A DNA stretch of 39,089 nt, taken from a virus. The stretch covers positions 1 through 39,089 of the IMG/VR virus record IMGVR_UViG_3300031576_000161. The stretch is one strand, 5' to 3'. The position numbers and the translations under genes are program-made. The notes under the pieces were generated by a model. It was given only the letters and a program-made list of their open reading frames with translations. It was not told where the DNA came from and made no database searches. Below are positions 1-39,089 of this stretch, piece after piece (positions within the stretch are counted from its first letter, which is position 1; each line of letters begins with the position of its first letter).

Positions 1-111
1 CGGCGGCGATCAGTTTGGCGTTAGCCTCAACATTTCCTCCAATGCCATCTTGCGCATAGACAACTACCTCCCAGCAGCCCGCAACGATGGCCGGACCGGT
101 TTTAGTTTGTA
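1..111. repeat. terminal direct repeat, left copy
   Basis: Bases 1-111 are identical to 38979-39089. The repeat lies inside a reading frame that is whole only when the ends are joined. This fits the overlap left when a circular or circularly permuted genome is assembled. A genuine short terminal repeat of a linear virion genome is the alternative. Confidence 0.95.
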
Positions 112-157
112 ATACCCCCCACGGCCCGGGCGTGTGCTTCTGTGTTTTGGTTTTCAT
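1..157 (-). CDS. HTPGPW-type small phage protein, N-terminal part (crosses the genome junction)
   Basis: The start is the ATG at 157, behind a GGGAG ribosome site. The frame runs off base 1 and continues, after the 111-bp overlap is removed, from 38978 to the stop at 38848. The joined product is 95 residues. It shows HTPGPW at residues 8-13 and AKLIAAAPELLDA near 47-59, the signature of a very common phage protein of unknown function encoded in early operons. It is the first gene of the leftward early operon and follows the promoter at 210-238 after a leader of about 46 nt. Its last codon overlaps the next start (ATGA). The role is unknown; reality of the gene is near certain because family motifs lie on both sides of the junction. 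Confidence 0.9.
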   Translation of the reverse strand, partial: MKTKTQKHTPGPWGVLQTKTGPAIVAGCWEVVVYAQDGIGGNVEANAKLIAA

Positions 158-182
158 TTCATCTCCCGTTGGCTACTCTCTC

Positions 183-202
183 GTCGGTATCTTGTCCCCG
201 AC
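183..202 (-). promoter_or_regulatory. 5' leader hairpin of the early operon
   Basis: GTCGG and CCGAC (183-187 and 198-202) form a five-pair stem with a ten-base loop. It starts almost exactly at the transcription start predicted from the promoter at 210-238, so the early mRNA would begin with a hairpin. A stabilising 5' structure is the simplest reading. Confidence 0.4.
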
Positions 203-209
203 ATAAACT

Positions 210-238
210 AGTATAACAGATAGATCATGTTTTGTCAA
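210..238 (-). promoter_or_regulatory. sigma70-type early promoter
   Basis: Read leftward, TTGACA (238-233) and TATACT (215-210) are separated by 17 bases, a near-consensus sigma70 promoter. It points at the junction gene and the long operon of small genes that continues down to 35394. AACAG and CTGTT form an inverted repeat spanning the promoter, a possible repressor site. Confidence 0.85.
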
Positions 239-268
239 CTGTTATTTTTTGTCTCCGTAACAGGTATT

Positions 269-303
269 TTACCGTCGGAGACTAAAATAATCTCAGACGG
301 TAA
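269..303. promoter_or_regulatory. operator-like inverted repeat upstream of the early promoter
   Basis: TTACCGTC-g-GAGA (269-281) and TCTC-a-GACGGTAA (291-303) are inverted copies with one mismatch around a 9-bp AT-rich centre. A further GTCTCCG half-site lies at 251-257. The element sits about 30 bp upstream of the -35 box of the early promoter. A dimeric regulator site is likely; the Cro/C1-type protein at 37484-37708 is a candidate partner, by inference only. Confidence 0.5.
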
Positions 304-325
304 TTCGCTTGTTACGATGGATACT

Positions 326-401
326 TTACATATAGCTTAACGGATACTTAACGGATCCATCCGACGATACTGGTATTGGATTGTTACATATAGCGTAATG
401 G
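326..401. repeat. pair of 18-bp imperfect direct repeats
   Basis: TTACATATAGCTTAACGG (326-343) and TTACATATAGCGTAATGG (384-401) differ at two positions. A partial third copy, CTTAACGG, lies between them near 347-354. They flank nothing coding and lie upstream of the early promoter and its operator-like repeat, so protein binding is likely. Confidence 0.55.
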
Positions 402-576
402 CATCTACGCTGAGGTACATCTATTGGTAATGGTTGGATATGGTAATGGGTGGGTTGATTCGTCCTGGGGCATCCTGGAGCGATTTAGAGGTATGCCGTG
501 CGCGTGTTGGCTGGACATTGGTAGACCGTAGCATTTGACTTAATCATAACGCGCAATTGTGTATGCTTCCTGAGTT

Positions 577-842
577 CGCGCGCCCGCGCGCGCGTACGAG
601 GGAAGCTTGGACTATAAAATGCGCGAGGGTGCCGGCAATCCACTAGCTTGCTTGTTTCACTGTGCCCCCGATCTCATCTTGTGGGGCAGGTGGCCTGGGG
701 CCAGTGGTCCTCGTCGGACCATTCCCCCAGTGGGGGTGGTAGTTTTTGGGGCAGTCACCATACCAGGGCATTATAGAGGACTATCTATCTAAAAGTAAGT
801 AATAGAGGATCGCGCCGGCGCGCGGGCGCGAATGTCTTTTTT
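577..842 (+). ncRNA. candidate structured RNA or cruciform: GC-only closing stem with four internal hairpins
   Basis: A perfect 13-bp inverted repeat made only of G and C (579-591 with 818-830) encloses four tandem hairpins. These are TGCCCC/GGGGCA (663-688), TGGCC/GGCCA (691-703), TGGTCC/GGACCA (705-721) and CCCCC/GGGGG (724-736). The right arm is followed by a T6 run at 837-842, giving a terminator-like end on the plus strand. A TTGACT box lies at 535-540 but no good -10 box is visible. It may instead act as DNA, for example as a single-strand initiation or packaging element. A 61-codon TTG-started frame crosses the hairpins but has no family features and is not called. Confidence 0.4.
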
Positions 843-950
843 GTGTCCACCATGGCCACCCCCTATCTCGCTTTAAGCCCTGTGTCTTATAGCGCGCTAT
901 TATTTATACGCGCGGAACACCGCGAATCTCATATATATACGCTCCAACTT

Positions 951-1139
951 TGTAACTTTGTAACTGTAACCACAAACATAGATACCCCCCCTCTTTGTCT
1001 CGCGTACGTATCTATCGTATAATTTGGTTACAAAGTTACATTATTATTATTCATTATTAAATTATTATTATTATTATTATATTATCTTGATGTAACGAAG
1101 TTGTAACTTTTTTGTAACCGAGTGTAACCCGGTTACACT
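951..1139. other. probable replication origin: TGTAAC iterons flanking an AT-rich ATT run
   Basis: TGTAAC occurs at 951, 959, 965, 1091, 1102, 1113 and 1123, and its complement GTTACA at 1027, 1035 and 1132. The 1091-1123 copies are spaced 11, 11 and 10 bp, one helical turn. The last copy and 1132 form the palindrome GTGTAACCCGGTTACAC. Between the clusters, 1040-1086 is an almost pure ATT/TTA run, a good unwinding element. The block directly abuts the 3' end of the prim-pol/helicase gene. This is the classic arrangement of an iteron origin; no initiator protein is recognised. The rest of 158-1142 shows no gene. Confidence 0.65.
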
Positions 1140-1142
1140 TTT

Positions 1143-3461
1143 TTACGAATAGATGGCTTTATTTGCAGGAATCCCGATGGCCTTGGAAACCGACCCCCCA
1201 AACCGGATGGCCTTTTCTGTAACCGAGGCTCCAGGAATCCTGCTTAAAATCGTTCTCCAGCTAACGATACCTCGCTTTTGGAGGCGATCTTGTAACCAGG
1301 GATGCCTATTTGCTATATATATGTAGTCAGAATCAACCCTGATGCCAACCCTTAAGAGCGCCTTGTTACAAGCGTCAGCAAGGGACGGATTATCGCCTTT
1401 AGCGTACTCATTTATCATTTCACCTATAGATAGTTCCTTTATCTCTGTGGTTGATTTAACTTGGCAGGTTTGTTGTAAGATAAGTTGAAGGCATACAGAT
1501 TCCTGAGTTTCTTCATTGATCCGTTTTTGCTCACTCCAGGAGTGTTGTTTCATCCATTCAAGGGCGGCATCGTATGATATAAGTCCATTAGAATGTAGGG
1601 AATAGGCTCCGGCTAATAGCATCCCTATTTGATCCGCCATCCTAGCGGAACCGAATACTTGCAATCCAGCCCTAGCGAATTGCTTGAAGTTCTCCAGGAT
1701 AGTTGGAATCATGAATATGGTTCTAGCATGAAATTTTTGTATCCATTCCTTGGATAATGTGGCGGCGACTAATCCTTTAAGTTTAAGAAAGCGTTCGTTA
1801 TCGTTATCAATAACCATTGGAAGCACGGATATCCTATTTTCATCCGCTGATTTAGCGATACTAACGTCAATGGAGCTAAAGGCAAAGCATGATCTGACGC
1901 AATACTTGCGGGCCGTCCCGCCGGCTCCGCCCTTGATAATAGACGCTCCGCCTTCACTGGAGGATTGGCGGGCTAGCTCTATGATGCGTTGGATACGGAA
2001 TATGGAGCCAGGATCATCCCCCTCTGCCTCGTCAAACAACACCGGCAAAGCGTCATTACCAAGGGTTTGCCTTATGCCGGCTTCGGTGACGCCGGATTGA
2101 ACAAATAGTCGCATATCGCCCAATAGCGGGCGCAAGACGTTCTCTAGGGACCAGCTCTTGCCCGACCCAGTAGGCCCCGTCAACCAAATATGTGGGCGCC
2201 AGGGGAGAGCTCCGCAGATAGGGGCTACTGTAAGCCATCCAGAAAACAAATGTATATCAATGTCTTTTTCAAATGGCAGTAACTTACAAATATCAAGTAT
2301 TTTTTTAGATTCATCTACTGACAATTTTTCATCCGTGTTTATATCCAGGGTTCGTCCGGCTGGATATATGCAGCCATTTTCAACTACCATTCCGACTTGT
2401 TTTCTTTCGCCATTAACAATCAATCTATCACCGCAATTTATAATTATGAACATGCCTTCCAGCCATGCCCCTAATCCTCGAATACGCGATACATCAAAGA
2501 CCCCGCGCTCAGTACATTTAGCCATCATCTCGGAGATGGCTTTTTGCCATGAGACGCGATCTTTTTCAGGTTGTCCGTATTTTTCTTTCCAGAAAGAAGG
2601 CGCAGCCAGGGAGCATAAATAATTTGGCACGTGGTTGCCCGGCGAAAGTTCTAAAACCTGCTTAGTGTTTAAGTTGAAATAGTAATAAATGTGATCGCCA
2701 TGCCCTAGGCACTTAAACGGGAAATCCTTCCCACCAAACCCTTTCTCCCTAGCCGAAGTTATCATCTCAGTAACTTCAGTTAAAGTATCTTCTTCGGTGT
2801 GTCCATTAAGTCTATTGCCCTTTACCGCAAACCATATTTCATCATCCGTCCAGCCGTCATGGACGTATCTCGCAACGATCTTAAGCATCATGTCATGCCA
2901 GGAACCTTGTTTTAAATTACTTACCGCCTTAGCAACGTCCAATTTTTTCTTAGGAGCTTTCTTGGAAAGCAAATCAACAGCCCATTGCGGAAGTGGCGAT
3001 AGATCAACATCCTTAGGGCCTAATGATTCTGCCCAAGCGTAGCGATTGCCGGAGGCGTGTAGAGAGGGAGGCGCGATAACGTAGCCCTTGGGCGCGCTTT
3101 TAACGTCCACTCCTGGCAGGATGGCTCCACTATGCCCGCCAATATTACCGGAAAAGTAGTAGTGCCAGCCACCGCCGCCGGTTTTTACCGTCGGCGTCGG
3201 CGGCAGATGCTTGTCCTTTATAGATTCAAGCCCGCCGTTCTTGGGGTCAATATCGAGGACTATGCCGTTGAAGGCGCAGCCGATATCAGCATCTGGCCAC
3301 CCGTCCCACCACTTCTGGATTTGTTCCTCAGAACACGTCGCGTCTTTTAAGCCATGCTCAGTAAGAGGCTCTTTACCTTTGCATGGGAAAATGGGCCAGC
3401 CCTTTTTGGCATACGCCAATGCCCACACCTTCATGTTCACGGATTTAGTCTCCATTGTCAT
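1143..3461 (-). CDS. bifunctional primase-polymerase / helicase
   Basis: This 772-residue replication protein probably makes primers and unwinds the phage DNA. The N-terminal prim-pol domain spans about residues 10-170: GWPIFPCKGK at 21-30, the acidic pair D70 and D72 in LDID, GGGWHYYF at 96-103, then VDVKSAPKGYV. A P-loop ATPase follows, with GPTGSGKS near 425 and a Walker B-like LFDEAEG near 474, resembling DUF927/D5-type helicases. The start has AAGGA just upstream; M3 is equally possible. It overlaps the upstream Cys-rich gene and is the last gene of its operon. Its stop directly adjoins the TGTAAC iterons, which supports a role in initiation there. Family assignment is firm; the exact helicase subclass is not. 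Confidence 0.9.
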   Translation of the reverse strand: MTMETKSVNMKVWALAYAKKGWPIFPCKGKEPLTEHGLKDATCSEEQIQKWWDGWPDADIGCAFNGIVLDIDPKNGGLESIKDKHLPPTPTVKTGGGGWHYYFSGNIGGHSGAILPGVDVKSAPKGYVIAPPSLHASGNRYAWAESLGPKDVDLSPLPQWAVDLLSKKAPKKKLDVAKAVSNLKQGSWHDMMLKIVARYVHDGWTDDEIWFAVKGNRLNGHTEEDTLTEVTEMITSAREKGFGGKDFPFKCLGHGDHIYYYFNLNTKQVLELSPGNHVPNYLCSLAAPSFWKEKYGQPEKDRVSWQKAISEMMAKCTERGVFDVSRIRGLGAWLEGMFIIINCGDRLIVNGERKQVGMVVENGCIYPAGRTLDINTDEKLSVDESKKILDICKLLPFEKDIDIHLFSGWLTVAPICGALPWRPHIWLTGPTGSGKSWSLENVLRPLLGDMRLFVQSGVTEAGIRQTLGNDALPVLFDEAEGDDPGSIFRIQRIIELARQSSSEGGASIIKGGAGGTARKYCVRSCFAFSSIDVSIAKSADENRISVLPMVIDNDNERFLKLKGLVAATLSKEWIQKFHARTIFMIPTILENFKQFARAGLQVFGSARMADQIGMLLAGAYSLHSNGLISYDAALEWMKQHSWSEQKRINEETQESVCLQLILQQTCQVKSTTEIKELSIGEMINEYAKGDNPSLADACNKALLRVGIRVDSDYIYIANRHPWLQDRLQKRGIVSWRTILSRIPGASVTEKAIRFGGSVSKAIGIPANKAIYS

Positions 3462-3579
3462 TTTTCCTTACCTTTTCATTGAACCAAAAAACCTGGACCT
3501 CGCATTCATAGCAAGCCAGTATGCCGTATATCCTTGATAGATACGTATTTGTGTTCCCGCACAGGGAGCAACTAGTCAC
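3445..3579 (-). CDS. zinc-ribbon microprotein (44 aa, GTG start)
   Basis: This frame starts with GTG behind a strong GGAAGGAT site, and the GTG shares its first base with the preceding stop (TAGTG). The product has CSLCG near its start and CYEC in the middle, two CxxC knuckles typical of a small zinc ribbon. It overlaps the start of the prim-pol gene by 17 bp, so it is translationally coupled into the replication operon. Function is unknown; zinc or nucleic-acid binding is inferred from the knuckles. Confidence 0.75.
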   Translation of the reverse strand: MTSCSLCGNTNTYLSRIYGILACYECEVQVFWFNEKVRKNDNGD

Positions 3580-3791
3580 TATAAATCCTTCCTATATAAT
3601 TTCCCATTGCATTCAAGTAGGTACTTATTCGCGCATGGTTGGTTGCAAATTTTATCGAAGCACTTATCGCATACACTATCCTCGTTAGAGCATCCATATC
3701 GAGGGCAACAGTATCTCTTACGGCATTGAGCGCATCGGTGGGAGTGCTTTTCGTACTCCATCAATCCGAGATCGCGAGGCTTGGCAGGCAT
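3579..3791 (-). CDS. Cys-rich zinc-binding microprotein
   Basis: This 70-residue protein has ten cysteines, including CAQC, RYCC, CDKC and a CNQPC segment, consistent with two zinc sites. No family is recognised. GGAGA stands six bases before the ATG. It is the first gene of the replication operon, preceded by the structured leader at 3812-3893 and the promoter at 3903-3930. Its stop overlaps the GTG of the next zinc-ribbon gene. Position suggests a regulatory or replication-accessory role, which is inference. Confidence 0.75.
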   Translation of the reverse strand: MPAKPRDLGLMEYEKHSHRCAQCRKRYCCPRYGCSNEDSVCDKCFDKICNQPCANKYLLECNGKLYRKDL

Positions 3792-3811
3792 GGCTATCTC
3801 CTAAAAATTGA

Positions 3812-3893
3812 CCCCGCGAAGCTCCAGGTAAGGGAGGATATCGCGGGGCGTTCTGCGCTTAAGGGCGCATATCTGGTTGCTTCTACCTGGAGC
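3812..3893 (-). promoter_or_regulatory. interlocked (pseudoknot-capable) RNA leader or attenuator
   Basis: In the leftward RNA, GCTCCAGGTA (3893-3884) pairs perfectly with TACCTGGAGC (3830-3821). CCCCGCGA (3848-3841) pairs with TCGCGGGG (3819-3812). TGCGC/GCGCA (3869-3854) forms a local hairpin. The two long helices interlock, so they form either a pseudoknot or two exclusive folds. The second helix is followed by TCAATTTTT and then the AGGAGA ribosome site of the first gene. The structure begins about three bases from the predicted transcription start. No known riboswitch class is recognised. Confidence 0.6.
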
Positions 3894-3902
3894 ATGTCGC
3901 GT

Positions 3903-3930
3903 ATTTTACCAAATAGAATGAGAAAGTCAA
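3903..3930 (-). promoter_or_regulatory. sigma70-type promoter of the prim-pol operon
   Basis: Read leftward, TTGACT (3930-3925) and TAAAAT (3908-3903) are 16 bases apart. Start of transcription is expected near 3896, immediately before the structured leader. It is divergent from the rightward late promoter about 90 bp away. Confidence 0.75.
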
Positions 3931-4021
3931 GAAATTTTTATGGTAGTTTTCTCATGCACGAATCTTTAGCCATTGACATGGCGGCAAATATTCAATCGGG
4001 ATATTTACCGCCCCAAGCCTA

Positions 4022-4049
4022 TTGACAAAAAAATTTTAAGTGCTATAGT
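4022..4049 (+). promoter_or_regulatory. sigma70-type rightward (late) promoter
   Basis: TTGACA (4022-4027) and TATAGT (4044-4049) are 16 bases apart. It is the only near-consensus promoter noticed ahead of the 28-kb rightward operon. Predicted transcription start is near 4056. Confidence 0.75.
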
Positions 4050-4059
4050 ACGGTATGCG

Positions 4060-4206
4060 ATGCCAGATTCGCCAACGAACGATAAACTCAACCGAGCTAT
4101 CGGTGTCCTACGGGAATTGGATCGAGACGGCGCAACCTGCATCGTAAAGATTGTTTACAATAACGGCGGGGTAACTGGATTGAATATAGATCGCAAGATC
4201 ATATAG
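4060..4206 (+). CDS. small protein, apparently leaderless
   Basis: This 48-residue product starts MPDSPTND and ends in a basic NIDRKII; no family is recognised. The ATG lies about four bases after the start of transcription predicted from the promoter at 4022-4049, and no ribosome site is possible, so translation would be leaderless. In-frame codons upstream run through the promoter and are unlikely to be used. It is followed by a CTAGC/GCTAG hairpin (4222-4235) and an intrinsic terminator, so it would form its own short transcript. A role in late-gene control is a positional guess. Confidence 0.5.
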   Translation: MPDSPTNDKLNRAIGVLRELDRDGATCIVKIVYNNGGVTGLNIDRKII

Positions 4207-4250
4207 GGAAGAATTTGCGAGCCTAGCGTAAGCTAGAACGACGCTAAACC

Positions 4251-4292
4251 CAAGAGCCTTGGTCCTAATAGGACCGGGGCTCTTGTTTTTTT
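4251..4292 (+). terminator. intrinsic terminator ahead of the late structural genes
   Basis: CAAGAGCC and GGCTCTTG close a stem that contains an inner GGTCC/GGACC helix with a TAATA loop, followed by T7. It ends only 14 bases before the ATG at 4307. It therefore separates the short promoter-proximal transcript from the late operon, and late expression would need read-through or antitermination. Confidence 0.85.
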
Positions 4293-4306
4293 AGAACGGA
4301 GGAAAA

Positions 4307-4729
4307 ATGTTGAAACAAATTTTCAAAGCGGTGATCGGGTTGGCCGCATACATGGCAGTGATCTCCGTATTTTCATTTATCGGCCACGCGGACACCGGGC
4401 ATCTTAAGGCCAACAGGAAAGCGGTCGGGGGGCAAATTAACACCGCCGCTATAACCGGGTCCTCAACGGCAGGGACCAACTTCTTCACGGCCATAAGCAC
4501 TCGTCCAGACGGGTTTGCTTTCAATAATACAAGCACAACGGTTTGGATTGGCTCAGTAACGGCTGCAGCCACAGCCGGAACGGTTCACAATAACATCTCA
4601 AGGGGGCTGCCGGTTCTGTCCTCGGCGACGTTTACTCTTGATGGATCGCTAACCACTAATCTTGCTTTTACCTGCGAGGCCACCATATCAACATGTGAAA
4701 TGCGCGTTTTGGAAGGTATTACTCCATGA
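4307..4729 (+). CDS. secreted, fibre-like protein with signal peptide
   Basis: This 140-residue protein begins with a basic N-end and a hydrophobic stretch (about residues 7-25), then GHADT, a plausible Sec signal peptide and cleavage site. The remainder is Ser/Thr/Ala/Asn-rich beta-type sequence with two late cysteines. A strong GGAGG lies five bases before the ATG. It is the first gene after the terminator at 4251-4292 and overlaps the next signal-peptide gene by four bases. No family is recognised; a virion surface or secreted host-interaction protein is inferred. Confidence 0.7.
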   Translation: MLKQIFKAVIGLAAYMAVISVFSFIGHADTGHLKANRKAVGGQINTAAITGSSTAGTNFFTAISTRPDGFAFNNTSTTVWIGSVTAAATAGTVHNNISRGLPVLSSATFTLDGSLTTNLAFTCEATISTCEMRVLEGITP

Positions 4730-5457
4730 ACGCAATTATTAAGTATTTAACACTACTGTCAGCTTTCACATATTTAACGGCGACCCTGGGTTTTTGCCTT
4801 CAGATGCGATCTGATTTGGTTCGTCCCTCAATTAGCGTCGGCGGCACTGAGATAACGAGTACTGGCAACATAGAACTTGTCGGCGGATCAACCGTAGCTG
4901 CCAATGGTTCCATCACGATATCGACATCTGCCACGGCTGCTGAGGCTTCGCTCCAGGATAGGATACTTTTCGACAGCACAAGTCTTAAAATATGCAGAAA
5001 CACGAGCCCTATGTTGGAGTTCTATCGAGCAAACGGAACTCAATCCTCAACTATAGATTCCGCTGGAGGGACATTAAGTATTTTATCAAAAGAAGCTTCA
5101 AGCATTATTATCATAGACAATCCCGGCCAATCGCAAGCAATCAGAATTGACGCGACGGGGCACCTTGGTCTTAACAACACAACCATCCAGGCTGCGGTAC
5201 ATGCGGCTGGAGTTGCAGGCGATAGCTATGTTGTCCAAGTGTCTAGTAATGACGGAACTGATCTTTTTACTGTCAATCATGAGGGGGGCACTGGTATATA
5301 CAGTAGGACGGTGGCTCAAATTGGACTTATAACTCCTAGAGCCGTAGGTGAGATGTTCTATTGTTCAAACTGCACGGCACTTAGAATGTGCATATCGACT
5401 GGAACTGTGGTGGGGTCTTTTGCTTCGCCTGTTGCGGCGACAACGGTCTGTAATTAA
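4726..5457 (+). CDS. secreted fibre-like protein with signal peptide
   Basis: The 243-residue product has a signal-peptide-like N-end (hydrophobic through about residue 24) and then a long Ser/Thr/Gly-rich beta region. That region contains SVGGTEITSTGN and a LDIT-like run of short strands, and resembles tail-fibre shafts. The C-terminal part carries MFYCSNC and a final Cys near the end, possibly disulfide-bonded outside the cytoplasm. It overlaps its upstream neighbour (ATGA). Signal peptides are not expected on ordinary tail fibres, so the protein may be exported separately. No family is assigned. Confidence 0.7.
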   Translation: MNAIIKYLTLLSAFTYLTATLGFCLQMRSDLVRPSISVGGTEITSTGNIELVGGSTVAANGSITISTSATAAEASLQDRILFDSTSLKICRNTSPMLEFYRANGTQSSTIDSAGGTLSILSKEASSIIIIDNPGQSQAIRIDATGHLGLNNTTIQAAVHAAGVAGDSYVVQVSSNDGTDLFTVNHEGGTGIYSRTVAQIGLITPRAVGEMFYCSNCTALRMCISTGTVVGSFASPVAATTVCN

Positions 5458-5458
5458 C

Positions 5459-5695
5459 ATGATCCAACGTATTCTTGAAATAGGATTAGGGATTGGGATA
5501 CTTGCCTTAGCCGCCTACATGCACAATTCAGAGCTAAAGCCGTTGCCTCTTGACATTGAGGAAAATTGCGCATATCAGGCTTTCGCCAGGGCTTCAATAC
5601 AGGTTCCACCAACGAAAGATGGATATGATCGGCATTCAAAATTAATCGGCTTCTATAATAAGGAGATCGAAAAATGCCAGAAATTGACTCCGTGA
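5459..5695 (+). CDS. small single-pass membrane protein (spanin-like partner?)
   Basis: The 78-residue product starts MIQRILEIGLGIGILALAAY, one N-terminal membrane segment, followed by a soluble tail with two cysteines. The ATG follows the previous stop by one base; an in-frame upstream start would overlap the previous gene. Its end overlaps a predicted lipoprotein by 22 bp in another frame. An inner-membrane protein overlapping a lipoprotein is the layout of Rz/Rz1 spanins, but both are short and the lysis genes lie 26 kb away, so this is tentative. Confidence 0.6.
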   Translation: MIQRILEIGLGIGILALAAYMHNSELKPLPLDIEENCAYQAFARASIQVPPTKDGYDRHSKLIGFYNKEIEKCQKLTP

Positions 5696-5892
5696 GCGCG
5701 GGCCTACTTGTCTTTGTCTTATTTTCCGTGGCGATGCTTTTTTCAGGCTGCGTTTCGGCCAGGAAGTATGATCGCTTGAGCGATGCGTGCAGTAAGCTTT
5801 CACGTAACTGCACTGAACTTATAGAGATCAATGAGGACCTGGAAAAACAGGTGTCCCATTGCGAGGCCGGGATAGGCGGACATGAGCTATGA
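5674..5892 (+). CDS. small predicted lipoprotein (o-spanin-like?)
   Basis: The 72-residue product has a hydrophobic N-region ending in LFSGC at residues 23-27 (a good lipobox). A heptad-like coiled-coil stretch (DRLSDACSKLSRN onward) with three further cysteines follows. GGAG precedes the ATG within the upstream gene. It overlaps the membrane-protein gene at its start and shares ATGA with the next gene. A lipid-anchored outer-membrane partner of the preceding protein is plausible; the family is not recognised. Confidence 0.6.
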   Translation: MPEIDSVSAGLLVFVLFSVAMLFSGCVSARKYDRLSDACSKLSRNCTELIEINEDLEKQVSHCEAGIGGHEL

Positions 5893-6119
5893 GCGAATAT
5901 TACACCATGGCCCCAAAAGAATACGTTGATTTCTGTGAAAATGTTCTTGGCATTGAGCGCGTTAAGACAATGACTGTCGGAGAAATAGTCGAAGAAATGA
6001 GGAAGGCAGGCAAATCCATACGGCGGATTGATTGCAATGAGCCTGAAGAAGCATATTCGGCCGTTATGGAAGATGGATTTAATTTAGACACAAGGGCCAA
6101 AAGCAATGAGGGGATTTAG
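5889..6119 (+). CDS. hypothetical protein
   Basis: This is a 76-residue acidic helical protein with no recognised domain. It starts on an ATGA overlap with the lipoprotein gene and overlaps the small terminase start by 14 bp, so it is tightly packed in the late operon. Confidence 0.65.
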   Translation: MSEYYTMAPKEYVDFCENVLGIERVKTMTVGEIVEEMRKAGKSIRRIDCNEPEEAYSAVMEDGFNLDTRAKSNEGI

Positions 6120-6675
6120 CGGTGAAGATGAAAAAAGGCAAGACGCCTATGTTGAAGCAAGATTACAGGGAGTCCCTAAGCCTGAAGCCGGCGCACTTGC
6201 CGGCTATCCCCCAGCCAGCATATCAAGGCTTGAAACGCCTGGTACGCCGACTTATAGCAAAATCCAAAAAGCCCTCGAATCTCAAGGCATTAATGAGGAT
6301 TTTTTGGCGAGTGAGTACCGTAGAGGTATGGCCGAAGCCGCTTCGCCGCAAGGCCGGGTCGGGGATTACACGGCGCACTCCAAATATTTGTTGCAACTGT
6401 CTTACTTGATGGGCTATGGAAGAAAAGACCCCACCGTTGCCGTCCAGATCAACAACCCCGGAAATACCATCAATCAAGAACATGACCCTGAGCGAACTAG
6501 AATCGCTCTCGAAGAAGCTACAGCTATATTGCGAGTTCTCCAAGCAGAGATTGAGTCTCGAAAGCCTGCCGGGGTTCCTTCAGGAGGCCCTGAAGTTACC
6601 GATGTATCCGCACATGCTGGAGTGGTGCCGCCTGGTGATGGAACACGACAAGTTACTAGTGGAGGCGGCGCGTGA
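6106..6675 (+). CDS. terminase small subunit
   Basis: This 189-residue protein probably recognises phage DNA and hands it to the large subunit for packaging. The N-half has the helix-turn-helix-like pattern of small terminases (RQDAYVEARLQGVPKPEAGA then AGYP..SISRLE). A middle helical region follows, and then the VAVQINN segment near 118-124 typical of where such proteins end. The last ~65 residues are Pro/Gly/Ser-rich and are encoded over the N-terminus of the large terminase in another frame, so they are probably constrained by that gene. Assignment rests on position and pattern. Confidence 0.7.
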   Translation: MRGFSGEDEKRQDAYVEARLQGVPKPEAGALAGYPPASISRLETPGTPTYSKIQKALESQGINEDFLASEYRRGMAEAASPQGRVGDYTAHSKYLLQLSYLMGYGRKDPTVAVQINNPGNTINQEHDPERTRIALEEATAILRVLQAEIESRKPAGVPSGGPEVTDVSAHAGVVPPGDGTRQVTSGGGA

Positions 6676-7954
6676 CCATTTTAAAAGCTCTTTTTTCTCG
6701 TTTACATACCCGCTTTATTTGGTTCAAAAAATCAAGCCCCCGAAAGAGCCTGTGGGGATTGCCCTTTTCTCATATTCAGAAGATCAATCATCGCACAATC
6801 TCAAAAGAATACGCGAGACGATCGAAACGAATCTATACCTTAAATGGCTCAAGCCTAAGCAGAAATATAAGGTATGGGATTCTAGGACTCTTGATCTTTC
6901 CAATAGCTGTTGGATCGAATCTTATGGCTTCGGTTCTACCTTTCGTGGCCGACACCCTAAGTATATTATCGTTGACGATCCATGCAAGGATCACGGGACA
7001 ATGAGCATAGAACAGCAGATTCAATTTTTCAGCGGCGTCCTTGTGCCGGCGCTCAAGAGCAAGGGGCAGGGGCAGATGATCGTTACTGGAAACCCTGTTG
7101 ACAAGATAGACTTCCTTGAATGGCTTGAAAAAAACAAGGCGTTTGAGAAAAGATTTTATCCAGTAATGGATGAGCGAGGAAGGCCGTTAGCAGAAGATCA
7201 TTACGATATTCAGGCGATAGAAGATAAAAAGTCAATGATTCCAGCTCATATCTTCGCCAGGGAGTACATGCTTAAAAGAGTATCTAGTGAGGACTCAAGA
7301 TTTAAAGAAGAATGGATTCAATACTATGATGCCGGCGAGATACAGGGAAAGACGCTCTATAAGGTAATGACGATTGATCCGGCCTTAAAGCCCGGCGGTG
7401 ACGCGCTAGGGTGCGTTGTTAGCGGCATGGACGCTTACGGTAACGTGTATATCCTAGACCGGATGGGCTGGCGCGGTGATTTAAAACAGGGGATAAGCAA
7501 ATTGGTTGACTTAATGATCGAGCATAGGCCAGATTACATAGGCGTTGAGACTTTCGCTTTCCAGAAGATGTATCAGGTGTGGCTTGAAGAAGAAATCCTG
7601 GCCAGGGACATTTACTTCGCGGTCAATGAGCTTGGCCGTGATTCAAAGAAATCTAAATCCGCTAGGATCGAGTCATTGCAACCAAAGTTGGCTCAAAGGA
7701 AAATGTTCTTTCGGCCCGAACACAAGCCATTAGTGGACCAGCTTCTATTATGGGACCCGCTATCAGAACATAACGACGATGACGAAATAGACGCACTAGC
7801 CTACTCCGTTCCATTATGGACTACACCACATGACGATAAACCGGCGGAGCCGGAGGGGCCTAAGGCTGGGACGTTTATGGCAGAGCTAGAGGAAATGCGG
7901 AGTGCGTCTGACAAAGGTTATTTAAGCAAGCTGTTTCAGGACTTTACGGCATAA
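6482..7954 (+). CDS. terminase large subunit
   Basis: This is the ATP-driven packaging motor with a nuclease domain, 490 residues from the chosen ATG. The ATPase part has a Walker A-like AARDHFKSS near residues 62-70 and Walker B YIIVDD near 161-166, with GSTFRGRHP just before it. The RNase H-like nuclease has TIDPA (D near 299), YIGVET (E near 356) and DDDEIDA (D near 434 and 437). The Walker A lies at the very end of the small-terminase frame, so a real overlap is unavoidable. The start at 6482 gives 194 bp of overlap; the upstream ATG at 6416 gives 260 bp. Neither has a strong ribosome site. Confidence 0.9.
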   Translation: MTLSELESLSKKLQLYCEFSKQRLSLESLPGFLQEALKLPMYPHMLEWCRLVMEHDKLLVEAARDHFKSSFFSFTYPLYLVQKIKPPKEPVGIALFSYSEDQSSHNLKRIRETIETNLYLKWLKPKQKYKVWDSRTLDLSNSCWIESYGFGSTFRGRHPKYIIVDDPCKDHGTMSIEQQIQFFSGVLVPALKSKGQGQMIVTGNPVDKIDFLEWLEKNKAFEKRFYPVMDERGRPLAEDHYDIQAIEDKKSMIPAHIFAREYMLKRVSSEDSRFKEEWIQYYDAGEIQGKTLYKVMTIDPALKPGGDALGCVVSGMDAYGNVYILDRMGWRGDLKQGISKLVDLMIEHRPDYIGVETFAFQKMYQVWLEEEILARDIYFAVNELGRDSKKSKSARIESLQPKLAQRKMFFRPEHKPLVDQLLLWDPLSEHNDDDEIDALAYSVPLWTTPHDDKPAEPEGPKAGTFMAELEEMRSASDKGYLSKLFQDFTA

Positions 7955-7955
7955 T

Positions 7956-10295
7956 ATGGCTAGGGCAAAGAAAACAGATAACATAGACAAGGTAACCGGG
8001 GAAGTTTGGGATGCCATGGTGGACCATCTTCAAAAAACAGATGATGGGCATTCTCATGACGGGATAGATTCCAGGGTTGTTGCTATATCTAGCAATCTTG
8101 TCAGCCACAGCATTGGCGGAAATACCAGCGGAACCCTTGCGCTTATAAGCTCTGGCATTCTTCTTTTGGCTGGTGGTAATAACATAACTCTAAGCCAGGC
8201 CGCCAATACGATTACGCTATCCGCCGCCAGCCAAACAATACAGACTCAAAATAGATTTAACTTGACGTTAAGCGGAAACACGAGTGGCATATTAGCGGAA
8301 ATTTCTTCAGGCACGCTGACATTGGCCGGTGGGAATAATATTACCCTTTCTCAAGCCGGCAATATAATCACAATCTCCGGCCCAACCACAGTTGCCCAAT
8401 CCGTTGAAAGCCAATCTATCGGAATGTCGAATATTGGCAATACTGTTGGAACTACCGGGATGGCTAGTGGTGGGCAGGTCCAGTTTGTTTTTGCTGGCGG
8501 CAACAACATCACGCTAAGTCAATCCCTTAATGGAGCCTCTGGAACGATATCAATTTCAGCTTTTAATCAAACAGCCCCCGTTGTATCCAATGCCATCCAG
8601 AGTGTCGGTTCTGCCACAAACTCCGGGACTAATACAAGTAGATTCGCGGCTGACGATCATGCGCACGCAGGGGTGCCTGTTGCCGGTATCAGTGGAGGCA
8701 ATACCTTAGGGGACACTGGCTCTCGTTATGGCTCAGTTTTATTCGCCGGAGGCAATAACATTACATTGTCCGGTGCTACTGCTGCCGGCGGCCAAACCAT
8801 AACCATCTCAGCTTTTAATCAAAGCGTGCAGGCCATTGGTACGCAAACGCTCGGTATGAGCAATCTTGGCAATACATCTGGAACCACAGGTACGGCCACT
8901 GGAACAGGAGTTCAGTTCTTGTTCGCAGGAGGCAATAACATAACTCTGAGCCAGTCAATCAACGGGGCCTCCGGGACAATAACGATATCTGCGGCCAATG
9001 AAACGCAGACAGTCCCCCCAATAGGCACAGCCGTAAAAGAGGTTGCTTCTGCTGGTTCCACTGGTACGATTACCCGCTTTGCGCCAGAGGATCACGCGCA
9101 CAGAGGCTTGAACCTAATACAGATTACCGGCAACACATCAAACACTTCAAACATCGTTTACGGCTCTGTTTATCTTGCCGGTGGGAACAACATAACGCTG
9201 TCTCAGGTTTCAGGCGCAGGTGTCGCAACCATAACCATAAGCGCAGGCGCAGGTGGTGGTGCTGTTGTCTCAAACGCAATCCAAGAAGTTGCCAGTGCGA
9301 CCAATTCTGGCACAAACACCAGCAGATTCGCAGCAGACGACCACGCGCATAGGGGCATAAACCTAGTCCAGATATCCGGCAATACATCAAATACGAGTAA
9401 TGTAATTTACGGCTCCGTCTATCTAGCTGGTGGGAACAATATCACGCTGTCACAGGTTTCGGGAGCCGGTGCCGCAACAATAACCATAAGCGCAGCCAAT
9501 GCAGGGGCCGGTGCAGCCCGGTCTTTTTTTCAATGGCCTGACGATGTTGCCAATTCATCCGCCTGGCAAGTATCTGGATCAACACGGTGGCTAGAGCCGG
9601 TCTATATCCCATACGACATATCAGTGAGCTACATTAGGATGCCAGTTACAATGTCTTGCGTTGGAAGTATGGCGAGTGTGGCTACTGCGGCGAATGCAAC
9701 AAGGGGTATGACTCTTTCAAGCACTTTCCATTACGGATTTTATACGCACAATGTCGGAGCAAGCTCTAAAAGCCTAATCTCTTATGCCACAAGCTCTGGT
9801 TCTTGGGTTCAACAAGCCAGAGTAAGTGCCGGAGCAGTTGGTTCTAACTGGACAACCGGGCATACTATCTCATTCCCTAGAGAGGGCGGAAACACTGATT
9901 TTACTAGTTCAGCGGCGGCGACTGTAACGAACATAACCATGCAGTCATCTCAACTTTCTGATTTCACTAATCTCAGATTCCTAGACCTTCCATTTGCCAC
10001 ATCTTTATCCGCAGGTCCTTATTGGTTTATGTGGAATAGCTCAACATCAATCTCAACAAGTGGAACCGCGAATTACTCAACGCTGAGGATTTTAGCCAGC
10101 AACTTTGTCATTACTCAGCCAAGCCAAGCAATAAACATGTTGGGTTCGGCAACCAATTCTTCCAATCAATTTAGGCAGGGCCTTGGAAGTTGGACCACAA
10201 ATGCCATCGGGACTACGGCCTCTATAGCTCTTTCTGGAATCTCAACAAGCGCGTCTAATCCAATCGTCCATTTCCAAATGATAAGGCAAGCATGA
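7956..10295 (+). CDS. repeat-rich tail fibre / receptor-binding protein
   Basis: The 779-residue product has seven AGGNNITLS modules, most followed by an ITIS strand, and three RFA(A/P)(D/E)DHAH segments, between about residues 60 and 520. This periodic beta-shaft resembles phage fibres. The N-end (residues 1-45, KVTGEVWDAMVDHLQ) is the likely virion-attachment part. From about residue 525 (SFFQWPDDVANS) the sequence becomes non-repetitive and aromatic, a probable receptor-binding head. It begins two bases after the terminase stop and overlaps the following glycosyltransferase by four bases. Confidence 0.8.
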   Translation: MARAKKTDNIDKVTGEVWDAMVDHLQKTDDGHSHDGIDSRVVAISSNLVSHSIGGNTSGTLALISSGILLLAGGNNITLSQAANTITLSAASQTIQTQNRFNLTLSGNTSGILAEISSGTLTLAGGNNITLSQAGNIITISGPTTVAQSVESQSIGMSNIGNTVGTTGMASGGQVQFVFAGGNNITLSQSLNGASGTISISAFNQTAPVVSNAIQSVGSATNSGTNTSRFAADDHAHAGVPVAGISGGNTLGDTGSRYGSVLFAGGNNITLSGATAAGGQTITISAFNQSVQAIGTQTLGMSNLGNTSGTTGTATGTGVQFLFAGGNNITLSQSINGASGTITISAANETQTVPPIGTAVKEVASAGSTGTITRFAPEDHAHRGLNLIQITGNTSNTSNIVYGSVYLAGGNNITLSQVSGAGVATITISAGAGGGAVVSNAIQEVASATNSGTNTSRFAADDHAHRGINLVQISGNTSNTSNVIYGSVYLAGGNNITLSQVSGAGAATITISAANAGAGAARSFFQWPDDVANSSAWQVSGSTRWLEPVYIPYDISVSYIRMPVTMSCVGSMASVATAANATRGMTLSSTFHYGFYTHNVGASSKSLISYATSSGSWVQQARVSAGAVGSNWTTGHTISFPREGGNTDFTSSAAATVTNITMQSSQLSDFTNLRFLDLPFATSLSAGPYWFMWNSSTSISTSGTANYSTLRILASNFVITQPSQAINMLGSATNSSNQFRQGLGSWTTNAIGTTASIALSGISTSASNPIVHFQMIRQA

Positions 10296-11008
10296 AACAT
10301 AAAGATAATTTCGCCTTATTTCAGGGACTTCATAACGCCAGCATTGAGGCGGCTAGACAAAGGATATCCAAGGGCCAGACCTATAAGGACCTTTCAACAG
10401 TGGTTATCATCCCGACTCGCGGCATGGTCCATATGAAGGTTCTAATGTCCTGGCGCGGCCTTATCCAACCCATGAACCAAAAGGTTTTCTGGCTTCCTGT
10501 TATTGGGATGGAGGTTGGAGAAGCGTATAACTGGGCCGTTGAGCAAGTCTTAGCCAATCCTGAGCTTTCCAAGTGGAAATACATCCTGACGCTTGAGGAA
10601 GATAACATGCCTCCTCCTGACGGACTGATGAGACTCTATGAGGGCATTGAAAAGTTCGATGTTGTAGGTGGGCTTTACTGGACGAAGGGGGTGGAGGGTC
10701 AACCAATGATTTATGGCAATCCTGGCGTAATGCCAAAAAATTTCATACCGCAAATGCCGACCCAAGATGCTCTCCAAGAAGCCAATGGTCTTGGAATGGG
10801 ATTTAATCTTTTCAAAATGTCTATGTTCAAAAAAATACAAAAGCCGTGGTTTAAGACGCTTCAACACTACGAACCAGGCGTTGGGACCAGAATGTACACG
10901 CAAGACCTGTATTTTTACGAGAACGCGGCTAAGAGTGGATTTAAATTCGCTTGCGATACAAGAGTTAAGGTCGGACACTTTGACGCGCAGAACGACATGA
11001 TATGGTAA
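10292..11008 (+). CDS. glycosyltransferase-like protein (GT-A fold)
   Basis: The 238-residue protein has STVVIIPTRG at about 35-44, then EED at 102-104 in a YILTLEEDNMPPPDG context. This acidic triad is where GT-A enzymes bind the metal and sugar nucleotide. A later GLGMGFNLFK and YTQDLYF segment fits the acceptor side. Overall it resembles the second GT-A protein at 17878-18669. It overlaps the fibre gene by four bases, suggesting action on a virion or surface glycan. Substrate is unknown. Confidence 0.75.
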   Translation: MKHKDNFALFQGLHNASIEAARQRISKGQTYKDLSTVVIIPTRGMVHMKVLMSWRGLIQPMNQKVFWLPVIGMEVGEAYNWAVEQVLANPELSKWKYILTLEEDNMPPPDGLMRLYEGIEKFDVVGGLYWTKGVEGQPMIYGNPGVMPKNFIPQMPTQDALQEANGLGMGFNLFKMSMFKKIQKPWFKTLQHYEPGVGTRMYTQDLYFYENAAKSGFKFACDTRVKVGHFDAQNDMIW

Positions 11009-11018
11009 AGGAGAAAGA

Positions 11019-11567
11019 ATGCCAGCAGTAGCCGAAAGACCGAAAAAGAAAACGGCGATAGAAACCATTAAGTTGGACATAGCTTGCGGTCAAACCAAGC
11101 AACCCGGATATGTCGGAATTGACATATCAAAAATTCCTGGGGTGGATATTGTACATGATCTTGAAAAAACTCCGTGGCCTATTAAAAACAACTCTGTCTC
11201 CGAGGCGTTCTGTTCGCACTTCATCGAGCATGTCAAAAACCTCCCGGCCTTTATGGACGAACTGCACAGAGTCCTGGTTGTTGGTGGGAAGGCCGCTATC
11301 GTTTGCCCTTACTACACATCAATGCGATGTTGGCAAGACCCATTTCATATTAGAGCCATCTCTGAGGCCACATTCCTTTATTTCAATAAAGACTGGAGAA
11401 TTTCTCAAAAATTGGATCACTACCCAATCGCCTGTGATTTCGACTTTAGCTACGGTTACGCATTCTACCCAGAATGGGCCGCGAGGCATGAGGAAGCCCG
11501 AGCATTTGCGTTGAAGCACTATAACAATGTGGTGTCTGACATACATGTAACTTTGGTGAAAAAATAA
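11019..11567 (+). CDS. SAM-dependent methyltransferase (type 11-like)
   Basis: The 182-residue product has KLDIACGQ (residues 18-25) as the SAM-binding loop, GIDIS (33-37) as the acidic strand end, and a FIEHVKN / LHRVLVVGGKAAIV stretch typical of class I small-molecule methyltransferases. AAGGAGAAAG precedes the ATG. It shares the end of its stop with the next start. The neighbouring glycosyltransferase suggests methylation of a sugar or glycolipid; this is inferred. Confidence 0.8.
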   Translation: MPAVAERPKKKTAIETIKLDIACGQTKQPGYVGIDISKIPGVDIVHDLEKTPWPIKNNSVSEAFCSHFIEHVKNLPAFMDELHRVLVVGGKAAIVCPYYTSMRCWQDPFHIRAISEATFLYFNKDWRISQKLDHYPIACDFDFSYGYAFYPEWAARHEEARAFALKHYNNVVSDIHVTLVKK

Positions 11568-11845
11568 TGGGAACATACGATTCAAAGCCATTTGATAGGG
11601 ACAAATTTAAGGCCCACCCATTTGAAACCAGGGAGAGGTATCAGGATAGGCGTCTTGGACAACATGGCCCAGATAATACAGACAGCTTAAAAGCCACGTC
11701 GGCAGAGTTCAATATAGACTCTCTTAATGATTACGAACTCATGATGTATTTAGATGAAATGTTTACGAAAATACAGGGACAAATAAAAGAAAGGCGCGGA
11801 AAACACGAACTAAGAATTAAAGGCGGTGTGGGGCCAAATGCCTAA
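11567..11845 (+). CDS. hypothetical charged protein before the portal gene
   Basis: This 92-residue hydrophilic protein is rich in Asp, Arg and Lys and has no recognised domain. It starts on the last base of the methyltransferase stop and ends eight bases into the portal gene, so it belongs to the packed late operon. A small head-assembly role is possible from position only. Confidence 0.65.
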   Translation: MGTYDSKPFDRDKFKAHPFETRERYQDRRLGQHGPDNTDSLKATSAEFNIDSLNDYELMMYLDEMFTKIQGQIKERRGKHELRIKGGVGPNA

Positions 11846-13592
11846 GAAATCTAACATTGCTCCTGCCGAAATCCAGAAATGGATGGGAATGATTAAGCAG
11901 GCTGAAACCATCCGATCTGAGGCGGACAATAAGTACGGCTATACGCGGGCTATACAGATGTACCAAAACGATTTTGCATCGGCCATGCCGTCATTTATGA
12001 CGGATGTGGATATTGTTCCAATTAACGAAGTGTACGCATTCACCAAGGCATTTATCCCCTCCGTGTATTCACGCGATCCATTCATTGCCGTCAATCCCAA
12101 AGGGTCGGACTCAATCGCCAGCGCCAAGATTATTGAGTTGGCTGTGAATGCCTACTGGCGCGACCTGCGGCTTAAGCGGGAGATCAAGCGGGCAATAATG
12201 GATTCCATCCTATGCGGCGACGGCTGGATTAAGACCGGGTACACGGCGGACATAGGCAAAGATGAATCCCAGGTCGAGAACAGCGAGTTTATAAAGAGCG
12301 AAGAAATCTTCGCCACAAGAATATCTTGGAAAAGCATGGTCAAGGACCCTGACGCCATTAATGGGATACATGACGCCAGGTGGGTCGCGCAAAACATAAT
12401 TAAGCCACTTGACATAGTTCGCAAGTCCTCATTATATGAAAACACTAAAGACTTAACTCCGTCAATGATTACGTCATACAAGACTGATCCTCGTTATCCG
12501 TCTATGGCATATCGTCGTGATGAGGAATATATTTCTTTATGGGAGGTATGGGACATTGACAATCAAGAGCAGTTTACGATTGCCGACAACGGCAATAACT
12601 ACCTTACAAAGAAAGATTGGCCCTATGACATGGAGGGATATCCTTATTGCATATTGCGTTTTAATGATAACCCTGATGAGCCGTATGTTCCTAATCTTAT
12701 CGCTTCCTGGGAGCCTCAGCTTTGGGAAAAGATTAAAATTCGATCTATGCAACTGGATCATATTAAGAGGTTCGGTCGGCAGTTAGCTGCCGAAAAGGGC
12801 TCAATGGACCGGGCGGAGATGGACAAATTTATAAAGGGCAAGACCGGCTCTATTATTCAATACAAAGCCAAGATGGCTCCTCCGTCTCCTATACAGTATC
12901 CCCCGGTCCAATCCGATATGTACGCCGTCGAGAACAGGATAGACTTAGATAAGGACAATGTTTCCGGTCAGCCCAATGCCGTTAGATCGGCCCCGCAGCG
13001 TACGCAAAGCCGTACGCTTGGAGAGATTGATAGGCTTATTACGGCTTTCCAGGCCAGGCAGTCTGAGCCGCAGGCGGTTATCGAGGACTTCTCCGGGGAA
13101 GTGGCTTATAAGTTAATAGCCCTGATGAAGCAATTCTTGACTATGCCTAAATTCGTCAGGGCCACCAGAAAACAGGCCGGAGAGATTCAGGCAGCGCTAG
13201 TTGATCCAAATACTGGTGAAAGCCGATTTGATGGGACTGGATTTTCATTCACGAAAGAAGATATCCAGGGAGCCGAGTTTGAGATAGACGTTAGGGCCGG
13301 CAGCACCCTGCCACTTGATAAACAGAGCCGCATGGATTCTGTGGTTAGCCTACTAAAACTTGGCCCGACGCTTGGAATCCAACCTGGTGGTAGAGTATCT
13401 AGGACTCTAGGCAAAAGCCTATTGGCCGACTTTGAGATGAAAGAGGTTGAGAACGCATTTGACCAAGAGATGAAGGAATTAGAAGATCAGAAAATTCTTA
13501 TGCGGGCTCAACAGCAGATGAACCTTGACGCGATGGGCCAAGAGGCCCAGGAAATCAGGGGCCAGATTGAGAGTTTTAAGGCGGGTCAATGA
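11838..13592 (+). CDS. portal protein
   Basis: The 584-residue product, from the ATG at 11838, is predicted to form the dodecameric DNA-entry ring. It has the helical N-region and aromatic core of podovirus-type portals: a DSILCGDGWIKTGYT strand, GYPYCILRFNDNPDEPY, a RSMQLDHIKRFGRQ helix, and a Gln-rich basic stretch (APQRTQSRTLGEIDRL) before the C-terminal helices. Length and position between terminase and scaffold/capsid agree. A GTG four codons upstream is a less likely start. The C-terminus overlaps the next gene by four bases. Confidence 0.8.
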   Translation: MPKKSNIAPAEIQKWMGMIKQAETIRSEADNKYGYTRAIQMYQNDFASAMPSFMTDVDIVPINEVYAFTKAFIPSVYSRDPFIAVNPKGSDSIASAKIIELAVNAYWRDLRLKREIKRAIMDSILCGDGWIKTGYTADIGKDESQVENSEFIKSEEIFATRISWKSMVKDPDAINGIHDARWVAQNIIKPLDIVRKSSLYENTKDLTPSMITSYKTDPRYPSMAYRRDEEYISLWEVWDIDNQEQFTIADNGNNYLTKKDWPYDMEGYPYCILRFNDNPDEPYVPNLIASWEPQLWEKIKIRSMQLDHIKRFGRQLAAEKGSMDRAEMDKFIKGKTGSIIQYKAKMAPPSPIQYPPVQSDMYAVENRIDLDKDNVSGQPNAVRSAPQRTQSRTLGEIDRLITAFQARQSEPQAVIEDFSGEVAYKLIALMKQFLTMPKFVRATRKQAGEIQAALVDPNTGESRFDGTGFSFTKEDIQGAEFEIDVRAGSTLPLDKQSRMDSVVSLLKLGPTLGIQPGGRVSRTLGKSLLADFEMKEVENAFDQEMKELEDQKILMRAQQQMNLDAMGQEAQEIRGQIESFKAGQ

Positions 13593-13909
13593 CCTGTAAT
13601 GGTTGTGGGAATCCGAATGCCCGGCGGATGAGGATTACAAAAGACTATCAATGTTGCGATGGCTGTGGCGGACTTGGGAATGTCAAGCATTCTGACGTGT
13701 ATTTTAGGAACCCTTACTTTGACCCGAACCTAGCAGACCCAAAGAAGCCGGAGCAAAAAGATGGCGTTTGGGTGGAATCTAGGGAGCATAAGGCCAGAAT
13801 TTTAAAAGAGCTTGGACTGAGGGAAGTCGGGGACAGACGGGGCGGGGCGATAAACTTTGACCCCGCCCTAGCGAGAGCGGCAAAGGAGCAAGGACATGGC
13901 CCGCGCTAA
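13589..13909 (+). CDS. zinc-ribbon head-region protein
   Basis: The 106-residue protein starts MTCNGCG and has CCDGCGG near 22-28, a CxxC/CxxC zinc ribbon. A Pro/Asp-rich linker and a basic helix (EHKARILKELGLREVG) follow. Short proteins of this layout are frequent beside portal genes, but the function is not known to me. It starts on an ATGA overlap with the portal stop. Confidence 0.75.
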   Translation: MTCNGCGNPNARRMRITKDYQCCDGCGGLGNVKHSDVYFRNPYFDPNLADPKKPEQKDGVWVESREHKARILKELGLREVGDRRGGAINFDPALARAAKEQGHGPR

Positions 13910-13991
13910 AGCAGAAGTAGTTGTAATAGAAGTGCCTGAACGTGTTGAGCGCCGCCGGCGAGTTGTTAAGAAGAAGAAACGACGTGCTTAA
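13896..13991 (+). CDS. very basic 31-residue peptide
   Basis: This peptide starts at the ATG at 13896 behind GGAGCAAGG and ends in RRRRVVKKKKRRA. The C-half is almost entirely Arg and Lys, so nucleic-acid contact in the head is plausible. It overlaps its upstream neighbour by 14 bases and the next frame by a few bases. A strong ribosome site supports it, but such a short frame remains uncertain. Confidence 0.5.
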   Translation: MARAKAEVVVIEVPERVERRRRVVKKKKRRA

Positions 13992-14142
13992 AGTTTGTGA
14001 ACACATGGTTTGGAGCGATGAAGATATTTGCGAGCCGTGCCTTAAGCGTGATATTGCGAGCATGAAAGAAGCATTTTATAAGTTCAAAGAAATTTTAAGC
14101 AATATGACGCTTAATAAAGGAGGCGCAAAAGATAATGGCTGA
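13984..14142 (+). CDS. small Cys-containing protein
   Basis: From the GTG at 13984 the product is 52 residues, with VCEH and CEPC cysteine pairs and a helical, charged C-half. The frame is open further upstream but overlaps two genes there; an internal ATG at 14005 would lose one Cys. It overlaps the scaffold start by eight bases, with GGAGG for that gene lying inside it. Function unknown; zinc binding is possible. Confidence 0.5.
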   Translation: MLKVCEHMVWSDEDICEPCLKRDIASMKEAFYKFKEILSNMTLNKGGAKDNG

Positions 14143-15001
14143 CACAATAACCCAGGATGGAGTAGCTGATCAAACCGCTGTAACCGCTGAGTCCGACGCG
14201 CATGGCGCTGTCGGAGGGGGCCAGGAACAGACGGCCATTGGCGAAACTGGAGGCGTTCAATCCGAGCAGGGGGACAACGCCAAATTAGGTCCTGATAACC
14301 TAGCGCCGGAGTTAGAGGCACAAAAGAAGGAACTTCTTAGGGATTACCACGAAAAGATGCAGTCAATCGCTTCTGAAAAGAAGCAAAGTCAAGGTGATCT
14401 TGAGAAGTTTAAGCAACACTCAGGGATGCTTGAAAAGCTAATGACGCAGGACTGGTTTAAAGAAGCGTATCAGCTAGAGAGGGAAAAGCGAGACGGCGGA
14501 GTGACTGAGGAAATAACTCCAGATACGCTTCAGACAATCACCAGCGACCCAAAAGCATTTCAGGAATATTTGGATAAGCGGGAAAAAAGGATCGAGCGTC
14601 TTGTTTCCGAGAGGCTAGGTCTAGTCCAAAAAGAAACCGCCAATATCAAGAGCGAGAGGGAATTTGAAACTTTAGCCACGAAGCATTCAGACTTGAGGGA
14701 ATTGAATGATAAGGGAGCTTTAGCGAAATATCTTGATAAAGGCTATGAACTTGAGGATGCATATAGGCTGGCAAAAAATGATGTTGCTCCTAAGCAAACT
14801 GCCGCCAAACTTCAGGAAGAAGCCGCAAAACTCTTGGCAGCCAAACGCGCCGGGGCAGTTGATAAGACCGGCTCTGCCGGAATCAGGGGGAGTAAGGTTA
14901 TCAAGATAAATCCTAAAAAAGTCAGCTTCGATCAACTCTTTGATTTAACTCACAATGAGTTGGCCTCTGGCAATCAGGATTTTGTCTTAGAGAAAGAATA
15001 A
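14135..15001 (+). CDS. scaffold protein (putative)
   Basis: The 288-residue product has an Ala/Gly/Thr-rich disordered N-end (1-60). A long charged coiled-coil-like region follows (about 65-230, e.g. QKKELLRDYHEKMQ and LEKFKQHSGMLEKL). A basic tail with VIKINPKKVSFDQLF ends it. That composition and its place immediately before the capsid gene are typical of procapsid scaffolds. A strong GGAGG precedes the ATG. The call is from position and composition; no catalytic motif is visible. Confidence 0.7.
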   Translation: MADTITQDGVADQTAVTAESDAHGAVGGGQEQTAIGETGGVQSEQGDNAKLGPDNLAPELEAQKKELLRDYHEKMQSIASEKKQSQGDLEKFKQHSGMLEKLMTQDWFKEAYQLEREKRDGGVTEEITPDTLQTITSDPKAFQEYLDKREKRIERLVSERLGLVQKETANIKSEREFETLATKHSDLRELNDKGALAKYLDKGYELEDAYRLAKNDVAPKQTAAKLQEEAAKLLAAKRAGAVDKTGSAGIRGSKVIKINPKKVSFDQLFDLTHNELASGNQDFVLEKE

Positions 15002-15016
15002 CAGGAGGGGTAATAT

Positions 15017-15303
15017 ATGGCGTATAACACGCTACATACTAAAGGTCCCGCTAACGTTGATTCGCTTCTCGCTACTACGCGAGAAACGATTCTTCGGATG
15101 AAGGACTTCCTTCAAGATCAAATCTTTTTGAAGATTGGGCTCTTGAAGTTCTTACAGGAAAAAGCGCAATTGTCTAGCCAAGGTGGTAGCTCCATTTTGG
15201 TCCCGATAATGCAGGGGAAAAATAGCACCGTTGCTTCGTATTCTGGGGACGATGTGATCGACGTGACTGGACAGGAAGGCATGACGATGGCTGTTGGGCC
15301 CCT
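15017..15303 (+). CDS. major capsid protein, exon 1 (interrupted by group I intron)
   Basis: This is the N-terminal exon of the coat protein, about 95 residues, behind a GGAGGGG ribosome site. It reads through RMKDFLQDQIF, KIGLLKFLQE, DVIDVTGQEGMTMAVGP and, if unspliced, stops at 15319 after 100 residues. Related coat proteins continue with an aromatic-basic-Gln-Tyr strand and a TGQE..QNSGE helix. Exactly that (WRQYAGTITITGQE) appears at 16099 in a different frame. The exon end is placed after T15303 because group I introns follow a U, but 15291-15303 all remain possible. The joined protein is about 322 residues. Confidence 0.8.
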
Positions 15304-16100
15304 GGGAGTCTATGCCTAATTCTTTTTGCCAATGCGAGTGTGGTCAAGAAATTCCGGCCACTGATAATAGGGGACGCCCCAGGAAGTTTATAATGGGACA
15401 CCAAAATTATGGAAAGCATTGGTCTATTGAGGAAAGGAGAAAGGTATCAGAGAGAATGAGAGGGGCAAATAATTGGAATTGGAATCCAGACAGAAAAATG
15501 GTCGGCAGGCTTGGCCAGGGTTTTTCTAAAAGCCAAAGAAAAAAGCTATTAGGAAAATTCTGTATTGAATGCGGGACTGAGTATAATCTAATCCTCGATC
15601 ATAAGCTGCCAATTTTTGCTGGGGGAACCAATGATGATTCTAATGCTCAAACTCTCTGTGCTTCTTGCAATCAAATAAAAAGAACTTGGGAAATAAGCTT
15701 CTATGGAAAACTGGGTGAATTCAGAAAACGCCCCAATCCTAATTGGATGGGTAATTCTGAGCCAAACGAGGATGGAAACATTCTTGTAGGTGCGACGGCT
15801 AGTGGACGAGTCTATAAGCGACCGGCGACGAAATTGCTTGCGATAGAGTGTTTTTGCGATCAATGCAATGAGCGATATCTCGTTTCCGCATGGAGATTAA
15901 GGGGATACCGGACAAGACCTGCGCCTAAAAAACATTTTTGCTCAGATTCTTGCCGGCTATTATTCTTAAACCATAATCGTAAGACAGTAATTGCCACCAA
16001 GAGCGCCCGGCCCGAAAGGGATGATATAGCCTGGACTAACGGGAAACCGTTAGAAGCGGTGATAAAAAACTCCGCGATAACATGGCACGCAAGCCACATG
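15304..16100 (+). ncRNA. group I self-splicing intron in the capsid gene
   Basis: The catalytic core can be traced directly. P4 pairs TTCAGAA (15720-15726) with TTCTGAG (15755-15761). P5 is ATCC/GGAT flanked by CCC/GGG (15732-15751). P6a is CGAGGATG/CATTCTTG with a GAAA loop (15767-15786). P7 pairs GGCTA (15797-15801) with TAGCC (16027-16031) in the conserved GATGATATAG context. P9 is CTAACGG/CCGTTAG with a GAAA loop (16036-16053). P7 is usually GACTA/TAGTC; here both sides changed together. The Q and R segments resemble those of tRNA-Leu-type introns. P1, P3 and exact splice sites are not resolved, so both ends are approximate. Confidence 0.85.
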
Positions 16101-16145
16101 GAGACAGTACGCCGGCACGATCACGATTACCGGCCAGGAGATTAG
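15312..16145 (+). CDS. intron-encoded HNH homing endonuclease
   Basis: The 277-residue ORF lies in the capsid intron. Residues 6-30 hold an N-terminal Cys/His module (CQCECG then GH). The HNH nuclease is at 84-120: CIEC, LDHK with the catalytic His, N111 and CASCN. A further Cys-rich module follows at 180-214 (CFCDQC, CSDSC). Residues about 141-166 (NPNWMGNSEPN, GATASGRV) and the last 40 are translations of the intron core, so one DNA stretch serves both RNA fold and protein. The frame continues past the 3' splice site into the capsid exon. It presumably cuts intronless capsid genes to spread the intron. Confidence 0.85.
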   Translation: MPNSFCQCECGQEIPATDNRGRPRKFIMGHQNYGKHWSIEERRKVSERMRGANNWNWNPDRKMVGRLGQGFSKSQRKKLLGKFCIECGTEYNLILDHKLPIFAGGTNDDSNAQTLCASCNQIKRTWEISFYGKLGEFRKRPNPNWMGNSEPNEDGNILVGATASGRVYKRPATKLLAIECFCDQCNERYLVSAWRLRGYRTRPAPKKHFCSDSCRLLFLNHNRKTVIATKSARPERDDIAWTNGKPLEAVIKNSAITWHASHMETVRRHDHDYRPGD

Positions 16146-16785
16146 GCAAAACTCTGGGGAAAAGCTGATTGATATTACCAAAGCCAAAACTCAGCAGTTG
16201 CTTATGAGCATGAAAGACAAGATCAACATTGATCTTTTCGCTTCTTCACAGGGGGCGAAGGCAATTCATACTCTGCCTATCTTGGTTGACGCAACCAGCA
16301 CGGTGATGGATATTAACTCCAGCGCTAATAGTTGGTGGCAGGCACAGGTTATCGCAAGTGGCTCCTTCGCCGCTCGCGGACTTGCGGATATGCGGAATGG
16401 TCGCGATCTGTCAATGCAGCAGGGACAATCAGCACAACCTGCCCCTGACTTTATTGTGACGACTCGACTTGTCTATGAGCTTTATGAGGCGAGTCAGGTT
16501 CCCGGTATCCGGTACTCTGACGTTGGGATGGCGAATGCCGGCTTTGAGGCTCTTAAATTCGGGCCTGCCGTCATTGACTTCGACCCCAACGTTGCAACAG
16601 GGGAGATGTATATGCTCCCGTCCGACTCGCTAAAGTTGGTTGTCCATTCAGACGCCAACCTGAGCATTGGAGAGTTTAAGGAGCCGACGGATCAGGATGT
16701 TCGCTCTGCAAAGTGCTTATGGATGGGTAACTTGGTTACAACGAACCGGAGGCGCTTGGTTAAATTAACCGGCATCACGGCTTAA
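16101..16785 (+). CDS. major capsid protein, exon 2
   Basis: This exon gives about 227 residues after splicing. It begins at RQYAGTITITGQE and EIRQNSGEKLIDITKAK, a conserved strand-helix of this coat family. QQLLMSMKDKINIDLF, a SWWQAQVIASG stretch and a C-terminal VTTNRRRLVKL strand follow. In the genomic frame a TAA at 16084-16086 separates it from any upstream start, so translation needs splicing. A TTG at 16198 could only start a truncated protein. The exact first base depends on the 3' splice site (after G16100 or nearby). Confidence 0.8.
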
Positions 16786-16801
16786 TAGGAGGAACGAAAA
16801 A

Positions 16802-17083
16802 ATGGCATTCTCGAACATGCGTAACGTTTCTCTTGGCGGCGGTCTTGCTTTTGTTGTCGGCGACTTCACTAATACAGAAGGCGCGGCAGATCAGACTATC
16901 GCAATTGCAGCCGGGAGGGTCCTTTGGGTTCGGGTATCACCGCTAGCATCGGCAGAGCCGGTGGATTTTAGCGGAGCGCAGTATAGTGTGTCAATCAGCG
17001 GGGCCATCAACACCGTTACAGTGTACACGGAAGCACCAATTACGGCCGGTGCGTTTGTGGCGCTCGTGGATAATGGAGGGTAA
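16802..17083 (+). CDS. small capsid-region structural protein
   Basis: This 93-residue, Ala/Val/Gly-rich beta protein has few charges and no recognised family. AGGAGG precedes the ATG. Directly downstream of the capsid gene, such proteins are often decoration or head-closure proteins; this is inference from position. Confidence 0.65.
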   Translation: MAFSNMRNVSLGGGLAFVVGDFTNTEGAADQTIAIAAGRVLWVRVSPLASAEPVDFSGAQYSVSISGAINTVTVYTEAPITAGAFVALVDNGG

Positions 17084-17086
17084 ATT

Positions 17087-17545
17087 ATGCCTGTACTCGG
17101 AGTTTTTTCGCAAGGTAGCGCCGCAAAGCTGTATGTTCCAGTTACTAACGTTGAGGCAACGTCTTTAACGTTGGGGTATGCCGTTGCGCTGGCGATTGCC
17201 GGCAATTCCTTTGATGGGAATGCCGCAGTTCTGCCTGCTTCTGGCACCGCCGGTAATCTTCCTGGCTTCATTGGGGTGGCTAGGGCAGATATCGTGAGCA
17301 ATGGAAGGGGATTGGTTCAGTGTTGGGGATTCGCCGCTAGCGTGTTCCTGTCCAGAACCAACACCTCCGTTACCATTAACCAGGGGAACCCCTTGGTTCC
17401 TGGGGCCGCCGCTGGCGGTCTTACGTCCATTGCTCCTACTTATGCCAATAGTGGCTTTAAGTATGTGTTGGCGAGCAATGTTCCAGTTACTACGTCGTTG
17501 GCGGTTGGGTCCGCCTATCTTTCGGGGCTCATTCGGGCTCTATAG
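17087..17545 (+). CDS. capsid decoration-like protein
   Basis: The 152-residue Ala/Gly/Val-rich protein has LGYAVALAIAG, GFIGVARADI and a WGFAAS segment. This resembles small head-stabilising beta-barrel proteins that follow capsid genes. It starts three bases after the previous stop. No catalytic motif is visible; the decoration role is inferred. Confidence 0.65.
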   Translation: MPVLGVFSQGSAAKLYVPVTNVEATSLTLGYAVALAIAGNSFDGNAAVLPASGTAGNLPGFIGVARADIVSNGRGLVQCWGFAASVFLSRTNTSVTINQGNPLVPGAAAGGLTSIAPTYANSGFKYVLASNVPVTTSLAVGSAYLSGLIRAL

Positions 17546-17552
17546 GAGATAA

Positions 17553-17753
17553 GTGGCAACACTGGAACTGAAGTCTCTCAGCAGGGGGGGCCAAAAGCCC
17601 CTCCTGCTGGAGCTTTTCCGATGCCGCGATTGCGCCGCGTTGTTGACTGATAAAAGGATAAAGGCGGGAATGTGCCAGGGGCATATAGTAGGCGAGAGGG
17701 TGATACTTAAATGGCAAGAAAAACTTGCAATAGCGCTGGGCCTAATATCATAA
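17553..17753 (+). CDS. zinc-binding small protein (GTG start)
   Basis: The 66-residue product starts at GTG behind AGGAGATAA. It has CRDC at 24-27 and CQGH at 41-44, a plausible CxxC/CxxH zinc site, then a hydrophobic C-end. The strong hairpin at 17579-17609 lies within its early codons. It ends about 40 bases inside the next small gene. Function unknown. Confidence 0.65.
   Translation: MATLELKSLSRGGQKPLLLELFRCRDCAALLTDKRIKAGMCQGHIVGERVILKWQEKLAIALGLIS
17579..17609 (+). terminator. intragenic hairpin downstream of the capsid genes
   Basis: CAGCAGG/CCTGCTG plus GGGGC/GCCCC form a 13-pair stem with one G-T wobble and a CAAAA loop, followed by GAGCTTTTCC. The stem is very strong but the U tract is short. 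It may be a partial terminator that lowers expression beyond the capsid genes, or an mRNA stabiliser. Confidence 0.4.
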
Positions 17754-17878
17754 AAAAGCCAGGAAGCCCGACAGTTAGTTGGGAGGGGTTCTTTGGGATA
17801 AATCCTGATAGTGAAGATGGAATGACAAGAGGTGGGGCTATGGTCGACGATGGATTTGTGTTTAAGGATTTTGAATAA
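17711..17878 (+). CDS. small hypothetical protein
   Basis: This 55-residue protein starts MARKTCNSAGPN and contains SWEGFFGINPDSEDG; it is Gly/Asp-rich. GAGGG precedes the ATG by about nine bases. Its stop overlaps the start of the glycosyltransferase gene (TAATG). No family is recognised. Confidence 0.55.
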   Translation: MARKTCNSAGPNIIKKPGSPTVSWEGFFGINPDSEDGMTRGGAMVDDGFVFKDFE

Positions 17879-18669
17879 TGCCAAGGACAGTTAAGGTCGG
17901 TTTTTCAATACCCACTGAGGGGCATACTCCGCCGGAATCTCTGCAAAGTATACGCCTTATGTGCCATAGACACGGAAAGATAGAGATGGAATCGAAGCTA
18001 AAAAACATGGATGAGCAGTTTGAATTTTACGACATGACAGCCGGCAGGATGTTCACTCCAATGGCTCGTGAAAAAGCCGCCAATACAGCCTTAGATGGCG
18101 GCATGGACTACTTGTTCATGGTCGATGACGACATGCTGTGCCCCTTTGATTTATTTGAAAGGCTCTATCGCCATAAAGTTGACATTGTGGCACCACTTGC
18201 ATTTACCAGGAATCCTCCGTATCTGGCCGTACTCTACAAGATAACTGAGGGGTGGGATGATATTAAGAAGCAACAGTATATCTTGAATGAGTGGATAAAA
18301 AATTGGCCCAAGGGCAAATTAGTTGAGTGCGATGCCGTCGGCTTTGGGGCCGTACTTATAAACATGAATGTGGTTAAGAAAATGGAAAGGCCGTTTTTTA
18401 TGTGTTCATCCGGGACTGGCGAGGACATCTGGTTTTGCCACAGAGCGAAACGAGAGGCCGGCGCTAAGATTTTTATGGATACTGCGACAGAGCTTGGGCA
18501 TATCGGAGCGCCCTTAATCATAGGCCAAGAGATGCACGATAAGGCCAATAATAGGGAAGAAATCGAGCGAATTTATGGACCATACTACAGATTTGGCGTG
18601 TATGATGTTAGCCACAATCCCATGGTTGAGAACGCTGACAAGATGGAGCCGGAGGTACTTGCTAGATGA
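17878..18669 (+). CDS. glycosyltransferase (GT-A fold, DDD motif)
   Basis: The 263-residue enzyme has KVGFSIPTEGH at the N-end and MVDDDMLCP with DDD at 83-85, the metal/sugar-nucleotide site of GT-A enzymes. DAVGFGAVLIN near 155 and GTGEDIWFCHRA near 180 form the usual catalytic-side loop. It opens a four-gene block of glycan enzymes, each joined by a one- or four-base overlap (one transcript, coupled translation). It shares layout with 10292-11008. Acceptor and sugar are unknown. Confidence 0.85.
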   Translation: MPRTVKVGFSIPTEGHTPPESLQSIRLMCHRHGKIEMESKLKNMDEQFEFYDMTAGRMFTPMAREKAANTALDGGMDYLFMVDDDMLCPFDLFERLYRHKVDIVAPLAFTRNPPYLAVLYKITEGWDDIKKQQYILNEWIKNWPKGKLVECDAVGFGAVLINMNVVKKMERPFFMCSSGTGEDIWFCHRAKREAGAKIFMDTATELGHIGAPLIIGQEMHDKANNREEIERIYGPYYRFGVYDVSHNPMVENADKMEPEVLAR

Positions 18670-19991
18670 AGCCATTGCTGGATGTGATTGTAGTCACATA
18701 CGATAATGTCGAGATGCTAATGTCAGCCTTGCATGGATACAACCAATCTATCCAGGAGCCTTTAGCCAACTGCGTCCACTATTGGGTTGTAAACAACGGC
18801 AAAGCACCTCTTAAAAACTATATTGGCGGAGATCAGCTCGTAACTGTTTTGGAGCCAGGAGAGAACCTAGGATGGGAAGGCGGGCTTAAGTATGCACTAG
18901 AAAGGACGAAAGCCCCATTTGTCTTGTTTTCCAATGATGACATTCGTCCGCTACAGGGGGCAAATGACTGGATGTGGAAGATGCTTAACCTAATGAACGA
19001 TCCGTCCGTTGGGGCCGTTGGTCCATCTTCCAACTATGTCATGGGCCCGCAGAATATATTCAATGACAGCATATTCCAGATTTTAGACGTTAAGTACCTC
19101 ATAGGTTTTTGCATGTTGGTCCGTAGGGACGCCCTAGAGAAGGCCGGCGGGGTTGATACCACATTGCCTGGCGGCGACGACATTGACCTATCAATCCGCT
19201 TAAGAGACGCTGGATACAGGCTCCTTTGCAGAAGGGATTGCTTCGTATATCATCACGGATCGGTTACTGGCAATAGGTTGCAGGCAGGCTACTGGAACTC
19301 CGACACTATGCAAGAAAAAACGAACATGGCGCTCATAAGGAAGCACGGCATGTTTAAATTTTGGGAAACCCTCCTAGCAGGCTGGCAGACCGCCGAAAGG
19401 TATGATATGTGGTCCTACTCTAAAGACGATATTGAGGGAATGCTTTGCTCTAAATATGCCGAGGGAGACAAGGTTTTAGAGTTGGGCTGCGGCGGTCGTA
19501 AGACTGTACCGCATTCTATTGGCGTTGACATGGCAAAGAAGGGGGCTCAAATTCCGTTTGTATCAATGGAAAACGAAACTTGCATAGCAGATATCCAGGC
19601 CGACGTTTCAAGTCATCTGCCATTTGATGCCAATAGCCAGGACACTATCATAGCGAGGCACATATTGGAACATTGCCAGGACCCTTTAGGGACTATGGCC
19701 GAGTGGAACGCGGTTCTTAAGCCAGGCGGTAAATTGATTATCGCCGTTCCTGATCCAACGCTTAAGAATACTATCCTAATGAACCCGGAGCATATCATAT
19801 CTTTCAGCCCATCGAGCCTAAATAACATGGCTGCTTGCTGCGGATTTAGGGCTTATGCTTCGCATGTTGACGTAAACCATGTCAGCTTTGTGTCCGTGTA
19901 TGAGAAAGTTGGCGATCCTTATTTTCGCATAAATAAGGCAGAAAAGACGCAGCACCCGCTGGCGGCGGCGTATGGCGAGGTGGCTGCATGA
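18666..19991 (+). CDS. bifunctional GT2 glycosyltransferase / methyltransferase fusion
   Basis: The 441-residue protein joins two enzymes. Residues 1-235 are a family 2 glycosyltransferase: DVIVVTYDN (6-14), LGWEGGLKYAL, SNDD with DD at 91-92, GGDDIDLSIRLRDAG (169-183) and a HH pair at 196-197. Residues about 245-420 are a type 11 methyltransferase: KVLELGCGGR (269-278), IGVDM, ARHILEHCQDP and LKPGGKLIIAVPDP. Such a fusion suggests a sugar is transferred and methylated on one glycan. It overlaps both neighbours by four bases. Confidence 0.85.
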   Translation: MKPLLDVIVVTYDNVEMLMSALHGYNQSIQEPLANCVHYWVVNNGKAPLKNYIGGDQLVTVLEPGENLGWEGGLKYALERTKAPFVLFSNDDIRPLQGANDWMWKMLNLMNDPSVGAVGPSSNYVMGPQNIFNDSIFQILDVKYLIGFCMLVRRDALEKAGGVDTTLPGGDDIDLSIRLRDAGYRLLCRRDCFVYHHGSVTGNRLQAGYWNSDTMQEKTNMALIRKHGMFKFWETLLAGWQTAERYDMWSYSKDDIEGMLCSKYAEGDKVLELGCGGRKTVPHSIGVDMAKKGAQIPFVSMENETCIADIQADVSSHLPFDANSQDTIIARHILEHCQDPLGTMAEWNAVLKPGGKLIIAVPDPTLKNTILMNPEHIISFSPSSLNNMAACCGFRAYASHVDVNHVSFVSVYEKVGDPYFRINKAEKTQHPLAAAYGEVAA

Positions 19992-21094
19992 TGGAAGTAC
20001 ACATGGGAATTGAGGACTTAATAGCTCGGTTAGGCACGAATAAGGCCGAAGGGTCCTCTATGGCACCGGGAGTCCCATACCAAAATATCCCCGGTGTACC
20101 AATAATGGCACACCGAGAACATTCCGAAGTTCGGGCAGCGACCATAGCCGAGATGGTCCCGGTTTCAGGAAAAACGATCCTTGATCTTGGATGCAATGTT
20201 GGCACAATATCCGGCTATCTATCTTTGCTTGGAGCCGAAGTAACGGGGCTAGATCACGATGAACACTCAATAGCCGTGGCAAAGGAAGTACATGCCAAAA
20301 ACGGCAACGCCAATTTTGACGTAGCAACGATAGACTTGGACCTTATAAAATCATTACCACATTTCGACATAATTGTATGGTTATCGCAGTTTAATTGGCT
20401 GGCAAAGCAGAGGGGTCTTGAGTATGCCCTTGAGTGCCTATGGGAGATTGGCAAGCATTGCGACACCCTCGTCTTTGAGACAGCCGGCAGGGGCGACGGC
20501 CAGGCGTCATTAGACTACAGCCAGGAGGAAATCCTTAATCTCCTGTGCAAAAACACAATTTTTAGAGATATCCAGGACCGGGGGCAATGGAACGATCTTT
20601 GGACACCGCGCAATGTTTTCGTGTGCCAGAGGCCACTAATCAAACATGAGGGCTTTTTCGCTGAGACGTATCCAGGCGAGATAGGCACGGTTCTAAAGGT
20701 ATATAAGGAATGGGAGTACAGTAAACAGACGAAGGACAGGTATGCCATGTTCCTTAAGATATTATCCCCCTTTGGTGTTGTGCCTCAAATTAAGGCAGAA
20801 ACGGCGGACACCATTTTAATGTCTTGGGAGGGGCCGCAGGCGCGGTTCCTGCCAGAGAGGGACCTGACGAAGATTCTTCATGTATTAAAGAAAGCCGATA
20901 TTACGCATAGGGACATAACGCCAGAAAACCTTACGTTTAATGGTGAAGGCATAATGCTCCTTGACTTTTCTTTTGCCGTATTCCCCAACGAAGTTACCAT
21001 GGTATCAAAAGACCTCGGCGGTAAGTACAAATGTCCACACGGATTTAATGATGAATATTCATTACGTAAAATTCAACAGGAGCTTCTTAGATGA
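19988..21094 (+). CDS. methyltransferase-kinase fusion (WbdD-like)
   Basis: The 368-residue protein has an N-terminal SAM methyltransferase (TILDLGCNVGTISGYL 63-78, GLDHD 87-91). A compact protein-kinase-fold domain follows from about 215. In it are K237 in VLKVY, the catalytic loop HRDITPENL (307-315) and DFSF at 326-329 in place of DFG. The order methyltransferase then small-molecule-type kinase is that of WbdD, which caps O-antigen chains with phosphate and methyl groups to stop polymerisation. Here it lies among phage glycosyltransferases. The domain calls are firm; the capping role is inferred. Confidence 0.8.
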   Translation: MMEVHMGIEDLIARLGTNKAEGSSMAPGVPYQNIPGVPIMAHREHSEVRAATIAEMVPVSGKTILDLGCNVGTISGYLSLLGAEVTGLDHDEHSIAVAKEVHAKNGNANFDVATIDLDLIKSLPHFDIIVWLSQFNWLAKQRGLEYALECLWEIGKHCDTLVFETAGRGDGQASLDYSQEEILNLLCKNTIFRDIQDRGQWNDLWTPRNVFVCQRPLIKHEGFFAETYPGEIGTVLKVYKEWEYSKQTKDRYAMFLKILSPFGVVPQIKAETADTILMSWEGPQARFLPERDLTKILHVLKKADITHRDITPENLTFNGEGIMLLDFSFAVFPNEVTMVSKDLGGKYKCPHGFNDEYSLRKIQQELLR

Positions 21095-22035
21095 CACCTA
21101 GAATCGCGTTTTTATACGGAGACTTAAATACCGTCGGGCGCAATGATGGCGGGCCTTTGTACGCATGGCACAACGCCGCCAAGATTTTAGGCAATGAAAA
21201 CGCGGTCCACGTGTTTCCGAAGTATGAGATTAACGGAAAGTTCGACTTATACTGGCTAACTGACTTCGGCGAAGATGCGCTGAACATGCAGGACTTTGAC
21301 GTCCCGCATCCTTCAGTGTACTGGACATCCGACACGCACCTAGGCTATGACTATAGGCTCGCTAGAGCCAAGATGTGCGATTATGTCTTTTGCGCTCAAA
21401 GGAAGGCCGTAGAGGACTTTATTAGGGATGGAGTGCCTGCTGATAGATGTTTTTGGCTTCCGCACGCCTTTGATCCTTTGGCCTACAGTCCTGGTGTGTT
21501 TAATAATGAGAAGAATGATTGGGACAGGCAGGCGATTCCACTTAAAAAGTACGATGTTTGCTTTGTCGGTAACTTAAACGACGCTAATAGGGTCCAGCAC
21601 CTAGATAGGCTATTTAAGGAATTTCCCAACTTTTATTGGTGTACTCGGCGCTTTCATGAGGCCGCTGAAATTTTCAACCAGTCCAAGATAGTGTTCAATG
21701 TCTCCGCCAGAAAGGAACTAAACATGCGACATTTTGAATCTCTAGGGACTGGTTCCTTTTTACTAACAGATAACATACAAGAAGATCAGAATGTGTTTAA
21801 GGAAGGTGTCCATTTCGTCGGTTATAACGACTTTGACGACATGGTGGCTAAGGCCAAACATTACCTTGCCGATGATGCCGCTAGGGAGAAGATCGCCGCC
21901 GCCGGCCACACCGAGGCTATGGACCATCATACCTATCTTCATCGAGTGCTATCAGTATTTCAGACCGTGGGCATACCGTTTGACGCTAATAAGGCCGAGT
22001 CTCTTTTGCTACGGCGGGAGGTCGCTTGTGTGTAG
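21091..22035 (+). CDS. CgeB-like glycosyltransferase (GT-B fold)
   Basis: The 314-residue protein has the GT-B layout of CgeB-type enzymes. The N-domain carries FLYGDLN and HPSVYWTSDTHLG. A linker has FWLPHAFDP. The C-domain has YDVCFVGNLN, then KIVFNVSARKELNMRHFESLGTG and VGYNDFDDMVAKA, the usual nucleotide-sugar end. It closes the glycan block with a four-base overlap to the kinase fusion. The last codons overlap the next GTG-started gene by eight bases. Donor sugar unknown. Confidence 0.8.
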   Translation: MTPRIAFLYGDLNTVGRNDGGPLYAWHNAAKILGNENAVHVFPKYEINGKFDLYWLTDFGEDALNMQDFDVPHPSVYWTSDTHLGYDYRLARAKMCDYVFCAQRKAVEDFIRDGVPADRCFWLPHAFDPLAYSPGVFNNEKNDWDRQAIPLKKYDVCFVGNLNDANRVQHLDRLFKEFPNFYWCTRRFHEAAEIFNQSKIVFNVSARKELNMRHFESLGTGSFLLTDNIQEDQNVFKEGVHFVGYNDFDDMVAKAKHYLADDAAREKIAAAGHTEAMDHHTYLHRVLSVFQTVGIPFDANKAESLLLRREVACV

Positions 22036-22243
22036 TCATTGCCTAGGATGCGCTGTAGATGATTGGAAAACGCTAGGCGAGGATTGGATGTTCATGTGTT
22101 CAAAAGGACACAAAATAAACAAAACGACGCTAAATAAAATGGAGGCTGTACTAAATGCAAACGACAGAAGTTGCGACAGAAAAGACGCTAAAGACGTGCC
22201 TTGTGACGCTCGTAAATCCTGGACTACCGGATTCGTGCATTAA
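22028..22243 (+). CDS. zinc-finger-like small protein (GTG start)
   Basis: The 71-residue product starts at GTG behind an excellent GGGAGG and reads MCSHCLGC, then WMFMCSKGH, a compact Cys/His zinc site. Its last 89 bases overlap the next gene in another frame, so the C-terminal third may be of little importance. Function unknown. The start is chosen over the much longer open frame because that runs through the glycosyltransferase. Confidence 0.6.
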   Translation: MCSHCLGCAVDDWKTLGEDWMFMCSKGHKINKTTLNKMEAVLNANDRSCDRKDAKDVPCDARKSWTTGFVH

Positions 22244-22670
22244 GGTTTACCCTGCGGAACACGCGGCGGAAAAGATTTGGTTGAACACCGCGCCCGGACA
22301 GACTAGATGGAGGTTTGTCCAGAACTTCCTTAATAGGTTCGTGTCTAGGGACGAGGTTGTGCCTAAGCCAGTTTCCCTGTGTTCGCCGCCGGACTTCGCC
22401 ACTAGGACCGTTTCTGACGATCAAATCCCGGTCGCCAAGCTTGAGGGGAATGCTGTTTTAAAGGCCCCGCCGGAGGAAGAAACAATCGTTACTCTAGCCC
22501 TAAAGAAGGATGCCGAAGAAAAGCTGGCTCCTGCGGAGAGAATGGCGAAGCTAGAGCAGGCCGTAGTTAGTTTGGCCGCGTCTGTAGCCGCTTTTGCTAG
22601 TAAGTTTAATGAAAAGGATGCCCCTGAGGAAGCTAAAAGGGGTCCTGGGCGTCCTAGGAAGGAGGACTAA
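22155..22670 (+). CDS. hypothetical protein with basic GRPRK tail
   Basis: The 171-residue protein has a mixed N-domain (to about 90) and a Glu/Ala/Lys helix, LEQAVVSLAASVAAFASKF, that looks coiled-coil. It ends in a KRGPGRPRKED tail, an AT-hook-like DNA-minor-groove motif. GGAGG lies eight bases before the ATG. It sits between the glycan block and head-tail connector genes. A head or connector accessory role is possible; no family is recognised. Confidence 0.65.
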   Translation: MQTTEVATEKTLKTCLVTLVNPGLPDSCIKVYPAEHAAEKIWLNTAPGQTRWRFVQNFLNRFVSRDEVVPKPVSLCSPPDFATRTVSDDQIPVAKLEGNAVLKAPPEEETIVTLALKKDAEEKLAPAERMAKLEQAVVSLAASVAAFASKFNEKDAPEEAKRGPGRPRKED

Positions 22671-22673
22671 TCC

Positions 22674-22970
22674 ATGAAAGGCGGCTATCAAAGAAGGACT
22701 ACGGACGGGGTTGTAGGCATATCCGGACTGCCGGTGAGGCTGTACGGACTACAGATTCAAAGCGGGGCTACTGCGGGAGCTGTGGCTTGCCACAACGGAA
22801 CCGATACTACTGGCGATAAATTACTTGACGTGGCGGGTGAGCCTAATCGCACGGTCAGTACAGCAAATATTCCGTCCGATGGGATATTCTTCCCTGGTGG
22901 ATTGTATCTTGATGTTGATGCCAACGTAACGGCGGCGATCGCAAATTATGAGCAGGTCATAGCGAGGTAA
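22674..22970 (+). CDS. small structural protein (putative)
   Basis: The 98-residue Gly/Ala/Thr-rich protein contains IQSGATAGAVACHNGTDTTG and a regular beta pattern, like small virion or fibre-associated proteins. It starts three bases after the previous stop, behind a GGAGGA site, and directly precedes the connector gene. Family not recognised. Confidence 0.6.
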   Translation: MKGGYQRRTTDGVVGISGLPVRLYGLQIQSGATAGAVACHNGTDTTGDKLLDVAGEPNRTVSTANIPSDGIFFPGGLYLDVDANVTAAIANYEQVIAR

Positions 22971-22974
22971 TGCC

Positions 22975-23889
22975 ATGTCTACCATGTCCTTCCTTACGCT
23001 GCAAAATGAGATTGCCGCGCAAACAAGGTTGGATAATACGGAGTCGGCCAAAAATACGCTCATTAAGCGGTGGATAAATCAGGCGCAACAAGAGATATGG
23101 TCAAAATATGATTGGCCTTGGTCGCTTGAGAGGGAAATAGTCCAAACAGTTGTAGACAAAACAGCAGGCACTGTTTCCGTAACGGCTGGAGCTACAACGG
23201 CTACCGGAGCATCTACTGCCTTCGCATCAGCCGATGTTGGTAAATATATCCAGTTTAGCGGATCAAATGACTGGTACAGAATCACCGCCGTTGCTTCCTC
23301 AACGTCCCTTACAATAGAATCGGCTTATAATGCCACGTCCGATCTGTCGGCCGGTACGTATACCATACGTCAATTCTTCTACAGCGTAAGCTCAAGCGTT
23401 GAGAAGATATTGAGTATGCGTCAAATGCAGACGCCGGCTAAACTTGAGCTTATGAGCTTTAGGGACTTCGATGAGAAGAAGCCTAATGTTGACAACACAG
23501 GCAAATCCTTGCGGTATGTGTTATATGGGTACGACAGCTCAGACAACTGGAGATTTTCACTATATCCTAGCCCTGACGCGGCATTTAATCTTGAGGTTAG
23601 GTACAAGAAGAAATCAACTGACTTATCAGCAGATGCGGATGTGTCAGAGATACCTGAGAAATGGCACAGCACCGTCTTGTTGGACGGATCGTTATATAGG
23701 GGCTTTGCATATGTGGATGGGGTGCAAATGGGAAGGCATAACACAGCCTATACGCGATTTAAGGAAGGCATTCGTGAGATGATATCTGATGCCGACCCAG
23801 AGAGTGACTATCATCCAGTGATGCAGAATCGTGAGCGCCGATCAGGAGTAAGTGAGATCGTTAGATTCCCTGATGACTATGGCTCATAA
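22975..23889 (+). CDS. head-to-tail connector / adaptor protein (putative)
   Basis: The 304-residue protein begins with a helical part, LKTLIKRWINQAQQEIW-like (about 26-41), then KYDWPWSLERE, typical of podovirus adaptor proteins that sit below the portal. A beta insertion (TVSVTAGATTATGAS) and a C-terminal helical part with DGSLYRGFAYV follow. Order after capsid genes and before the large tail protein agrees. Call from pattern and position. Confidence 0.6.
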   Translation: MSTMSFLTLQNEIAAQTRLDNTESAKNTLIKRWINQAQQEIWSKYDWPWSLEREIVQTVVDKTAGTVSVTAGATTATGASTAFASADVGKYIQFSGSNDWYRITAVASSTSLTIESAYNATSDLSAGTYTIRQFFYSVSSSVEKILSMRQMQTPAKLELMSFRDFDEKKPNVDNTGKSLRYVLYGYDSSDNWRFSLYPSPDAAFNLEVRYKKKSTDLSADADVSEIPEKWHSTVLLDGSLYRGFAYVDGVQMGRHNTAYTRFKEGIREMISDADPESDYHPVMQNRERRSGVSEIVRFPDDYGS

Positions 23890-23894
23890 AAACA

Positions 23895-26603
23895 ATGATT
23901 TTACAGCTTTTACTGTTATTTTCAACAATAGGATACTGCCAGGACAGTAAAATCCATCCAGTCCAGGACTTCACTGGCGGGATGAATACCTGGCAGAATA
24001 GCCTGATTATAGGGGATAATGAGTCGCCGTTGGCTCAAAACGTTATCCTAGATAAGTCCTTTGGCGTTACGCGCAGGGAAGGCTACGAGAAGCGCAATGT
24101 TACAGCCATTGGGGATGGATCGAGCGACGTAAATGCGATGTATCAACTAGAACGCTCAAACGGAATAAAATACTGCGTCGCGTTTAGCTCAACCAACGGC
24201 TATGGCGGGACGGATGCCTGCCAGACATTCACGGCCTTTGTATCTACCCTAACAAGGAATAATGACGTAAATTGCGAGGCTATCCAAGATCGCCTGTATT
24301 GCGTCAATAATCAATACAATTTTTACTTTGACGGGACAAATGATTACGCCATTTCAGCCTTGCCGGCCAACGCCGACTTTATTAGGGTTCACCGGAATAG
24401 GTGTTTCGTTGGCGGAAACAGCACTAACCCCTCCAGGCTTTTCTATTCCGCCTTGAGTGACTGCACATCCTGGACAACATCAACGGACTACATAGACATT
24501 AGCCCGGAGGACGGCGACGTTCTTGTTGGTATAGGCAAACCAATTTTTGACATGCTACCTATTTATAAGAAGTTCTCCACCTGGGTTCTTAAGGGAACTG
24601 GGCCGTCCACGTTTGTTCTGCTCAACATCTCCAAGGAAACGGGCGCCAAGAACCATCGAGCCATAGCGAACTACAAGAGCAAGCAGTATTTTGATTCATT
24701 GGGGCCGAATGGTGGCAAGCCAGGCATTTATTCCTTCAATGGCATCATTATAGAGGAAGCGAGTCTGAAACTCAGGAATGAGATAGATCAACTTGATACG
24801 TTTAGGGCGAATGCTGGACAGAGATTAATCACATCCAAGGGAGATTTTGACGCTGGAACTTTTGATTCCAGGGCCATGAGTTCTTCCAGGGACTCTGGCT
24901 TTATGCAGTCGTCTTATACGACAAGGACGGATACAATCGCCGGGGATTGGGCAGGCGGGACGTTTGATGGGGTAAGCACCACTAGCGTAAGCGGGTCGAT
25001 GGTGCTTACGCAGAGTTCTTCAGGATCATTCATAAATGCTGGGTGCGAGCAATGTACCGGCGCGTCGTCGTCAGATATAAACTGGTCATCAAAGTCATTT
25101 AACGGCATAGACACAAATTCTCCAATGTATGGTAGCTATATGTGGAGAGATACCGGAGGTTCCTGTGGGACAGAATACTTGGTTCAAATACTTGACACTA
25201 ACCAAAATATACTAAAAACATATTCGCAAACAATTACGGATGGGAAAACAGCCACCGCCCTGGATGTGGATGTCTCAACTGTTGCGGAGGCAATGGTGCG
25301 TCTTAGGGTTTATTGGGAATCCGGCGGCGCAGAGAACATTTCGGTGCCATTTATCCGCCAACAAACCATAAAGTTTAAATCAAAGGACGGACCTGGCGCT
25401 GGATGCGATTTAGTTTGGGATGTTGATGAGGCAAGTCATACTCTTGTTGGAACATATACGTCTCAAATTTTTGATACCGCAATCAGTACACCTATATGGG
25501 GAACATGGGAAACAAGCATAACGAGCGCTGCATTAACTACGGCCACCGGGACAGTAACGGTTCAGGTTAGAGTATCAACGGCCGGCGATGGCGGTGGATT
25601 TGATGCCTATGCAACGCCAACAATAGGCGCTGAATTAGCGAATGCTCAGAAACGATACATCCAATATCAAACCAGATTTGAAGTTGTCAGAACGACAAAT
25701 ACGCCGGGACGACTAAACGCCGCCGAATGGGCCGCTGCCTCTACGGGGACATGGACATCGGCGGAGCTTTTCTTAAGCAACAATATATCCGCCGGCGGAT
25801 GGGGATTATTCCAGGCAGTTGAAACGGAATCCGGGTCGGAGGCGTTGGTATCCTATGCAATCAGAGTAGCCACTTATTCTGGCGGGACAGCCAGTGCGGC
25901 ATGGGCCGTGCAAACAAACAATGCCGCCATAACCCTGTCAACTGGAGCCTATATCCAGGTCAGGTCAACCCATACCGTAGGCGTCGCCACAGAAACGGCT
26001 AAACTGGATTCAATCACGCTAAACTGGAACGAGGGTGCCCAAGCCGTATCCGCCACGATGGAAGTGTTTAATGGCCGGTTACATTATGGAGCGCAGTCTT
26101 TAAACGGATCACGCAACGACACAATATACGTGCTGGATCAGAACGGGGCATGGACTAAGTGGACTGGGGTTAGGCCCAGGCATCTAAGTGTAGTCAATCA
26201 AAACTTCGTAATGGCAGATTCATCTACTACGTCAGCCGGCTTCATTATGAAACTTTATACTGGAGAATCTGATAATGGTGGAGTATTCCAGGCCATCTAT
26301 GACTCCAAGGATTTTACACTAGGCTCAATGGAGAGGATTAAATCCATTGAGCGCGTGTACGTTATCCACAAATCAAGCAACACCACGCTTACTGTTACGC
26401 CGGCGGTTGACGCCGGATTAAGGAGCCAGAGCTATAGCATTAATCTATCTACGGGAGCGCCCTTTGGCATAAGACCCATTGTCCTACATCCTCCACAAAA
26501 CGGCAACTCAGTAAGGATAAGATTTACGAACACGGCGGCGGACAAGCCGTGGGAGATCATTGGTTACGGCATCTATTATCGTGACATTGGTCTAATGCCA
26601 TGA
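23895..26603 (+). CDS. large tail protein with N-terminal signal peptide
   Basis: The 902-residue product starts with a Leu-rich segment, MILQLLLLFSTIGYCQDS, a clear Sec-type signal. IHPVQDFTGGMNTW, DNESPLAQNVILD and RREGYEKRN follow, the opening motif of podovirus tail/stopper proteins that bind beneath the connector. A large middle of beta repeats and a C-terminal WEIIGYGIYYR strand complete it. The presence of an export signal on a tail component is unusual. The start is the first ATG after the connector stop; the next in-frame Met is far inside the conserved part, so the signal is part of the gene. Confidence 0.7.
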   Translation: MILQLLLLFSTIGYCQDSKIHPVQDFTGGMNTWQNSLIIGDNESPLAQNVILDKSFGVTRREGYEKRNVTAIGDGSSDVNAMYQLERSNGIKYCVAFSSTNGYGGTDACQTFTAFVSTLTRNNDVNCEAIQDRLYCVNNQYNFYFDGTNDYAISALPANADFIRVHRNRCFVGGNSTNPSRLFYSALSDCTSWTTSTDYIDISPEDGDVLVGIGKPIFDMLPIYKKFSTWVLKGTGPSTFVLLNISKETGAKNHRAIANYKSKQYFDSLGPNGGKPGIYSFNGIIIEEASLKLRNEIDQLDTFRANAGQRLITSKGDFDAGTFDSRAMSSSRDSGFMQSSYTTRTDTIAGDWAGGTFDGVSTTSVSGSMVLTQSSSGSFINAGCEQCTGASSSDINWSSKSFNGIDTNSPMYGSYMWRDTGGSCGTEYLVQILDTNQNILKTYSQTITDGKTATALDVDVSTVAEAMVRLRVYWESGGAENISVPFIRQQTIKFKSKDGPGAGCDLVWDVDEASHTLVGTYTSQIFDTAISTPIWGTWETSITSAALTTATGTVTVQVRVSTAGDGGGFDAYATPTIGAELANAQKRYIQYQTRFEVVRTTNTPGRLNAAEWAAASTGTWTSAELFLSNNISAGGWGLFQAVETESGSEALVSYAIRVATYSGGTASAAWAVQTNNAAITLSTGAYIQVRSTHTVGVATETAKLDSITLNWNEGAQAVSATMEVFNGRLHYGAQSLNGSRNDTIYVLDQNGAWTKWTGVRPRHLSVVNQNFVMADSSTTSAGFIMKLYTGESDNGGVFQAIYDSKDFTLGSMERIKSIERVYVIHKSSNTTLTVTPAVDAGLRSQSYSINLSTGAPFGIRPIVLHPPQNGNSVRIRFTNTAADKPWEIIGYGIYYRDIGLMP

Positions 26604-27448
26604 TGTTTATACTTTTATATACACTAACGAAATCGGCTTACGGAGAGACTCAGATATTGCCGGTAGAGGATATGACAAAGCCGGGGGCGCAGCAGGTCTT
26701 GCAACAGGACTTGGATTCTAAGTTTGGTGTTTCGGGCGGCACCGTAACCGGCCAGGTTACGCTATCCTCTAATACCCATTTCGCCAGCTACACTACGATG
26801 GCGTCTACCCTTACGATAACAAACGGCGGGCTTAATATCGTAACTGCTAATCAAGGAATCACGTTCAATGATGGAACGCGGCAATATACGGCTGTATCTG
26901 TGCCGGCTGGGATAAGTCCGGGGCCAATGATATTGGTTTCTAGTGGAAGTTTTACGAATGTCACCGTAGCCACAGTTAGCCTGCCGTCTGCTTATTCTTC
27001 CTTTATGGTCGTTGGGCGTTTGCAAAATACTAACGCGGCGGCAAGATCGCTTTTAGCTAGACTTGGAGGCGACACGGCAAGTCAATATATATGGTCATTG
27101 CTTAATTTGTACGTTTCTGCCACACAAGTTACCGGATGCAACCCCGGCAACTCAATGAACATATCAGACACAACAAGCAATACAAATAGGGTGGCAATTT
27201 CAACGTGGACAATGGTTACGGCTAGAATCGAGGTTCCGGCCGCAGGAATTCTCTTGTATGACATAACGCTAAATTCAATGGCAAACGACATATCCACGCC
27301 AGATAGCGTCCACACGCAGGGCAGGTATTCAGGGCCGACGCCGACGGACATGCAATTTTGGATGGGAACCGTTACTTCATGCACCGCATCAACGCAATCA
27401 GCAACGTCAACCAGTGGGGTATTATATGTTTATGCTTGGCCTGGATAG
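26600..27448 (+). CDS. tail fibre-like protein with signal peptide
   Basis: The 282-residue protein starts MMFILLYTLTKSAYGETQ, a short Sec-type signal, then PVEDMTKPGAQQVLQQDL. A fibre-like beta stretch (VTGQVTLSSNTHFASY, GGLNIVTANQGITFNDGT) and a C-terminal beta domain with two cysteines follow. It overlaps the tail gene (ATGATG). The FNDGT segment is common in fibre and pilus-like tips. Exact role unknown; fibre is the best reading. Confidence 0.65.
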   Translation: MMFILLYTLTKSAYGETQILPVEDMTKPGAQQVLQQDLDSKFGVSGGTVTGQVTLSSNTHFASYTTMASTLTITNGGLNIVTANQGITFNDGTRQYTAVSVPAGISPGPMILVSSGSFTNVTVATVSLPSAYSSFMVVGRLQNTNAAARSLLARLGGDTASQYIWSLLNLYVSATQVTGCNPGNSMNISDTTSNTNRVAISTWTMVTARIEVPAAGILLYDITLNSMANDISTPDSVHTQGRYSGPTPTDMQFWMGTVTSCTASTQSATSTSGVLYVYAWPG

Positions 27449-27456
27449 GAGAACTT

Positions 27457-28008
27457 ATGGCAATATCAGATGAATTCCAATTACCGGCTTCAGCGCAGGC
27501 GGATTTACCGCCTGAATTAAGTCAAGATTTTTTTAGTACGCTGGATGAGTCTTTTAGGACGCAGGAGAAGCGATCCTTAGAGAGATTACTGGAGGAACAA
27601 GAATCTAGGGGATTATTGCACTCCGGCGAAACGCAGAAGGGCATTATGGAGCAGGTTCTTGGCCCAAGCCTACAACGCCGGCGGGAGGCGCTTTTGCCTA
27701 TCGCCATGGAGGGGGCAAAGACTACTGGTGCGAGGCGCTTTCAGCGAGAGGGAGAGTCCCAGGGCTTTGAGCGCCAGCGGCAATTTGCGGCGGAGGAACA
27801 AGAGCGCCAATTAGCTAGGATGGAAAGGCAGCGGCAAATACAGGAGAGCATTATGCGGCTCGCTGATTGGCTCGGGGAAGCGGCTCCTTCCGGTGATTTA
27901 TTCAGCAAAACTTTGACTCAAGGGTTTGCCCAACAGATACCCGGAATGTTGCTTGGTGGCGGCAAGAAGGTTATAGGTGGATGGGGGAGTCCGGGTGGGG
28001 TGCAATAA
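27457..28008 (+). CDS. coiled-coil virion-associated protein
   Basis: The 183-residue protein starts at the ATG at 27457 behind AGGAGA. It is strongly helical and charged (residues 30-140 rich in Arg, Glu and Gln, e.g. RQFAAEEQERQLARMERQRQ). A Gly-rich end (PGMLLGGGKKVIGGWG) follows. It shares its stop base with the next gene. Its position before the large internal protein suggests an ejection or internal virion protein; no family is recognised. Confidence 0.6.
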   Translation: MAISDEFQLPASAQADLPPELSQDFFSTLDESFRTQEKRSLERLLEEQESRGLLHSGETQKGIMEQVLGPSLQRRREALLPIAMEGAKTTGARRFQREGESQGFERQRQFAAEEQERQLARMERQRQIQESIMRLADWLGEAAPSGDLFSKTLTQGFAQQIPGMLLGGGKKVIGGWGSPGGVQ

Positions 28009-28517
28009 TGGCCGAAGAAGAAAGGCAACCAAAAGTTAGGCGAGAAGGGGCCATAAAGACAGGGCTCCGTAGATTTGCCGCCGGGGTAGCTGGAACCGCT
28101 GGCCCGGACGTGGAAAGACAATTAGATATGCCAGGAGCCGGGGCCTTAACGATGGATGAGCTTAATGCCGTCTTGAATTCAGAACAAAAAGCGGAAAGAC
28201 CGGCGTTTGGCCGTGGAGCCATAGACGATCAAGAAAAAGACTTGATTGAATTATCCAAAGTCCTTGGCGGGGATCAAGGACTATTCCTACGAAGCCGGGC
28301 TCCGTCTATGTATGAAAGCCTTGTCCAAATGGGCGAGGGCTTGGCCCAAAACATAAAAAAGCAAAGAAAATTCGTGTCGCCTGAAGTCCCGTCTCAACAA
28401 CCAAAAAAGAAAGCCGAGTTTAAATCCAAGGAAGATGTGGCCAAGGCAATCTCCTCTGGATCCATTAGTAAAGATCAGGGCATTAAAATTCTTAGAGAGA
28501 AATTTGGAATGAAATAA
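28008..28517 (+). CDS. internal virion-associated protein (putative)
   Basis: The 169-residue basic helical protein starts on the previous stop (TAATG). A Lys-rich segment (QQPKKKAEFKSKEDVAKAI) near 130-150 is followed by a small helical end (GSISKDQGIKILREKFG) that looks like a SHOCT-type short helical hairpin. The role is unknown; it lies between two likely internal virion proteins. Confidence 0.6.
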   Translation: MAEEERQPKVRREGAIKTGLRRFAAGVAGTAGPDVERQLDMPGAGALTMDELNAVLNSEQKAERPAFGRGAIDDQEKDLIELSKVLGGDQGLFLRSRAPSMYESLVQMGEGLAQNIKKQRKFVSPEVPSQQPKKKAEFKSKEDVAKAISSGSISKDQGIKILREKFGMK

Positions 28518-31364
28518 ATGCCAGAAGAAACGGCAGAAGATTTTTTAAATAAATCCTTAAATCAAGATAAAGGCGAACCACAATCTGCTGAGGATTTTTT
28601 AAATAGGGCAACTGAAAAAAAATCTTCCCAAGAAACAGCGGAATCATTCATAGATAAGGCTCTATCTACTGGACTTAAGTTTTTAGAGCCGATACCTCAA
28701 GCAAAAGAACTATTAATGGAGGCGGCAGGGGCTATCGAAGATTCCAGTGCGTTCTCAATTAAAAGGCCGGAATCAACGTCTCCAGTTCAAGCGGCTGTTG
28801 AGGCTGCGAGGGCAGTTATAAATATGGCCTCTGCCCCAGTAGAACCATTGACTCGCCCTGGAGGGCCATTCCAACCAACAAAAGTCGCGGAGGCTATCGC
28901 GCCATCTCCGCTTGATGTGGCATTGACAGCGTTGCCGGGAGCGTCTTTTTTGGCAGGGAAGATGCTTAGGCCCACAGGGAAGGCTTCTGTGTTGGCGGCG
29001 GAATCCGCAGTAAAAACGGTAGAAGCGCCGGTCAGTGCAACGGCCAGGTTAGAGGCCGCTGCGACTAAGGTCCAAAAACAAGCTGATATCTTGATAGAAA
29101 AAGACCCCATAAAACGGCTCATCCTGCCAGAGCCGGTGCCGCAATCGCCCTTGCCAAAAATGGCGGTTAATATAAATCTTGAGAAAATCAACACTACGGC
29201 AGATGTTAAGCAATTCATTTCAGATATAGCCGCAAGTAACCGCGTCGTTATTGACGAGGCCAAGCGCGGCGTTATAACAAATAAACAGACTTTGCAACTT
29301 GCGAATGATTTAGGATTAAAGGCTGAAGATGTTTTAAAAAGGTTGCCAGGAGATATTTCAAATGCCGAGGGCATAACTGCGGCAAGGCAGGTTTTGGCTC
29401 AATCGGCGGAAAGAACTTTAGAGATTATACAGGCCACGGCACAAGGGCGTAGGAGCGTCATGGACGCCGCCGATGCTCTAAGACAACACATATTAATTCA
29501 ATCTAAAACTGGTGGACTCGTATCGGAAGTTGGGCGCGCCTTACAGTCATCTAATATCGTTGTTGGCGGCAATAAAGAAAAAGCGATTAAGGCATTTATG
29601 AATGCCCTCGGTGGCAAGGAAATAACGGAAGAAATAATAGGAAGATTGGCGAAATTATACCCGCTTAACCCTAGGGAATTTAACATTGCCTTAAGGGGGA
29701 TAGCCGAGGGGACTACTAGAGAAAAAATCTTTGAGGGCTGGATATCCGGCCTTTTATCAAATCCAAAAACTCACGAATTCAATGTCCTGTCAAATACTTT
29801 GGCCGCTGGCCTGGGCCCAATTGAAAAAGGACTAGCCGGCGGAATTGACTTTCTACGAGCATCTATTACCGGATCACCAAAAGAAAGATTCATAGGAGAA
29901 GCGGCAAAAGATATATCCGGTATAGCGCATGGCATTCCAGAGGGATTCCTTAAGGCATTACGCACATTTAAAGACGAGATATCTGAATTTTCAGAACATG
30001 CTACAAAGATAGATTCCAAGCCTCGCCAGGCGCTAGGTGGCGCTGTTGGGAAGGCTATTAGAACGCCACTGCGGCTTCTTGCTGCCGCTGATGAATTCTT
30101 TAAAATAATAAATTTTAGCGGCTCTAAGTCGGCTTTTGCTTATCAGGATGCCGCAAAGGCCGGGCTTAAGGGAGAGGCCAGATTATTGGGCATGGCTGAA
30201 AATCTAGCACATCCATCCAAAAACCTTTTATCCAGAGCATCACATGAAGCTGAGTATAGGACATTCACTAAAAAGGGCGGGCCGGCCACGGACGCCATGA
30301 TGCGTCTCCGGCGGACGATCCCTGGCCTTGAATTTATAGTCCCTTTTATTACAACTCCTGTGAATATCGCCAAATTTGGAATTGAAAGAACCCCATTGAA
30401 TCTTTTAATAAGAACTCCCTTTAGAATAGGAAAGGGCGCTATTGCAGGTGGCGAAATATCGGATGAACTTGCCAAGGGGACAATCGGAATGCTTGCGGCC
30501 GGATATGCGGCTCAACAGTACGGGCAAGGCAATCTTACTGGCGGGGGACCTAAAAATCCAGGCCAAAGAAATGTTTTATTTACTTCTGGATGGCGCCCAT
30601 ATAGCGTTAAGGTCGGAAATAAGTATGTCAGCTACGCTAGACTTGAGCCGATGGCAATGACGATGGGATTAACCGCCGACGTAATGGAAATGTCAGGCAT
30701 GCTTGATAAATCAGACATGGTATCTAAACTAGGATTGGCCTTTGCTCAAAACATAGTCAATAAGACATTTACTCGGGGACTCTCAGATATGTTAAATGCC
30801 ATAAGTAGGCCAGAATTATATGGGGAGGGATGGGTTAAATCAATTTCATCTACTGCTATTCCAATGACGGGGGCGATGGGGGCCATCACTGGGGTTATTG
30901 ATCCCACAATGCGTCGGCCGCAATCTATCCCTGACGCCCTGAAGGCTCGTATCCCAGGCCTATCCCAAGACGTTATTGCCTTAAGAGATATCTGGGGCAA
31001 GCCGGTCATTATTGAAGGTGGCCCCATTCGGCGCGGCCTTGCATCAAATATTATGCATTCAATACCAGATGATTTCAGCACCAATGAAATGGCAAGGCTT
31101 AAAATATCAATCCCACATGTAAGCTCAAAAATAGTAGGTGTTGAAATAACGGACAAGGAATTAGATAGGTATGCCGAAGTTTCTGGAGCATTTGCAAAAC
31201 AATTCATAGATGAGGCTACGGGGTCACCCGGATGGTCTGAAATTCCTGATTGGAAAAAAGAAGAACTGATAATGGATAGGTATGGTAAAGCAAGGGACAT
31301 AGCAAGAAAAGAACTATTTGGTGATTTTAAAGAAAAACAAAAAAAATTCAGGGTGCGACAATGA
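28518..31364 (+). CDS. large internal virion / DNA-ejection protein (putative)
   Basis: This 948-residue protein is one of the two largest in the genome. The N-end has three copies of an 11-residue motif (ETAEDFLNKSL, QSAEDFLNRAT, ETAESFIDKAL) within the first 50 residues. A long helical body and several Ala/Gly-rich amphipathic segments follow (e.g. AGGEISDELAKGTIGMLAAGY). A conserved-looking GWRPYSVKVGNKYVSY, then GLTADVMEMSG, lies near 690-720. In a short-tailed phage lacking a tape measure this is the likely ejected core protein. Family not firmly recognised. Confidence 0.6.
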   Translation: MPEETAEDFLNKSLNQDKGEPQSAEDFLNRATEKKSSQETAESFIDKALSTGLKFLEPIPQAKELLMEAAGAIEDSSAFSIKRPESTSPVQAAVEAARAVINMASAPVEPLTRPGGPFQPTKVAEAIAPSPLDVALTALPGASFLAGKMLRPTGKASVLAAESAVKTVEAPVSATARLEAAATKVQKQADILIEKDPIKRLILPEPVPQSPLPKMAVNINLEKINTTADVKQFISDIAASNRVVIDEAKRGVITNKQTLQLANDLGLKAEDVLKRLPGDISNAEGITAARQVLAQSAERTLEIIQATAQGRRSVMDAADALRQHILIQSKTGGLVSEVGRALQSSNIVVGGNKEKAIKAFMNALGGKEITEEIIGRLAKLYPLNPREFNIALRGIAEGTTREKIFEGWISGLLSNPKTHEFNVLSNTLAAGLGPIEKGLAGGIDFLRASITGSPKERFIGEAAKDISGIAHGIPEGFLKALRTFKDEISEFSEHATKIDSKPRQALGGAVGKAIRTPLRLLAAADEFFKIINFSGSKSAFAYQDAAKAGLKGEARLLGMAENLAHPSKNLLSRASHEAEYRTFTKKGGPATDAMMRLRRTIPGLEFIVPFITTPVNIAKFGIERTPLNLLIRTPFRIGKGAIAGGEISDELAKGTIGMLAAGYAAQQYGQGNLTGGGPKNPGQRNVLFTSGWRPYSVKVGNKYVSYARLEPMAMTMGLTADVMEMSGMLDKSDMVSKLGLAFAQNIVNKTFTRGLSDMLNAISRPELYGEGWVKSISSTAIPMTGAMGAITGVIDPTMRRPQSIPDALKARIPGLSQDVIALRDIWGKPVIIEGGPIRRGLASNIMHSIPDDFSTNEMARLKISIPHVSSKIVGVEITDKELDRYAEVSGAFAKQFIDEATGSPGWSEIPDWKKEELIMDRYGKARDIARKELFGDFKEKQKKFRVRQ

Positions 31365-31558
31365 AAATCCCTCAATGGATACAATGGACAATAGGTATAG
31401 TCTTTTGCGCTGGCGTTGTTTACGCACAAGTTCACGGATTGCCGGATCGCGTCAATATCGTAGAGCAAAAGGTATCAGCAGTAGAAGCCAACGTAACCTA
31501 TATTCGGCAAGACGTTCAATGGATTAGGGAGCATATTGATTCAAGGCGATCGAGATAA
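31361..31558 (+). CDS. membrane protein with coiled-coil tail (holin- or spanin-like)
   Basis: The 65-residue product has one N-terminal membrane segment (about 8-24, WTIGIVFCAGVVYAQV) and a heptad-rich tail (VEQKVSAVEANVTYIRQDV). This is an N-in membrane anchor with a periplasmic coiled coil, as in inner spanins or XhlA-like proteins. It overlaps the previous stop (ATGA) and the endolysin start by 23 bases. It is probably part of the lysis cassette. Confidence 0.6.
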   Translation: MKIPQWIQWTIGIVFCAGVVYAQVHGLPDRVNIVEQKVSAVEANVTYIRQDVQWIREHIDSRRSR

Positions 31559-31985
31559 TGCCGTGGATGAGAAAGCTCAAAAGCTTAAGCGTATTTGTGA
31601 CGCCATCGTAAAAGATGAATCATTATGGCCCAAAAAGGGAGCCACCTTCTGCAACTTTGGATTGAATCTTATATGCCAGCACATGGAATACACTGGATTT
31701 TCTGACATGGTGGCTAACGAAATATACGATAAGTGCGTTAAAGTACACGCTGAAATATCGGCCTCTTGGGCCGAGGAATATGCCAAGAGTGGAGAATTGG
31801 CTATCGCAGCCCAGCGCGGCGATCCGCACGGTCATTGCGCTGTCATTTATCCAGATGATGGGGTATTCTCTGGCAAGTGGCGTATGCAGGTGCCGTTGTG
31901 CGCTAACATAGGAATTACATGCGGCGTTATGGGGGCGAATTACGCCTTTAAAACACCGCCTAAATACTTTGCGATTAAAGCTTAG
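31536..31985 (+). CDS. endolysin-like cysteine peptidase (TTG start)
   Basis: The 149-residue protein resembles CHAP/NlpC-type phage cell-wall hydrolases. GATFCNFGL places the likely nucleophile at C39, DMVANEIYDKC follows, and GDPHGHCAV supplies the catalytic His at 100 (or 98). The end, VPLCANIG and YAFKTPPKYFAIK, matches the closing strand of that group. The TTG start has a GGGAG five bases upstream; a GTG at 31563 is the alternative. It sits between a membrane protein and a holin-like gene, which supports a lysis role. Confidence 0.6.
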   Translation: MIQGDRDNAVDEKAQKLKRICDAIVKDESLWPKKGATFCNFGLNLICQHMEYTGFSDMVANEIYDKCVKVHAEISASWAEEYAKSGELAIAAQRGDPHGHCAVIYPDDGVFSGKWRMQVPLCANIGITCGVMGANYAFKTPPKYFAIKA

Positions 31986-32289
31986 TGATTATGACAAATA
32001 CAACACTTCAGTTAAGGGGCTGTTTCGCCGGCATGTTTACAATGCTAGGATACGTGGCATATCATCCCGGTTATCCAAAAAACAGTTTGCCGAATTCTAT
32101 CAAAAGCCATGTTATTATTGCGGCTACAAAATTATTCTTATCGGCCTTGATAGGATTGATAATCGCAAGGGGTATGTCGCTAATAACGTGGTTTCGTGTT
32201 GTAGGTGGTGTAATAATGGGAAGTCTCAACTTCGCTTAGAGGATTGGATAAATCTATGCCGGAGCGTGGTCCGTATCCACGGCGCATAA
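31969..32289 (+). CDS. free-standing HNH endonuclease-like protein
   Basis: The 106-residue product has CYYCG at 48-52, GLDRIDN (58-64) with the acidic/asparagine residues of an HNH site, NNVVSCCRWCN (73-83) and K85. This is the CxxC-HNH-CxxC zinc core, with Asp-Arg in place of the first His. No ATG is available; the TTG at 31969 overlaps the endolysin by 17 bases and has no clear ribosome site, so the start is uncertain. It may be a mobile endonuclease inserted in the lysis cassette. Confidence 0.6.
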   Translation: MRLKLSDYDKYNTSVKGLFRRHVYNARIRGISSRLSKKQFAEFYQKPCYYCGYKIILIGLDRIDNRKGYVANNVVSCCRWCNNGKSQLRLEDWINLCRSVVRIHGA

Positions 32290-32480
32290 ACTGGCTGGAT
32301 GTGTGGCGCAAAGGCGGTATCTTCCTGTCTTGGACATGGAAGATAAATTGGACTGGATATAGGAGGGAAGATGATCGGGAAGATTCTGGAAAAGCTGTTG
32401 CCTTTGGAAAGAATGATTGCCCTTGCCCTAAAGATTGGGCTTCTAAAAAAGCCCCTGGAATTGGCGGCGAAGGGATATAG
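32256..32480 (+). CDS. small Trp-rich protein (uncertain)
   Basis: The 74-codon frame from the ATG at 32256 starts MPERGPYPRRINWLDVW and is Trp-rich, protein-like for its first half. A GGATTGGAT sequence lies upstream. Its second half overlaps the holin-like gene by 110 bases and looks like a shadow of it. It may be a real short gene with an incidental tail, or not translated at all. Confidence 0.3.
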   Translation: MPERGPYPRRINWLDVWRKGGIFLSWTWKINWTGYRREDDREDSGKAVAFGKNDCPCPKDWASKKAPGIGGEGI

Positions 32481-32703
32481 GAAGGCTCAAGGTGTCAGAA
32501 CACAAGCCAGCCTCGCTTTGGCGGGCGCGGTTGCGCTTGGCGCTGCTATGGGCGTTATCCCGTGGGATCAAGCTCATGGTCTTATTCTGTCTTTGGTTGG
32601 AGCAGCGATACCGACGGCCTTAGAGAAAGTTGAGCGTGTTCTAGGGATTGTTGAAAAAGCCCACGCAGAGGTTGCCAAAGAGGCGGAGCAACCGAACAAA
32701 TGA
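32371..32703 (+). CDS. holin-like membrane protein
   Basis: The 110-residue protein starts behind AGGAGG. It has amphipathic N-helices (MIGKILEKLLPLERMIALAL) and a hydrophobic pair at about 47-80 (LALAGAVALGAAMGVI, LILSLVGAAI), with a charged C-tail (EKAHAEVAKEAEQ). Hydrophobic helices plus a charged tail next to an endolysin fit a holin. No specific holin family is recognised. Confidence 0.6.
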   Translation: MIGKILEKLLPLERMIALALKIGLLKKPLELAAKGYRKAQGVRTQASLALAGAVALGAAMGVIPWDQAHGLILSLVGAAIPTALEKVERVLGIVEKAHAEVAKEAEQPNK

Positions 32704-32903
32704 CGGATGGAGAAAGGCTATTCGTGGCTAGAGTTCGGTCATCTTTTCTTACAATGCTCAGTAATATGTCAGAACCGGAGAGATTTCGGTCAGTAATGGA
32801 TAAATTTACCGATGATTACGACGCCAGAATGAGCTTGCGAGAAACTAAGCTGGAGCGCCTTGCTCGTTCTCGGAAATTGAATCGTCACAAACGCAATCCT
32901 TGA
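32700..32903 (+). CDS. small basic protein at the end of the late operon
   Basis: The 67-residue helical protein is very basic at the C-end (ERLARSRKLNRHKRN). It starts on an ATGA overlap with the holin-like gene and is the last rightward gene. Its final 59 bases overlap the end of the convergent leftward gene. No terminator hairpin is seen between them. Function unknown. Confidence 0.6.
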   Translation: MTDGERLFVARVRSSFLTMLSNMSEPERFRSVMDKFTDDYDARMSLRETKLERLARSRKLNRHKRNP

Positions 32904-33036
32904 GCCCGCAATCCTCGCAGTAGTATTCTGGAGGGTCGTCGGAATTGCTCATCCATGCTCGCCTCCATATCTCTGTATTCATCCAGCGGATACGCCGCTT
33001 GCGTTCTTCGTCAGATTCTTCTTCGCGTTCTCTCAT
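32845..33036 (-). CDS. small Cys-containing protein at the end of the recombination operon
   Basis: The 63-residue product has a charged Arg/Glu N-half and a C-half with YYCEDCGLKDCVCD, four cysteines that could bind zinc. It overlaps the upstream gene by 26 bases and the convergent late gene at its end. An internal Met (19) is another possible start. Function unknown. Confidence 0.6.
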   Translation of the reverse strand: MREREEESDEERKRRIRWMNTEIWRRAWMSNSDDPPEYYCEDCGLKDCVCDDSISENEQGAPA

Positions 33037-33220
33037 AATTTCTCATTGAGTTTATTTCTGGATCGTTTGATTCCTTATACAACTCAGGGCTATTATTGAT
33101 CTCGGCGGAAACCTCACTAAGAGATTCCATTAGCCTACGTATCTCGCGGGCGCTCAATCCAAGGCCAATAGCCTTGGCATGAACGGCCAGCTTGCACCTA
33201 TTTACTATTGGGTTTTCCAC
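33011..33220 (-). CDS. small helical protein
   Basis: From the GTG at 33220 the product is 69 residues, with AIGLGLSAREIRRLMESL, a helix-turn-helix-like stretch, and an Arg-rich end. The frame stays open upstream to an ATG at 33331, but that part overlaps the well-supported Cys-pair gene at 33198-33377, so the shorter form is preferred. Function unknown. Confidence 0.5.
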   Translation of the reverse strand: MENPIVNRCKLAVHAKAIGLGLSAREIRRLMESLSEVSAEINNSPELYKESNDPEINSMRNYERTRRRI

Positions 33221-33377
33221 CAACCACCGCCGATTCTTCCTTGGCAAATCCCCACGCGAGCTTAACCTGCGGGTCCTGTGCGCCCTCTGCCTTAGAACTT
33301 CGACAGATAACGCAGGATAGATTTCCGGCATCCGCGTCTTTTAGCCATACGTGGTTACACCATAATGAGATTTTCAT
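33198..33377 (-). CDS. CxH/CxxC zinc-binding microprotein
   Basis: The 59-residue product starts MKISLWCNHVW and has CVIC at 22-25, so C-x-H plus CxxC would make one zinc site. The same C-x-H-x-W...CxxC layout recurs in 36597-36743. A strong AAGGAGG lies nine bases before the ATG, which directly follows the previous stop. C-terminal half is hydrophilic. Function unknown; DNA or protein binding by a zinc knuckle is inferred. Confidence 0.75.
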   Translation of the reverse strand: MKISLWCNHVWLKDADAGNLSCVICRSSKAEGAQDPQVKLAWGFAKEESAVVGGKPNSK

Positions 33378-33602
33378 TCAATCATCCTCCTTATACCGCG
33401 TAAAATACCTATCAACGTATCTTTGGCTACTTCCTGGAACGGTAGGTTCAAGTACATTATAACACTTATTGCAGATTGTCCTTTCAAATCCGCACCAATC
33501 AATTTTTTTGTTGCATTTAATGCAAATACTTGTACGTTCGCCTACAATACGTCTGCGTCCGGCCTTTCCCCCGGATGCATAATCCAAATGTGTTCGCTCC
33601 AT
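33378..33602 (-). CDS. zinc-ribbon microprotein
   Basis: The product (74 residues from the ATG at 33602) has SICIKCNKK and TICNKCYN, a two-knuckle zinc ribbon like rubredoxin-type folds. The part before Cys30 overlaps the resolvase-like gene by about 60 bases, so a later start (TTG at 33587) is possible. It is followed at once by the next Cys-pair gene. Function unknown. Confidence 0.6.
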   Translation of the reverse strand: MERTHLDYASGGKAGRRRIVGERTSICIKCNKKIDWCGFERTICNKCYNVLEPTVPGSSQRYVDRYFTRYKEDD

Positions 33603-33946
33603 TCGCCGTCTTTGCATAGCTTATAGCTCCTAATGCCATTGCGAATGCCGGATTGGTCCGTCCATACCTGTACTTTTTGAGAGTCAAGATTCCATTTAAT
33701 TGCCTCACATTTCTTGCGCCTAGATGAAGTATCGCCCTTGGTGCATTGCAGAAATAGAGTATATGGCTTATGCTGATGCACTCCTATGAGGTCGGCGCAG
33801 CCGAAGAAGTCATTGGGACTCGATACGGCTCTGCCCGGGCCTATAAATTTTACTGCCGCCCGCGCTCTGTCTGTGGTAAATCCAATGCCTGAAAGATACT
33901 CCTGTATCTTCTTTTCAAACGCAAGACCCTTAGACCGGTTGCTCAT
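33542..33946 (-). CDS. PD-(D/E)XK nuclease, Holliday-junction-resolvase-like
   Basis: The 134-residue protein has KGLAFEKKIQEYL (E11), an Arg-rich RARAAVK stretch, then NDFFGCADLIGV (D46, D52) and LFLQCTKG (Q67, K70). This is the order of the PD-(D/E)XK core as in archaeal-type Hjc resolvases and related Vsr/endonuclease folds. It overlaps the RecB-type nuclease by 17 bases. The likely role is cutting branched DNA made during replication before packaging. The usual Glu of the ExK motif is Gln here, seen in some members. Confidence 0.65.
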   Translation of the reverse strand: MSNRSKGLAFEKKIQEYLSGIGFTTDRARAAVKFIGPGRAVSSPNDFFGCADLIGVHQHKPYTLFLQCTKGDTSSRRKKCEAIKWNLDSQKVQVWTDQSGIRNGIRSYKLCKDGEWSEHIWIMHPGERPDADVL

Positions 33947-34712
33947 GGGCCACTTTTCTAATATGCTCCTGCTTCATTAATCTTGATAGCTCTTTAGCGG
34001 CCAAGAACGCCTCCTGGCTTACCTTAATATCTGGTACGATTGATTCCTCTACCCCGTAAGGCAGTTCCTTTATTAACCTGACGATCATTAACTTAGATGC
34101 CTTAATGCCGTATTGTTCCTTTAAGGCAAGGCTATAGCCGGCCACTTGCAATCCCATCGTATCCCATGCCCCCCGGGCGCTTTTCCAATCAACTAATACA
34201 ATATCCTTCCCGATCTTCCCTATTGCATCTAACTTGCCTCCGTAGCCATGCTTTATGGACGCAACCGGAGTATCTCCCGATACAAACTCTATCCTATTAT
34301 TTGCTTTCCAATTCATAAATTCATTAAGACATGGAGATATATCCTCGTCTATTACTGGCTTTACTCCAAGAATAATAGAATCAATAGCTGAATGTAAGCG
34401 CGTACCAAAATTAGATGCCGTATCCAGTATCTTCTTAGGGCGCATCCGCGCTTTCTTAATTACGCCATCAATCCATTCTTGTGTTACGGTTACCGGTGAG
34501 TTCTGGAATTCTTTAAGGCTATTGGCTACTGAATTAAGGGCTTCTTTCTTAGCCCATCCCATCAGGCGTTGAGTTTTATCGCCGCCGATAATGTCTAAGA
34601 TTCCGGTTACTCCGGGATAGGTTTCTTGGCTTCCGTCTTTTTTGGTTACTTGATAGAAATGCTTATTGTCTTTTTCGATTAACCTTACTTGATACTTGGG
34701 CTTAGGAAGCAC
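33930..34712 (-). CDS. RecB-family PD-(D/E)XK exonuclease
   Basis: The 260-residue nuclease has FGTRLHSAIDSI with G103 and H107 (motif I), GYGGKLDAIGKI with D162, LVDWKSARG with D175 and K177, and LQVAGYSLAL with Q189 and Y193. Together these are the RecB/AddB/Cas4-like nuclease core. It likely processes DNA ends for phage recombination with the neighbouring SSB-like protein. The GTG start lies just after the SSB stop; no strong ribosome site is seen, so translational coupling is likely. Confidence 0.8.
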   Translation of the reverse strand: MLPKPKYQVRLIEKDNKHFYQVTKKDGSQETYPGVTGILDIIGGDKTQRLMGWAKKEALNSVANSLKEFQNSPVTVTQEWIDGVIKKARMRPKKILDTASNFGTRLHSAIDSIILGVKPVIDEDISPCLNEFMNWKANNRIEFVSGDTPVASIKHGYGGKLDAIGKIGKDIVLVDWKSARGAWDTMGLQVAGYSLALKEQYGIKASKLMIVRLIKELPYGVEESIVPDIKVSQEAFLAAKELSRLMKQEHIRKVAHEQPV

Positions 34713-34713
34713 G

Positions 34714-35238
34714 TTAAAACGAGACTTCTTCCTCTACGGCCTCGGATTCTTCGGCGTAACTTTCCTCAACCTTTTCTTTCTTTGGTTGTGGTTTGGGCTT
34801 GGCCGCTTCGGCCGGAGCGTGCAGGAAAAGCCTAATGTTTTGCAGGAGCTGCATAAGGGTTGCTCCCGCCACGGCCACGATCCTTTGCGTGTCCTTTTCA
34901 ATGCCCTTGTCAATGACGGCCTTTGTTATCTCAGCGGCGGCGTTAACACAGGAGGATATGTACATCCCGGCATTATCCTGTGTTGCGTGTTGTCCATTGC
35001 GCGCAACAGCCGCGTTTTGGACAACATTAGACACTTTCTTAATCTCAGCCACATTTGTGTACTTACCCTTCGCCGTTACCTTTTGGGTGAATGTAACCGC
35101 ATAGGTGCCAGGGCCATCTACGTTAGCCATTAGGTCGCCAAAGACGTTGTAGTATTTACCGTCGGCCAAGGTGAGCTTTAGATACTCACCCTTGGCGCCC
35201 TCTACGGTTGCAACTTCTGATACGGCTATTTGTGGCAT
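34714..35238 (-). CDS. single-strand DNA-binding-like protein
   Basis: The 174-residue protein has an N-terminal OB-fold-like beta domain (EYLKLTLADGKYYNVFGDLM, GTYAVTFTQKV). A helical middle and a long Pro/Lys/Glu tail ending EEEVSF follow. SSBs typically end in an acidic tail with a terminal Phe that recruits partners. Its position just before a RecB-type nuclease and its own strong promoter (35337-35365) suit high expression of a recombination SSB. A strong AGGAGG lies six bases before the ATG. No close SSB motif is seen, so the call is functional inference. Confidence 0.6.
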   Translation of the reverse strand: MPQIAVSEVATVEGAKGEYLKLTLADGKYYNVFGDLMANVDGPGTYAVTFTQKVTAKGKYTNVAEIKKVSNVVQNAAVARNGQHATQDNAGMYISSCVNAAAEITKAVIDKGIEKDTQRIVAVAGATLMQLLQNIRLFLHAPAEAAKPKPQPKKEKVEESYAEESEAVEEEVSF

Positions 35239-35259
35239 TTCTTCCTCCTAGATTTAAAG

Positions 35260-35307
35260 GGGCCGGCGGCTATGCCAACGGGATGGAAGGTAGGGAACCA
35301 CCGGCCC
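35260..35307 (-). promoter_or_regulatory. GC-rich leader hairpin of the SSB operon
   Basis: In the leftward leader GGGCCGGtGG (35307-35298) pairs with CCgCCGGCCC (35269-35260), nine pairs with one mismatch and a 28-base loop. CTTTAAATC and the AGGAGG site follow. It may be an attenuator or mRNA-stabilising element; the following U run is weak. Confidence 0.4.
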
Positions 35308-35336
35308 GAAATCTCATTACCCGTTGACATTGGCTT

Positions 35337-35365
35337 ATTATATCTCATATACACACATTTTTCAA
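35337..35365 (-). promoter_or_regulatory. sigma70-type promoter of the SSB/recombination operon
   Basis: Read leftward, TTGAAA (35365-35360) and a perfect TATAAT (35342-35337) are 17 bases apart. It lies in the 155-bp gap after the gene ending at 35394 and ahead of the SSB-like gene. Confidence 0.85.
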
Positions 35366-35393
35366 TACCAATATCTTCTATCAAAAACCAACA

Positions 35394-35537
35394 TTAACAG
35401 ATTAACGGTAAGCGTGTAACGCCACCATGTCGTCCTCCTGCCAATTCTTTTACTTTTTTTACTGCTTGATGTAACGACATTCCTTGTTCATACATCCAGC
35501 CGACAGCCGCCAGAGTCATTTCCATTTCTTCAGTCAT
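35394..35537 (-). CDS. small hypothetical protein
   Basis: The 47-residue product starts MTEEMEMTLAAVGWMYEQG and is helical. The ATG overlaps the preceding stop (ATGA); the longer open frame upstream overlaps a membrane-protein gene and is not used here. It is the last gene of the early operon. Function unknown. Confidence 0.6.
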   Translation of the reverse strand: MTEEMEMTLAAVGWMYEQGMSLHQAVKKVKELAGGRHGGVTRLPLIC

Positions 35538-35623
35538 TTTTCCCTCATGATCTTCACTATGGAAACAATGAGAAAAATGGCGATAAGGGTCAAAGAAATC
35601 ACGACACACGCTAGAAAAGGCAT
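35534..35623 (-). CDS. 29-residue single-pass membrane peptide
   Basis: The product starts MPFLACVVISLTLIAIFLIV and ends in a basic KIMREK, a single membrane helix with a short cytoplasmic tail. GGAGGAGG lies 12 or more bases upstream, at the end of the previous gene. Membrane microproteins are common in phage early operons. Confidence 0.55.
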   Translation of the reverse strand: MPFLACVVISLTLIAIFLIVSIVKIMREK

Positions 35624-35625
35624 AA

Positions 35626-35790
35626 CTATTTTTTGTACCTCCTCCTCCACTTAGCGTCCTTTTCAACAAAAATCATGCCCCATAACTGTTCGCAGATTTC
35701 GTCAATATCGTCGAAGTCGCGGCCATCGGCACCATGCCTTGGCCAGAGAATGGCGGCAGGACATTGATAGGTTTTATGTGTTGGTTTCAT
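35626..35790 (-). CDS. small hypothetical protein
   Basis: The 54-residue product starts MKPTHKTYQCPAAILWP and contains GRDFDDIDEICEQLWGMIF, then a basic KWRRRYKK end. The ATG overlaps the preceding stop (ATGA). No family is recognised. Confidence 0.6.
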   Translation of the reverse strand: MKPTHKTYQCPAAILWPRHGADGRDFDDIDEICEQLWGMIFVEKDAKWRRRYKK

Positions 35791-35960
35791 TTGTCAGGAA
35801 TACGCGCTCCTTTTTCTAACAACAATGCTGCCATTGCTTTTTGCCAATAATCCTCCATTTTCTTGACACAAAACGCGCACCAAGCACAAACATTATCGGT
35901 ATTATGATGCTCGCCGCATTTTGAACAGTCATACCCTCCTGCTACTTCCTTCTTTGGCAT
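35787..35960 (-). CDS. zinc-ribbon microprotein
   Basis: The 57-residue product has YDCSKCGEHH near 10-19 and CAWCAFC near 26-32, a compact zinc-binding site, then a helical tail. It sits between two hypothetical genes in the early operon and overlaps the next start (ATGA). Function unknown. Confidence 0.65.
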   Translation of the reverse strand: MPKKEVAGGYDCSKCGEHHNTDNVCAWCAFCVKKMEDYWQKAMAALLLEKGARIPDK

Positions 35961-35982
35961 TTACCGCACCTTCCCCAGGAGA

Positions 35983-36207
35983 TCAATCCTGATCTTCCGG
36001 GTAATGAGATAATTGCAAGATTGCCCGCCAGGGGTGGAAGTGAATCCCAGTCGGGGGGTTGGGATCGCCTTCCTCGGCCTCATCGTGGACTATTATGCCG
36101 TGATCGGTGAATTTTACAAATTCCGCGTATTCACAATCACCGCCGGAGGGCTCAAAGAATATCCGTATTATCTGACCTGGCTTAAACTCTTTGGCTGGTT
36201 TTTTCAT
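35983..36207 (-). CDS. small hypothetical protein
   Basis: The 74-residue beta-type protein contains KPGQIIRIFFEP and HGIIVHDEAEEGD, a pattern like a small SH3-like or barrel fold. It starts with an ATGA overlap after the frameshifted gene at 36204-36406 and a GGAGAT site. No family is recognised. Confidence 0.65.
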   Translation of the reverse strand: MKKPAKEFKPGQIIRIFFEPSGGDCEYAEFVKFTDHGIIVHDEAEEGDPNPPTGIHFHPWRAILQLSHYPEDQD

Positions 36208-36406
36208 TTTATCTCCTTGATCGTATCCAACATCATCTTAGCCAACTTGACAGCTCCATCCTCCCGCCAGTGCTTGAGTTTTGTTCCGTCGTCAACCGTA
36301 TAATCGCATAAATGCCTTTCGCCACATGGGCATGGCGTTGCGTTGGCGGCTCTTGTCGCCTTTTTTCACTCGCCCGGAGCAGGGCTAAGTCCGCAAATTT
36401 TTTCAT
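36204..36406 (-). pseudogene. small Cys-containing gene split by a -1 frame change at an A6 run
   Basis: The gene starts at 36406 on an ATGA overlap and reads MKKFADLALLRASEK. At the A6 run (36366-36361) the frame stops looking like protein, while the -1 frame continues as KATRAANATPCPCGE, RHLCDYTVDDGT and ends TIKEIK exactly on an ATGA overlap with the next gene. The joined product is 67 residues. A sequencing or real one-base deletion, or slippage on A AAA AGG, would explain it. Reading without a shift gives 57 residues ending in an unconvincing tail. Confidence 0.6.
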
Positions 36407-36615
36407 AGCTCCAACCCGCTGTCAGAGATAATATCATGTAGCTTGGATCGGATGGTTGTTATGTCGAGCTTGTTTCTATTCTCGTATTTGGACTCCTCGT
36501 GCCTAAGCCACTTCTCCAGCTCGCTGACGATTTGTTTCCAGTCAGCGCCGAACAAAGCATTAAAATGAGCCTCTTGGTCCTCTGGCAAGTTAAACTCTAA
36601 GATGGCTTTTGGCAT
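36403..36615 (-). CDS. conserved small phage protein (MPKAILEFNLPED type)
   Basis: The 70-residue protein starts at the ATG at 36615 behind AGGAG and reads MPKAILEFNLPEDQEAHFNA. Acidic helical sequence with KWLRHEESKY and TTIRSKLHDIISD follows. This N-terminal motif and the R.KLH.II-like end are typical of a widespread early phage protein of unknown function. Frame upstream of 36615 overlaps the previous gene and is not used. Confidence 0.7.
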   Translation of the reverse strand: MPKAILEFNLPEDQEAHFNALFGADWKQIVSELEKWLRHEESKYENRNKLDITTIRSKLHDIISDSGLEL

Positions 36616-36743
36616 TGGCAGTCTCCTGGGCAATTTATAAACCCCTTCACGATACCTCTAAAAAGCGTATGCTTACATTTTCTGCAAAACTGATACGGCG
36701 TTGACTCAGCTACGAACATTTCCCATTTATGTAGGCAGATCAT
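36597..36743 (-). CDS. CxH/CxxC zinc-binding microprotein
   Basis: From the ATG at 36743 (ATGA overlap with the previous stop) the product is 48 residues: MICLHKWEMF, FCRKCKH and CPGDCQC. The C-x-H-x-W then CxxC layout is the same as at 33198-33377. Longer starts (36749, 36788) are possible but overlap the zinc-ribbon gene. Function unknown. Confidence 0.6.
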   Translation of the reverse strand: MICLHKWEMFVAESTPYQFCRKCKHTLFRGIVKGFINCPGDCQCQKPS

Positions 36744-36880
36744 ATCCATCGCGGCGGCATATGCCCCTTCCCATCGCATCCTGGGCATAGAATCTTGATG
36801 CCGTCATTGCGAACCTGTATTCTTGTCCCATAACAACAGGGGCAAAGCTCGCCGGTGTTTATTCCTTGGTTATCGGTCAT
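36740..36880 (-). CDS. zinc-ribbon microprotein
   Basis: The 46-residue product starts MTDNQGINTGELCPCCYG and has CPGCDGKG later, a DnaJ-like CxxC-x-G knuckle pair. GGGAA precedes the ATG. The open frame extends upstream through a His-Gly-Pro repeat, but the start is set here because the adjacent gene starts MTDN after a nearly identical 5' block. Function unknown. Confidence 0.6.
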   Translation of the reverse strand: MTDNQGINTGELCPCCYGTRIQVRNDGIKILCPGCDGKGHMPPRWI

Positions 36881-37028
36881 GATATTCCCATGCGTCCCGT
36901 GCGGCCCGTGCGGCCAGTGCGCCCCGTGCGGCCCATGTGTCCCAGGCGTCCCATGATGCCCGTGCGGCCCGTGCGGCCCATGCGTCCCGTGCGGCCCATG
37001 CCGCCCGCACAATCTCGTTATCTGTCAT
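36870..37028 (-). CDS. Ala/Arg/Trp repeat protein
   Basis: The 52-residue product begins MTDNEIVRAAWAARDAW and continues as a near-periodic A-A-R / D-A-W helix up to DAWEYHDR. It is encoded by a 9-bp-based repeat (GCCGCACGG). Phage proteins of similar W-A-A-R composition occur but have no known function. GGGAG stands just before the ATG. The alternative frame reads His-Gly-Pro repeats and is less convincing. Confidence 0.55.
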   Translation of the reverse strand: MTDNEIVRAAWAARDAWAARAARASWDAWDTWAARGALAARAARDAWEYHDR

Positions 37029-37064
37029 GATACTCCCATTCTTTTGCCGCCTCCAGCTACTTTT

Positions 37065-37148
37065 CTATCCCTCATCCCCAAATATCAACACCGACAATCC
37101 AAAAATGACTAGCCCAAGAAATGCGCGCACTCTTGTCCAGAAGTTCAT
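37065..37148 (-). CDS. 27-residue membrane peptide
   Basis: The product reads MNFWTRVRAFLGLVIFGLSV then LIFGDEG, one membrane helix with a basic N-end. It overlaps nothing important and starts four bases after the previous stop region. Function unknown. Confidence 0.5.
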   Translation of the reverse strand: MNFWTRVRAFLGLVIFGLSVLIFGDEG

Positions 37149-37151
37149 CTG

Positions 37152-37289
37152 TCAATCCTGTATTTTCCTGCACTTAGAACAAATGGCTTCGCCTCTGTCA
37201 TAAAACCACGGCCCTCCACCCCATTCACGACAACGCCAGCATTTTGATTTAACACCAATCCACGGGTCCGTAATTAATTTTAACAGCAT
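37152..37289 (-). CDS. zinc-ribbon microprotein
   Basis: The 45-residue product has KCWRCREWGGG near 16-26 and ICSKCRK near 37-43, a two-knuckle zinc ribbon. It starts two bases after the previous stop. Function unknown. Confidence 0.65.
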   Translation of the reverse strand: MLLKLITDPWIGVKSKCWRCREWGGGPWFYDRGEAICSKCRKIQD

Positions 37290-37291
37290 AA

Positions 37292-37477
37292 TTAATTTAC
37301 GGTACATTCCGCCATATCCGCGCATAAGTAGGCTATCTTGGTAACAAGCGACCTCGCTATAACGGGATTGTGTTCTATAGGACTGAATCCTTTTATACCC
37401 GATAGCGCCGCCCTAATCATTAAGCGCGCCTCATCTTCAGTAAGCTCCATTTCCACCGCCTCGATGTTGTTCGTCAT
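37292..37477 (-). CDS. small hypothetical protein
   Basis: The 61-residue product starts MTNNIEAVEMELTEDEARL and is helical with alternating charges. It lies between the Cro/C1-like regulator and a zinc-ribbon gene. A GGGGG run about 12 bases upstream may serve as ribosome site. No family is recognised. Confidence 0.6.
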   Translation of the reverse strand: MTNNIEAVEMELTEDEARLMIRAALSGIKGFSPIEHNPVIARSLVTKIAYLCADMAECTVN

Positions 37478-37483
37478 GTTGTT

Positions 37484-37708
37484 TTATACCCCCTCTGGTA
37501 TATTTTTTTTCTCTGGCGCAACAAGCGGGCAGTCCGGGTACACTCTCTTGATTGCGTTTTTTGCCAGGTGTTGCGGGTGCCTGATACCTGCCGCCCAGGC
37601 ATACACCGCGCCGGCACTGACATCCACCGTCCGTGCGAATCCCTCATATGTCAACTTATTATCGTTCAACCATTTTGCGAATGGCGTACCCTGCTCTGAT
37701 TGCGTCAT
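37484..37708 (-). CDS. Cro/C1-type helix-turn-helix regulator
   Basis: The 74-residue protein has FAKWLNDNKLTYEGFARTVD, then VSAGAVYAWAAGIRHP, the helix-turn-helix of XRE-type regulators, with the recognition helix at about 31-41. A short basic tail follows. It starts on an ATGA overlap with the serine recombinase stop. Likely binding sites are the inverted repeats around the early promoter (210-303), by inference. It is short for a repressor and fits a Cro-like role. Confidence 0.7.
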   Translation of the reverse strand: MTQSEQGTPFAKWLNDNKLTYEGFARTVDVSAGAVYAWAAGIRHPQHLAKNAIKRVYPDCPLVAPEKKNIPEGV

Positions 37709-38334
37709 TGTTTATCTCCCATTGGCACTGTATTTTTGCATACCGCGCCATTATTGTCAAGTGATTTTACGATCCTTGCGACATGCGACTTGCTGATCCC
37801 GGTATCTGCCGCAATAGCCCGACCGGAGAATCCTTCTAGCCGTAATGATTCTATCTTCGCCATAATCTCAGGCTTGATCCCAACCGGGCGCCCCAACTTT
37901 AGGCCCTGTGCTTTCAACCGTTCCAACGCGGCCGCGACCCTCTCGCGCCGGCAATCCAATTCAAACTCAGCCATAGCCGCGATAATCCCAAACATAAGTT
38001 TCCCGGTGGCCGTGCTTGTGTCTATATTTTCTTGGTAGCTGATAAACTCTACTCCTAAACTTTTCATTTCCTGTAATGCAATCACAAGATGGATAATTGA
38101 CCTCGCGAATCTATCAAACTTCCATACCAATACTCCATCTATTTTTCTTTTGCGGACATCGTCCATTAACTTATCTAGTTCTGGCCGCTTATCTTTTGTG
38201 CCGGAGACGCCGGACTCAATGTACTCTTTGGTTATCGTCCACTGTTTTGCGTTTGCGTATCTACGCAAATCAATTAATTGGTTCTCGCAGTGCTGGTCTT
38301 TGGTGGATACTCTACAGTATATGGCTATGTTCAT
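37705..38334 (-). CDS. small serine recombinase (resolvase/invertase type)
   Basis: The 209-residue enzyme has YCRVST with catalytic Ser10 and Arg8, ESGVSGTK, KFDRFARS with R75 and R78, and the long E helix (ATGKLMFGIIAAMAEFELD 109-127). A C-terminal helix-turn-helix follows (GFSGRAIAADTGISKSHVARI). It is the right size for Tn3-type resolvases and Hin/Gin invertases and lacks the large domain of serine integrases. GGAGG precedes the ATG. It may resolve genome multimers or invert a segment; no matching crossover site was identified. Confidence 0.85.
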   Translation of the reverse strand: MNIAIYCRVSTKDQHCENQLIDLRRYANAKQWTITKEYIESGVSGTKDKRPELDKLMDDVRKRKIDGVLVWKFDRFARSIIHLVIALQEMKSLGVEFISYQENIDTSTATGKLMFGIIAAMAEFELDCRRERVAAALERLKAQGLKLGRPVGIKPEIMAKIESLRLEGFSGRAIAADTGISKSHVARIVKSLDNNGAVCKNTVPMGDKQ

Positions 38335-38335
38335 T

Positions 38336-38521
38336 TTATGCCTCCATTTTTTTTACACACCAAAAACTTCTGCACCTATCATCCTTGCGCCCGCTAAACC
38401 CGCCGAGATAATAGCATTGAGTTTTCTGCCTGTGCATAACACCGTCTGGCCCCGGCCCAAACTTTGGGGCGCGATTGATAGATGGTCCGTTACACGTTGG
38501 GCATATTAGTGTTTTAGCCAT
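38336..38521 (-). CDS. zinc-binding small protein
   Basis: From the ATG at 38521 behind GGAGG the product is 61 residues: ICPTCNGPSINRAP, then QCYYLGGFSGRKDDRCRSFWC. A CxxC knuckle plus two later cysteines fit a zinc site. It overlaps the previous gene by eight bases and ends one base before the recombinase start. Function unknown. Confidence 0.65.
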   Translation of the reverse strand: MAKTLICPTCNGPSINRAPKFGPGPDGVMHRQKTQCYYLGGFSGRKDDRCRSFWCVKKMEA

Positions 38522-38672
38522 TGTGTGCCTCCAGGTTTTCATCGCTCCATATCTGCACATGGATACTTACCCAATCCTCGCGTATTGCTTCGTCGTCGGA
38601 TATGTCCCAACATGGACAATCTTGTCCGTCTGCAAGCTCGTGGATAATCTCAAGCTCGGTTCGAGTGTTCAT
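38514..38672 (-). CDS. small acidic protein
   Basis: The 52-residue product contains LADGQDCPCWDISDDEAIRED and is strongly acidic. It starts on a TGATG overlap with the previous stop and overlaps the next gene. No family is recognised. Confidence 0.6.
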   Translation of the reverse strand: MNTRTELEIIHELADGQDCPCWDISDDEAIREDWVSIHVQIWSDENLEAHNG

Positions 38673-38851
38673 CAGTCCTCGGTAACTATTTCTCTTTTTG
38701 CTTTACCCAAAAACCATCCTATCCGGGTGCATTCTTTTGTCCTGCGCCCGAATGGGTCCATTTTTTTTGCTTTTCTTAGCGCGCTTTTTGGGAATCTCGC
38801 CCTAATTTTCCAGTCGCTACCGTCTTTTAGCGTAACAAAGTAATTTTTCAT
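38672..38851 (-). CDS. small basic protein
   Basis: The 59-residue product starts MKNYFVTLKDGSDWKIRARF and is rich in Lys and Arg. It overlaps the stop of the junction gene (ATGA). The pattern resembles small phage DNA-associated proteins; no family is recognised. Confidence 0.6.
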   Translation of the reverse strand: MKNYFVTLKDGSDWKIRARFPKSALRKAKKMDPFGRRTKECTRIGWFLGKAKREIVTED

Positions 38852-39089
38852 TTGTCTCTCCCCTCGGCCTTGGTGATGGCGGCGGTTAACATACGATAGG
38901 CCCTGTCACCTGTTGAGCTCGGCTCCAACAGGGCTAAATACCTTTCGGCCGCTTTCGCCGCATCAAGCAGTTCCGGCGCGGCGGCGATCAGTTTGGCGTT
39001 AGCCTCAACATTTCCTCCAATGCCATCTTGCGCATAGACAACTACCTCCCAGCAGCCCGCAACGATGGCCGGACCGGTTTTAGTTTGTA
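38848..39089 (-). CDS. HTPGPW-type small phage protein, C-terminal part (crosses the junction)
   Basis: This is the remainder of the gene starting at 157; bases 38979-39089 repeat 1-111. From the junction it reads LIAAAPELLDAAKAAERYLA and ends ITKAEGRDK before the TGA at 38848. The joined reading frame is uninterrupted at 288 bp, which argues that the genome is circular or circularly permuted. See the left-end entry for function. Confidence 0.9.
   Translation of the reverse strand, partial: QTKTGPAIVAGCWEVVVYAQDGIGGNVEANAKLIAAAPELLDAAKAAERYLALLEPSSTGDRAYRMLTAAITKAEGRDK
38979..39089. repeat. terminal direct repeat, right copy
   Basis: This is an exact 111-bp copy of bases 1-111. Confidence 0.95.

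Follow-up and report, generated by a model that had tools for sequence, protein, structure and literature searches.

The PHROG_9953 major head protein gene of an apparently tailed phage is interrupted by a confirmed group I intron, apparently of IA type, with the core present and splicing predicted, and an HNH endonuclease reading frame runs through the guide, the core and the 3' splice site of this intron into the second exon. The window, by which we mean the whole stretch of DNA analysed, is a viral record 39,089 bases long with terminase, portal and head genes, and all features described in it lie on the + strand. We consider it likely that the insert is a mobile self-splicing intron whose endonuclease is made by restart on unspliced RNA, in competition with splicing, and which homes into intronless alleles.

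The capsid gene lies in two frames, as the first-pass annotation had proposed: an ORF at 15017-15319 matches positions 19-86 of the PHROG_9953 (major head protein) model and the frame from 16099 matches positions 89-327. That annotation had also suggested aligning intronless homologues, and the alignment fixed both splice sites, using the intronless alleles L156 (52% identical) and L002 (47% identical). If the intron begins directly after U15292 and ends with G16089, the exons together encode QEGMTMAQATWRQYAG, compared with QEGMTMAQEPWRNAAA in L156 and QEGLTAAQYIWSQYAA in L002; at the junction itself GMTMAQATWR in the window faces GMTMAQEPWR in L156. Exon 1 contains 92 codons (15017-15292), the intron 797 nt (15293-16089, GATGGCT/GTTGGG ... 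GGCACG/CAAGCC), and exon 2 runs from 16090 to 16785, where QATWRQYAG aligns with QEPWRN (L156) and QYIWSQYAA (L002) and the conserved W is kept. The frame earlier assigned to exon 2 was right, but its start is 16090 and not 16099. Both exons are intact and in frame once joined at the codons GCT and CAA, with GATGGCT/CAAGCCAC as the expected exon-exon junction. In a comparison set of 98 capsid relatives, 97 align with the joined protein in a single piece and without gaps over the junction, the lone exception being L015, which bears its own intron. On unspliced RNA the capsid frame (15017-15319 in the ORF list) stops at TAA 15317-15319 after 100 residues, the truncated coat protein that had been correctly predicted. 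The alternative splice pairs 15303/16100, 15288/16085 and 15309/16103 keep the frame, but no guide pairs with them as well, and 15303/16100 and 15309/16103 also lose the conserved W.

In keeping with the group I end rule, exon 1 ends in a U (U15292) that pairs with guide nucleotide G15513, and the intron ends in G16089. The candidate guide GGCUUGGCCA (15508-15517) has moderate support as the partner of both exon ends: in a pairing scan 15513-15517 pair with UGGCU of exon 1 (15288-15292) as P1, and 15508-15512 with AAGCC of exon 2 (16091-16095) as P10. The score of these 5 + 5 pairs was equalled in 114 of 3000 dinucleotide shuffles (about 0.04) and is higher for the chosen splice pair than for the three others tried. 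The guide sits about 160 nt upstream of P2. A terminator-like hairpin with a T-run overlaps it at 15499-15517; one such element was found in the window where 1.6 are expected by chance.

Downstream of the guide, the P3/P7 pseudoknot, P4-P6 and P8 are present in order and every pair forms. A weak hairpin at 15681-15702 (z -0.9) matches P2 of family introns in position. The P3 5' strand CUGGGUG (15711-15717) is followed by the P4 strands UCAGA (15721-15725) and UCUGA (15756-15760), located by the family alignment and containing an A-U pair where the family mostly has G-C. These enclose the P5/P5a hairpin (15730-15752, fold z -1.9). P6 (15761-15763 with 15789-15791) carries P6a, a 9-bp hairpin with a GAAA loop (15766-15787, z -6.5). 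After the P7 5' strand and a long interval come the P3 3' strand CGCCCGG (16004-16010), the P8 hairpin CCC-GAAA-GGG (16011-16020), and J8/7 AUGAUA with the P7 3' strand UAGCCU (16021-16032). The last of these was placed by the family alignment and by a match to R1, a covariance model made from 28 phage introns with the P7 pairs left out. P9, a 7-bp hairpin with a GAAA loop (16036-16053, z -5.8), and a P9.1-like hairpin (16056-16075, z -2.4) follow. P4, P6a and P9, which had been drawn by eye, do form, as does P8. The subgroup IA trait P7.1/P7.2 occurs in the nearest introns; the P7.1-like hairpin of the window is weak (z 0.0), and the remainder is coding sequence.

A covariance-model search, proposed earlier as a check, found the intron with RF00028 when run on 3 kb of sequence (41.8 bits, E 1.3e-8). 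This is under the curated 50 bits, a threshold that Rfam sets for searching and that does not define group I introns biologically. The score is probably lowered by the 202-nt segment between the P7 5' strand and the P3 3' strand. R1 matches the window with 52.1 bits (E 1.2e-12) and gives no credible match in the intronless relatives. When 31 distinct cores including that of the window were cut to their paired segments, 99.8% of the cells were paired. P3 showed 80 double-change cells in this family, a number reached in none of 500 shuffles, and a covariation score of 0.321, where shuffling left 0.071 and sliding of the strands no more than 0.071; five of its seven pairs have a double-sided change, with 100% pairing. 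The 7-bp P3 of the window fits this pattern, and we therefore assign P3 to 15711-15717 and 16004-16010. Rfam and R1 both place the P3 3' strand at about 15818; this placement was rejected because the family has this strand immediately 5' of P8 and J8/7, and because GGCUA pairs only with 16027-16031. The look-alike at 15817-15848, to which R1 aligned, resembles 16002-16029 in a local alignment (equalled in 24 of 2000 shuffles) and is perhaps a relic copy of P3-3'/P8/J8-7 from a duplication that accompanied the adjoining insert.

The HNH ORF was correctly read as passing through the insert in a third frame. It extends to 16145 from TTG 15294 (283 aa) or ATG 15312 (277 aa), and its HNH domain exceeds the Pfam cut-offs (PF01844, E 9.8e-8, 32.5 bits against 21.4; HNH_5, 29.3 against 27.5); 14 PHROG families match as well. 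The ATG overlaps the stop codon of the unspliced capsid frame (TATGCCTAA) and stands 3 nt behind a Shine-Dalgarno-like GGGAG (15304-15308). The ORF overlaps the core, as had been noted, but its extent had been underestimated: it covers the guide, P2-P9 and the 3' splice site, and then 56 nt of exon 2. Upstream of the guide it encodes an N-terminal Cys segment with a weak NUMOD3 match (E 0.04), and between the guide and P2/P3 the HNH domain (residues 84-124, 15561-15683). The protein read from P3 to P7 is KLGEFRKRPNPNWMGNSEPNEDGNILVGATAS, and from the P3 3' strand to P9.1 and beyond it begins with SARPERDDIAWTNGKPLEAV. The 202 nt between the P7 5' and P3 3' strands (15802-16003; about 35 nt in the family) encode a second Cys module, C180-x-C182-x2-C185 ... 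C210-x3-C214 (15849-15953), which matches no family above threshold. Such a module had been noticed before between the two P7 strands; more exactly, it lies between P7-5' and P3-3' in the P7.1/P7.2 region.

Between P3 and the stop, 147 codons are open, a stretch that none of 3000 dinucleotide shuffles left open. A pattern scan of IMG/VR returned at least 120 stretches, with 111 distinct introns among the matches listed; the pattern is blind to introns with other P6/P7 flanks, and its counts are not frequencies for all introns. HNH ORFs enter P4-P7 in four of these 111 (L046, L092, L114 and L129), and none continues past P9. No full-length homologue of the HNH protein was found: searches with peptide patterns gave none in IMG/VR or genome contigs, and the matches among phages and plasmids were confined to part of the protein near the HNH domain. 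One of these, in Cellulophaga phage phi19:1, covers residues 84-175 at 36% identity, at a locus without intron signal. AlphaFold on the single HNH sequence gave a pLDDT of 33, too low to be informative.

In the mechanism we propose, the precursor RNA would fold, with the guide forming P1 and P10 beside the P3-P9 core, and would bind free guanosine at P7; removal of 15293-16089 would then join GCT to CAA and give a normal-length capsid protein. Ribosomes on unspliced RNA would meet the stop codon 27 nt into the intron and release a capsid fragment of 100 residues. Because the HNH AUG overlaps the stop of this frame, the endonuclease is probably made by reinitiation, some ribosomes restarting at AUG 15312 behind GGGAG in a layout typical of translational coupling. 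The spacing of this Shine-Dalgarno-like sequence, at only 3 nt, is short and counts against such coupling. Overlapping start and stop codons of phage homing endonucleases have been taken to suggest coupling, and translation of I-TevI from inside its intron is reported to hinder splicing (PMC2988022). Restarting ribosomes would unwind the guide and the core and read past the 3' splice site, 56 nt into exon 2, and since a translated precursor could not fold, splicing and endonuclease synthesis would be mutually exclusive on each RNA, which would yield either endonuclease or capsid mRNA but never both. The endonuclease would cut intronless capsid alleles, and the intron would spread. On this model splicing may gate capsid production, as the first-pass annotation had suggested, and the shared segment may, as was also suggested there, be constrained both as RNA fold and as protein.

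Other introns occur in the same capsid gene. L015 (IMG/VR contig 3300005573_000342) has PHROG_9953 matches on both sides of a group I intron (R1 70.3 bits, E 9e-17; RF00028 84.1 bits), at a site that appears to lie about 25 nt downstream of the window's. Its ORF (4310/4349-4984) crosses the whole core without a stop, in the frame that the window ORF also uses (KLGEF...NTEPS...SAQAERQDIV), and the layout is alike: read on unspliced RNA, the capsid frame ends at the splice site, and a Shine-Dalgarno-like AGAGG, an AUG and the nuclease ORF come next. The two differ in that L015 encodes a LAGLIDADG enzyme (PF00961, E 9e-8), has a canonical P7, and ends its ORF shortly before the 3' splice site. 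This full overlap with an unrelated nuclease points either to repeated origins of the arrangement or to nuclease swaps upstream of a shared core. L018 (about 5452-5710) and L019 carry an identical group I-like insert of ~259 nt at another site of the gene, which R1 matches with 26.5 bits (E 1.1e-5) and Rfam does not match even at E 10. Its P7 is GCAUA/UAUGC (C265-G310, A266-U309, with A261 kept), so that altered P7 pairs occur more than once among these capsid introns. Separately, L149 (minus strand, ORF 8493-9926 of the reverse complement) has a capsid-like upstream frame of 478 aa that passes through P4-P7 of an intron core and ends at P7-3', and the viral contig L155 (3731-3813, + strand) contains a type II hammerhead ribozyme match of 36.5 bits, just under the 37-bit threshold.

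Several other explanations of the insert were considered. If it were a decayed intron, the P7 change and the long inserts would mark a loss of splicing and a broken capsid gene; the unusual P7, the score under the Rfam threshold and the possible relic duplicate of P3-3'/P8 could be read in this way, but the core helices are all intact, the P4 and P7 differences are compensated, the exons are intact and in frame when joined, and a major capsid gene is hardly dispensable, and we regard decay as improbable. A non-intron HNH insertion like that of ShiLan (PMC11855218) would look alike from outside, since there too an HNH gene, with flanking zinc fingers, lies within its host gene in another frame. 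The ShiLan host frame stays open and RNAweasel finds no intron domain there (PMC11855218), whereas in the window the host frame closes 27 nt into an insert that contains a complete group I core, and we find this explanation very hard to credit. Equally little can be said for a foreign intron joined into the capsid gene during assembly: although the window is one metagenomic contig and a second copy of the intron was not found, the boundaries agree to the base with the reading frame, the relatives' protein and the guide.

It is unlikely, though it deserves serious attention, that the intron splices while its ORF is open past the HNH domain by accident, the core-encoded residues being a passive tail. 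The four listed viral introns named above have HNH ORFs that enter P4-P7 and then stop, every conserved core motif closes one of the three frames and leaves few choices of frame, and no homologue of the HNH protein was found in which the C-terminal, core-encoded part is conserved. Against this reading stand the 147 open codons and their shuffles, the Cys module carried in the same frame by extra sequence that the RNA does not need, and the ORF of L015, which is likewise open through the whole core.

The guanosine site of the intron is also altered. In the solved structure, this site (Tetrahymena numbering) is a stack of base triples that includes A261-A265-U310 (PMC10020454). The window has G261 (15794), A262, a bulged C263 and the P7 5' strand GGCUA (15797-15801), where the family has A261 and GACUA. 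The G264-C311 pair is present (G15797-C16031), and the 265-310 pair is G-C (G15798-C16030) instead of A-U. The compensated change GGCTA/TAGCC that had been reported is real but was incompletely described, as three positions differ: 261 besides 265 and 310. Relative to the family codons in the same frame, these changes give Ala to Ala, Thr to Ala and Val to Ala in the ORF. The three changes apparently convert the A-A-U triple of the guanosine site into G-G-C. An exchange of G-G-C for A-A-U is known from a tRNA base triple (position 9 with 12-23).

A261 occurs with A265 in 111 of 111 viral introns among the IMG/VR matches listed, and every P7 3' strand found among them is TAGTC or begins with it. 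Scans that demanded canonical flanks were run for G-C at 265-310 (GGCTA/TAGCC); those of IMG/VR returned 9, 0 and 1 stretches and that of genome contigs returned 5, with no introns among them, and in IMG/VR nothing came up for any non-A-U pair at 265-310. Among bacterial Rfam matches, where 34 further loci were left unassigned by the motif rule, 24 of the 26 assignable introns have A-U with A261, and G-U appears in one credible case (L292) and one doubtful one (locus L261). L292 is a group I intron in a bacterial genome with an apparent G265-U310 wobble (AGAGGCCA / ATGGTCC) and A261 kept; such a wobble is possibly a step between A-U and G-C. In the open-access literature, with subscription papers outside the scope, we found no description of G261/G265-C310.

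We propose, tentatively and with slightly less than even confidence, that the guanosine site was rebuilt in nature from A261-A265-U310 to G261-G265-C310 by three matching changes in coding RNA, and that the capsid introns of this phage group, L018/L019 included, may be a pocket of altered guanosine sites under-detected by Rfam. Unrelated drift or sequencing error at 261, 265 and 310 is a doubtful but not negligible alternative. A261 is kept in L292 and, beside C265-G310, in L018, and as 261 does not always follow a changed P7 pair, strict covariation of the triple is weakened. In the window, however, 265 and 310 still form a Watson-Crick pair and their contact in the solved structure, 261, has also changed from A to G (PMC10020454), at a position that is A together with A265 in all the listed viral introns.

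The window presents an extreme natural case in which one stretch of nucleic acid would be both ribozyme core and gene, and in which the choice between splicing and translation would offer a simple, testable control over the gene of the principal virion protein. With P7 varying naturally at a contact seen in solved ribozyme structures, one can test how position 261 and the A-A-U triple contribute to the use of guanosine. Overlap of an endonuclease ORF with a group I core is a documented arrangement and not new in kind (PMC3984707, PMC3428280; I-TevI, PMC2988022), and capsid-gene introns are also known (PMC3706429). The overlap goes further here in being complete from guide to exon 2 and in having a counterpart with a different class of nuclease in the same gene, and the guanosine-site triple is changed as well.

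The I-PfoP3I intron in the DNA polymerase gene of cyanophage Pf-WMP3 (group IA2) is likewise a phage group IA intron with an HNH ORF, which begins in P6a, spans the P7 region and contributes to P6a, P6, P7, P7.1 and P7.2 (PMC3428280); the window ORF spans the guide, P2-P9 and the 3' splice site, and its host is a capsid gene. The major capsid gene intron of LittleE (mycobacteriophage cluster J), for which splicing was shown by RT-PCR and N-terminal sequencing, also has an endonuclease ORF, but this is LAGLIDADG-like and on the opposite strand, and the capsid is of HK97 type (PMC3706429). In the T4 td intron, the 3' end of the I-TevI ORF lies in the core and the hindrance of splicing by translation is answered by controlled expression, as we envisage for the window; I-TevI lies mostly within one loop, has a late promoter of its own and carries a hairpin that covers its ribosome-binding site (PMC2988022), whereas control in the window would be exerted by translational coupling to exon 1.
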